From a virus: DNA of 44,348 bases. Where the stretch lies: positions 1 to 44,348 of IMG/VR virus record IMGVR_UViG_3300004772_000008; one strand, given 5' to 3'. The notes beneath the pieces are model-generated. The model was not told where the DNA came from, ran no database searches, and saw nothing but the letters and a program-made list of their open reading frames with translations. Each line of letters begins with the position of its first letter. Position 1 is the stretch's first letter. This document shows, one piece after another, positions 1 through 44,348 of the stretch. A program made the position numbers and the translations under genes.

Positions 1-1646
1 GGGCACGAGTTGACGTCTGGCGTCGCTAAAAACAATTCAAACCGGCACGTGTTTTGATTGAAAACGTAGGTGTCGAGGCGCCGCATCACAGGCGCGCCGT
101 CCAAACAGTATTCGCACCACTGATAGTTTGTGTAGTAGCCAGAACACGGCGGCGTGTAAGCGGGCAGCTTTAACGGCACGGCCATGCCGCAAACTACCTT
201 GAATTCAAATTCGCCCGGATCGGCGCTGCTGCAGCACGCCGGGACGTTTGTGCTTGAACTAGCTGTGCTGCTGCCGGCGCCTGGGCAAGAATTACCAAAG
301 TAAAACGGCACACCCGGCCACGAACAAGTTTCCTCTTCAAATGCCGGGTGCAGCATGACGCCGATTTGCGTCACGCCGTCGGCACAAAGAATCGGCACGC
401 CGACTGGCGGTTGCGGCCTGGGAGAACAAACGCCGGAACTGCTGCCAGTTCCGCAATTTTGATTACACAGCGTTAGATTCGCATATGTGCCGCCAGTACC
501 TGTTACGGCTACACAGGTGTTTTGATCGCAATTGTAAGTGACTGTCGTGCAACTGCCGCCGCCGTTTGGATCTTCCGGGTTTGTCGGGACGTAAGTTGTT
601 CCCAACGGACAGTAACAATTACAGTCGTCTACGACGCGAACTTTGCCTTCTTCACATTTTGGCAGGCAGCGGCCATTACAAAGATCGTGCGTGCCAGGTT
701 GACCATCTTTGTCGACCGGACAGTCTTTACAACCATCGTTGCCGTCGTCAAGTTTGTCAAACGGGCAAATACAGTTACAAATTTTTGGATCGTTGTCTGG
801 GTATCTTGTTTTTCCGTTAGTGCACTTTTCAACGCAGTTGCCGTCGCACAGTTCGTGCGTGTCAGTCGGGCATTCTTCGCATACACCCTCGACTTCAAGC
901 GTTCCGGGCGGGCAAGCGCAGAACCCTTCATCGTTAAGCACTTTGCCGGAATTTGGAAACTGTATTTCGCATTTTTCGACGCACTTGCCGTCCGGCCCGA
1001 TAACGTGCGTGCCTGGTTGTCCGTCTTTATCGACAGGGCATTCTTTACAAGCGCACAACGGATTATCTTCGTCGCGCAACTCGCCGTCTGGGCATACTGC
1101 GCACGTGCGGCACGGGCTGCTGACAGTCGGCACGCGCTCGTATCCCTGGGCCGGCGGGTCGCAGCAAAAGCCATTAACAAGTTGTTTTGGATTTGGACAC
1201 GGCGCGCACTCGCACGTCGCCGGATCCAGCGCTCCCGGAATGCCGAGAACGTCGTCTCCAGGGCAATTTTTTGAAACGCAACGAACAACGCCATCTTTTT
1301 CGCATTTTGTCTGATTTGGATCAGCGCAAACACAGTCACAATTTTCGTCAACTTCTAAACCGACGGCGGCGTCACACGCGTTCGGCGGGCACTCACACGC
1401 GCAAGTATCTGTGTTGAGGTGCGGTTTTGGATTGCCGGCGCAATTGTTCGGGCATACGCACTGACACTCTGCCGCGCCATCTGGCAGACTTGGTACTTTT
1501 GGGTTGGCGCAGGTTGTATTTCTGCACTTACACGTTTCACCGTTTGGGTCGAGGCCGCCGTCTGGACAGCCGCCGCAACGGCAGTCGAGCTCTGTGTCAA
1601 AACACGTCGCTCCCGGCGGACAATTTGTTACTTCAATGCAACCCAT
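1..1646 (-). CDS. Cysteine-rich virion/tail-tip protein, C-terminus beyond window
   Basis: An open frame starts at ATG 1646-1644 and runs off the left edge of the window, so about 548 codons are seen and the C-terminus is missing. An in-frame TAA lies just upstream, and AGGTG stands five bases before the ATG, which fixes the start. The protein is exceptionally rich in Cys. It carries five C-x-C-x-C clusters (CQCVC, CACEC, CDCVC, CNCIC, CNCYC) within residues ~60-330 and two exact copies of CPVDKDGQPGTH near residues 204 and 309. A later stretch reads YNCDQNTCVAVTGTGGTY. The pattern suggests an EGF-like, disulfide- or metal-knotted rod. It is the last gene visible in the tail-fibre series, so a distal tail or adhesion part is likely. 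I do not recognise a specific family. Other frames here give only Ala/Arg-rich shadows. Confidence 0.75.
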   Translation of the reverse strand, partial: MGCIEVTNCPPGATCFDTELDCRCGGCPDGGLDPNGETCKCRNTTCANPKVPSLPDGAAECQCVCPNNCAGNPKPHLNTDTCACECPPNACDAAVGLEVDENCDCVCADPNQTKCEKDGVVRCVSKNCPGDDVLGIPGALDPATCECAPCPNPKQLVNGFCCDPPAQGYERVPTVSSPCRTCAVCPDGELRDEDNPLCACKECPVDKDGQPGTHVIGPDGKCVEKCEIQFPNSGKVLNDEGFCACPPGTLEVEGVCEECPTDTHELCDGNCVEKCTNGKTRYPDNDPKICNCICPFDKLDDGNDGCKDCPVDKDGQPGTHDLCNGRCLPKCEEGKVRVVDDCNCYCPLGTTYVPTNPEDPNGGGSCTTVTYNCDQNTCVAVTGTGGTYANLTLCNQNCGTGSSSGVCSPRPQPPVGVPILCADGVTQIGVMLHPAFEEETCSWPGVPFYFGNSCPGAGSSTASSSTNVPACCSSADPGEFEFKVVCGMAVPLKLPAYTPPCSGYYTNYQWCEYCLDGAPVMRRLDTYVFNQNTCRFELFLATPDVNSC

Positions 1647-1706
1647 TCGGGCACCTAAACCTGGCGTTGTTTGTTTTATTGTATTGGTTTGCCGTTAATG
1701 CGCCGA

Positions 1707-4700
1707 TCAGGTGTCGCACACCCACGTAAACGTTGAAACGCACGGCGCGGCGTAACCGGTACATGTTGCGGCATCTGTAATTCCGGCAACAGTCGCGCCA
1801 ATCGTCGCAACGCACGCATCCCATTGTTGTTGCGCAAGCGCGTACTCCGGCGGGCATTCGCCGTTGGCAGGGTTAAACGGTGCGTACTCGCCGCACGGCG
1901 GCGAACCTATCCCGGCTACGCAGCAGCCGCCCGAAGCAGTGCTGCTTGTAGACGTGTTGCCGCCAGACGACCCGCCAGATGAGCCAGCGTTGCTGCCGCT
2001 GCTTGCACTGGTCGTTGACGAACCTGGGACACACATCCATTTTTTAGCCGGTTGATTAGACGGCGTGCTGCTGTCGCCTGTGTTACTGCTCCCGCCTGTA
2101 TTGCTGCTTTCAGTTGTGCCGCTGCTTTCAGTCGTGCCGCTGCTGCCGCCTGTACCGCTGCTGGTAGTCGTGGTACTGCTTTCAGTCGTGCCGCTGCTGC
2201 CGCCTGTGCCGCTGCTGCCGCCTGTACCGCTGCTGGTAGTCGTGGTACTGCTTTCAGTCGTGCCGCTGCTGCCGGTGGACGGCGCGCTGCTTCCTGATGT
2301 CCCGCTACTGCCAGTAGACGTTGAGCTGCTTTCAAACGCGCTGCTGCTGGGCGGCGCCGCGCTGCTGGACACTGTGCCGCTGGACGGCGTACCGCTGCTG
2401 GAAACGGCGCCGCTGCTTGTCAGCGTGCTGCTGCTGTAAGGCGCGCTGCTGTCAGATGTTGCGCTACTAGACGGCGTAATACTGCTCGAAACCTCACTGC
2501 TTGCCGACGAATTACCGCTCGACGGCAAGTTGCTGGACAAGCCGCTGCTCGCGGTTGACGTCGTGCTTTCGTTCGTAGAGGTATAGCTGCCGCTCGATAC
2601 GCCGCCGCTGCTGCTTGAGGGCAGGCTGCTGCTAGACACCAGACTGTTGCTGGACGGCAGGCTACTGCTGCTGCTAGACACCAGACTGCTGCTGGACGGC
2701 AGGCTACTGCTGTTGTTGCTGCTGTTGCTTGACGAGCTACTACTCGGCCGCGAGCTGCTGCTGTTGCTCGAAGAGACGCCGCTGCTGGACGAAGATTTGC
2801 TGCTGGAGCAGCCGCCGTTAACGAATACTTCAACATCTTTTGGCGCAAAAGGAATGACAACTTTACGGTCTGCAGAATTTGTCAGTTTGCTGTAATACGG
2901 TGTTTGACGCGAGTCAACAATTTTGTTGATCCACACGTGGCAGGCCACGTCTGTGTCTACAACCGTATACTCAAAGTAAAACGCAGTAGCCAGCGTGTTT
3001 AGCGCTGGATCAACAAGATCAGCCAATCTTTTATCGGCGCCGTCTTTGTCAAACGCAAACTCAAGCTGCAGTTGTTCAAGCGCTTTGGCGCCGCGATTTT
3101 TGGGGCTGTTGAAATTAACAACAAACCGCATTTTTTGGCCGGGCACAAACGTCGGCGTGTCTGTTAAAAACGCGCGCGGCCGCGCAGGCGGCACAGCTGT
3201 AAAAGCGGCGCGCATCGCCATTGGCGAGCTTACAAGCTCAACTTCTGAATCGACTGGGCAGCACTCGCTGCAATCTGGGATGGCCCCAACAAGTTTGAAA
3301 TTGTATGTGTTTGGTTCGGCTTCGGGTTCTGTGATCTGCAGCGTTAACGTCGGTTCTTCGCCGCACGCTGTTGTGGTAATTTCAGATTCTTGTTCAACAA
3401 GATTTACGGGCCGTTCAGGTGATTCAAGCGTGAACGTGTAATGCTTGTCTTGGCAACCTGACGGACCGCTAGACGCAACTTCTACGGTTAGTTTTGGCTT
3501 ATCTCGACCCGGCGAAGATGTGTTGACGCATGTTGCTGTAATTTCAGGCGTGCACTGCGCAGCCACGCCTACAGCAACCGCCATGACATATTCGCACGGC
3601 ATATCCGGCGCTGTCGGCGCCGTTTTTGTAATAACTACCGCGCCTGTTGGTCCAGATGCTGTGTATACCGACACGGTGCCCGTAATCGTCGGGCAGGGCC
3701 TTGGCGGTGGAAATTCTGCGTCAAGATTGATCCGATACGCGCAACCAGTTGCGCCGGGTCCGCTAACAGAGAATGCGAATGTCGGCGCTGACCGGCCTGG
3801 CGTGACAATTACGGTTGACGTTGCAGTAATTTCTGGTGTGCACGGCGTAGGTACGCCGACACCCATTGTTAACGCAAACACACATTCGCCGTTCGGGCCA
3901 GTCGTTGGCGCGGCGCTTAAAAATCCAGTAGGTGTTGCTGCGTGGTAAACCGCGCCTGTGGCAGTAATTTCTGGTGTGCATGGCGGCGGCGGCATCTCAA
4001 GCTGTAAATTGAAATCAAACTTGCAACCAGAGACCCCCGTGACGCCAAATACGAGTGTGGGCGACGAACGCCCCGGTGTAACTATAACGCTGCCGGCCGC
4101 AGTAATTTCGGGGCACGGCGCTCTAGGTACGCCAATTTCAACGCCGAGCTCAAACTCACAAGTTCCGGGCGTGTTCGACAACGGTTCAATCGTGATTGCG
4201 CCGGTAACCTGGCCGTTATCAGTCAAGTAGGCACTGAACACGCCAGTGATGACCGGACATCCGGGCGGCGGCAGATCAACTTCCAGGTCGATGTCGAACG
4301 TGCACTCGTCCGCCGCTGAACAGCCGTGCTGCACTACGGTTTTGTTGACCGAAAAATCCAGCCGCGGGATCGTTACAGCCGGACTATAAACGAGTGCGCC
4401 CGTTACGTTGATCGAGGGGCACGGCGGCTTTGGGATAGGGATATCAAGATCTAGCGCCAGTGCAAATTGACAGCTATCGTTTGTACTGCAGTCTCCGGGA
4501 ATGACTTCTTTGATTACGTACAGCGAGCCTTGCGGTCCAGGTACGCAGTCGTCGTAGCCGACGTTTACGTTAACTGGGCCGCCCTCAATGGTCGGGCACA
4601 GGGCGGGCGGGATCGGAATCGCGATATCCAAATCAATCGCAAATTCGCACGCGGCGGCGCTGCTGCAATTGCCAGGCCGCGTTGTTTTTGTGACCCGCAG

Positions 4701-5096
4701 CTCGCCTGTTGGCCCCGTGATGGCACAGCCAGGCCGCGCAATCTTGACGTCGACGCCTACGCTGCCCCCCGTAATGTCAGGGCACGGGGGCTTCGGAATC
4801 GGGATATCAAGATCCAGATCGATCAAAAAACGACAGGCCGCGTTGTCTACCTTCGTGACAAACAACGAACCCTGCGCCGGCCCCACGCAATCTTCGTAGC
4901 CAACGTTTACCTTAACTGGGCCGCCCTCGATCGTCGGACACGGCACCGGAGGGTCGCGCGGCGTTAGCGGCGGCGTGCAATCGAATATGGGCGGCGGGGC
5001 GGGCGCAATCGAGCAATCCGATACAAAGTCAAAATCCAGACTTGGTACCGAGCCGATATTGTCGCACTTGTTTGGATCAAAAAGCGGAGCTGCCAT
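1707..5096 (-). CDS. Repeat-containing tail protein with poly-serine linker
   Basis: This 1129-residue protein starts at ATG 5096, whose A overlaps the TAA of the upstream gene (TAATG), so translation is probably coupled. Residues ~45-560 contain ten tandem beta-rich units of ~45-55 residues, each opening with a Cys-Pro or Cys-Thr-Pro and an Ile-Thr/Ile-Glu motif (for example CPTIEGG, CPDITGG, CTPEITAT) and ending in alternating hydrophobic strands such as IDLDLDIPIP. A non-repetitive domain follows at ~610-755. Then comes a Ser-dominated low-complexity linker at ~760-1017 with SSSS, SSGTGG and TTESS runs, and a Cys-containing C-terminal domain ending VCDT. The layout (repeated stalk, flexible linker, compact tip) fits a long fibre or adhesin placed at the end of the baseplate cluster. 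No family is recognised, so function is inferred from position and architecture. Confidence 0.8.
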   Translation of the reverse strand: MAAPLFDPNKCDNIGSVPSLDFDFVSDCSIAPAPPPIFDCTPPLTPRDPPVPCPTIEGGPVKVNVGYEDCVGPAQGSLFVTKVDNAACRFLIDLDLDIPIPKPPCPDITGGSVGVDVKIARPGCAITGPTGELRVTKTTRPGNCSSAAACEFAIDLDIAIPIPPALCPTIEGGPVNVNVGYDDCVPGPQGSLYVIKEVIPGDCSTNDSCQFALALDLDIPIPKPPCPSINVTGALVYSPAVTIPRLDFSVNKTVVQHGCSAADECTFDIDLEVDLPPPGCPVITGVFSAYLTDNGQVTGAITIEPLSNTPGTCEFELGVEIGVPRAPCPEITAAGSVIVTPGRSSPTLVFGVTGVSGCKFDFNLQLEMPPPPCTPEITATGAVYHAATPTGFLSAAPTTGPNGECVFALTMGVGVPTPCTPEITATSTVIVTPGRSAPTFAFSVSGPGATGCAYRINLDAEFPPPRPCPTITGTVSVYTASGPTGAVVITKTAPTAPDMPCEYVMAVAVGVAAQCTPEITATCVNTSSPGRDKPKLTVEVASSGPSGCQDKHYTFTLESPERPVNLVEQESEITTTACGEEPTLTLQITEPEAEPNTYNFKLVGAIPDCSECCPVDSEVELVSSPMAMRAAFTAVPPARPRAFLTDTPTFVPGQKMRFVVNFNSPKNRGAKALEQLQLEFAFDKDGADKRLADLVDPALNTLATAFYFEYTVVDTDVACHVWINKIVDSRQTPYYSKLTNSADRKVVIPFAPKDVEVFVNGGCSSSKSSSSSGVSSSNSSSSRPSSSSSSNSSNNSSSLPSSSSLVSSSSSSLPSSNSLVSSSSLPSSSSGGVSSGSYTSTNESTTSTASSGLSSNLPSSGNSSASSEVSSSITPSSSATSDSSAPYSSSTLTSSGAVSSSGTPSSGTVSSSAAPPSSSAFESSSTSTGSSGTSGSSAPSTGSSGTTESSTTTTSSGTGGSSGTGGSSGTTESSTTTTSSGTGGSSGTTESSGTTESSNTGGSSNTGDSSTPSNQPAKKWMCVPGSSTTSASSGSNAGSSGGSSGGNTSTSSTASGGCCVAGIGSPPCGEYAPFNPANGECPPEYALAQQQWDACVATIGATVAGITDAATCTGYAAPCVSTFTWVCDT
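2141..2274. repeat. 72-bp-period tandem DNA repeat in the serine-linker coding region
   Basis: A 62-base segment at 2141-2202 recurs exactly at 2213-2274, offset 72 bases. It encodes the SSGTGG and TTESS-type linker repeats, and 72 is a multiple of three, so copy-number changes would stay in frame. Confidence 0.9.
2631..2712. repeat. 42-bp-period tandem repeat in the serine-linker coding region
   Basis: A 40-base unit at 2631-2670 recurs at 2673-2712 with one mismatch. It encodes part of the poly-serine linker, and 42 is again a multiple of three. Confidence 0.85.
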
Positions 5097-6058
5097 TATG
5101 CGCCTCCGCCAGCCGCGCAATTTCCTGCGATATTGTTTGTGGCCAGCGCTACGCGCACGGTATGAGTAGCCGGATCTGTTGTAATTGTGACGCCGGTGTC
5201 GTGACTAATATTGACGTTGGCGCCGCCGACGCCATTGATGGTGGCAATCAATTCATTGCACGCCGGACCGCCGCTGAAAAACTTGCTGTCTGGCGGCAGC
5301 GGCTCGTCTTGATACAGCGGCAGCTCGCCGCCATATTGGCACTGTTCGGCGTCGAGCGGTGTGCCACCGTTTTTTTCTGCGCCGACGCGCAGCTCGTTTG
5401 TCCGATCTAGTTGCCGAATTTTGCAGTTGTAACCTTCTCGAACTTTTAGGTTGCCCTGCATGCACCGCGCGTTCACGATAATATGCCGGGTCGTGTCTCC
5501 GACACTGTCACTGCACTCTGAGTATTCGTCGCCTGTTGGCGGCAGCGCCAGCACTCGGCTAAAGTTACCCAGATTTACAGACCGCACATAACTGCGGACT
5601 AAGCTCTGCAGCCGGGCCGGTTCAATTACCCGGTCGTCTGCCGAAAACGTGATCGTTTGTCCGGACTCGAGCCATTCGGATAGTGCCGTCAACGGGCCCG
5701 TGACTAAAAACCCCTCCCACACGGGCGCGGCGTCGCAACCTTCTTCGGTGGTTTCGTCATCTGAGCTGGCGTATTCGTTTTCCCACGGCAGCGCGGTTTC
5801 AGCGCGTTCAAACACCAACGGAATTTCAGCAGCGCCCGGCGCGTTGGTCGAAAACGTGAATGTGTAGAGACCGCCAGCTCTAGAAATAGACGACAGCCAG
5901 ACCCGGTGTAAGCTGGCGTCAAAACCGCTAGTCAGGCCAAGAATGAATCCGGCGTCGACAACAGTCGAATCCGGCAGGGCCGGGCCGGTATAGTTTGCGA
6001 TATAGATGAACGGGTATGCGCGATACTCGTTGTCGTTGTAAAACCCGGGCTGCGGCAT
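5096..6058 (-). CDS. Tail-tip/fibre family protein (RxYP family)
   Basis: This 320-residue protein starts at ATG 6058, preceded by AGGTGG. Its N-terminus has the signature YRAYPF at residues ~12-17, shared with the next four genes upstream in the operon. Near residue 273 it has ATINGV, the motif that recurs in the family near the C-terminal third. The body is beta-rich by eye, with scattered cysteines and no transmembrane segment. It overlaps the following gene by one base. The family looks like a set of paralogous baseplate-peripheral or receptor-binding parts; this is inferred from gene order (after the J-like and wedge proteins) and from the shared N-terminus, which could be a common docking segment. 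No enzymatic motif was seen. Confidence 0.75.
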   Translation of the reverse strand: MPQPGFYNDNEYRAYPFIYIANYTGPALPDSTVVDAGFILGLTSGFDASLHRVWLSSISRAGGLYTFTFSTNAPGAAEIPLVFERAETALPWENEYASSDDETTEEGCDAAPVWEGFLVTGPLTALSEWLESGQTITFSADDRVIEPARLQSLVRSYVRSVNLGNFSRVLALPPTGDEYSECSDSVGDTTRHIIVNARCMQGNLKVREGYNCKIRQLDRTNELRVGAEKNGGTPLDAEQCQYGGELPLYQDEPLPPDSKFFSGGPACNELIATINGVGGANVNISHDTGVTITTDPATHTVRVALATNNIAGNCAAGGGA

Positions 6059-6059
6059 A

Positions 6060-6830
6060 CTACACCACCTTTCGGCCGACGGCGTCTATTTTAATGTTTC
6101 CGTCCTGCACGAATACCCGCAGCACCGTATCTGTGGCGCCGTGAGCTGTGGCCGTAAGTGTAAAGTTACCAAATTCGTCTGGCCCGCAACCGTTAATGGT
6201 TTTGACGAATCGGCGGGATTGAAACCGGTCGTACGGCGCGCAAAGATATCTTTGAAACAGCGGCTCTCCGGTGATGTCCACACGAATAACGTCGGGGGCC
6301 GCCTGGCGCACCATCACCCCGCGGTCGCCGACAAGCCAAACGTCTTCGGTCAACAGTTCGGCTGTCTCTGTGGTCAGCCCGCGCACGCCAGGCGATTTCA
6401 CCGGAATAACAACGCTTGCGACAAACTGCGCCGACGCGGGCCTAAATGTGTGCGTCTCCGCCGGCCACGCGGCAAAACGCGCCAGCCCCAGTTGCGTTGA
6501 GAGCAGCATGCCGCACGGCCGGCCCAGTGTGTCCAGCAGAGTTACGACGCCGTCCGCCGGCGGGTTGAGCGCGCTAAATGTACCTGCGGCCCTAGTTTTA
6601 GACCCGACGTCTCCAATCCCGATGGTGACCTCAACAGCTGTCACAGTCACTGACGAAATGTAGGTTTGGTGATCGCCGTCAATGACGTACAACGAGGCGT
6701 CAATGAATGTGTCGCGGCCGATATCGAGCTGGCGTTCGACAGACAGCAGACTGGCTGTGTCGGCAAACGGGTACCGCGAGTCGGCCTGCTCGTCGCGAAA
6801 CTGCGGAAATAAGATGCGGGCGTCAGCCAT
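6060..6830 (-). CDS. Tail-tip/fibre family protein (RxYP family)
   Basis: This 256-residue paralogue of its neighbours carries SRYPF at residues ~18-22 and TINGCGPDEFGNFTL near residue 210, the best-preserved copy of the family's INGV-x-D-x-x-GN motif. That motif resembles segments seen in many phage tail-fibre proteins just before a beta-structured tip. It is the shortest member of the group and ends soon after the motif, so it may lack the distal receptor-binding part found in the 564-residue member. Stop and start codons of the flanking genes lie one to two bases away, so it is part of a translationally coupled run. Function is inferred. Confidence 0.75.
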   Translation of the reverse strand: MADARILFPQFRDEQADSRYPFADTASLLSVERQLDIGRDTFIDASLYVIDGDHQTYISSVTVTAVEVTIGIGDVGSKTRAAGTFSALNPPADGVVTLLDTLGRPCGMLLSTQLGLARFAAWPAETHTFRPASAQFVASVVIPVKSPGVRGLTTETAELLTEDVWLVGDRGVMVRQAAPDVIRVDITGEPLFQRYLCAPYDRFQSRRFVKTINGCGPDEFGNFTLTATAHGATDTVLRVFVQDGNIKIDAVGRKVV

Positions 6831-6832
6831 GA

Positions 6833-8527
6833 CTAGCTCTCAAGAATTCGGAATGAGTTGAAATACGTGTAAGCCCGATTGCTGAATAACCCTGCCTGCC
6901 CAATCGGGTCGCCGTAATTTTCAATCGGCACAGCAAACGTCACAGTCGGCGCGGTTCCGTCGAGCGACTCTGCTTCGACGTGCACTACCGCGCTTGTGCC
7001 AACAATTTCTGGCCGCGCCGATAGCCTGTACCACTTGTTGACGTATGTTTTCAATCTGGCTGAGTATTCCAGCACGAACTGCGCCCCGTTGTAGCGCAGC
7101 AGCCGCAGCGCGGATTGGTCTGCGTCAATGACCGCTGCAAAATACGTGGTCGGAATACGCAGCGGCGTGTAGCCGGGCAGATAGTTCAAAACCAAACCGC
7201 CGTTCTTGCTCAACCCGTCCGCCGTGATAAACAACTCTGTGCTGATTGTGCGGCCGGCGGCCCAGTCGCTGGCGCAGTTTTTGTAGAGTGACAGGTTGAC
7301 ACCGACAATGTTGGCTGAGGCGTACGTGTAATGTGTTGAGTACGTTATGGACGCATTCAGCACGTCGCTGAAATGCCAATTCTCCGCCAGCGATGAACTC
7401 AACGAGTTTTCTGGGCACGCGTCTGGTGCTTCCAGCGAGTCAAAAACGAAAAGCCCCTCTTTGACAACAAAATTAGGGGCGGCGCCGTGCGTGAACTTCA
7501 CGCACAACGGCAGCGCTGCGCAAATTGACGAAAAGCTTTGATCCGGTAAGCTAATCGACGACTGCACGTCTGGCGGCTGCGGTTGCTCTGGAATTTGAGT
7601 AACCGGGTTGTACCAGTATGCGTCGTCAGAATTTGCGCTCGGGTTGCAGTCGTCGGCGTAGCGCCGCCGGCTTTTTGTTACGCCGCGGTTGCACGCCTCA
7701 GACAGGCCTGTGTCTGTGATGATGTCGATTCCGTCGCACGTCCATATGGCCTCCGACTGCCCGACGCGCTGGATGTTTTCGCGAATCTCATAGCCTGTGA
7801 AACCGTCTAACACCAGGTTGATGTTGCCGTCGCAATCAGGAATCACGCCGTTAATGGTTTCAATCGGCGGTTTTGGGCATGTGCCGCTTTCCGGGCGCTG
7901 CCCACACGGGCCAAGAAAGTATTCCAACGGATTGCGACCTTCAATGTCGCCTTCAAGGCGCAACACGATTGCCGGCGTGTCGACGCCGTCGATTGGGTGT
8001 ACCTCGTATTGCGCTGTCACCGGAGCCAGCCCGGAAATTTTGATCACGCCGTCAAGCGTCGTTGCAAGGTTTTCTTTACCCAGCGTTTGAACTGGCAGCG
8101 GCTGATATGCGCGGGCACAACGCGGCAAAATTAAAGATTGCGCGGGCGTGCTGTACCTACCAATGAACGGCGTATCAATACCGCGGCCGAAAACAACCCA
8201 ACCAGCAACTCCTGGCAAAACCCCAGTAACGGCATAATGCACGTTAGCTGTTACTGGTCGCGGTGCCGTGACAGCTGCCACAATTGTTGTTTCTGTCGCG
8301 GCCGGGTTATCCGCCACGCCGAAAACTACTGTGACCACATTTGGCGCTACAGTGATGCCTTGTACAAAAACATACCGACCTAGCGTAATCGGAAAGCGCA
8401 GGTGACAATCCACGAGAATATCGTCGCGGATCGTGCTGCCAGCGTCGTCTTCGCCCGTACTGGTTTCGTCCAGCGGATAACGCCGTGAAGCCTGCAGGTC
8501 GTACCAGTTTTGATTGCGTGTAGACAT
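6833..8527 (-). CDS. Tail fibre-like protein with C-terminal lectin-like (LamG/ConA) domain
   Basis: This 564-residue protein begins MSTRNQNWYDLQ and has RRYPL at residues ~15-19. The family motif TINGVIPDCDGNINL lies near residue 226. Residues ~345-564 read like a concanavalin-A/LamG-type jelly roll. They include GGLVLNYLPG, YFAAVIDADQSALRLLRYNG, a WYRLSA segment and the closing GQAGLFSNRAYTYFNSF, the usual order of strands in such carbohydrate-binding domains. This makes it the best candidate in the window for binding a host surface glycan. It sits in the paralogous fibre run, three bases downstream of the preceding stop, and lacks a strong Shine-Dalgarno, so it is probably coupled. The lectin assignment is by pattern only. 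Confidence 0.75.
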   Translation of the reverse strand: MSTRNQNWYDLQASRRYPLDETSTGEDDAGSTIRDDILVDCHLRFPITLGRYVFVQGITVAPNVVTVVFGVADNPAATETTIVAAVTAPRPVTANVHYAVTGVLPGVAGWVVFGRGIDTPFIGRYSTPAQSLILPRCARAYQPLPVQTLGKENLATTLDGVIKISGLAPVTAQYEVHPIDGVDTPAIVLRLEGDIEGRNPLEYFLGPCGQRPESGTCPKPPIETINGVIPDCDGNINLVLDGFTGYEIRENIQRVGQSEAIWTCDGIDIITDTGLSEACNRGVTKSRRRYADDCNPSANSDDAYWYNPVTQIPEQPQPPDVQSSISLPDQSFSSICAALPLCVKFTHGAAPNFVVKEGLFVFDSLEAPDACPENSLSSSLAENWHFSDVLNASITYSTHYTYASANIVGVNLSLYKNCASDWAAGRTISTELFITADGLSKNGGLVLNYLPGYTPLRIPTTYFAAVIDADQSALRLLRYNGAQFVLEYSARLKTYVNKWYRLSARPEIVGTSAVVHVEAESLDGTAPTVTFAVPIENYGDPIGQAGLFSNRAYTYFNSFRILES

Positions 8528-8530
8528 GTG

Positions 8531-10060
8531 TTACTGCTGGCATTCCAGTGTGTTGCCGTTCTCATCGCAGCTGAGCGCCGCAGAATCACTTCCGTACGCA
8601 AACGAAGTCGGGTCAGACGGCTCAAGCAGAATCGGCGCGCCGTCAAGTTCGCCGGTTAAATTAACAGTTACAGCATACGGATAGTTGTTTGGGGTGAGGC
8701 GTAACCTAAACTTGACGTAAGCCGAATTACCGACGTCCACAGGCGGCAACGTAGCCGAGAAAACTGGCCACGCGCCATCAATGGCGAACGGTTTACCGGC
8801 CACGCCAGGCGCGTACATTGTGGTATGGCCGCAAACCAGTTCAGCAGTTGCGTTATCCGGATACGTTGAAAAATTTGCTGTCATGGTGACAGATTGTGCG
8901 CACCGCTGCTGTTGGTTGCAAAACATCAAAACCACATCGAGCAACGGGCAGAACTGCGGCGTCAAAAAGGCGCGCAATGGTTTTTGCAGTCGGCAGTCTC
9001 GTTGCGTCACCCAGCGCTCGATGTTGTTTTCGTGCAACAATTTGGCTTCATGTGTGCGGGCGCCAATTTTTTTGTACCGATTGCGGACTCGGTTCATATA
9101 CAACGCCGTCTCGCGATAATCCGGGCAATCGCAGCACGCCGGGCAATTGCTGCCGATTGCAATAACAGGCGCCGAGTTGGCGTAAATAGGCGTAACAACG
9201 CCCGGCGCGACGAGCGCCGTGGGGCGCCGTGTCCACAGGCAGTCGCCAGATGTAATTGTGAAGTCCCCGTATTCATTTGCGCGCGCGCCGCCAATTGAAT
9301 AAATCGGCGATGTCGCATCTGCGGTACAGTCGGCGTATTTTCCGGTTCCGGCTCCGGGTTCGGCTATAAAGGTAATCTGTGTTTCGTTTCTGACGCCGGC
9401 CGCGGCTAACGCCGCGGTAGCCAGCCGGATGTTGTTGCCGCCACCAAAGATAATGCCGGTACGTTTGCCGGGGTCCAGCGTCAACGCGCCGCTTTTAACG
9501 CGGAGTGACTTCAGCCGCTTTGGCATTCGTGTAACTGTGCGCTCGTCCAATACGGCGCTTTCAGGAACTAAATGCGCAGGCCAATTGCGCGGGGCGGGCT
9601 CGTCGGTCGGTTGCCAAGTTTTGTAGACAACCAGGCGGCACACAGCGTTGTTACCGATCCACTCGTAAATATCGTAGTCGGGGCCCCAGGCGCGCGTATC
9701 AAATTTGTGGTATGTACTGTCGCCGCCTGCCGGCACCAGCTGTGTCGAGTCAAACACGGTTTGGTCATTGGCGTCGACGATAAGAATATCGGCGGCGTGC
9801 ACAGGTGTCGGCGCCCACGCTGGGGCAGACGCCGGCGCGCAACCCACGCCGTAAAGCCACTTCACGCGCAGCGGGTGCTCAGCAGCCGGCACATCTGTGC
9901 GGTAGAGCCCCGGGTCGTCATACGCCAGGTAGAAGTCGGCGAATAGATATCTAACGTCGTCCGATGGCGCAACAAACGGGTAGTCCAGTCCGCTCTGTGG
10001 CTGGACCACACCAATTCCGCGGCGGCCTTTGGGCGATTCTGTGAACTCGTCGCAACTCAT
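8531..10060 (-). CDS. Tail-tip/fibre family protein with CCxC motif
   Basis: This 509-residue protein starts at ATG 10060 with GAGG upstream. The N-terminal signature is a diverged LDYPF at residues ~25-29, and SIGGARANEYGDFTI near residue 255 corresponds to the family INGV motif. It then has ACCDCPDY followed by a helical stretch with many Arg/Lys and a conserved-looking CR, then a beta-rich C-terminus ending ENGNTLECQQ. The CCxC-then-helix block recurs in the next gene upstream (PCCGCTEL), so the two share more than the N-terminus. Position among baseplate and fibre genes implies a virion role at the tail tip. No catalytic motif was seen. Confidence 0.75.
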   Translation of the reverse strand: MSCDEFTESPKGRRGIGVVQPQSGLDYPFVAPSDDVRYLFADFYLAYDDPGLYRTDVPAAEHPLRVKWLYGVGCAPASAPAWAPTPVHAADILIVDANDQTVFDSTQLVPAGGDSTYHKFDTRAWGPDYDIYEWIGNNAVCRLVVYKTWQPTDEPAPRNWPAHLVPESAVLDERTVTRMPKRLKSLRVKSGALTLDPGKRTGIIFGGGNNIRLATAALAAAGVRNETQITFIAEPGAGTGKYADCTADATSPIYSIGGARANEYGDFTITSGDCLWTRRPTALVAPGVVTPIYANSAPVIAIGSNCPACCDCPDYRETALYMNRVRNRYKKIGARTHEAKLLHENNIERWVTQRDCRLQKPLRAFLTPQFCPLLDVVLMFCNQQQRCAQSVTMTANFSTYPDNATAELVCGHTTMYAPGVAGKPFAIDGAWPVFSATLPPVDVGNSAYVKFRLRLTPNNYPYAVTVNLTGELDGAPILLEPSDPTSFAYGSDSAALSCDENGNTLECQQ

Positions 10061-10072
10061 GGTGCCCCTCGG

Positions 10073-11029
10073 TTAGCATGTGCTGCAGCCGGTATCGCCC
10101 AGGCGGCTCCCCAGAACAACCAGGGACATCTGCGTCACTTCTGAACTCAGCCGCGTCACAAAGCTCTGCAGAGTTGTTACACCATCGCCAAAGCGATCGA
10201 TCTGCGTTGTAATAGCGTCAAGCTCTGTACACCCGCAGCACGGTTGCGCGCAGGTGTCAGACAAAAACAAACCGCCAGTGACTCGCGCAACATCGACGCA
10301 CTCGCCTTGGTTGATCTGAAAGTTGCCGTCCTTGCTGCATTCGCCGTTGATGCACCGAATACACGTTCCCGTGTCATGCACGTCGCAGAAGCAATCTTCG
10401 TTAAGATTCAGCCCTGAAATGGCGCTGAACGTGATTGTCGGATCTTCGTTCTCTTGAGTGGTCAACCCAAGCCGCATGTTCGTCCCGGCGGTCAAAATGA
10501 CGTCGCCGTAAATCGGCGCGCTCACTTCGCCGCTGTTCGAGATTCGCAGCCGTGTCACGGCCCGGATGTTCGGCACAATGGCGTCTGGCTCGAGCTGGCC
10601 GGCTGCGGGCGAGAAAAAATACCGGCCGGGCGGTAGCGCGTCGATCTCGTCAAGCCGGCCAATCACGATTTGCCCGATGGTGTCGGCAAAATCGTCAATG
10701 CCGCCGAGCGCGTAAGCTCTGTTTGGCGAGTACGTGCTCTTTGCAATATTGGCTGCTGCAATATCTGGGTTGTCTTCTGTATTCGTTTCGCCGGCGTCAT
10801 AGCCGATGGTGATGTTGTAACCGGTCGGCGCCAACAGCAGACTTTTGATGTAGAACTTCTCGGGCGCGATGTTCAGCCCGGCGTTCACGGGCAGTTTCAG
10901 CGCCACGATAAAGCTGTCCGGCAACCGAATCGTGTTCAGCGTGTCTGTTTTGCTAGCGCGCTCAGTCAGCGGATAAGACCGCTGCGAGTTGTGGTTGAGC
11001 CACTGCAGATTCCATAGGCCCAAACTCAT
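10073..11029 (-). CDS. Tail-tip/fibre family protein (RxYP family) with CCxC motif
   Basis: This 318-residue protein carries QRSYPL at residues ~16-21, the clearest copy of the family N-terminal signature, followed by a DTLNTIRLPDSFIVALKL segment that aligns by eye with the 564-residue paralogue (DDILVDCHL). CINGECSKDGNFQI near residue 224 is the family motif. PCCGCTEL near residue 268 precedes a predicted helical tail, and the protein ends DTGCSTC. Its ATG overlaps the TAA of the homing endonuclease gene (TAATG). It is probably a tail-tip component whose C-terminal helices oligomerise; this is inference from the motif layout. Confidence 0.75.
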   Translation of the reverse strand: MSLGLWNLQWLNHNSQRSYPLTERASKTDTLNTIRLPDSFIVALKLPVNAGLNIAPEKFYIKSLLLAPTGYNITIGYDAGETNTEDNPDIAAANIAKSTYSPNRAYALGGIDDFADTIGQIVIGRLDEIDALPPGRYFFSPAAGQLEPDAIVPNIRAVTRLRISNSGEVSAPIYGDVILTAGTNMRLGLTTQENEDPTITFSAISGLNLNEDCFCDVHDTGTCIRCINGECSKDGNFQINQGECVDVARVTGGLFLSDTCAQPCCGCTELDAITTQIDRFGDGVTTLQSFVTRLSSEVTQMSLVVLGSRLGDTGCSTC

Positions 11030-11766
11030 TATCCTGCCCTCCCGGCGCGATATTGAGCTTTACGCCTACGACGATTGCACTCACGACAGTAAGCAGCTAG
11101 GCCGGACGCGGTATGGTTATCTCGATTAAAATCTGCCGCCTGTTTGTAATTGCGGCATTTTGAGCACCACACAAGCGACTGCGCTACCTTCTTAGGCCGT
11201 GGCGCGGGAAGATGCGCTGTCTTTGTCAGCCACTCCTCCCTGGGCGTATTGGCGTGACGGCATTCCCAGCCTTTATGGTGCCGTTGTTTGCCGACAGCAA
11301 TCTTGTTCATTGCTGTGCTTGTTAAGTTGTGCAGCGCGCAGAAACGCGAAAGATTAGTGATCGTCGTTTCTACCCCAACAGGATCGCGCACAATAAAACT
11401 TTTGGCTTTTGCTTTTACTATGGCGGCTCTAGCTTTTTCCGATTGCGGAACACCTAACGTTGATCCCGCCTTCAATGCCAGATTGAAACCATAATGCTTA
11501 TTGGTGGCGCGCAGTGTGTCGATCCAGAACTGCTCTCTTTCCAACAGCGTGCCTTTGTCGCATGGCTCAATTACTGAATACACGAACCCCGCCTCGCCGT
11601 ATTTATTCCAGGCGTGTTGAAGATATGTGTTGTAGTGGCGATTTTTGCGCAACGATGGAAGATGCCTGGCGTACCAGCGGCGATACGTATTTACGCTACT
11701 TCCGACATAGACTTTGCCTGTTGAAGTGCAGGTAATTTTGTAAATACCCGGCGTGTTCGGCACCAT
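11029..11766 (-). CDS. GIY-YIG homing endonuclease, free-standing
   Basis: This 245-residue protein has GIY at residues 7-9 and YVG at 20-22, then Arg29/Arg30 and an EQFWID segment with a candidate metal-binding Glu78, the core order of the GIY-YIG nuclease fold. The middle (~120-170) resembles the DNA-binding modules that follow the catalytic domain in mobile endonucleases. The C-terminus has a zinc-finger-like pair, C201-x2-C204 and C227-x2-C230, followed by a basic tail. Such enzymes nick or cut DNA lacking the element and spread their own gene by repair. It lies between two structural genes with no sign of an interrupted reading frame, so it is intergenic rather than intron-borne, and its stop overlaps the next start. 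Confidence 0.92.
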   Translation of the reverse strand: MVPNTPGIYKITCTSTGKVYVGSSVNTYRRWYARHLPSLRKNRHYNTYLQHAWNKYGEAGFVYSVIEPCDKGTLLEREQFWIDTLRATNKHYGFNLALKAGSTLGVPQSEKARAAIVKAKAKSFIVRDPVGVETTITNLSRFCALHNLTSTAMNKIAVGKQRHHKGWECRHANTPREEWLTKTAHLPAPRPKKVAQSLVWCSKCRNYKQAADFNRDNHTASGLAAYCRECNRRRRKAQYRAGRAG

Positions 11767-11780
11767 AACTGCTCACACGT

Positions 11781-13685
11781 TTAGGGGACAAACACGATAC
11801 CGGTCATGCGTAACAGTCCGACCTCCGCGCCGTAGTTATCGGTGGCTCCGGCGCGACTGAGTGTCAGCAACACTGTATCGCCCTCAGAGACTGAGAAAAC
11901 CGCGCTTTCAACCTCGACTGCGGTGTCGATGTTGATTGATGTTGTCGGCACTGTGAATGTCAGCGCGGCGTCGTTCGCGGGTAACGCCATTCCGCCGCTC
12001 GCGGGCCTCGCCAGCCGGCGGTAACTCATTGTCAGTGTTGGCAGTACTGCGGTAGCCCGACCAAACAGCTGCGCGCGGATTTTCATCTGCAGCGTTGCGC
12101 CCAAATTTGCGCCGGGCACATTTAACCGCACCCGCAGCAGCGATGTCTGCCCGGCTGGGAAACCAAGATATGGAATGTCTTTGTAAAGCCGCTCAACCGT
12201 GTCCGACAGCCGAATGATTTGCGGCGAAATTTCGCGCTCTACAAGCTGATCGTTATATGAAACTGTAACGAGGCCTTGGTACAGCAGCGATGTATCGGTA
12301 CCGGGCAGCCCAAGCGTTGTTTTTTCTGCCGCAGACAGCACGCGGCTTCGGGTGCCTGTAAGCGTCAGCGGTCCCGCGCCAAGGCGCAACCCCTCGGTCA
12401 CCCACCCCTTGCGAAACTTGAAGTCGTTAGTGATCTGTTTGTACGCGCGGCCGCCTGCGATTTCAGTCGGGTCATCGACAATCGTGAGATTCAAGCCAAG
12501 TTGCAGGTCGCCTGTGGTTGCCTCACCGCCGTCACAACTCTGCACAGTGATCGGACTATTTGCCGCAGGACGAAGGCTGGTTACAACACTGCGGTCATTT
12601 CCAAATACCATGCGCAGGAAAACAACGCTAAGGCGCATTGCTTCATTGCGCGGGCATTCAGGAGTAACGCCTTGCGCTGTTTCTGCCGCGCCATCAGACA
12701 AGCCATCTGTGCTTAGCGTCGCCGGCCAGGGCGCGTCGCCGTAGCAATTGCTCATCCACCAGATCCCGTTAGCATCAACAACGCAAAGACCCGTTGTGCC
12801 CAGCGGGATTTCTGTAGCGCCGACTTTGTTTGCGCCCTTGTCCCACAGCAACGCAACGGCTTGCAATGGCAGAGGCGGCCACACGCTAGACAGCTCTGGG
12901 TGCTGTGCCAGGTTGTAACCGAACGCTGCGCCGACGGGTGCCCGCCCATTGAAACTTGCGTGATTTGCCGGCAGCCAGCCTTTACGCAAAACAGTCGGGT
13001 TTGTGATTGCGTGTTGTCCACTCGAGGCCGCTGTGGTCGGATTGTGCGTGCCGGCGGGCCGCGCTACCAGTTCAAACCGGTAGTGCACATGATCTTCAAG
13101 GAAATCGCGTGTCTGCGGCGCCACGATAACCCAGGGCGTATCAGCAGAGCAGGCGTCTTTGGGCCCGAGTACGTGGCATACCGTAACGGTGACAGGCGGC
13201 CGTTGCTTAACGAGTTTGCCAGGCTCAACCGCCGACAGATAATACTTACCGGGCGCAATTGGGCCGGTAATCGCATTTGCAAGATCGTTCGCCAACCCGG
13301 GAGCAGCGGGCGGGAAGCGTACGATGCCTTGCAGCACAATGTCGCCGAGTGTGCTTGATTTTTTGTTGAAACAGAGCCCAACGCAATCTGAAGACGGCGT
13401 TGTAATTAGCGTTTGCGTTGTTGCGTTGTTCTCGACTGCCGCCAGCGCTTTCTCATAACACTGCGTCGTCGCGTTCCAGTACACTGGTTGCCCGGGCAGC
13501 ACGTCAGGCGCAATCGTAGCGCCTGTATCAAACACCGCTCGGCCAAGCTCCGCGGCGTCTAAGCGGTGCTTAAGGTACTCAGTGCGGTCCGCAAGCGTAC
13601 GGTCAGGTCGCGATACAACGCCGGCCTCTACTGGCTCTCCGGCGGCGACGTGCTTGATATTGTTCAGCCAGTTGTTGTTGGACAT
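11781..13685 (-). CDS. Baseplate-proximal tail fibre/structural protein
   Basis: This 634-residue protein has GGAGG six to seven bases before ATG 13685. The N-terminal segment VSRPDRTLADRTEYLKHRL (residues ~24-42) is typical of phage fibre or baseplate-attached proteins in which a short helix follows a TL-x-x-R-T-x-YL motif. The rest is beta-rich with no catalytic signature, and the C-terminal ~150 residues look like a compact beta domain ending in hydrophobic strands (GIVFVP). It lies just downstream of wedge-type proteins and upstream of the fibre paralogues, a usual position for the protein linking baseplate and fibres. The function is inferred from this motif and position. Confidence 0.7.
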   Translation of the reverse strand: MSNNNWLNNIKHVAAGEPVEAGVVSRPDRTLADRTEYLKHRLDAAELGRAVFDTGATIAPDVLPGQPVYWNATTQCYEKALAAVENNATTQTLITTPSSDCVGLCFNKKSSTLGDIVLQGIVRFPPAAPGLANDLANAITGPIAPGKYYLSAVEPGKLVKQRPPVTVTVCHVLGPKDACSADTPWVIVAPQTRDFLEDHVHYRFELVARPAGTHNPTTAASSGQHAITNPTVLRKGWLPANHASFNGRAPVGAAFGYNLAQHPELSSVWPPLPLQAVALLWDKGANKVGATEIPLGTTGLCVVDANGIWWMSNCYGDAPWPATLSTDGLSDGAAETAQGVTPECPRNEAMRLSVVFLRMVFGNDRSVVTSLRPAANSPITVQSCDGGEATTGDLQLGLNLTIVDDPTEIAGGRAYKQITNDFKFRKGWVTEGLRLGAGPLTLTGTRSRVLSAAEKTTLGLPGTDTSLLYQGLVTVSYNDQLVEREISPQIIRLSDTVERLYKDIPYLGFPAGQTSLLRVRLNVPGANLGATLQMKIRAQLFGRATAVLPTLTMSYRRLARPASGGMALPANDAALTFTVPTTSINIDTAVEVESAVFSVSEGDTVLLTLSRAGATDNYGAEVGLLRMTGIVFVP

Positions 13686-13714
13686 CCGTGTCCTCCAAAG
13701 CGTCCGTGCCCGTA

Positions 13715-14341
13715 TTATTCAAACGCGATATCCCACGTGATCCCAATTTGTGCTGACGCTTCTTTGGTCACCTGGTCGCCAGACGCGAACGTTGTACGCG
13801 CAAAAATCACGTCTTGTGTGGCGTCGCTGAAGTTGGGCGTAGCTACGAGCGCCGCCGCGGAGATCTTGCTGTTTACCGAGTGGCTAAACGACTTGCCGTG
13901 GACGCCAAGCAACCCGGAGGTTTGCGCAAAAAACGTAAGCTGGTTGCCCGACTGTCCAACCGTGAAATAGTCTTCGTAATCCGTTGAAACACCAAGCGTC
14001 GGCTCGAGGCGGAGCGGGACACGCAGAAAATCCTGCGTGGCGCTGCTGACCAGGTCGTTGTAGTAATCCAGGTTTAGGTCACGACCAAAAGACGCCACTG
14101 TTAGCGGATCCTCGGGAGCACCGACGTTTTCAAATTCGATATACATAGCCGAGATGTGGTACGACGGCCTGCCGGCTTGCGGCCGGAAACCCAGCTGCCG
14201 GGCGGCGATGTGACCCCACGAATACTGGATTTGATTGGGTTGGCTGTGCAGCGGCGTCAGCACGCCGTCCGCGGTGACACGCCAAAGGCTGACATGCCCG
14301 CGAACGCCCGAGCCGTTTTTTCCAACCTTGTCAGCCGCCAT
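13715..14341 (-). CDS. Unidentified baseplate-cluster virion protein
   Basis: This is a 208-residue protein with GAGG eight bases before its ATG. It contains no membrane segment or recognisable motif. The composition is that of a soluble beta-rich structural protein (segments HISAMYIEFENVG and IGITWDIAFE). It lies between the 538-residue baseplate protein and the 634-residue fibre-proximal protein. I do not recognise the family, and a baseplate or fibre-attachment role is inferred only from gene order. Confidence 0.65.
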   Translation of the reverse strand: MAADKVGKNGSGVRGHVSLWRVTADGVLTPLHSQPNQIQYSWGHIAARQLGFRPQAGRPSYHISAMYIEFENVGAPEDPLTVASFGRDLNLDYYNDLVSSATQDFLRVPLRLEPTLGVSTDYEDYFTVGQSGNQLTFFAQTSGLLGVHGKSFSHSVNSKISAAALVATPNFSDATQDVIFARTTFASGDQVTKEASAQIGITWDIAFE

Positions 14342-14350
14342 GATAATTCC

Positions 14351-15967
14351 TCATTGGCACGTTCCGGAGAACACACGTACGGTAGCGCCTTTATCGGTCA
14401 GCAGATCCACTCCAACAGTGTCTGTTTTGGGCGCTGCTCCAGTGAAAAACGCCAGGTTTTCAGTCAGGTTTTGCGTCCCATCTAACGTGTCCCGCTGCGC
14501 GCCAAGGTCGTAAATTACGATCATGGCGGCGCCGGGGGGTAACAACTGCCGCAGGTGTCTGATATTGTACAGACCAAGCCGATTTTGCCCCAATTTGGCG
14601 CCTTTGATTCGTACAAGAAATACGTTGTTGCGCAGAATATTTGCCACAATAAACTGCAGCGGGTTAATAGTTGACGGAAGGTGCTGCGGCCCAGGTTCGT
14701 CGACCGGATAAACCTGTGGATCTGTTACGTAGCCCGGCTGTGCCCGCTTGTCGAGGTAGTGAGCCAGCGTGCAACGGCGCGGGCGTGTTTTGTCGCACAG
14801 ATCGAGCGGTTTTAAGGCCGCTTCAACGCCGCGCATGTGCAACTCGTCAAAAAACCGTGTGACATCGGCCGGAAAACCCCCCAAACCGAAGCTGACGTAC
14901 GTGTAGCCGCTAGGGTGCGCGGTATTTACCTCCAGCGGCACGTTTTTGTTCTCAAAAACCAGGTCTGAGTAAAAGCACGTGGCCAAAAAGCTGTTATCTA
15001 AAGCCAGCGCGCTGACTTCTGCCGGAATTTGCCCGGCTGTCAGCTCGTAAATCTGCAATGCGTCGATCAGCGGCGCGCCGGCGCGCAAAATATCGCCAAC
15101 AGCCGCGACCGGTGTGGCGGTAGCGGCAAACCTGTACACGTTTTTGTCGGTCGCAATGAACAGCCCGTGCGCGTCAAGCTGCATCGTTTCGACTGTTTCG
15201 CGGTCATCGAGCGCCACAGGCACGCCGCAAATAGCCGAAAAAGCCAAATCAAGGTCTGCCGCAGCCGCTCCGCCACTCACGAGCCCGCTGAACACGGCGT
15301 TCATCAGGTCTTTGTAGCCTTGACTAGTGCTCAACCGCACGCCAAGCGCGTAACCGAACTGCGTAAACACGTAGTCGTAATCGAATTTACCGTGAAAAAT
15401 CCAGATCGTGATTTCCTCATCGACGAGCTGGTTGCCAGCGTAAATAGCGCGCCGCAGAAAACCCGGGTTGTCAAACGGGTTTTCGATGAACACGATCGCG
15501 TTGCGCGATGTATCCAGCGCGTAATCAACGTTTTCAGTCAGCGCAGCCGTTGGAAAAAGCAGCTTGTTGAATATCTGCGGCGCCTCGGCTAGTTTCGCAG
15601 GCTTTGGAAACGCGTATGTTGTCCGCGCAATTGGGCGGTTAAACTGCTCTGGCGACTGATTAAATACCAGCGCGTCGATGTCAAAACGGGCCTGGCCGAT
15701 TTTGCCCGCGTTCATTTGGCTTTTTCGCACCGTTAACGGCGTCCAGTGCTCGGTGTGATACAGCGGCACTTCGTAACGGCTCAGCGCCGCTACTGACTCG
15801 AGCAAATTTCGATGGGACTGAGCCGCTGTCGCGCCTGTAATTTCGGCGTACGAGGAAACTTGATCTACTGCCGTATACGTGCGCGCCCAGAAACTGCCGA
15901 GCAGCCCCAATAAGACGCGCGCCCGCTCAAAGTCGTTACCCGGGTAGAAAAACTGCTGTGCGGCCAT
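14351..15967 (-). CDS. Baseplate wedge-associated structural protein
   Basis: This 538-residue protein is preceded by AGGTGAG five bases before ATG 15967. It directly follows the J-like gene, the position held in many contractile-tail phages by the second large wedge protein (P2 I or T4 gp7-like role). The N-terminus is helical (FERARVLLGLLGSFWARTY), the middle mixed, and the C-terminal third contains LQFIVANILRNNVFLVRIKG. No enzymatic motif was found. The role is inferred from synteny; sequence alone does not identify the family. Confidence 0.65.
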   Translation of the reverse strand: MAAQQFFYPGNDFERARVLLGLLGSFWARTYTAVDQVSSYAEITGATAAQSHRNLLESVAALSRYEVPLYHTEHWTPLTVRKSQMNAGKIGQARFDIDALVFNQSPEQFNRPIARTTYAFPKPAKLAEAPQIFNKLLFPTAALTENVDYALDTSRNAIVFIENPFDNPGFLRRAIYAGNQLVDEEITIWIFHGKFDYDYVFTQFGYALGVRLSTSQGYKDLMNAVFSGLVSGGAAAADLDLAFSAICGVPVALDDRETVETMQLDAHGLFIATDKNVYRFAATATPVAAVGDILRAGAPLIDALQIYELTAGQIPAEVSALALDNSFLATCFYSDLVFENKNVPLEVNTAHPSGYTYVSFGLGGFPADVTRFFDELHMRGVEAALKPLDLCDKTRPRRCTLAHYLDKRAQPGYVTDPQVYPVDEPGPQHLPSTINPLQFIVANILRNNVFLVRIKGAKLGQNRLGLYNIRHLRQLLPPGAAMIVIYDLGAQRDTLDGTQNLTENLAFFTGAAPKTDTVGVDLLTDKGATVRVFSGTCQ

Positions 15968-15978
15968 AGCTCACCTGC

Positions 15979-17619
15979 TTAGTCGGCAAATCCGGCGGCT
16001 TTGAACGAAATCGAGATGTCCGCCTCGTTAACCAGAAACGCTGTTGTTCTGCCGGTAACCATATGGCCTGGGTCGTTTGGGATCTGCAGTACTGCGCTGT
16101 CCCGGATATAGCCCACAGAGCCGTCAGGTCTGCGGATGCGGCCAAACATGTCGATGGCGCCCACAGACGCCCTGCCGCTCAAAAACGGCTGTACGGCCGC
16201 GCTAATGCGCGACGCGTGCAGCTGCCCTGAGAAGCCAACCTCGCGCACGGCGGCGACGATGGCGGTCTTGATGGGGGCTGTGTCGGCCTCCGCGGCGTTA
16301 GCGTCTTTGCGGATGTCAAAAGATATCTTTGTGAAACACGGAACCGCGGCTTTGACGACTACATCGGCGGCCCGGGAGCGATTATCGCGGTCGGAAAGAA
16401 AATCTTGAATTTCTGCGATCAGCGGCAGGCTGGCTGTCGTCACCGAATACAAAGCTGTGCTGCTGTTGACTGTCAGGCCAGAAGAGCTGGTATCTGTGTC
16501 GACGAACTGGATTACAGCCGTCTGATAGCGCGTGTACGCGCTTTCGGGGCCGCGCAGGTCTGGGGCGAAATCCAGCCCGTCAAAATCGCGCGTCCGGTCG
16601 TCTCGGCTGATTGAATAGCCGGTAGCTGTTGTATCCAGCGGCCTCGCCACCCGAACAACCTCGTAAAGGCCGGGCGCCAGATCACGCGGAATAGCGACTT
16701 GCCAGAGTGCGCCAGTGGCAGCTTGGCCCTTGTAGACAGCCGGCAAGATATGCTCCCGCTCCTGCGCGCCGGCATTGGTCTGGCAATAGATATCTATCTT
16801 GCCGCCGCCTGAAATCGGAAACAGCCCGTGCTGGTCACGGAATTGCTCAGGGTCGCCGCAGCCCAAAACCGAGATGTGCGGGATGTTGGCAAACGCCGCC
16901 TGGTTGCGGATTGTCGCAATGTAGTTCTGCCGCCCGCCGATAACCTTGGCGGCCAGACCGCCTGACAATCGGCTAACGTAATCTGCGTTGCTCAGCGGCG
17001 CGGCGCCGTTAACAAAGTCAGACGCGGCGAAGGCCCGCGCCGAATTATTGATGATCGTGTCGCAGGTCAATTTTGTGTTACGGCGAATGTTTCCACCTGT
17101 ACCTACAACGACGGCCTGCACCAAAATGTTCACTGTGTATGTGCCATCCCCGACGGCCAACATTTCGCGCTCGTAGTCCTGTGTCGCGGTAGTTCCCGGC
17201 AGCAGCGCCACGAAAGACAACGTCGGTCGAAACTGAATACCGTCAGCCGAAAACGTGACAGCCGACGAAATTGTGGTTTGCACCGGCTGGTTCAGCACAA
17301 TCGTCACTTCGCCAACAGCTCTGGCGCCGGTGTCTCGTGTCAGGTTGAAATTCGACAGCACCTTGTCGACCAGGGCGGCGTCAGCCAGTGCTGGATTTGC
17401 GTTGATCTGCTGCAGGCTGTTGCTGGCCAGCACGCGGGCGATGTTTTCGCGAATAGCGGCGTTCAAAGTGGCGTTGAGGTACACAACCAGATCGTGAAAC
17501 ACGCCGCGTGTCAGCTCAACGTCGGGGTGGCGTTCCTGCAGCAGTTGCGTGAACGTCGCAAACATTGCGTCAATTTGCGCGGTATCGAGCTCTTTCAGGC
17601 TGGTAATTTCCAAGGCCAT
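15979..17619 (-). CDS. Baseplate J-like wedge protein
   Basis: This protein has 546 residues from ATG 17619. That start follows GTAGGTG and lies seven bases after the previous stop; an upstream in-frame extension to 17643 has no ribosome site. The N-terminal half matches the baseplate J/gp6 pattern by eye. A helical start (LLQERHPDVELTRGVFHDLVV) leads to GARAVGEVTIVLNQPVQTTI, an FSADGIQFRPT segment, and then VVVGTGGNIRRNTKL, the characteristic run in which an added value is made continuous with the neighbouring subunit. Such proteins form the wedge ring that changes shape when the baseplate triggers contraction. Gene order (after hub and small wedge protein) agrees. Confidence 0.8.
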   Translation of the reverse strand: MALEITSLKELDTAQIDAMFATFTQLLQERHPDVELTRGVFHDLVVYLNATLNAAIRENIARVLASNSLQQINANPALADAALVDKVLSNFNLTRDTGARAVGEVTIVLNQPVQTTISSAVTFSADGIQFRPTLSFVALLPGTTATQDYEREMLAVGDGTYTVNILVQAVVVGTGGNIRRNTKLTCDTIINNSARAFAASDFVNGAAPLSNADYVSRLSGGLAAKVIGGRQNYIATIRNQAAFANIPHISVLGCGDPEQFRDQHGLFPISGGGKIDIYCQTNAGAQEREHILPAVYKGQAATGALWQVAIPRDLAPGLYEVVRVARPLDTTATGYSISRDDRTRDFDGLDFAPDLRGPESAYTRYQTAVIQFVDTDTSSSGLTVNSSTALYSVTTASLPLIAEIQDFLSDRDNRSRAADVVVKAAVPCFTKISFDIRKDANAAEADTAPIKTAIVAAVREVGFSGQLHASRISAAVQPFLSGRASVGAIDMFGRIRRPDGSVGYIRDSAVLQIPNDPGHMVTGRTTAFLVNEADISISFKAAGFAD

Positions 17620-17626
17620 AACGCAC

Positions 17627-18094
17627 CTACGGCAGTGTTTCAATAGGCAAAATAACAGCGCGCGACAGACCGGCGCGACTGGTGATCATAACATGCAAGT
17701 TCATGTAGCCAGGCAACAGGGCGACAGACGTTAAATCAGCCGCGGCAAACCGCTCGTCATCCGGCATGCCGGTGTACTCTTCAAGCAGCAGATTTCTCGT
17801 GATATACATGTTTTCAGTGTTGAACGCTGCAATTACGTCACTGCGTGTGCGCAGCGCCCCACGGCGAACCAGCGCCATAAACGTCGAGCCTCGTGTCGGC
17901 AGGCCGCGCATCGAGCCCAACTCAGTAAGAAATTCCAGCGCCCAGCGCTGCGCCAGTTTTTGAATACCGGTACAAATCTGCCCGCTCGTGTCGCCGTCGT
18001 ACAGCGCGAGACCCAACTGCGCCTGGCCAGTCGCGCTGACATTGCGAAAAGCCAGGTAGTCGTATTTGCGGTTTGCGTAATCTGCAACAGTCAT
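17627..18094 (-). CDS. Small baseplate protein upstream of J-like gene
   Basis: The protein has 155 residues. I chose ATG 18094 because GAGG sits seven bases upstream; the upstream in-frame codon at 18106 is TTG. The C-terminal half, from GLPTRGSTFM to AGLSRAVILPI, has the look of the small wedge proteins related in role to T4 gp25/P2 W, which usually sit immediately upstream of J as here. I cannot show the diagnostic gp25 residues, so this is a positional assignment. Another possibility is an unrelated small wedge connector. Confidence 0.65.
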   Translation of the reverse strand: MTVADYANRKYDYLAFRNVSATGQAQLGLALYDGDTSGQICTGIQKLAQRWALEFLTELGSMRGLPTRGSTFMALVRRGALRTRSDVIAAFNTENMYITRNLLLEEYTGMPDDERFAAADLTSVALLPGYMNLHVMITSRAGLSRAVILPIETLP

Positions 18095-18111
18095 ACGGTA
18101 CCTCAAACCAG

Positions 18112-18618
18112 TTATGCGGTGCGGGCGGCCAGGGCTACATCTCGGTCATCCGGCGCGCCGTGTGACTCGCCGGCTTGGATTACTTCTTCAACGCTGGCGA
18201 GGAAGTACGAAAAAACACTGTCGGGGTTTTGGCCGTGGCCGTCGAGGCGCCCGTGCATCAACGAGGCGCAGCGCGCGTAGCTCGCGTGCCGAAACCGAAA
18301 TGCCCGCTCTTCGGTAGCCATAAAGTCAACTTGCCACTTGATGCCGATGAGATCAGCCACCGTGCCGCCGGAACTTCCGGGCCCGCTTAGCACCTGCTCG
18401 GAGTACATCTCGTTCAGCTTGTTGCGGTTCCAGGCCGGCTCGTGCAGTGACGGGACATCCAGCAGGTCGCGCGTTTTGAGCGCCTGTGGCACAACCCACG
18501 GCCGAAAGTTGTCTAGCGTCTGAAACTGATCAGCCAGCTGCAGCGCTGTTGTTTCAAGCTCGATAATACGCGCGCTAAACGCTCCGTCAACCGAAGCTTT
18601 TTTTGTACCGTGACTCAT
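18112..18618 (-). CDS. Unidentified baseplate-cluster protein
   Basis: This 168-residue protein has a strong AAGGAG site before ATG 18618. It is mostly helical and polar, with no signal peptide or membrane segment. A histidine/arginine-rich stretch (FRFRHASYARCASLMHGRLDGHG) lies in the C-terminal half. It separates the sigma-like gene from the small wedge gene. I do not recognise a family, and a structural or assembly role is inferred only from location. Confidence 0.65.
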   Translation of the reverse strand: MSHGTKKASVDGAFSARIIELETTALQLADQFQTLDNFRPWVVPQALKTRDLLDVPSLHEPAWNRNKLNEMYSEQVLSGPGSSGGTVADLIGIKWQVDFMATEERAFRFRHASYARCASLMHGRLDGHGQNPDSVFSYFLASVEEVIQAGESHGAPDDRDVALAARTA

Positions 18619-18627
18619 GGCTGCTCC

Positions 18628-19440
18628 TTAAAATCCACCTTGGGTAAACCGCTTATCGAGCATGGCTTGAATCTTGGCAGCGCGTTGACTTACGGCGCCT
18701 GATGTAATGTTCAAACGTTGCGCAATGTCTTGCGTGCTTGTGCGCCGGCGGCCGTTACGCCCAAGCGACATGTCCATGATTAATTTGTCTGTCGGGCCAA
18801 GATCTTCATAGACAAAGTTCATCCACGCTTGCGCACCGGTGTCGTGGCCCGGAATTTTGCTGGCGATATCCGCGTCTTCGTTTTCGTAGTCGTTTTCTGT
18901 CGTGGTAGTTCCCTCAGCCAGCGGCTGTTGAAACGCGCGAATCTTGCGAATGCGCCGCGAGGACAACATCGTGCTGTCAGCCAGCTCGTCGTCTGTGGGG
19001 TCGCGGCCAAGGCGATCGCGCAACTCGTTTTCGCTCTCTTGCAACCTTTGAAAGTCCAGACCGACCTGCTCCGGAATACGAATAATGTTCTGTTCTTGCG
19101 CGGTTATACGCCGCAGACTCTGTAACTGCGACAGCATGTGTGTGCGGACGTTTCCGCGTTTCGGGTCGTACGTTTCCAGCGCTTTAAGTGCCATCAGTTT
19201 GGCGCGCGACCGAATTGTCGGTCCGGCGTTTCCGCCAGCGTAGCTTGAGACCGCCGTGTCGATAACTGGCTGCAGCGACGCCAGCACTTTTGTGTTTGTT
19301 GCAGGCGTGCGCTGTTTTTGCCACGCGGCGTAGGTGGTATCAAAATCTTCACTGACACCGTGCGGGCGGCTTGGTGCGGAAAACGGCGCCGGCACATCGC
19401 CCAAAATAGACGGCATGCCTTTGAGTTTGTCGTCTGGCAT
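18628..19440 (-). CDS. Sigma-70-like RNA polymerase sigma factor
   Basis: The protein has 270 residues from ATG 19440, which has AAGGAG six bases upstream. Residues ~80-125 (KLMALKALETYDPKRGNVRT, then QSLRR and IIRIPEQV) resemble sigma region 2. LGRDPTDDELA at ~144-154 is the classic opening of a region 3-like helix. Residues ~205-262 match region 4, with a helix-turn-helix in TSTQDIAQRLNITSGAVSQR. A poorly conserved N-terminal ~50 residues replaces region 1. It presumably directs host RNA polymerase to phage late promoters. It is odd to find it translated between the baseplate hub and wedge genes, where its own synthesis would follow late transcription. It could alternatively be a virion-packaged or anti-termination factor. 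Confidence 0.85.
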   Translation of the reverse strand: MPDDKLKGMPSILGDVPAPFSAPSRPHGVSEDFDTTYAAWQKQRTPATNTKVLASLQPVIDTAVSSYAGGNAGPTIRSRAKLMALKALETYDPKRGNVRTHMLSQLQSLRRITAQEQNIIRIPEQVGLDFQRLQESENELRDRLGRDPTDDELADSTMLSSRRIRKIRAFQQPLAEGTTTTENDYENEDADIASKIPGHDTGAQAWMNFVYEDLGPTDKLIMDMSLGRNGRRRTSTQDIAQRLNITSGAVSQRAAKIQAMLDKRFTQGGF

Positions 19441-19442
19441 GA

Positions 19443-21101
19443 TTAACTCCTTATCGCAAGCGGCCCGCCAGCCCACGCATTTTTGTACAGCGGCGGCGCG
19501 TCACTTGTAAGCGTCGTGTTTTCGTTTTCTTCAGTCGTGCGGATATGCGCCACCGTAAAACTGGTGCCGGCTGTGGCGCGCTCTGCGTCAATTGCAAAAG
19601 CTACCTGCGTCACAGTTGCGTAGAGCACGTCAGGATCTTCTAAATCCATGGGCGGCGTTTGAATACCGATAATGCTGCCCGGCGCGATATCAAATCGCAG
19701 TTTGCCGGACAGCTCGCCGTGACGCTGATAAAGCACTTCTGTTTTGTACCAGTGCTCGGCAAATTTTGTGGCAGCCGCGCTGGTTTGCTGCGCGATTGTC
19801 GCTTCTGGGGCGGTGTAAAGATCCTCGGCTGTTGTCCGTGCGCCGCCGCGCGGTGTTGTAGTGTCTTTCGGGCTTCCTGCCGTGCCGGTGGCCCGCGGCG
19901 CAAAAGACGAGTTTGGCGTAATGTTCGTCATCCACGTTGGCGGTTCTTTCAATAGTTTAAAGCCGCGGATGTTTCTACCGGGCGCGTCTGTCGGCGGGTA
20001 AAACCCCAGCGGCAACTTGAATGTCGGCAGCGGTTTAAAATCGCGCCTGGCGCCAATTTGATAGCCGGTGTCAGCATTGGTCGAGTAAAAAATGTCGACG
20101 GATTCAAGTTGCTGCAAAACGCTGGCGTTAAAATTTGCGTAGTTGTACTCGTCCGCAAGGATGGTTAAATACGGAACCCTTAAACCGGCAAAAAACGGAA
20201 TAGGCAGCGCAAACTCCGCGCTGGGCGATATAGCGAAGTAAAACTGCGGTGCGTATTCACCGACAAGTTTGTTCCAAAAAGTCGTGTACGCAAAAGATTC
20301 TGTCGCGTCTTTTGCGATAGCCTGTTTGACAGCCCAGCTGACATTCGCTGTTTTCAAATCTTCGAGCGCAAGGCCTAGCGGTACGTAATAATCCCGGCCG
20401 GGGCCGTCCTTAGTCATTCGCTGCAACGCGTCAAGAACCGGCTGTTTTTGATCGTAAGTGGGGACCGCAGCGTCGTCTTGGTAGCGCGGTAAAGGCCAAC
20501 TCGCGATCTTTTTGAAAATGGGGTACATCACGTTACCCCAGATGTCCGTGCTGATGTTGTCAATGTTGATGATCTCGCCGCGCGAGTCCAGCGACGGAAT
20601 TGGACTGTGTTCTTTGTCAGCGCCGGCAGTACCCTCGGTATTTTGCAGCGCGTAATAGCCGGCGTTCTGCGCCAGGTCATACGGCGCTCCGGGAAACCAG
20701 TTCCCGTTCACCATCGAACCCTGGTTGACGTCGTCTAGCCAGTGCACGAGCTGCAGCGCGTAGTTAGCGCTGTTGTGGCTGCGCTGATAGCCAATACCGG
20801 CGTACTTGCCGCGAAAAATGACGTACGTGCCGGCATCCATCATGCTCGTGCGGCCGTCATGATTCGTGACTGACAGCGTCACGATAGCCAGCGCGCCGGG
20901 CTGCAGATCTTTACGCTGCTTGTGAATTGTGGCAGGCTCACCAGACCGCACTTCTTTGCCGGTTGCGACTGTGAGCGTAGCTGTGGGAATTGAGTTCAGG
21001 CCGAAAGATGCGCGAATCGACACGACGTCTGGGAAAACAACGTCGCCGATCTGCGCCGAGATCCTGAATGACGATGTGATGTATGGATCAGTTGCCGCCA
21101 C
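19443..21101 (-). CDS. Baseplate hub protein (late control D/gp27-like)
   Basis: The 552-residue protein starts at GTG 21101, with AGGAG eight bases upstream, and overlaps the end of the preceding gene by 14 bases. The N-terminal segment FPDVVSIRASFGLNSIPTAT, followed by a beta-barrel-like domain, resembles the hub proteins of contractile tails (P2 D, T4 gp27), which form the ring connecting tail tube and spike. Residues ~420-530 again have a barrel character (LSGKLRFDIAPGSIIGIQTP). It lies between tape measure and wedge genes, the standard hub position. The assignment rests on this N-terminal pattern and gene order. Confidence 0.7.
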   Translation of the reverse strand: MAATDPYITSSFRISAQIGDVVFPDVVSIRASFGLNSIPTATLTVATGKEVRSGEPATIHKQRKDLQPGALAIVTLSVTNHDGRTSMMDAGTYVIFRGKYAGIGYQRSHNSANYALQLVHWLDDVNQGSMVNGNWFPGAPYDLAQNAGYYALQNTEGTAGADKEHSPIPSLDSRGEIINIDNISTDIWGNVMYPIFKKIASWPLPRYQDDAAVPTYDQKQPVLDALQRMTKDGPGRDYYVPLGLALEDLKTANVSWAVKQAIAKDATESFAYTTFWNKLVGEYAPQFYFAISPSAEFALPIPFFAGLRVPYLTILADEYNYANFNASVLQQLESVDIFYSTNADTGYQIGARRDFKPLPTFKLPLGFYPPTDAPGRNIRGFKLLKEPPTWMTNITPNSSFAPRATGTAGSPKDTTTPRGGARTTAEDLYTAPEATIAQQTSAAATKFAEHWYKTEVLYQRHGELSGKLRFDIAPGSIIGIQTPPMDLEDPDVLYATVTQVAFAIDAERATAGTSFTVAHIRTTEENENTTLTSDAPPLYKNAWAGGPLAIRS

Positions 21102-21882
21102 GTGTCTGGCTCCTGGCTTTTTCAGTGCGGTAAATCATGGCGAGTACCAGCCCGCCCATGCGATACACAGGACTCGGGTGATCGAACCACAGATTCTTAA
21201 ACGTAGTGTATGGCTCAACCGGCGCAACACCGAAAAGCTCTAAAAACAACGGCTCGCCTAGTAATTCCAGTGTCGGCAGCAGTGTTGTGACGGCCGGCGC
21301 CGGTTTTGCGATCGTTGTAACCGCCCAGCGCGCGCCGTTTTGCGGACGCGCAATTTTCAGCGTCAGCGCGTTGTCTGGAAAAGGAATTGCCGCTGTTAAT
21401 CCGGCTGCCAGTGTAACCGGCGTCGTGCTGCGGGCACTCCCAATAACTGCCGAGATTGTCACCTGCGCGTCTTCAATAGCGACCATGTACTCGCGAAAAC
21501 TCTGTCCAGCCCCGTTCAGCGCGGCCGGCTGGCCCTGCACGCTCAGGCGGCTCATGTTGCTGACCTCGGGGTCAATAGATATCTTTGCGGCGGCCGAAAA
21601 GAACGGCGCGTCAAGCGGCGGCCAGTATGTGACGCGGGGGTCCAACTGGTACACGAACTCCTGCAGCTCTGTTTCGTGCAAATATCGCATCAGCTCCTGC
21701 GCCCGGAAGTTCATGAAATAGCGGTCCGGCGCAGTACCGAACAAAATGCGCCGCGGAAGCTGCAGATATGTAGGTAACACAACCGGCACAAAGTTGGCCG
21801 GAATGTACTCTTCGCCAACGTACTGGGGCTGGCTGCTTGCGCCAGAAACGTTCAACAGCAATGTGCGCGCGTGATTGATCAT
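21088..21882 (-). CDS. Unidentified tail/baseplate protein
   Basis: This 264-residue protein has an ATG overlapping the previous stop (ATGA), so translation is coupled. The C-terminal segment SPVYRMGGLVLAMIYRTEKAR and the central beta stretches suggest a soluble structural protein. There are no cysteines arranged in motifs and no enzymatic signature. It lies between the small post-tape-measure protein and the hub, where contractile phages usually encode tube initiator or hub-associated proteins, but I cannot identify it from sequence. Confidence 0.65.
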   Translation of the reverse strand: MINHARTLLLNVSGASSQPQYVGEEYIPANFVPVVLPTYLQLPRRILFGTAPDRYFMNFRAQELMRYLHETELQEFVYQLDPRVTYWPPLDAPFFSAAAKISIDPEVSNMSRLSVQGQPAALNGAGQSFREYMVAIEDAQVTISAVIGSARSTTPVTLAAGLTAAIPFPDNALTLKIARPQNGARWAVTTIAKPAPAVTTLLPTLELLGEPLFLELFGVAPVEPYTTFKNLWFDHPSPVYRMGGLVLAMIYRTEKARSQTRGGN

Positions 21883-22406
21883 CCTGTGTACCCAATGTCG
21901 GTACGTGAAGAAGCGTCAAAGTCGACTGCAGTCGGCACGTCGGTTTGCGGCAGCACATTGAACTGTAACGCCCACTGGCCGACCAATACGTCAGGTCGCG
22001 GCAGTTCAAGCCGCATGCCCGTTAAAAAACCCCAAAGCGCGCCACACCCGCCCAGCGAAATAGCCATGGCGCGCCGGCTGCGCGACAGTTTGTTGGTCTG
22101 ATAAAATGCGTGCAGTTCGCACATTGAGCCGCTGCCGCCGGCGGGGCCGCATGTCGGCGCAACGAACCCCATTCCAGACACGCGCAACTCGCCAACGCGG
22201 TCGCCAAACACGTATGCGTACACGAAGTTGTTGATTGTGTGCAGAAATTGAAAGTTGCCAGACTGCTCCAGCGTAAAGCCAGTCACCGGTACAGACAGCA
22301 TGCTGCCGTCAAACATGATCTTGAAAACAGCGCTGGCCTCGTCGGCACAGTCAAGTTTTACTGTGTACACGGCGCCGTCACACTGTGTGAATACGCTAGT
22401 TGCCAT
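21879..22406 (-). CDS. Unidentified small tail protein after tape measure
   Basis: The protein has 175 residues from ATG 22406, four bases after the tape measure stop (TGACATTATG); there is no strong Shine-Dalgarno, so coupling is likely. An in-frame extension to 22445 would overlap the tape measure and is less likely. The sequence is beta-rich at the start (VYTVKLDC) and has a central SGMGFVAPTCGPAGG segment. Proteins in this slot often cap or initiate the tube at the hub. No family is recognised. Confidence 0.65.
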   Translation of the reverse strand: MATSVFTQCDGAVYTVKLDCADEASAVFKIMFDGSMLSVPVTGFTLEQSGNFQFLHTINNFVYAYVFGDRVGELRVSGMGFVAPTCGPAGGSGSMCELHAFYQTNKLSRSRRAMAISLGGCGALWGFLTGMRLELPRPDVLVGQWALQFNVLPQTDVPTAVDFDASSRTDIGYTG

Positions 22407-22410
22407 AATG

Positions 22411-25400
22411 TCACGAAAACACTGGGGCGCCGTCGCCGGTGTCAACGGGCGGCTGGCCTACGGCGGCCAGCACAGCTTCGCGCATGCCGCGCACTTGCAA
22501 CGTACCGTTAATAGTAAGTTCGTTTTTACCCTCTGTGCTGGACAAAGAAACCGGCGAAATTTGCCCTGTCTCGCGCGTGGCGTCTGCGGCCGCCGCGGAG
22601 GCGCGTGTTTCGCTGCCGCTCGCGCGGTCGTCTTCTCGGCCCCGCGAAAAGCTCACTGTTTCTGCCGCAAGCTGTACTGTTTCAGCCCGAATTTCAGCCG
22701 TTGCTACTCGCTCGCCGTCGGCCGGCGGTGTGGTAGCCCCGTCGGCAGCGGCGTCCGGCGTGGTCGAACCGGCGGCCGTCGCGCTATCTTTCAGCCGTTT
22801 CGCCTTTGCCGCTAATGTAGCAGCCTCAACGCGTTTTTCTTCTTCGATCGCGTCGCCAAAACCCTCACTGACGCCGGCGCTGCTCAAAACAATGCCTTTC
22901 TTCGCAAGCTCGCTGGATCCGTGCAGGCCGCTCAGCTGCGTAAAATCGTTTTCATCGACAAATGTTTCAAGTTCAGCGAGCGCCGTTTTGTCGCCGAGCC
23001 CCGCGGCTTTGAATTTAGCTTTCGTGCGCTCGGCGGCGTCGCCAGCTAAACCCTGTGTCTCAATTGTTTTTTCTGCTAACGCCCGGGAAGCTTCTTCGAC
23101 GGCGTCCATGTCATCAGCGTTCATCATCGCGTACGACAGCTGCTCCACGCGGCCGATTTCTTTTTTGTTTTGTTCTCTTTCTTCTGGTGATGCGCCTTTA
23201 GCTTGCCCGCGCCGTGCTTTCGCGGTTGCTTCAAGCTGCGCCAGTGTTGTTTGTTTCTTAGCCGGGTCGAGAACGCCCTCGACTGCGCCAATGCCGTGAG
23301 ATTTTGAAATCGCGTCGATTTGGTCTGCACGAGATGTTGCTGTCCCGCCGACGTGCGCTCGATAAAGTGCTGTGATCTCTGCGTCTGCTTTAGTGTTGAG
23401 CTTCGTCGCAATGTCGGTGCTCGAAACGACCTCTGTGTCGCTATCAACACCCGCAAGGCTTTTGAGTTCTTCGATAGCGGCGGCGGCGCCTGGGCCGCCG
23501 GCTCGTGCCTCGGCGTAAGCTTTTGTTACATCAGAGGTGTTCACGGCGGCGGAATTAAAATTGCTCAACGCTCCGGCAAATGCGCCAGCCAGCTCTGGCG
23601 CGTAAGCGTCTCGCAATTCCGTTTTTTTCAACGCGTTGCCGATGCTGGCCGCGAATCGTCCTGCGTCAAACGTGCCGGACGTGCCGATGCGGTCCAACTC
23701 GTCTCCGAGCCGCTGTGCGATGGTTGTCTCGTGCCCGCGTGTCATACGAGCGTGCCGTTCTGCGCGATTTTGCGCCACATATTGTTCGCGCTCGAGTAAT
23801 TGTAACGTGCGCTTGTTTGTAAGCTGGTCTTCGCCGACAATGCCGTGGCCGGTTCGTGCAACGACAAACGCGTTAGACTGGGCGGCCATTCTGCCCAGGT
23901 TGTCAAGTTGCTCGGCTTTTGTACCGCCCAACAGCGCCGGAAGCAGCGCTGCTGCGCGGGATTCGGCAACAACCGGATCGAGACCTTGGCGAACAAACAT
24001 TTCTTTCAGCATTTCCGGTGCGCGGGCTTGCAAGTGCTCTGCGCGCTTGGTGGCGTCCATGGAGCCAGTCTCTTCCATGATCGTTTTTGTGAGCTGCAGG
24101 CTGAAGTCTTTCGCAAAGCCGTGTTTCTGTGCTTCTAACCTGTCGGGCGCGATACCCGACGCAATCGCGGCCGCGTCAAACTCTGGCCTGTTTACCTGCT
24201 GCATTACCTCGTGGCTCATGACCTCGTTGGCGATATCGCGCTGCAACTGGTAACGCTGCGCCCGATACACGTAACCCGCTTTCATGTTTTCTTGCGTATT
24301 CGGGTCAATAGCGTATGCGCGCAGCGTGTTGACATTTCCGCCGTGGGCGGCAAAAAAGTTGGTGACCGCTTGCGCGCCGCCCATTCCGGCCATTTCGGCA
24401 ATGTTGTGTGTTTTGCCGCCAACAGTAAACGTCTCTTTGCCTTCTTTGTACGCCTTGGCCATTGCTTGCAACTCAGGGCTGCTTTTGTAGGCTTCCGGAT
24501 TACTTTCAACAGCTCGGGCAACAGCGGCTAGCGTAACACCTACGCCGGAAGCATCGCCGCGCTGCATCCGCATAGCGGCTTCTTGCCCGGCTTCTGCTTG
24601 ATTCAGTTTGCCAAATCCGTGCTCATTAAAAGCGCCGGCGTCCCGCATGGCTTTCGACATCATCGTGGCGTTCAACGTGTTTTGCGTCGAAATTGTGCGC
24701 GACAAGCCGAGCGTGTCGCCGTACGCGCCGGTTTGCGCTGATATTCCGGCGAGCTGCTCAAACCCCATGCCAGCGTCGCGTGCTGACAGCCGCAGCTGCC
24801 TAAGCGTGCTTTCAACTTTACCAGCGCCGACTTGCGAAATTGTCCCCTGGCTTAGATGCTCGAGAGCTGCCAACAGTTGCGGCATTGGCGCATTGGTATT
24901 GCCGTTGTCGCCAAAGATTTCCCGAACAGCGGCAACGGCACCACTAAACTTCTTTACTTTGTCAGCTGTGCGCGACGCGTCAACATTGCCGGCCGCAAGA
25001 TCGTAACCGCCAAGTTTTTCAAGCCCGCCGAGTTCTTTCTCCATCTCGGCGGGCGATTTAGCGCTGTGGTCGGCTTCTCGGAAGTCGTCAATCTTCCGCA
25101 TCGTGTCGTCTAACCGGCCGCGATAAGTCGGCAGCTGGTCTTTGACAATATTTTTCTGCTCTTCTTCGGTGGTTTCGGCAAACGTACGCCCGTGAAATTT
25201 AGTGTCTGATTTCAGAAGTTCGCGATGCGCAAACTCCTCAGCCAGCCGGTTCATCGTGGGTTCGTCTCGCGCCTTCTCCGATACAGCTTTAACGCGCTCG
25301 GCCGGAGACAGCGCCCCGAGGCTTTGCGGCAACATGCCGCGCTGAAACAAATGTTCCATCATCTGCGCGGATTGCCCGCCAGAAAAACCGTGCATGTCGT

Positions 25401-26010
25401 CAATGTCGGCGCCCGGGCCGTACATGTTGGCGTGCACAGACTTTGTAAGATTTTCGAGCGATCGCCCGCTCATGCGCTCGCCGCCTAACGTATCGCGCCG
25501 ATAAAAGCCGATTTTGTTAACAGCGGCCGCTAGCAAGGCTGGGTCACCTTTTGAGCCAAACATAACGCCTTCAAGCGTGTCGGGACCCATAATACTGCCG
25601 AGCACTTGTTTTCCGACCGGGTTATTCAGCATGCCGGCAATATTGTCGGCACTTTCTTTATTCAGTGGCGACGCCCCGCCGCCAACCAACGCGGTCGCGA
25701 ACCCTTGAATTTTGGTCGAAACATCGGCGTTTCCGGAGGCGTTTGCAGCCAGCGCGGCGCTACGTGTTGCCTGCTGGTAGCGCGCTGCCAATAGCTGATC
25801 CGCGACGTTTTGCCCGGGCATCATGTTTGCCATGAAATTTCCTGGGCCGGCCATCTGCTGCAGCATCGGAATGCCAAACAGCATCATGGCCAGACTCCCG
25901 GCTTCCCCGCCAGGCATACCGCTCATCGGTACCGGTGAGTATGCAGGCGGCCGCATTGGCGCCAAAGTAGGCGACCAGGGGTTACCGGGAATAGGGTACG
26001 GATCTGCCAT
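22411..26010 (-). CDS. Tail tape measure protein
   Basis: This 1199-residue protein is the largest in the operon between the chaperone pair and the baseplate genes. It is dominated by Ala/Gln/Glu-rich helices with many Met/Gly segments near the N-terminus. The section EHLSQGTISQVGAGKVESTL followed by SARDAGMGFEQLAGISAQTG reads like the conserved core of phage tape measures. The protein spans the tail lumen and sets tail length. By the usual 0.15 nm per residue, the tail would be about 180 nm, which is an estimate. The start ATG follows the chaperone stop by four bases without a clear ribosome site. Confidence 0.85.
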   Translation of the reverse strand: MADPYPIPGNPWSPTLAPMRPPAYSPVPMSGMPGGEAGSLAMMLFGIPMLQQMAGPGNFMANMMPGQNVADQLLAARYQQATRSAALAANASGNADVSTKIQGFATALVGGGASPLNKESADNIAGMLNNPVGKQVLGSIMGPDTLEGVMFGSKGDPALLAAAVNKIGFYRRDTLGGERMSGRSLENLTKSVHANMYGPGADIDDMHGFSGGQSAQMMEHLFQRGMLPQSLGALSPAERVKAVSEKARDEPTMNRLAEEFAHRELLKSDTKFHGRTFAETTEEEQKNIVKDQLPTYRGRLDDTMRKIDDFREADHSAKSPAEMEKELGGLEKLGGYDLAAGNVDASRTADKVKKFSGAVAAVREIFGDNGNTNAPMPQLLAALEHLSQGTISQVGAGKVESTLRQLRLSARDAGMGFEQLAGISAQTGAYGDTLGLSRTISTQNTLNATMMSKAMRDAGAFNEHGFGKLNQAEAGQEAAMRMQRGDASGVGVTLAAVARAVESNPEAYKSSPELQAMAKAYKEGKETFTVGGKTHNIAEMAGMGGAQAVTNFFAAHGGNVNTLRAYAIDPNTQENMKAGYVYRAQRYQLQRDIANEVMSHEVMQQVNRPEFDAAAIASGIAPDRLEAQKHGFAKDFSLQLTKTIMEETGSMDATKRAEHLQARAPEMLKEMFVRQGLDPVVAESRAAALLPALLGGTKAEQLDNLGRMAAQSNAFVVARTGHGIVGEDQLTNKRTLQLLEREQYVAQNRAERHARMTRGHETTIAQRLGDELDRIGTSGTFDAGRFAASIGNALKKTELRDAYAPELAGAFAGALSNFNSAAVNTSDVTKAYAEARAGGPGAAAAIEELKSLAGVDSDTEVVSSTDIATKLNTKADAEITALYRAHVGGTATSRADQIDAISKSHGIGAVEGVLDPAKKQTTLAQLEATAKARRGQAKGASPEEREQNKKEIGRVEQLSYAMMNADDMDAVEEASRALAEKTIETQGLAGDAAERTKAKFKAAGLGDKTALAELETFVDENDFTQLSGLHGSSELAKKGIVLSSAGVSEGFGDAIEEEKRVEAATLAAKAKRLKDSATAAGSTTPDAAADGATTPPADGERVATAEIRAETVQLAAETVSFSRGREDDRASGSETRASAAAADATRETGQISPVSLSSTEGKNELTINGTLQVRGMREAVLAAVGQPPVDTGDGAPVFS

Positions 26011-26014
26011 AAAA

Positions 26015-26404
26015 TTACTGCTGCTGTTTCTTTTTCAGCGTCGCCTGCCACGCCTTGTAGCGTTCAATCATGTTTTGCGTGTCATTAATTGTATCTTTTT
26101 GCGTAGCCGCTTTTTCGCCTTCTCGCCACGGAAAAATGACGGTTTGCAGCAAACTCAAAGACTCGCTGGCCCGCGTTTTTACATTTTCCGCGCTTTCCGG
26201 CGTCAAATTTTGTTTAAGCACATACGTCAGCCAGTGCCGGTGCACGACGTCCAGCAGCGCAAGCTCTTCTCGGCGCTGCATTTCGGCAAACATTAACCGA
26301 TGGCGCATCTTCCAATTGATATCTTTGGGATCGGCCCGGGTGTAGTCGATTAACCCGGAAGCAGCAGCCCGCACCATGTAGGCGGCTACCCGATCCCGTT
26401 CCAA
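26015..26404 (-). CDS. Tail assembly chaperone, frameshift extension (second ORF)
   Basis: This ORF of about 129 codons lies in the -1 frame relative to the preceding ORF and overlaps its end (26386-26404). Its first codon in the open frame is TTG, with no Shine-Dalgarno; the first ATG is at 26377, also poorly placed. The sequence is highly charged and helical, ending LKKKQQQ. In most long-tailed phages the gene pair just before the tape measure is expressed as a short product and a -1 frameshifted fusion (lambda G/GT type). This ORF is the probable T-like extension, joined at the T5 run near 26404-26410. Confidence 0.7.
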   Translation of the reverse strand: MERDRVAAYMVRAAASGLIDYTRADPKDINWKMRHRLMFAEMQRREELALLDVVHRHWLTYVLKQNLTPESAENVKTRASESLSLLQTVIFPWREGEKAATQKDTINDTQNMIERYKAWQATLKKKQQQ

Positions 26405-27381
26405 AAACTTGGTTCAAGCGCCATAGCCTCAAGACCCTCTACGACACGCTGGAAGTGGCGCAATTGCTGCGCCGCCAATCGTCGAGTCACTTCATGTGCC
26501 AGCACGCTGGTATTGATGTACGCCAGCATGGGCACAAGCGCCGTCTGCAGCGGCTTATCTTCCGGCGGCGTGTGCGGATATTCCAGCAGTGGGGGCAAAA
26601 TATTCAGCACCTTGCCCACCTTGTCAGTCAGCCGCTCCAGCGAACACGCCAGCCGGTACTCAAGCATGCGCAAAACCCACTCGTCTGACGTCGCCAGTTC
26701 GCCGGCCTTTTGATCGAGCACCAGCTGCCGGTGAATGAGCTTGTTTTCTTCGGCCAGCACCGACCGAAACGTCAACTTTAAGGCGCCGCCGAAGAGTTCA
26801 AACGTGCGGCTAAACCGAGTTCCACCAAGCACAGACGCCAGAAAGTCTTGCTTGTCGGTATCGGTGATTTCTGTGTCGAACTTTTGCCGCATATCCCAGC
26901 CGCAGCGGGGACAGAACGGCAGGATTACCATGGGTGCCGGGCCCGGGCCTTCGTTAACTGGGCTACTGGTTGGCGTTGCGGCCGGCTCGGCGGCGGCGGC
27001 CGGCGGGGCAGGCTCGTCGGCTGGCTTTGCTGGCTCCTCCGCCCTGTCATCAATAATCTCGGCAGCGTTGAGCTGTTGATACAGCGCCGCAACCTCTGGG
27101 GTCATGTTGGCAGTTTGCGCCTCAAGCTCGGTTTGCCGATTTCGCGTGTCGCCAACCTTTTTTGCTGTCGCCAGCATGTCTTTAATTTGCTGCAGCGCGT
27201 CAGGCGGCAATCGCCCGGCGTCGATTAGCACGTCAGTTCGTGCTGACGCGGGCAAGCTGTCCTTCAGTTTGACTAACATCGTGCCCAGGTCGGCTGGAAT
27301 CGGATCCTTGTCTTTCCAGCCAAACTGCTCGAGTGTTTTTTTGGTGAACTCAGACACGTACGGGTTTTCGACTAATTCCAC
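26386..27381 (-). CDS. Tail assembly chaperone (first ORF)
   Basis: The 331-residue protein starts at GTG 27381 with a strong AAAGGAGG site. It opens with helices, then an Ala/Pro-rich linker at ~114-150, then CPRCGW with C157 and C160, and a helical C-terminal domain including FLASVLGGTRFSRTFELFGG. That block and the position immediately before the tape measure fit tail assembly chaperones, which coat the tape measure during tube polymerisation. It ends LEPSFWNGIG then TAG; the T5 run in its last codons is the only place where a switch into the next ORF could occur. Confidence 0.75.
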   Translation of the reverse strand: MELVENPYVSEFTKKTLEQFGWKDKDPIPADLGTMLVKLKDSLPASARTDVLIDAGRLPPDALQQIKDMLATAKKVGDTRNRQTELEAQTANMTPEVAALYQQLNAAEIIDDRAEEPAKPADEPAPPAAAAEPAATPTSSPVNEGPGPAPMVILPFCPRCGWDMRQKFDTEITDTDKQDFLASVLGGTRFSRTFELFGGALKLTFRSVLAEENKLIHRQLVLDQKAGELATSDEWVLRMLEYRLACSLERLTDKVGKVLNILPPLLEYPHTPPEDKPLQTALVPMLAYINTSVLAHEVTRRLAAQQLRHFQRVVEGLEAMALEPSFWNGIG

Positions 27382-27392
27382 GGCGGCCTCCT

Positions 27393-30296
27393 TTAAGTGC
27401 TAGCTGTTCCAATAATCGGGTAACCATTTTCGTCGTCGTTGAGCGGCTGCTTTTTCGGCTCGGCCAACCTGGGCGTAGCGTACGCGTCGGCAACAGCGCC
27501 GGAGCCTGAGTTGCGGCGCTTGTCGCGAAGGTTTCCGTCTGCGCTCTCGACGATGGTGAAATTTTGCGTAACAAACGCGCTTTCTTCAACAAGTTTTTGC
27601 CTGCCCGGAAACGGGTAAGTTTCGCCGGCCGCGCTTGTTTTGACCGGCTTTTCTTTCCAGCGGGCCGGGACTTTACCGGCAAGCCGCGCAAGCTGCTGCC
27701 ACCGATCTTCGTAAAGCAGAAAATCCGGCACGCTGTACTGCTTGTCTGTCCGGAACGAAAACTCGATCTTTTTGATCGTGTCAGAGTTCCCGGGTTGTTT
27801 GTCGTCGTACCAGAGTCCGGCCAGATATGTTTTATCTACGCTGTCAGCCATGTTGGGAATAATTTCGTCGGCGTATTGTCGCACCTTGTCCAACGTTTCG
27901 TTGATTCGCGCGCGACAATCAGCGTCACACGGCCCGACATACGGCGCGCCCTGCTCAGCAAGAACAGCCCCCTTAGCTGCAATGACATTTCCGTTGCCGA
28001 TAATTGCGCCGTTAGCAAATAGTGCGCCGTCAAGGCCAAGTGGCCCCGCTAACAACGTATAATCGCGTGTAAAGTAGTTCGCCTTCTGCGTTTTGGAGTC
28101 AGCGCTCGCGCGGAAAAAGTGTCCAACCGTGCCGCTCTCGCCGACGTAGTGAAACAGCTGGTCGCTTTTGGTAACAAGGTCGGCTTCGCCGCGCCCTGCG
28201 TCAATAGTGATGTTTCCAGGCGCGATTCCGCTGTCCCCGCCGCCGGTGCGCAGGTAAATCTGATGCGCCAGATTCACCACGTTCGATTTGGGTGCGCGGA
28301 GCACGATCCCGCCGAAGCGCGCATCTTCGTCGACTGTATCGAAATTGTAATCCGTTTTTGCCGACCGACTTTCAAGCAGAATGCCGCCATCGCGCGTGGA
28401 GCTGTCGTTGCCGGCCAGAACCATGACGTTCTGCTCGGCTTTGATGCGCACGCTTTTTTCTGTGGTGGAGATATCCACCGCGCCATTTGCGCGCTGGATG
28501 ACGTCGCCGCCGGCCCACAGCTGCGTGTGCCGCCCAGACTTGACCCACACGTCGCCAGGCGCCGAGAGCGTCAGGCAGCCGCCGCTCATCTTAATCTCAG
28601 CGCCATACCCGTCGCCGATCACAACGCTTCCGTCTTCTAAAAGCGAAACGTACGCTTCCGTCTCATAGAAGTTCTGCGTATTGTAGCGATGGTCAATTTT
28701 AAGTGGCTGGATTGGCTTTGGTTCTTTGAGGTACATCGAGCCGACAAGTGTTTTGTAATCAGGCACAACCTGGTTGTAACTCGCGTACTGTAGCTCATCC
28801 TGTTCCCAGGTTTTGTAGTCGTTGGTGTGCCAGTGAAACGGGTGCAATCCAGCGTAGTTGAATAAGTACCCGTGTAAGTCCAGCACCGCGCTGGCGCGTT
28901 GTAGGTTAGGAAACGCACCAGAGGCCTCAAGATCGCCTGTAATCGAATGCGTCGGGCCACTGCCGTGCTTGCTAGCAGCCCTGTAGTTCTTTTCAGCGCT
29001 GTCACCGTCGCCGGCCTCGGGACGCTTCAACCGCGTGGGCTGCGGCAACAGCATTCGCTTTGTGAGCGTGATGCCTTTCGCGCTCGCCAGAAAATATCTT
29101 CCGTCTAATCCGGTGTTCTCTTCAAACAACCCACACGCTGGCTTGTTCTCATTCGGAAAATCGCGCAGTTTTTCGGCGCCTGGCGTGCACGGCTCCGCTG
29201 TGCCGAGCGTGCTGTCAAGCTGCGAATCATAAACGGGGCCGCTCGGACCAGCTGTGCCCGGTTGGTACGTCCAGCGGGCAACGTCGGCCGGGGGCGCGTG
29301 CACAACACGCCGGCCGCCTTGCCCCAAATATCCCATGAATACCTGCGTCCGGTGATACGGCTGCTGATATTCGTGTTTGTTTTCAAAGTGCGCGTAATAC
29401 GGCTTGCCTGAGCTGCACAAGTACGTACTCGAGTCGTACTTTTGCACCATGTCGTTGCCGCCGCCGGGTTGCAGAATCCCCATCGCCTCCCACGGGTAGG
29501 GTGCAAAACCTTGCGTATCGTTGTACTCGCCCTGGTCAACGTAGGCGTCGCGTTCAGATCCGCCTGTCCACATCTGCATGTTGTAACCGGCAACACGCAG
29601 CATTGAGTCGTGATAGAACGCAAACACGCCTGTAAACTCGTTTACAGACATACGCGCCATAAAGTCGTCGAGAGTAATACCTAATCCGGTCGTCGTAATT
29701 GCGCCCCACTCGCTGGCAAGAGTCGAGTCAATCGGGCGCCACGCGCTGAGATCGCTAACCTGCCCGCCCTCGGGCATTTTCAGGTATTTCTTGTGGCAAT
29801 CGTCGACGCGCTTTCGGGAAGCCTGCGTAACGTAGTCGTGGTAGCCGCGATAGCCGATATCCAAAATCGTCGGCACGGCGCCCACGATTTGCGCCAGGTC
29901 GATCTTGTCGTGCAGCATCACGATGACGGGCGTACCGGGCGCCAGCGACGTGATTTCTGTAGCGCCAAAGCACGCGTTGCTCGTGCGCGTGACCTGCGTC
30001 GCCATTACCGGTGCGCGGTGCTTTTCGATCTGCACTCGGTAGCAGTTGGCAATCGCAGTGCCATCAACAATCCACCCCAAGCAAAGCCTGGCGGTGTCCT
30101 GAAATCCCATCTTGTAGCCGGCGAGCTTGCAATTTGGGTCGGCTACTGCGTGTGTCTGCGCCCCGCGAGCAGCCGTCGCATCTCGTGCGGCGTACTCTGT
30201 TTTGTGCTGATTGCGGCGCGCGGCAGCGGCCGGGTCATATAACGGAGCCTGCCCCTGCGGATCACATCCGCCGGGAGCCGGTGACGGCGTTGGCAT
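27393..30296 (-). CDS. Baseplate central spike (OB-fold plus beta-helix)
   Basis: The protein has 967 residues from ATG 30296, which has GGTGG just upstream; the in-frame extension to 30581 would cross a hairpin and the tail tube stop and reads as basic junk. Residues ~70-150 (LCLGWIVDGTAI through TPVIVMLHDKIDLAQIVGAV) match the OB-fold of gpV/gp5-type spikes. Residues ~550-790 contain short strands repeating at regular spacing (VVIGDGYGAEIKMSGG, DVWVKSG, VRIKAEQNVMVLAG), as in the intertwined spike beta-helix. A C-terminal helical domain follows. This trimer should pierce the outer membrane or cell surface. Its place between tube and chaperone genes is unusual; such genes normally follow the hub. 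Confidence 0.75.
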   Translation of the reverse strand: MPTPSPAPGGCDPQGQAPLYDPAAAARRNQHKTEYAARDATAARGAQTHAVADPNCKLAGYKMGFQDTARLCLGWIVDGTAIANCYRVQIEKHRAPVMATQVTRTSNACFGATEITSLAPGTPVIVMLHDKIDLAQIVGAVPTILDIGYRGYHDYVTQASRKRVDDCHKKYLKMPEGGQVSDLSAWRPIDSTLASEWGAITTTGLGITLDDFMARMSVNEFTGVFAFYHDSMLRVAGYNMQMWTGGSERDAYVDQGEYNDTQGFAPYPWEAMGILQPGGGNDMVQKYDSSTYLCSSGKPYYAHFENKHEYQQPYHRTQVFMGYLGQGGRRVVHAPPADVARWTYQPGTAGPSGPVYDSQLDSTLGTAEPCTPGAEKLRDFPNENKPACGLFEENTGLDGRYFLASAKGITLTKRMLLPQPTRLKRPEAGDGDSAEKNYRAASKHGSGPTHSITGDLEASGAFPNLQRASAVLDLHGYLFNYAGLHPFHWHTNDYKTWEQDELQYASYNQVVPDYKTLVGSMYLKEPKPIQPLKIDHRYNTQNFYETEAYVSLLEDGSVVIGDGYGAEIKMSGGCLTLSAPGDVWVKSGRHTQLWAGGDVIQRANGAVDISTTEKSVRIKAEQNVMVLAGNDSSTRDGGILLESRSAKTDYNFDTVDEDARFGGIVLRAPKSNVVNLAHQIYLRTGGGDSGIAPGNITIDAGRGEADLVTKSDQLFHYVGESGTVGHFFRASADSKTQKANYFTRDYTLLAGPLGLDGALFANGAIIGNGNVIAAKGAVLAEQGAPYVGPCDADCRARINETLDKVRQYADEIIPNMADSVDKTYLAGLWYDDKQPGNSDTIKKIEFSFRTDKQYSVPDFLLYEDRWQQLARLAGKVPARWKEKPVKTSAAGETYPFPGRQKLVEESAFVTQNFTIVESADGNLRDKRRNSGSGAVADAYATPRLAEPKKQPLNDDENGYPIIGTAST

Positions 30297-30318
30297 AGTC
30301 CACCAATCGGTGAGGTTA

Positions 30319-30334
30319 CGGGCCCGAAGGCCCC
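30319..30334 (-). promoter_or_regulatory. UUCG-capped hairpin in spike 5' leader
   Basis: In the minus-strand transcript a GGGCC/GGCCC stem is capped by a UUCG tetraloop with the stabilising C-G closing pair, 23 bases upstream of the spike ATG. It could stabilise the mRNA end left after the adjacent terminator-like hairpin. Confidence 0.5.
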
Positions 30335-30361
30335 AGGTGTCGTAAAGACCCCTAATACCGT

Positions 30362-30394
30362 AAACGGCGGCTGCGCAAAGCGCAACCGCCGTTT
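30362..30394 (-). terminator. Probable bidirectional terminator after tail tube gene
   Basis: Fifteen-base arms at 30362-30376 and 30380-30394 form a stem with one G-U pair around a three-base loop. The stem has A/T at its base on both sides, and a longer T-run lies on the plus-strand side. It follows the tail tube stop and precedes the spike gene. Confidence 0.6.
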
Positions 30395-30424
30395 TGGTTT
30401 GCGTTTTTAATCGGCCGCTACGTA

Positions 30425-30934
30425 TCAGACGTAGTAGAGGTCGACAAACATGAATCCAAGCTGCTCGTTGATCACAATCTCTTGCGCGGACACATTGGCG
30501 CCAACCTGATTCAGAGTGGCGTCCTTTAACGTGTACGTGACGCCGGCTCCCGCGGTTGCGCCTGCGGTTGCGCTTACGCACGTCGCGGCCGTTGCGTCAA
30601 GTGTCATGTTTTGTGGGTTGCACAAATTACCAAACGTGCTCACGAGATTTTTAAACACGGCGGCGCCCGTTACAACGCGCGTAAACGTTGCGGTGCCCTG
30701 CCGCCGATTACCAACGTAATACACGTTGGTAGATCCAATTTCGTACAGCATGTTGACCGTGCGCTGGCATGACCACTGCGCCTGCTGCACCAGCGCGCCC
30801 TCCGGGGAGGCCGCCGGGCTCGAGCCGGCCGACGTGCCTGTCGTCCAGGTTAAATGCACGTCGTCGGCACGGAACGCGCCCTTGAATTGCTGATCAGCGC
30901 CGCCGCCGGCTGCGAATACACTGCTACTAGCCAT
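30425..30934 (-). CDS. Tail tube protein
   Basis: This 169-residue protein has AGGAG before ATG 30934. It lies immediately downstream of the sheath gene, the standard order in myoviruses. Size and composition (Ala/Thr/Gly-rich, alternating beta segments such as NVYYVGNRRQGTATFTRVV) fit the hexameric inner tube protein. The C-terminus EQLGFMFVDLYYV is a plausible terminal strand. A strong hairpin follows, consistent with separate, high-level expression of sheath and tube. The assignment is by position and general character. Confidence 0.8.
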   Translation of the reverse strand: MASSSVFAAGGGADQQFKGAFRADDVHLTWTTGTSAGSSPAASPEGALVQQAQWSCQRTVNMLYEIGSTNVYYVGNRRQGTATFTRVVTGAAVFKNLVSTFGNLCNPQNMTLDATAATCVSATAGATAGAGVTYTLKDATLNQVGANVSAQEIVINEQLGFMFVDLYYV

Positions 30935-30956
30935 GTTTTAAGACTCCTAGTGATTC

Positions 30957-33830
30957 TCAAACAACGAGATGAAGTTCGATGTTGTTCAACGGCGCCGGCA
31001 CGGTCAGGTTCAGCACAATTTCAATACGATCGCGGAGCAGCGGATGAATCCGCAGCACGCTAATTTCGCCGTCGATCAGCTGCCCGCCGAGTTCGGTCGT
31101 TGTGCCGCTCGTCTTGAAGTAATCGATAAGCTTGACGACCTCAGCGCGCAGGTACCGCACCATACCGTCCGTCACATTTACGCGGCCGATGTACGGCCGT
31201 AAACGACGGAGAAAGAGGTACGACATCGAGTCGACGTTACGCCGAATCATCTCTTCCCGACGATTCAGGTCGAGATTATCGGTTGTCAGCGCGTGCCGCG
31301 TGAACGGCGTGCCGTCGCGATTCTCCGTCACGACCCACACACCGGCCTCAGCCAGCCTGTTCAGCTGCGTTTCGTTGAAGAACTTGTACGCCCGGCTGAA
31401 GTCGTCGAAGCCGGCGACCTCGACGTTCGTCAGCGGCTGGTGCGGCACCACGCCAGATACCAGGCCCGCAATCGCGGCAGACAGGTAATAGCCGGGCTGC
31501 ATTGTGCCGGCTTCGCCTACTTGGTCGGGCCATGTGGCTACAACGCGCCGGCTGCTAAAGCTGCCGGCTTGCGTAGCTACGGCGTCAGCGACTTCGTTGC
31601 GGTTCAGGTTGCGGTAAATCTCAACCCGTTGCGCCACGGACACGGGCGCCTCAGCGCCGGCGTACAGAAGCAGCGAGCTTTCAGCCACAACACTGTCGAC
31701 AACAAACTCCTGATACTGTTCCTCGCCGAAACCGTCTACCGTGTAGAGGTAGCGCACGATGTCACCAGGCTGAACGCCGTTCGTGATGAAGTAGCCGTTA
31801 CCGCCCGAAACCTGCAGCAGCGTGTACTGCGTGTTTGTAGCGTTCGGGTCATCGGCCAGCGTCGCGAGCACGACTTCTTCAACCACGTTGCCAGACACTC
31901 CGGCGATCAGCGCGCCCTGACCCGCGACCTTCTTACTGGCCGGGGCCTTGAGCGCGAACACGCCGCCCTTCCAGTTGTTAGCCGTCTCATTCGACTCGCC
32001 GTTGATATGCGCGGCGTACAAATTCTGTACAGCGCGGTCGAACGTGAGCGGCACAAGGTTGTACATGTCGTCGCGACCCTTAACGCGGTCAAGAACGGCA
32101 ACCCAGCTGTCCAGATCGTCGGGGTTCGCGACGGCGGTGTACTTCACAACCGTGCCGTTGCTGTTCGACAGCGCTTTGTAGACGCCCCACTTCAGCGGGT
32201 TGTCCGGGTGCAGCTGCCCCTTGATCTGCCCAAGATCCGAAACGCTTTGGAGGCTGTTGACCTCGTCGGCCAGCTCAGCCAGCCACTCGCGGTACTCGAT
32301 GTACAGCGACCCGCCGCGGACTTCGAGCGCCTGCTCGACTCCGTTGCGCGTCCACTCGGGGTGGTAGGCCACGATGCCTTCGTGCACGCAAACCTGCGTG
32401 GCTTCCAGCTCGTAGTTCGTCAGCGGCGCGTAACCCACCCGGTTCTTGGACACCTGGATGTCGTCCTTGATGAACAAGCGCAGGTCGATGTCGTCAGCCG
32501 AGCTGATGCCGGCGGGCAAGTCATCGCGGAGGATAAGCTTGCGCACCGCGCCAGCTTTGCTCGACAGCACAGGCACGTACCACTTGTCGCCCTTACGCAA
32601 ACCTGCCAGGCTGTCCAACGAAGACGCCAGCACCGGATAATCAGCGCTGGGCGCCATCGTAAACGGCTGTACAGAAACGACAGCGTTGAACTTAATCGTC
32701 ACGCCGTTAGAGCCGATAGCTACGGCCGTGTTAGCGGCGGTTACCTCGGTTGGGCCAGAGAAATCCAGGCCCTTAACGGTGCGCACGGTGATTTCAGGAA
32801 GATCGGCCCACACGCCGCCCTTGGTGCACTCGACGATGTAAACGTCGTTCTTGTCGCCGTCGTAGGTGCCGCCAGAAGTAGCAGCCGCGGCGTCGAACTC
32901 CTGGCTCACTTCAACTTTCCACTTTTGCCCAACGACAAGCGCGTCCGGCGCAACTTCAGCCGTACCAGCGGCCAGCGAGCACGCCGAACCCGGGTCATAG
33001 TGAAATGTGACCTTGAGTCCGCGCGTACCAATGTCGGTCGGATCGCCAAAATCGGCGGGCGTTACTTCGGCCACGTCGTCATTACCACTGGCCGAGCGCA
33101 CGCGCAACCGCGCGGCGGCGCAGCCGGGTACAGACGACTTGATGACCTCGATGGTGTACTCTTCTTCCACGGCGCCGTCGAGCAGGCCGTCGTAATCACT
33201 CCCGTCGACGCTGGCCGAAATGCAGTTATTCGGGCCGGCTGTCTTTGTAATAGTCGCGGCGGCGCTGTTAACGGAATCTTGGTTATCGTCATCGGCTGCG
33301 GCGACGTCAACGTCGGAAGGAACTGTCTCGCTGGCAAAACCGGTCACGGTCGTCCACAGCGTTACCTCTTCGCAATCGTTATCGGCACTAACGGCGCGCA
33401 GGTAAGCTACGTCGCCAAGCTGCACATCGCGGTCACCAAACGCGGCGCTGCGCGGGTACGCAGTTCCGTTGTTCTTGAACGCGACGGCGCTCGCAGCAAT
33501 CCAATTGCTGCGACCTTCAACAGCCGATACCGTCGTGCCAACCTGGCCGACAGTGTGCTCGTAGTACTTGAGCAGCGCGTTGTCGATGTACAGCTTCGTG
33601 TAGCTGTGATCGACAAGCGAGCCGGGGAGCCGGCCGGGATAGGCGTAACACGTGTCGTTCAGGTAGTCGTACTCGCCGAGCTTGCCCGCCGATTTTTCTT
33701 CGGCGTCGTTGTAGCGGTGCAGGACGGCGTGCGGACCAGAGACGTGCGCGCGAAGCGGCTCCGTGATCTCCGTCGGGACGACCGCAAATTCCTGGAAAAC
33801 GAGAACTTGGGGCTTAACGTAACTCGACAT
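30957..33830 (-). CDS. Tail sheath protein with inserted beta repeats
   Basis: The 957-residue protein has GGAGG nine bases before ATG 33830. The start MSSYVKPQVLVFQEFAVVPT and the C-terminal domain (~770-957, with RRNVDSMSYLFLRRLRPYIG, then LRAEVVKLIDYF and LNLTVPAPLNNIELHLVV) are typical of contractile sheaths, whose N- and C-terminal arms lace neighbouring subunits together. It is much longer than T4 gp18. The extra length includes two similar units at ~209-278 and ~320-382 with YDG, an aromatic strand, VR and IG-x-x-G-hydrophobic-x-F/I-x-F patterns, probably outward-facing decoration domains. It contracts to drive the tube into the cell. Confidence 0.9.
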   Translation of the reverse strand: MSSYVKPQVLVFQEFAVVPTEITEPLRAHVSGPHAVLHRYNDAEEKSAGKLGEYDYLNDTCYAYPGRLPGSLVDHSYTKLYIDNALLKYYEHTVGQVGTTVSAVEGRSNWIAASAVAFKNNGTAYPRSAAFGDRDVQLGDVAYLRAVSADNDCEEVTLWTTVTGFASETVPSDVDVAAADDDNQDSVNSAAATITKTAGPNNCISASVDGSDYDGLLDGAVEEEYTIEVIKSSVPGCAAARLRVRSASGNDDVAEVTPADFGDPTDIGTRGLKVTFHYDPGSACSLAAGTAEVAPDALVVGQKWKVEVSQEFDAAAATSGGTYDGDKNDVYIVECTKGGVWADLPEITVRTVKGLDFSGPTEVTAANTAVAIGSNGVTIKFNAVVSVQPFTMAPSADYPVLASSLDSLAGLRKGDKWYVPVLSSKAGAVRKLILRDDLPAGISSADDIDLRLFIKDDIQVSKNRVGYAPLTNYELEATQVCVHEGIVAYHPEWTRNGVEQALEVRGGSLYIEYREWLAELADEVNSLQSVSDLGQIKGQLHPDNPLKWGVYKALSNSNGTVVKYTAVANPDDLDSWVAVLDRVKGRDDMYNLVPLTFDRAVQNLYAAHINGESNETANNWKGGVFALKAPASKKVAGQGALIAGVSGNVVEEVVLATLADDPNATNTQYTLLQVSGGNGYFITNGVQPGDIVRYLYTVDGFGEEQYQEFVVDSVVAESSLLLYAGAEAPVSVAQRVEIYRNLNRNEVADAVATQAGSFSSRRVVATWPDQVGEAGTMQPGYYLSAAIAGLVSGVVPHQPLTNVEVAGFDDFSRAYKFFNETQLNRLAEAGVWVVTENRDGTPFTRHALTTDNLDLNRREEMIRRNVDSMSYLFLRRLRPYIGRVNVTDGMVRYLRAEVVKLIDYFKTSGTTTELGGQLIDGEISVLRIHPLLRDRIEIVLNLTVPAPLNNIELHLVV

Positions 33831-33936
33831 GAGTCAGGCCTCCGTGCCTAGAGTCGTAGGGGATGCGATGCTGCTCAGTATACAACCATTACAGCCGTAA
33901 AAAAAAATCCCCGGACGACAGTGTGTTTAAATGTTC

Positions 33937-34650
33937 CTAATACGACAGTAAATCGGTCGCCTTGAGAACAATCCGCTTGAGTTGCGGCGCGTACGGCTGG
34001 AGCTGCCAGGCTTCCTCGGCTACGTACGCTACGGTAACAGGCACGGCGTAACCCTGTACCACTTCTTGAACTTCTCCTGCCCCGCCAATTTCGCTCACAC
34101 CGAACTTATGTAAGTTCATCTGTTCGCGAATCCAGGGCGCAAATTGGTGCAAAAACTTAACCACCTCAGTTGCGAGAAACTCGTTTTCTGCGGCGCTGGG
34201 CGTCAGACATTGCAACGTGTGGCTGCCAGCCCAAAACCCCGCGTAACTTGACGCACCCGAGTAAATATTGTGCCCGGCCTGATCCCCGATACCAACACGT
34301 TGCCACTGCCAGGCGTTTCTTTTGATTAGAATTGCCGGGCGTTTGTCGGCGGTAGCGGGCTGCCAGCGCGTAATACTTTCTATCAAAATGCCGCCCTGGT
34401 GCAAACCGTTATCAGACGGTTTCCAGGCACCAAGCGTCTCGAGCTGTCGCCGAATGCGCGGTTCTTCGATATTCTTCGGGTCAGAAAAATGCGTTAAAAG
34501 TAGCTGGCGCAGTAAACCCGTCATCACGTGCGGGCGCATGCCGTACGAGCACAGGCTGCTGACGGTGTTTAGTCGGTTCTCTGGCTTGGCGCCGTCTGGA
34601 AACAGCGCCTCGACTTCGGGCGGGTTTTGCTGATTGTTACAGTCGCTCAC
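33937..34650 (-). CDS. Neck/tail-completion protein
   Basis: The 237-residue protein starts at GTG 34650 with GAGG about seven bases upstream. It lies between the zinc-motif neck protein and the sheath, where tail terminator or neck ring proteins are encoded. A helical N-terminal half (GLLRQLLLTHFSDPKNIEEP) is followed by a beta-rich C-terminal domain (VVQGYAVPVTVAYVAEEAWQ). There is no enzymatic signature. It probably caps the tail or joins it to the head, a role inferred from position. Confidence 0.65.
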   Translation of the reverse strand: MSDCNNQQNPPEVEALFPDGAKPENRLNTVSSLCSYGMRPHVMTGLLRQLLLTHFSDPKNIEEPRIRRQLETLGAWKPSDNGLHQGGILIESITRWQPATADKRPAILIKRNAWQWQRVGIGDQAGHNIYSGASSYAGFWAGSHTLQCLTPSAAENEFLATEVVKFLHQFAPWIREQMNLHKFGVSEIGGAGEVQEVVQGYAVPVTVAYVAEEAWQLQPYAPQLKRIVLKATDLLSY

Positions 34651-34676
34651 GGCCGGCCTCTTTTCAGATTACCAGG

Positions 34677-35957
34677 CTAAAAGTTCCAGAAGTCGTCGGG
34701 CGGGGAAGCGGGGCCGGGAAACTGCTGCTCGGTTTCCACGCCTTCGCTGCGCTCGGTAAGCACGGCCTCGCTGCTGTCTCCCAGGATTTCCGTTTCCCAG
34801 AAGACCGTCAGCTGGCCCGCGGCGACAACCGTGATAAATTGCGTATTCGGGCCGTACTCGCCGGGCTTCTCAAAAAGCACGGCGTAATTGCCAGGATCTA
34901 ATAACAGCGCGTCTGCCCAGCGCCCGTTCGCGCCAGTTGTAGTACTGGCTACAGCGTTAGCTCTGGCTGGGTAGTCTGGTTGCGCGGCATCGTAGATATC
35001 TTTTGGAAACACATACACACGCGCACCCTCGACCGGATAGCCCGTCGCGTCAGCGTACGCTAAATAATCCGGCGCGTTGAAGTTATGGTCTACCGGAACG
35101 ATGCCGCAGCCAATTTGCGGCGGCACGGGCCCGGGACGCGAGGCTGGTTCGCCGCCAATCTCGATAGCGTAAATAGAGCTTGAGAACGGAATCAACCCCA
35201 TTTGAATGTTGTAGACAAGCGGCACGCCACGCATAGCCGCCGCAACCTGAATGCTGTGTACCAACCAGCGCTCGTCGCTGGTGCCGTTTACCCAGATGTC
35301 GTTGCGGTTAATGCTCGGAAACCCAATTACGCGGGCGGTGACTTCGGCGTTCTCGCGGGTTGTGCCCTTAAGCTGACCGTCTTGCTGCTCTGTAATAGTC
35401 TGGGTTGACAAGTCCCAGCATTGCATAGCCAGCGGCGGGTGATAACCAACCTCGAAGCTGGTGCCGTTACAGATCGGGCAATTCGAGTCCAGCACCTCGC
35501 CAGACAGCTCGTCGCGACAGCGCTTGCACGGCCGCCCGAATCGGTAGGGCTTGAGCAAAAACCCCGAAACACTAACGTACTTGTGCCGGAGCTGCTCTTT
35601 CCGGATAACTTCACGCGATAGCACCCAATCGCGCTCAGCCAGCTCCCCGAAACAGCTGACAGCTTGGCTGACATAGATATCTTTGTCGGTTGTCAGCGTA
35701 ACCCGGTAATGCGTTAACAGGTCGCTGGCAGAGTTGCGCCACGCATCGTCATACGCAACGTAGCCGTCAACAATCGGGTTTCCGACGTTATGCCAGTCAG
35801 GAGAATCGCGCAGCCCGGTGTTCCCGAACTGCAGCTGAAAAATGCGCGGGCCGGGGTCGTTAAACGCTGGCTCTAGCTGCCACCAGACCCGCGTAACGCC
35901 GCGGATCATGTTGTCCACAGCGACCTGACGAAACGGAAATAAACGCGGTTGCGACAT
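34677..35957 (-). CDS. Neck protein with Cys4 zinc-binding motif and Ig-like domain
   Basis: The 426-residue protein starts at ATG 35957, which has no Shine-Dalgarno but lies six bases after a TATAAT. Residues 144-163 carry C144-x2-C147 and C160-x2-C163 (PCKRC and CPICNGT), a zinc-ribbon-like knuckle. Residues ~290-390 (GYPVEGARVYVFPKDIYDA, then GANGRWADALLLDPGNYAVLF) match the transthyretin/Cna-B-type Ig-like fold found as surface add-ons on many virion proteins. The position after the adaptor and before the tail genes points to a neck role. It follows the non-coding RNA block. Confidence 0.7.
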   Translation of the reverse strand: MSQPRLFPFRQVAVDNMIRGVTRVWWQLEPAFNDPGPRIFQLQFGNTGLRDSPDWHNVGNPIVDGYVAYDDAWRNSASDLLTHYRVTLTTDKDIYVSQAVSCFGELAERDWVLSREVIRKEQLRHKYVSVSGFLLKPYRFGRPCKRCRDELSGEVLDSNCPICNGTSFEVGYHPPLAMQCWDLSTQTITEQQDGQLKGTTRENAEVTARVIGFPSINRNDIWVNGTSDERWLVHSIQVAAAMRGVPLVYNIQMGLIPFSSSIYAIEIGGEPASRPGPVPPQIGCGIVPVDHNFNAPDYLAYADATGYPVEGARVYVFPKDIYDAAQPDYPARANAVASTTTGANGRWADALLLDPGNYAVLFEKPGEYGPNTQFITVVAAGQLTVFWETEILGDSSEAVLTERSEGVETEQQFPGPASPPDDFWNF

Positions 35958-35963
35958 GTTTTG

Positions 35964-35969
35964 ATTATA
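35964..35969 (-). promoter_or_regulatory. Consensus -10 element, probable leaderless promoter
   Basis: A perfect TATAAT on the minus strand stands six bases (CAAAAC) before ATG 35957, so a transcript would start at or next to the A of the start codon. No clear -35 is visible 16-19 bases upstream. The gene has no Shine-Dalgarno, unlike most neighbours. Confidence 0.55.
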
Positions 35970-35982
35970 GCTGCAGAGCGCT

Positions 35983-35990
35983 GATAGCTA
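35983..35990. repeat. 8-bp direct repeat, left copy
   Basis: GATAGCTA here is repeated at 36581-36588. The two copies bracket the structured non-coding block exactly, outside its terminator. TAGCTA is itself palindromic, so a chance match or a protein site is possible. Confidence 0.5.
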
Positions 35991-36025
35991 AGAAAAAGAC
36001 GCAACGAGCAGTCAGAGACTGCTCG
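35991..36025 (-). terminator. Intrinsic terminator ending the non-coding RNA
   Basis: On the minus strand a nine-base perfect stem CGAGCAGTC/GACTGCTCG (arms 36017-36025 and 36005-36013) with loop TCT is followed within a few bases by a T5 run (35993-35997). It shows that the block is transcribed on the minus strand. Confidence 0.8.
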
Positions 36026-36580
36026 CTCTCGGCGCGCGTCCGCCGCAGAATGTCGTACTACAGGGCCGCCCGCCGGGGCGACGGTCTCGTATTGACTCAA
36101 ACCCAATCTGGTGGGTTCCAACCTGCCGCAGACCTTGGCATGAGGTTGGCTCACGTGTTTGTTGGCACACGCTGAAGCCTGGACTGCGATGTTGCCGCCA
36201 CGGTCGGGCGCTCCCCGACGCGTCCGTCGGATTGGGTTTGCGACGTGCTAGCGTTTCGCAAAACCACAACTTTCTGCCGAGGGGTACGCCCCAAGGCGAG
36301 GCTGTCGCAACAACCTCCGGTGTGCGGGTGGCAGAGCACTGTATCCCACAGTGTTGACTTCGCTGCAGTCTTGCTGCAGCTGGCTTGGACCCTTTTTGGC
36401 TTCGACGCACTGACCAAGCAGAAGTGCGTAGGTTCCGCGACGACCTCTCGGTCGCCGGTACTTCACCGGGCGCCGGAACAGCGCTTTCGGGAAGGCCGAT
36501 TTATCGGCGTCAGCAGCGACTCGGGTGCTGCCGCAGCAGCGTCGATGGCGGCGGAGTCGTTGCTATCGCCAGCCATCCAA

Positions 36581-36588
36581 GATAGCTA
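36581..36588. repeat. 8-bp direct repeat, right copy
   Basis: This is the second copy of GATAGCTA (see 35983-35990), at the 5' side of the non-coding RNA in transcript orientation. On this side it also overlaps a potential small GATAG/CTATC hairpin. Confidence 0.5.
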
Positions 36589-36627
36589 TTACCCTATCAA
36601 TCTATATGCCCGGTTTTTGCCCAATAT

Positions 36628-37647
36628 TTAGTACCGGAGCCGGAGGCCGCTGGCGTAGGCGCTGTACTTGTAATTGCTCGTTACTTCGCCGTAGCAACCC
36701 TCAAGATTCAGGCTAGCTTTGGTAGCGCGCACCCACTCGCGGTACGCCTGCCAGCGCATTTGCCCGGCCTGCTCGTACATGGGCGCCTTGTTCTGGTCGT
36801 TGATCTGCATGCCCGCGGCGGCATACTGAAAATCATTCCGGCGGTACTGCTCGGCCACCATGAAGAACAGGTTGGCCACAATTCCTTCCAGCCAGTGATA
36901 GCGGAACGGAAAGTTTTGCGTGTTGTAGACGGCGTCAATCGGCGGCGGGATCTCGTTCCAGTACATAACCGGCCGCGCGATCGCCAGCGCAATCTCGGCG
37001 TCATCAAACATGAGGTTATCGAGCAGGTAGCTTTCGCCGGGACTTGAGTCGCGCAAATGCAGCCGGATTTCTGCGATGCTGGGCGGCCCACCGTTTTCAT
37101 TGTCTGGACCGAACAGGCTGCGCGTTATGACCAGCGAGAACGTGTTAGAGAACACGACGCACGGCAGGTCTTGGCTTTCTGCGACTGTGCTAACCAGCGC
37201 CATCTCAGCGTAGTAAATACCTGGCAACTTCGTCATCTCGGCGGTCAACTCCGCCTCAACGCGCCCTTCAGCCGCGTTTACGACCGCGGCCTCGACTTCA
37301 AATGGCGGGCGTGCATTGCCCCACGACAGTTGCTCTTTCAACCGAAGCACGACGCGATAGTCGATTACCGTAGACGAGCTTTCTAAGTCTTCTGGAAAGC
37401 CGCACGCTTGCAGACTTACTGGGCGCCCCTCTTTGTCGTGCAGTTGCCAGGCGACTGTCGCGCACTGGCCCTGGTTCACAGCAATAGACCGCATACGCCC
37501 AAGAACAGGCGCGCCGTTTACTGTGCTGACCGAAGCGCTGAGAATGTTCTGCCCAGCGCACGACACCGGAAAAAGACCGCCGACGGTTGTAATCGGCGCG
37601 GGTGTCGGGATTACGGGCTGAGAAGCTGGCGTAGCAATCACAACCAT
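36628..37647 (-). CDS. Head-tail adaptor/connector protein
   Basis: The 339-residue protein starts at ATG 37647 with GAGGTGA five bases upstream. The N-terminal ~180 residues are beta-rich with an Ig-like look (ATVAWQLHDKEGRPVSL, LPGIYYAEMALV). The C-terminal half is helical and reads like head completion proteins: IAEIRLHLRDSSPGESYLLD, a segment DDAEIALAIARPVMYWNEIP, then NFPFRYHWLEGIVANLFFMV and QYRRNDFQYAAAGMQI. Such proteins sit below the portal. Gene order (capsid genes before, neck genes after) agrees. The fusion of an Ig-like domain to an adaptor is a little unusual. Confidence 0.75.
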   Translation of the reverse strand: MVVIATPASQPVIPTPAPITTVGGLFPVSCAGQNILSASVSTVNGAPVLGRMRSIAVNQGQCATVAWQLHDKEGRPVSLQACGFPEDLESSSTVIDYRVVLRLKEQLSWGNARPPFEVEAAVVNAAEGRVEAELTAEMTKLPGIYYAEMALVSTVAESQDLPCVVFSNTFSLVITRSLFGPDNENGGPPSIAEIRLHLRDSSPGESYLLDNLMFDDAEIALAIARPVMYWNEIPPPIDAVYNTQNFPFRYHWLEGIVANLFFMVAEQYRRNDFQYAAAGMQINDQNKAPMYEQAGQMRWQAYREWVRATKASLNLEGCYGEVTSNYKYSAYASGLRLRY

Positions 37648-37651
37648 ATCG

Positions 37652-37711
37652 TCACCTCGCGCAGAAGAGCGTAGATATCACGACAACAAAAGTGATAAAG
37701 ATGGCGCGCAT
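37652..37711 (-). CDS. Possible 19-residue hydrophobic mini-protein
   Basis: ATG 37711 to TGA 37652 encodes MRAIFITFVVVISTLFCAR, almost entirely a single hydrophobic segment. AGG lies about eight bases upstream. The stop falls within the Shine-Dalgarno region of the adaptor gene. It could be a leader peptide coupled to the adaptor gene or a chance ORF. Confidence 0.3.
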   Translation of the reverse strand: MRAIFITFVVVISTLFCAR

Positions 37712-37726
37712 GGCGAATACCTACGA

Positions 37727-37760
37727 GAAAAGGCTGGCCGCTTGCGCAGCCAGCCTTTTC
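37727..37760 (-). terminator. Intrinsic (bidirectional) terminator
   Basis: Twelve-base perfect arms (GAAAAGGCTGGC at 37727-37738 and its complement at 37749-37760) enclose a ten-base loop, with AAAA/TTTT at the stem base. It ends the capsid transcript after the 121-residue gene. Confidence 0.8.
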
Positions 37761-37787
37761 AGTGGTCACGTTAGCCGGCAACAAAAC

Positions 37788-38153
37788 TCAGTCGTCGTTC
37801 TGTACCCAGTCGGACGTGCCGGTCCCAGCCGGATCCCAGCCGGGATCGACCGTGCCGAGCACGCGACCGTGCAGCGCCAGGGCCGCCGTCGTGTCGTCTG
37901 TCGTGCTCTTGAGGTAGACGGCCGGGGAGCTGACAATCTTGAGGCTGCCGCCCACCAGCGCGGCCTCGAGGGCCTTGAACTGACGCAAGCTGCGCTTCGC
38001 GCCGAGCTTCGTTACAAGGTCGCCCGGGACCGTGTACGTCTCGTTCGCCTCAAGACGCTTGCCGTGCGTGCCAAGAAAACCGAACACCGCGGTGGCGCCC
38101 GACGTGTTCTCAACCGTGGTGTATAAACCTGTGGTAACCGGAACGTATGTCAT
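37788..38153 (-). CDS. Small unidentified head-region protein
   Basis: This 121-residue protein has CGGAG before ATG 38153. It is beta-rich at the N-terminus (PVTTGLYTTVENTSGATAVF), contains GDLVTKLGAKRSLRQFKAL, and has an acidic C-terminus (TSDWVQNDD). It is the last gene before a strong terminator and so belongs to the capsid transcript. A head decoration or completion role is possible, but I do not recognise the family. Confidence 0.65.
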   Translation of the reverse strand: MTYVPVTTGLYTTVENTSGATAVFGFLGTHGKRLEANETYTVPGDLVTKLGAKRSLRQFKALEAALVGGSLKIVSSPAVYLKSTTDDTTAALALHGRVLGTVDPGWDPAGTGTSDWVQNDD

Positions 38154-38169
38154 GAATTTCTCCGTTTCT

Positions 38170-38553
38170 TTACTCGGCGTTGCTCGCGGCGAGCGCGGCA
38201 GCCGATTGCAGGGTCAGCACAGCCGACGCGATGTCAGCCTGATTCGCCGCGGCGCGGGCAACGTCGTCCCACGCGGCAGCCTTTTCTGTTACGGCAGCGC
38301 CTGGAACACCTAACAGGGCGTCCAGCTGATTGCTCGCAACAGTTAACGCCGAAACGTTAGCAGCCGCGGCTTTCTCTTGCTCAACCGCGTAGAGCACGTG
38401 GAGCTTTTGCGCCACGGACCACATTTCCGCGGCTTCCTTTTCAGAGCGCGGCGCGACGCCGTTCGCGGCGAGCTTCTCGAAAAAGTATGGCGCTGCAAGC
38501 TTCGCCACAATTGTGTTGTATGCTTGCTCGGCCGCGGCCTTCACATTGTCCAT
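38170..38553 (-). CDS. Small Ala-rich helical head-region protein
   Basis: This 127-residue protein follows the major capsid gene and its 3' hairpin, with AAGGAGG upstream of ATG 38553. About a third of residues are Ala, and nearly the whole chain looks helical (EQAYNTIVAKLAAPYFFEKL, then EKEAAEMWSVAQKLHVLYAV), so a coiled-coil or bundle is likely. No motif was recognised. It may be a capsid-associated or assembly factor. Confidence 0.65.
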   Translation of the reverse strand: MDNVKAAAEQAYNTIVAKLAAPYFFEKLAANGVAPRSEKEAAEMWSVAQKLHVLYAVEQEKAAAANVSALTVASNQLDALLGVPGAAVTEKAAAWDDVARAAANQADIASAVLTLQSAAALAASNAE

Positions 38554-38576
38554 GGTGCCCTCCTTGGCACAGGGTT

Positions 38577-38609
38577 GGGAGGCGGGCGTTTACAACGCGC
38601 CCGCCTCCC
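38577..38609 (-). promoter_or_regulatory. Perfect GC-rich hairpin after the capsid gene
   Basis: A 12-bp perfect stem (arms 38577-38588 and 38598-38609) with a nine-base loop lies between the major capsid stop and the next start. There is no T-run after it, so it may be an mRNA 3'-end stabiliser or partial terminator rather than a full intrinsic terminator. Confidence 0.6.
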
Positions 38610-38627
38610 GTCCTCAGTTTAGAAACT

Positions 38628-39554
38628 TCACTTGAAGTCCACGCGGGCCAGACCGTTCGTGTGACCGAACGAGCCACCCTGCGTGTTATAGGCAAAGTAC
38701 TCGAGCATGTAAGCCTCACGACGGATGTACATCGTGGTGGGCTCGAGCTCGTAATTCTTGCCAATGAACTTGGGTGACGCAAACATGAACAAGGAATCGT
38801 CGGGCACGAGCGAGCGTTTGATTGTCACAATCCAACGGGTGTTGAGAAAGTTAGTTTCCGCCCAGCCGTTCTTGATGATGTCCTGCGAGAAGTCACCGCC
38901 CATTTCGTCGCGACCGAACTTGAGGAGTTCCTTGATGGTGATGTTATTCACCAAGCAGGTCTCAACCTCGAAGTGCGAGGGCGTACGGGGCATGATCTTC
39001 AGGGCATCGACGAGCGTTTCGCGCGTGATACCGCCGTGGATCTCCTCGTACTGCACCGCGCCAGACGCCACGTTCTCAACACCCGGGGTCGGGAGTACGG
39101 CGTTGAACGCCGCGATGAACTTGGAGTCTTCTTCCGCCAACATGTCTTTGATCATGTTGTCAGAAAGCACCTGCCGGATGTCGATCACGTAAGTCCGAAG
39201 CTCGTCGACGTCCTTCTGCGCGCGGGGCGACACGATCCGGTCAAACATGACGCGGTAACGCGGGCCACGGATGTAGAAGTTAATCGGGAGCGTCGCAAAC
39301 GGGAGCGACACAGCCGCCGGAGAATCGGGCTCCTTGTCGACCACCTTCACCGGCTTGTCCGTGTCGACCTGGCGGTCGAGCTCGTCATTGGTGATGGTGA
39401 GCGGCGGCATAATCCGCCGGTAGAACCCGTCTTCACGCATCTTGGTGCGCGTGAAGTCGTTAACTGCATCAACGGCCTGCTTCTGCATGCCGGGGGTATC
39501 GAGCTGCTCGAAAAGAGTCTCGTTGAGCAGCTGGATTTCTTGCTGAGTGGGCAT
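38628..39554 (-). CDS. Major capsid protein (HK97-like)
   Basis: The 308-residue protein has GGAGG seven bases before ATG 39554. Features of the HK97 fold are read by eye. A helical N-terminal arm is followed by FYRRIMPPLTITNDELDRQV and the E-loop-like KVVDKEPDSPAAVSLPFATL. A long spine-like helix region follows (AQKDVDELRTYVIDIRQVLS, then MIKDMLAEED). Gene order (protease, scaffold, small proteins, then this) is the classical capsid cassette. A strong hairpin after the gene fits a highly expressed mRNA. It is compact for a phage of this apparent size, so additional decoration proteins are likely. Confidence 0.85.
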   Translation of the reverse strand: MPTQQEIQLLNETLFEQLDTPGMQKQAVDAVNDFTRTKMREDGFYRRIMPPLTITNDELDRQVDTDKPVKVVDKEPDSPAAVSLPFATLPINFYIRGPRYRVMFDRIVSPRAQKDVDELRTYVIDIRQVLSDNMIKDMLAEEDSKFIAAFNAVLPTPGVENVASGAVQYEEIHGGITRETLVDALKIMPRTPSHFEVETCLVNNITIKELLKFGRDEMGGDFSQDIIKNGWAETNFLNTRWIVTIKRSLVPDDSLFMFASPKFIGKNYELEPTTMYIRREAYMLEYFAYNTQGGSFGHTNGLARVDFK

Positions 39555-39593
39555 TATGGAACCTCCATGTTCCGTGGGTGATTAGGGGTGGAC

Positions 39594-40142
39594 TCAGGCG
39601 GCCGCGCCGGGGAGCCACACAGTCCAGAAGGACAGCGCGAAAACCCCATTGTGGTTCTTGGCCTTGCCGCTCGACACCACGCCGACCACCGGCGTGACAT
39701 ACTGCGTAACGGACGCATTGGTGATCCGACCGCCGGTCGTGGCATTCGAATCCGAAGCCACAGCGGTGAGCAGATCGCCCGGGGTGTAAGTCCGACTCGT
39801 GTCGAACTCACTCGACGCAATTTCGTAACCGCCCGTCGCCACGAGACCAGACATCTTGCCGGTCGGGGCGATGGCCCGGTGCATGAAGTTGCCAGAGGCA
39901 GTCGTGCCGGGGTTGCTGACGTCGGCGTCGGTCGAGCCGTTCAGCAGGAAGATCGCTACGCCGGTACGATGCGCGCCGGGACGGAAGTCGCCCGCCGAGT
40001 CAACGTACACGACGCGGCCGCGGGGCACGTCAAACGAGACACTGGCCGACAGCTTGGCGTCGTAATCGAGCGCCGCCATGTCGAACCAGCCCTTTTTGAC
40101 ATCCAACCCCTTTTCGGTGATCAGATTCGGAGCAGTAGCCAT
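39594..40142 (-). CDS. Probable capsid decoration/cement protein
   Basis: This 182-residue protein has GGAGG upstream of ATG 40142 and lies directly before the major capsid gene. The sequence is Thr/Ser/Gly/Ala-rich and beta-patterned (SVSFDVPRGRVVYVDSAGDF, TGVAIFLLNGSTDADV, SVTQYVTPVVGVVSSGK), with no cysteines. Decoration proteins next to capsid genes often have this composition and size. A head-fibre base is an alternative. Confidence 0.6.
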   Translation of the reverse strand: MATAPNLITEKGLDVKKGWFDMAALDYDAKLSASVSFDVPRGRVVYVDSAGDFRPGAHRTGVAIFLLNGSTDADVSNPGTTASGNFMHRAIAPTGKMSGLVATGGYEIASSEFDTSRTYTPGDLLTAVASDSNATTGGRITNASVTQYVTPVVGVVSSGKAKNHNGVFALSFWTVWLPGAAA

Positions 40143-40171
40143 ATCAAGACCTCCATGTCTTTCTTTGGTTT

Positions 40172-40190
40172 GAGGAACATCCTGTTCCTC
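40172..40190 (-). promoter_or_regulatory. Intergenic hairpin upstream of the decoration gene
   Basis: An 8-bp stem (GAGGAACA/TGTTCCTC) with a three-base loop lies between the 142-residue and decoration genes. It lacks a T-run, so a processing or stability role is more likely than termination. Confidence 0.45.
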
Positions 40191-40206
40191 GAGGACGAGT
40201 TGTAGC

Positions 40207-40635
40207 TCAGGTAGTGGGCGGATTCAGTCCAAGACCCTGGAACAACTTAATGTCCGAAGCCTTGAGGCGACCGTCGCGGGCACCCACATACCCGCTCGTC
40301 AAACTATTCGAAGGGTCGTAACCGGCGGTTTTAACAGCGGCTACCGGCGTACCTAAACGCGACAGCTCAGCCGCGTTGCGATGAGTCGCGAGCTTGATCA
40401 CAAGCTCCATTGCCTGTACCGGGTTGCTAAGCGCGCGCGCAAGGGCTTCTTTCTGTTGCGGTTCAATGCGCTCATTCTCGACGCACGCCTTTACGGCGGC
40501 GGGAATCAAGCCGGCGAGCTTTTCAGCCTGCTCGTCGCGCTCTTTGAGAACAGTCGCTGCCTTGGTCAGCGCGGCGTCAGAGTAACCGATGTAATCGATT
40601 ACTTTCTGCACGAGCGCGTTGTTGTTATCAGCCAT
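40207..40635 (-). CDS. Small helical head-assembly protein
   Basis: This 142-residue protein has GGAGG before ATG 40635. Helices dominate (DYIGYSDAALTKAATVLKER, EALARALSNPVQAMELVIKL) and a flexible Ser/Gly/Lys-rich tail follows. It is encoded between scaffold-like and decoration genes. It may be an internal scaffold partner or minor head protein. No family was recognised. Confidence 0.65.
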   Translation of the reverse strand: MADNNNALVQKVIDYIGYSDAALTKAATVLKERDEQAEKLAGLIPAAVKACVENERIEPQQKEALARALSNPVQAMELVIKLATHRNAAELSRLGTPVAAVKTAGYDPSNSLTSGYVGARDGRLKASDIKLFQGLGLNPPTT

Positions 40636-40656
40636 GGTTAAAAACCTCCAGTGAAA

Positions 40657-42009
40657 TTATCGGTTGACGAGTTCCAGAACGTGCTGCTTCATGATGTCCC
40701 GCAGTTCGCGCGAACGCTTGGTGCGGGCTTCCTTGACCTGGAACTTGCCGCTCCGCTTGAAGTTGACAACAGCAGCGCCAATGGCGTGCAGATCGTTCGC
40801 GGCAGCCATCTTCGGGGCCATTTCGGGGCCGCCCATGCCAGCAGCAGCACCGCCGGCCATTTCAGCGCCGCCCATGCCGGCCGCGCCGCCACCGGCCGCA
40901 GCGCCCCCATGCGAGTGCAGGGCTTGGAGCAGCGCCTCGGGCGGAATGCCGAGCTCTTCCAGCGCCATCGCAAGCTCCTGTACAGCCTCGTCAGGCGACG
41001 GCGACCCGCCACCCATGCCGCCCATGTCGCCACCCATGCCGCCGCCCATGCCGCCGCCCATGGCTTCCGGGCCGGCGCCGGTCGCAGCCAGCTCTTCGCC
41101 GCCCGTGCCGCCGTCGGGGCTGGCGCCAGACTCGTCGTCGCCGGGGGCGCTGTGATCTTCACCCTCGGCCGCCTCATCCGACGGGTCAGACGCCGCGGTC
41201 TTGGCCGTCACGAAACCGATGAACAGGTCCGCCATCTCGTCGGCCTCGCGGAGCGTATTCGCGCAAACGTCGCGAACACCGGCTTCGGCCGCGGCCTTAT
41301 CCATACCAATCGCAGCCGCAAGCTCGTAGCCGGCGCTAAAAGCTGCTTTTTTGTCGTTGCGCAGCGCGGCAAGATCAGAGCCTTCAATCTTGCCGTCACC
41401 GTCTACATCAAGCTTGTGCTGGCCGCCCTTAAGTTCGCCCTTAGACGAATCTTTCTTTTTCGTCAAAAACTCAGGCGGAAGTCCAGCAATTTTTTCACCG
41501 TTGGAAACCGCGGCTGCGTTAAGCAGGTCGGCAAGAATCTCGTTACCAAGATTGTTGCATTTGGCGTGCGCCTGCTTGAACGTCACCGAGCTGTACTTCT
41601 CGCCATCGTTGGCCTTGGCGGGATGCGACGTGCCGGGGTCGTCCTTGGTGCCCTTGTAATCTTTCTCGGCGGCCGGATCCTCGCCAGTAGCGGCCACGTT
41701 GGCGCCAATGTTAAGTTGCACCTCGTCTTGCCGACCTTCTTGCGACATCTCAGGCGTGTTGTCGACAGCAAGCGCGCCCTGCTGCTTCTTGATGTCGGCT
41801 TCATACTCACGCGCACGCTCGCCGGTCTCGGCCGACTGTACGCTGTTATCGACATGCGCAGTCGGATGCGAGGAAGCGCCGACATACGTGCCGGGGTCCG
41901 CCGGAGTCGGCCCGGCCGACTTGGTCGACGCGGTCTTTACAGAGCCCTGCGAAATTTCCGCGGCGAGGGCGTTTAACTGCGCAAACAGAGAGCCTTGCAT
42001 CCGTGCCAT
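40657..42009 (-). CDS. Scaffold-like acidic protein with EF-hand and Gly-Met repeats
   Basis: The protein has 450 residues from ATG 42009, chosen because AAGGAG lies seven bases upstream; the in-frame extension to 42051 has no ribosome site. The chain is acidic and Ala/Gly-rich. Residues 201-212 (DVDGDGKIEGSD) form an ideal EF-hand/dockerin-type calcium loop with acidic residues at positions 1, 3, 5, 9 and 12. GGM repeats occur at ~320-345. A basic helical C-terminus (TKRSRELRDIMKQHVLELVN) resembles the capsid-binding end of scaffolds. The position between protease and capsid genes supports an internal scaffold, normally cut by the protease during maturation. Confidence 0.7.
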   Translation of the reverse strand: MARMQGSLFAQLNALAAEISQGSVKTASTKSAGPTPADPGTYVGASSHPTAHVDNSVQSAETGERAREYEADIKKQQGALAVDNTPEMSQEGRQDEVQLNIGANVAATGEDPAAEKDYKGTKDDPGTSHPAKANDGEKYSSVTFKQAHAKCNNLGNEILADLLNAAAVSNGEKIAGLPPEFLTKKKDSSKGELKGGQHKLDVDGDGKIEGSDLAALRNDKKAAFSAGYELAAAIGMDKAAAEAGVRDVCANTLREADEMADLFIGFVTAKTAASDPSDEAAEGEDHSAPGDDESGASPDGGTGGEELAATGAGPEAMGGGMGGGMGGDMGGMGGGSPSPDEAVQELAMALEELGIPPEALLQALHSHGGAAAGGGAAGMGGAEMAGGAAAGMGGPEMAPKMAAANDLHAIGAAVVNFKRSGKFQVKEARTKRSRELRDIMKQHVLELVNR

Positions 42010-42051
42010 GATCGTCTCCTTGAGGCCCGCGCGGCAGCGCGCGGATTTCAT

Positions 42052-43512
42052 TCACGTGACATAATTTTGCAGAACACAATGGTTTGCTGTCAACAAGCAA
42101 TTTCCATATTTCTTTGTAAAAGCGGCAAAAGCAGCAAGTTTATACAAAGCGTACTGTTGCGCAAGGGCCGCAGCCGCAGTATTTGAAGCCGTCTTTTCTT
42201 TTACCAATTCGGTGATCGGCGCGTTACGAAGAGCCGCGAGATAAGCTCGCGTCTCAACATCGTTCGGGCGTGCGCTATGTGTATGTGCTACTTTTTCGGC
42301 CCACACGCGCGTTTTAGGCGCGGCCGCAGCGGCCGGAAAATACGCGTTACCATCAAGTGTAGCAATTATGTCTGGGTCACTGGAAAGTTTTGTAAAAATT
42401 CCGTCCAAATTTGTGGCCACCGCTCGCGTCATTTCGGTGTTAGCGGCTTTCAGGGTAAGAGCCAAAAATTCACGGACCGGCAAAATGACCCCGGCATCAG
42501 CAAGCGCGCAGCACACCTCAGCCAGTTTGACGGTATCGCAGAAGTTGAAATCAATCGCCGGCTGTACAACTGGTGACGCCGCCAGCGCTGTCTGTGTCCA
42601 GCCGGATGAGTTGTGCGCAGCCGCGGCTTCAGCAGTGGCCAGCAATTCAAGCGCTGCCAGCTGCGCGGCGACTTTACGCGAAATGCCGTCTTCGATATCA
42701 AACCCAACCGGCGCTGTGACGCCTAATTGCTCAGCCAGTGCAGCGCCAGAAAGAAGTCCTGCGGATGCGGCTTTCTCGAGCCGGCCAGAGATATAGGCGA
42801 TTCTGTCGGCCGGCCGAAATACGTGCGAAATATCGAAAAACGTCGGGTCTGGATTGTCTGCGTGCAGGATGTGGCCGTCTTCAAGCACGCGACCCAGGTT
42901 TCGTTTCAAGCCGCCAGCCTTGCAGTGTCCGCCGTTCTCTGACGCGTCGCAATACTCAGCGCGAGTTCGGGCTTTGTTGCCGCAAGAGCTGCACTTATCA
43001 AACGGGATTTTGCAGGCCATCGATACGCCAATGTCGTCGCCCTTAGCCAGCTTTTCCATCTCTTTGTCGGCGAGCAGCCCGCCGTTGCGCGCGGCAACTT
43101 CTTTGCTGCCGTTCAGCGCGCACACAAGCTCGATACGCTTCATCGGCTCGTTGTAAGCAGCGACTTTGACGACGCCGTAGCTTTTGGCCGGATTCTTGTT
43201 GAGATGGTCGCGGTAGAACTTGGCGAACTTCTCGAACGTGTGGTTGTACTTCTGGCAGCACGCGCGGGTAAACCCGTCGGCGTTGCGGTTGGGGCCGTAA
43301 TCTTCTGTAGCGCCGATAGCAATCAAGTGCACAGGGATTTCGTCCGCTGCAAATTTTACGCGCGTGAGCTTGTCGGCAAACTCGTGGCCGGCGCGCTTCA
43401 CGAACGCTTCTTTGTCGGCGCCCAACAGGCCGCGCGAAGAAATCTTGATCAGCGCGGCGACAGGCTCGCTGAAATCTTGCGCGTTCGGCTGAATGACTTT
43501 GATCATGCTCAT
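42052..43512 (-). CDS. Capsid maturation (prohead) protease-like protein with Cys4 motif
   Basis: The 486-residue protein starts at ATG 43512; an ATG two codons later is an alternative. The N-terminal ~170 residues fit the prohead protease pattern by eye: HLIAIGATEDYGPNRNADGF, then a candidate catalytic His103 in FYRDHLN, a beta strand MKRIELVCALN, and a candidate Ser164 in DDIGVSMACKI. Immediately after comes C174-x2-C177, C188 and C197 (CSSCGNKARTRAEYC), a probable zinc knuckle inserted behind the active-site strand. The remaining ~280 residues are Ala-rich and helical and could be a fused scaffold or capsid-targeting part. It lies just upstream of the scaffold-like gene, the classical order. 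Confidence 0.75.
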   Translation of the reverse strand: MSMIKVIQPNAQDFSEPVAALIKISSRGLLGADKEAFVKRAGHEFADKLTRVKFAADEIPVHLIAIGATEDYGPNRNADGFTRACCQKYNHTFEKFAKFYRDHLNKNPAKSYGVVKVAAYNEPMKRIELVCALNGSKEVAARNGGLLADKEMEKLAKGDDIGVSMACKIPFDKCSSCGNKARTRAEYCDASENGGHCKAGGLKRNLGRVLEDGHILHADNPDPTFFDISHVFRPADRIAYISGRLEKAASAGLLSGAALAEQLGVTAPVGFDIEDGISRKVAAQLAALELLATAEAAAAHNSSGWTQTALAASPVVQPAIDFNFCDTVKLAEVCCALADAGVILPVREFLALTLKAANTEMTRAVATNLDGIFTKLSSDPDIIATLDGNAYFPAAAAAPKTRVWAEKVAHTHSARPNDVETRAYLAALRNAPITELVKEKTASNTAAAALAQQYALYKLAAFAAFTKKYGNCLLTANHCVLQNYVT

Positions 43513-43523
43513 GGTATAGGTAC

Positions 43524-44336
43524 TCAGCGGCCCGTCCCGCCCGTAGGCGGTCGCCAGGTATTGCCGGCCGGCCTTTTTGCCGGAGTTTCGAAAAACGACC
43601 CTGCGGCGTTGATCTGATCAGCAAAGCGTGTGCCGATACGGTTGCCGAGATTGCGCGAGGCTTGAAATACCGGCCGCGTGTATGGCGTGTGCCGGCGCTC
43701 AGCGTTCCACGTAGCTTTGGCCGCGTCTGAAATTACACCAGGCGCTTTTTCAACTGCGCTGTTAAGCGCATCCACACCCGCTAAAGCGCCGTCTGCCGTG
43801 TTTTTTGCGACAATGCCGGCGAGCTGCCCCGCAGTGCGGCCGGCGGTAAGCGTATTTTTTACACCAGTACTTGTAGCGTTAACGTACGGTGCAACTGCTG
43901 TGCCCACCGCGTCACCAATTTGTTTTACAGGCTCCGTGCTGTTTCGATCAGCATTGATAATCGCTTTCAGCACGTCAGACCGCCCGTCCGGGGTTGAAAG
44001 CCCTCGTACCACTTCACCCGCCGGTGTTTTATCAAGCCCCTGCCAAGTGTAAGGATCTTGCACAGCCTCATACATACGCCGCGCGCTTTCAATCGGGTGA
44101 TTCATCGCGACCATCACCTTGCGCCCGTAATCTGCGGTGCCCGCCGGGAGCCAGCCGGACTGGTTGCTATCGGGGTTCTTCGGCATGGACGGCCCAAACG
44201 TTTCTACAAATGCCGGATTATCCTCGCCGACCCGTTTTCCAAGACGCGATAATTGATCTTGAACCATGCCGAGGACGCCACGGTTGTCGTCACCGGAGTC
44301 TTTTTTGTCGTGATTTTCTTGCATCCAATTAATCAT
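43524..44336 (-). CDS. Unidentified head-region protein, start possibly beyond window
   Basis: A 270-residue reading from ATG 44336; the frame remains open to the window edge, and no ribosome site is seen at this ATG, so the true start may lie outside. The protein is Ala/Asn/Thr-rich with helical segments (VKQIGDAVGTAVAPYVNATS, AGQLAGIVAKNTADGALAGV), no cysteine clusters and no membrane-spanning run. It precedes the protease gene and ends with a Gly/Arg/Pro-rich tail (TWRPPTGGTGR). It may be an internal virion or portal-associated protein. No family is recognised. Confidence 0.65.
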   Translation of the reverse strand: MINWMQENHDKKDSGDDNRGVLGMVQDQLSRLGKRVGEDNPAFVETFGPSMPKNPDSNQSGWLPAGTADYGRKVMVAMNHPIESARRMYEAVQDPYTWQGLDKTPAGEVVRGLSTPDGRSDVLKAIINADRNSTEPVKQIGDAVGTAVAPYVNATSTGVKNTLTAGRTAGQLAGIVAKNTADGALAGVDALNSAVEKAPGVISDAAKATWNAERRHTPYTRPVFQASRNLGNRIGTRFADQINAAGSFFETPAKRPAGNTWRPPTGGTGR

Positions 44337-44348
44337 TGGCGTCAGGCC

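What the first reader, a model, noticed from the sequence alone, without database searches (positions are those of the whole stretch)
35991..36600. Large ornate non-coding RNA inside a phage structural operon
Seen directly: about 600 bases between adaptor and neck genes with no plausible protein, many hairpins including a GAGA-capped arm in a three-way junction, an 11-bp long-range helix (36230-36240 with 36098-36108), and a terminal stem followed by a T5 run. All genes around it are packed with almost no spacing, so retaining 600 non-coding bases implies function. Known: ROOL and GOLLD are ornate RNAs of several hundred bases found in phages and prophages, and both have been shown to form multimeric assemblies. 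Inference: this is a member of one of these classes or a new one, expressed late with virion genes. Unlike the typical setting, no tRNA genes are adjacent.
Basis: partly seen in the sequence, partly recalled or inferred. Interest (0 to 1): 0.9.

Follow-up and report, generated by a model that had tools for sequence, protein, structure and literature searches.

The report
Split, permuted phage structured RNA cassette
The 600-base gap in this uncultured freshwater phage is a self-contained gene for a folded, probably non-protein-coding RNA that belongs to no known RNA family; a second phage carries its conserved parts, in a different order, inside one longer RNA whose other half this phage encodes 61 kb away.

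Summary
Confirmed: a real non-coding, highly structured block. It is not ROOL, GOLLD or any Rfam family. All genes here run on the minus strand, and so does the RNA: ~605 nt (~36597 to 35992), with a promoter-like motif found nowhere else in the window (36631-36604) and a strong terminator (36026-35993). It fills a variable 'moron' slot between two conserved genes of a virion operon; in related contigs the slot is empty, holds small-protein cassettes, or holds an AAA-ATPase cassette with its own, different structured RNA. Homology: module A (36155-36046) is 81% identical in contig L112/L144. Module B (36391-36327) occurs in L112/L144 and in an unrelated phage contig, L154; all 12 pairs are kept in all three, 7 changed on both sides. 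Order differs: B-A here, A-B in L112. L112's RNA cassette is one ~1.1 kb unit; its 5' half (leader hairpin, basic ~50-aa ORF, structured domain) is, in this phage, a separate cassette 61 kb away. Best reading: a new family of large phage RNA, trans-acting cargo, possibly one piece of a two-piece RNA or RNP. Expression and function are unproven.

The parts
35958..36627 (-). variable cargo slot (whole intergenic gap)
   Evidence: Slot census in 55 related loci: empty (2-61 nt), small-protein cassettes, AAA-ATPase cassette plus another RNA, or this block
36604..36631 (-). promoter-like START motif CTAAATA-N14-GGCATAT of the cassette
   Evidence: Same 28-nt layout upstream of cassettes in related phages; one copy in the window, 0.0002 expected by chance
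35992..36597 (-). inferred ~605-nt structured RNA
   Evidence: Fold z -4.3, no coding signal, bounded by promoter-like motif and terminator; both ends are inferred
36463..36576 (-). 37-aa ORF near the 5' end, status unresolved
   Evidence: Codon score -0.2, between in-frame (5% point +2.2) and out-of-frame (95% point -4.1) controls; no clear Shine-Dalgarno
36327..36391 (-). module B: hairpin H1 (36380-36374 with 36368-36362, loop CAAGA), linker GAAGUCAA, hairpin H2 (36353-36349 with 36341-36337), CUCUGC
   Evidence: Shared by three phage contigs; 12/12 pairs kept in all, 7 pairs changed on both sides, 0/500 shuffles as good
36046..36155 (-). module A, including the local hairpin AACCCA-CCAGAU-UGGGUU (36117-36100)
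   Evidence: 81% identical over 111 columns to L112/L144, E 1e-22; 31 identical bases in a row
36438..36455 (-).
   Evidence: In the MFE fold; no homologue covers it, so untested by covariation
36098..36240 (-). proposed 11-bp long-range helix (36230-36240 with 36098-36108)
   Evidence: Exact complement, but 3/60 shuffles match it, probability 0.11, partner absent in L144
35993..36026 (-). intrinsic-terminator-like hairpin (10 bp) and T5 run
   Evidence: Sequence; pairing probability 0.98-1.0
35964..35991 (-). cassette END motif TTAGCTATCAGCGC followed by GCTATAAT, promoter-like for the 426-aa gene downstream
   Evidence: Recurs after terminators at many places in related genomes

Best explanation
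The block is a self-contained cassette (promoter-like motif, ~605-nt RNA, terminator) for a trans-acting, folded non-coding RNA of a new family, carried as moron cargo in the virion operon of a large freshwater myovirus-like phage. Shown by sequence: no coding signal over the block (a 37-aa 5' ORF stays unresolved), recurring cassette signals at both ends, two modules (A, B) conserved in other phages, B with clear covariation. Also shown: a related phage holds A and B in the opposite order in one ~1.1 kb cassette whose 5' half (leader hairpin, basic ~50-aa ORF, structured domain) exists in the window's phage as a second cassette 61 kb away. Inferred: the RNA is made during infection and works as RNA, in an RNP or RNA assembly, probably together with the second cassette's RNA and its basic peptide, in virion building or another accessory role. 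That it is a functional structured RNA I put at about 0.9; the assembly/RNP mechanism at about 0.35.
For: Non-coding by codon use; single-base gaps in module A against its homologue; fold z -4.3; unique START motif exactly at the upstream edge and terminator at the other; module B in three contigs with 7 of 12 pairs changed on both sides and none broken, recovered by a covariance model at 83-88 bits; module A 81% identical in L112/L144; second cassette C2 in the same phage homologous to the 5' half of L144's unit (E 6e-21 and 2e-12), with covarying stems; intact flanking proteins, slot empty in many relatives.
Against: No transcript has been seen. Only three module B sequences and two of module A; about 430 of 605 nt have no homologue. 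The order change shows that the overall architecture is not conserved, so A and B could be independent elements. No AAA or gene-3 homologue was found in the 107 kb of this phage that are available. Partner, target and phenotype are unknown.
Confidence: 0.72

Rival explanations
1. It is a diverged ROOL or GOLLD RNA (phage ornate RNA that forms a multimeric cage).
For: Similar size, phage origin, intricate predicted fold.
Against: No Rfam match at E<=5 in the block or in its homologues L144 and L154.
Confidence: 0.03
2. It is a cis-acting leader that controls the 426-aa gene downstream (riboswitch- or attenuator-like).
For: It lies directly upstream of that gene and ends in a terminator-like hairpin.
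Against: A promoter-like element follows the terminator; relatives with a 2-61 nt slot have the same gene without any leader; in L144 the unit sits before an AAA gene instead, and C2 lies elsewhere in the genome.
Confidence: 0.06
3. It works as DNA: a replication origin, packaging site or recombination element with inverted repeats.
For: Inverted repeats, AT/GC-rich edges, variable slot.
Against: Compensatory changes with fixed loops and one G-U pair each in L144 and L154 fit RNA; a promoter-like motif and terminator bound it; most relatives lack it.
Confidence: 0.06
4. It is a dual-function transcript: the RNA also encodes a short peptide (the 37-aa ORF), as the homologous cassettes encode a basic ~50-aa peptide.
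For: C2 and L144 carry related basic ORFs (MAYRRGRCRL..RPITNP..RRQ and MYMASRRRCRL..RPITNP..RRQ) with ribosome-binding sites; L154 has a 45-aa ORF with a ribosome-binding site before its module B region.
Against: The window ORF has no clear ribosome-binding site, an ambiguous codon score and no homologue.
Confidence: 0.15
5. It is a decaying remnant of an L144-like RNA or of lost cargo genes.
For: It holds only part of the L144 content, in another order.
Against: Promoter-like motif, terminator and all module B pairs are intact, and module A has 31 identical bases in a row.
Confidence: 0.06

Closest known systems
ROOL RNA (PMC12286853)
   Same: Phage/prophage RNA of about 600 nt with an intricate fold and no known function
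   Different: No sequence/structure-model match; ROOL is one piece and forms an octameric cage; here modules are permuted and divided, and oligomerisation is untested
GOLLD RNA (PMC12286853)
   Same: Large phage RNA, first known from lake samples; conserved part plus variable part
   Different: No model match; GOLLD is longer (many over 800 nt), often beside tRNAs; no tRNA beside this block
Phage morons (cargo genes with their own promoter and terminator)
   Same: Presence/absence between conserved genes, own promoter-like motif and terminator
   Different: Typical morons encode proteins; this one encodes RNA
Permuted or two-piece RNAs (e.g. permuted tmRNA, permuted hammerhead ribozymes; PMC10085705)
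   Same: The same modules occur in a different order and number of pieces
   Different: No sequence relation was found; joining of the pieces in trans is not shown here
MoxR AAA / vWA pair of jumbo phages (PMC7824862)
   Same: An AAA_5 ATPase plus a DxSxS protein occupies the same slot in relatives; that paper proposes a virion-assembly role
   Different: The paper's passage does not mention an RNA; the window block has no such genes beside it

Membership tests
ROOL | Match to the Rfam covariance model | tested here: not met
   No match at gathering score or E<=5 in window 35850-36750, L144, L154
ROOL | Homo-octameric cage | not testable with these tools
   Needs cryo-EM or mass photometry
GOLLD | Match to the Rfam covariance model (conserved 3' region) | tested here: not met
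   No match
GOLLD | Often next to tRNA genes | tested here: not met
   No tRNA in the window; tRNAs are 61+ kb away on G001
OLE, HEARO, raiA | Match to an Rfam model | tested here: not met
Self-splicing intron | Interrupts a gene | tested here: not met
   Both flanking proteins align end to end with relatives whose slot is nearly empty
tRNA / tmRNA | ARAGORN or Rfam match | tested here: not met
   None in the window or in L144
Structured non-coding RNA | Covarying base pairs across homologues | tested here: met
   Module B, 7 of 12 pairs changed on both sides, 0/500 shuffles; three sequences only
Structured non-coding RNA | Transcribed | not testable with these tools
   No RNA data; promoter-like motif and terminator only
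Phage moron | Own promoter and terminator, absent from relatives at the same site | tested here: met
   (promoter by motif recurrence only)
Structured RNA of the AAA cassettes in the same slot ('RNA-1') | Sequence or structure similarity to its conserved elements | tested here: inconclusive
   No convincing alignment; only a short GCGA-AA-CG / CG-UCGC motif looks alike, which may be chance

The most novel reading that the evidence does not exclude
A natural large RNA that one phage encodes as a single ~1.1 kb transcript and another as two separate, internally rearranged transcripts 61 kb apart, which come together in trans (with a basic peptide encoded in the 5' half) into one RNP during infection.
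Probability: 0.3. Interest if true: 0.92.

Novelty: new variant of a known kind. Interest (0 to 1): 0.8.

Why it matters
Large phage RNAs such as ROOL and GOLLD form RNA cages of unknown purpose. A further family, unrelated by sequence, whose conserved modules are shuffled and divided between cassettes, and which shares its cargo slot with an AAA-ATPase cassette carrying yet another structured RNA, offers handles those RNAs lack: a candidate peptide partner, defined modules to mutate, and a natural test of whether a large RNA can work in pieces.

Tried and rejected
Rfam at gathering score and E<=5: nothing relevant. blastn of the block against phages and plasmids: chance only. blastn in 31 related phage records: apart from the same phage, only the cassette-end/promoter motif stands out. 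Exact-pattern scans: real hits only L144, L154 and the same phage; the other hits were inspected and lack the hairpins, most in coding-like sequence. GTDB scan with a module A pattern: two chance hits. Module B model in 46 phage records: besides the three known members only 10-26-bit hits; the best (L181) lies inside a 909-aa ORF and L184 looks like its relative; the rest were not all checked and are left as unproven. Intron: rejected, flanking proteins complete. tRNA/tmRNA: none, although L144's RNA has a T-arm-like hairpin. Homology of the block to the AAA-cassette RNA: not shown. VWA fold of 'gene 3' by AlphaFold2 and Foldseek: weak model, no significant match, so 'VWA-like' rests on its DxSxS motif and AAA neighbour. 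Known defence families: only weak AAA-domain hits.

Full report
WHAT IS THERE. All genes of the window lie on the minus strand. Between 36628-37647 (339 aa) and 34677-35957 (426 aa) is a 670-nt gap. The flanking proteins have no clear family; the operon is a contractile-tail one (weak Phage_sheath match, Baseplate_J), and the nearest annotated phages are distant (Salmonella phage Arash and Vibrio phages, 27-30% identity). The same phage is also held as a 107-kb contig (G001, 99.99% identical over 42 kb).

NON-CODING. A codon model trained on the window's own genes gives no whole frame of the gap more than +0.3 bits, while neighbouring genes score +45 to +60 and cargo genes in the same slot of relatives mostly about +14 to +70. 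With a lax cut-off a simple gene finder accepts an antisense piece, with a stricter one nothing. A 37-aa ORF at 36576-36463 is ambiguous. Against its homologue, module A has three single-base gaps, which argues against a protein frame there.

STRUCTURE. The minus strand folds with z -4.3 (plus strand -2.9; coding controls +1.4 to -2.9; 50 shuffles each). The terminator stem is nearly certain and the GAGA hairpin exists.

A CARGO SLOT. Thirty, then 55, viral contigs carry the 339-aa gene. In many the slot is 2-61 nt; in others it holds small-protein cassettes; in several distinct ones a small protein, an AAA_5 ATPase, a DxSxS protein and a separate structured RNA. The window's is the only delimited slot of several hundred bases without any coding gene. 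Cassettes begin with CTAAAWA-N14-GGCATAT, fixed at 28 nt; the window has one copy, at 36631-36604, with 0.0002 expected by chance. They end with a hairpin, a T-run and TTAGCTATCAGCGC.

HOMOLOGUES. Contig L112/L144 (same slot, same upstream gene) holds module A at 81% identity over 111 columns (E 1e-22) and module B. Module B also occurs in contig L154, which shows no protein relation to the window genes tested, in a region of about 1.5 kb without good ORFs. In the three-way alignment all 12 pairs are kept in all sequences, seven change on both sides, and none of 500 shuffles does as well; sliding the partners destroys it. The loop CAAGA and the linkers GAAGUCAA and CUCUGC are invariant. Three sequences are few and relatedness is not corrected for, but letters vary where they pair and are fixed where they do not. 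One G-U pair each in L144 and L154 favours the minus strand as the RNA. The members were found partly by searching for this motif, so the loop and linker identity is not independent evidence for L154; the hairpin pairing is.

ORDER AND PIECES. Here the order is B then A; in L112 it is A then B. L112's cassette is one unit of about 1.1 kb between a START and an END signal: leader hairpin, basic 51-aa ORF, structured domain, A, B. In the window's phage the leader, a similar basic 44-aa ORF and the structured domain form a second cassette (C2) at 95.3-94.9 kb of G001, 61 kb away. It matches L144 at E 6e-21 and 2e-12; the leader and domain show paired changes (4 and 15 pairs changed on both sides, 2 and 4 broken, in structures predicted from the same two sequences). 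Among 46 records only this phage and L112 have it; the other hits cover only the promoter motif. So the same set of modules is one cassette in one phage and two, rearranged, in another. Whether the two RNAs meet is not shown.

HOW IT LIKELY WORKS. Established by sequence: an independently bounded, structured RNA cargo. Inferred: transcription in infection; action as RNA in trans, because a terminator and a new promoter-like element separate it from the next gene and relatives do without it. The neighbourhood (virion genes; AAA-ATPase cassettes of a type proposed for virion assembly, PMC7824862) and the basic peptide encoded with the other half suggest an RNP or RNA assembly. I put that at about 0.35.

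COMPARISON. ROOL and GOLLD form multimeric cages (PMC12286853). The block resembles them in size, phage origin and ornateness, but no Rfam model matches it or its homologues. It is filed as a new family within the broad kind 'large phage structured RNA', with the permuted and divided layout as the new trait. Permuted RNAs are known in other classes (PMC10085705).

LIMITS.

Noticed in passing
L078:5936-6475, L016:8292-8895, L079:5934-6572, L085:5955-6474, L083:5981-6639, L081:5949-6542, L116 about 10280-10860: A second, different structured RNA (about 520-660 nt), not in Rfam, follows an AAA_5 ATPase and a DxSxS protein in the same slot of relatives. It begins with a strong ribosome-binding site and a tiny ORF (MPFP* in four with synonymous changes, MTWP*, MHWPR*, MFT*); two elements covary.
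   Followed up: partly
G001:95290-94850 (-), L046:14850-15290: Second RNA cassette (C2) of the same phage: leader hairpin, basic 44-aa ORF, structured domain, homologous to the 5' half of L144's RNA unit.
   Followed up: partly
L154:8152-10802 (-): About 1.5 kb of this 2.65-kb ORF-poor stretch looks like a very large structured RNA with module B; a possible tRNA lies about 2 kb away.
   Followed up: partly
G031:101987-102335: A related 197-kb phage contig encodes a tmRNA (tag GAYAPALAA) and several tRNAs.
   Followed up: no
L144 about 12060-12110 (+): A perfect T-arm-like hairpin GUGGG-UUCAACU-CCCAC flanked by GCCGCC / GGCGG in the homologous RNA, though no tRNA or tmRNA is detected.
   Followed up: no
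window 36255-36235 (-): UUUGCGA-AA-CG-loop-CG-UCGCAAA: the same bulged motif, strands swapped, is invariant in the AAA-cassette RNA (GGACGUCG..CGAAACGCC). Shared module or chance.
   Followed up: partly
window 11029-11766 (-): GIY-YIG-like endonuclease ORF between tail genes (GIYKITCTSTGKVYVG), with codon use unlike its neighbours; likely a homing endonuclease.
   Followed up: no
G001:95957-95300 (-): Another START-motif cassette of the same phage, with a 155-aa protein that looks like a membrane protein.
   Followed up: no
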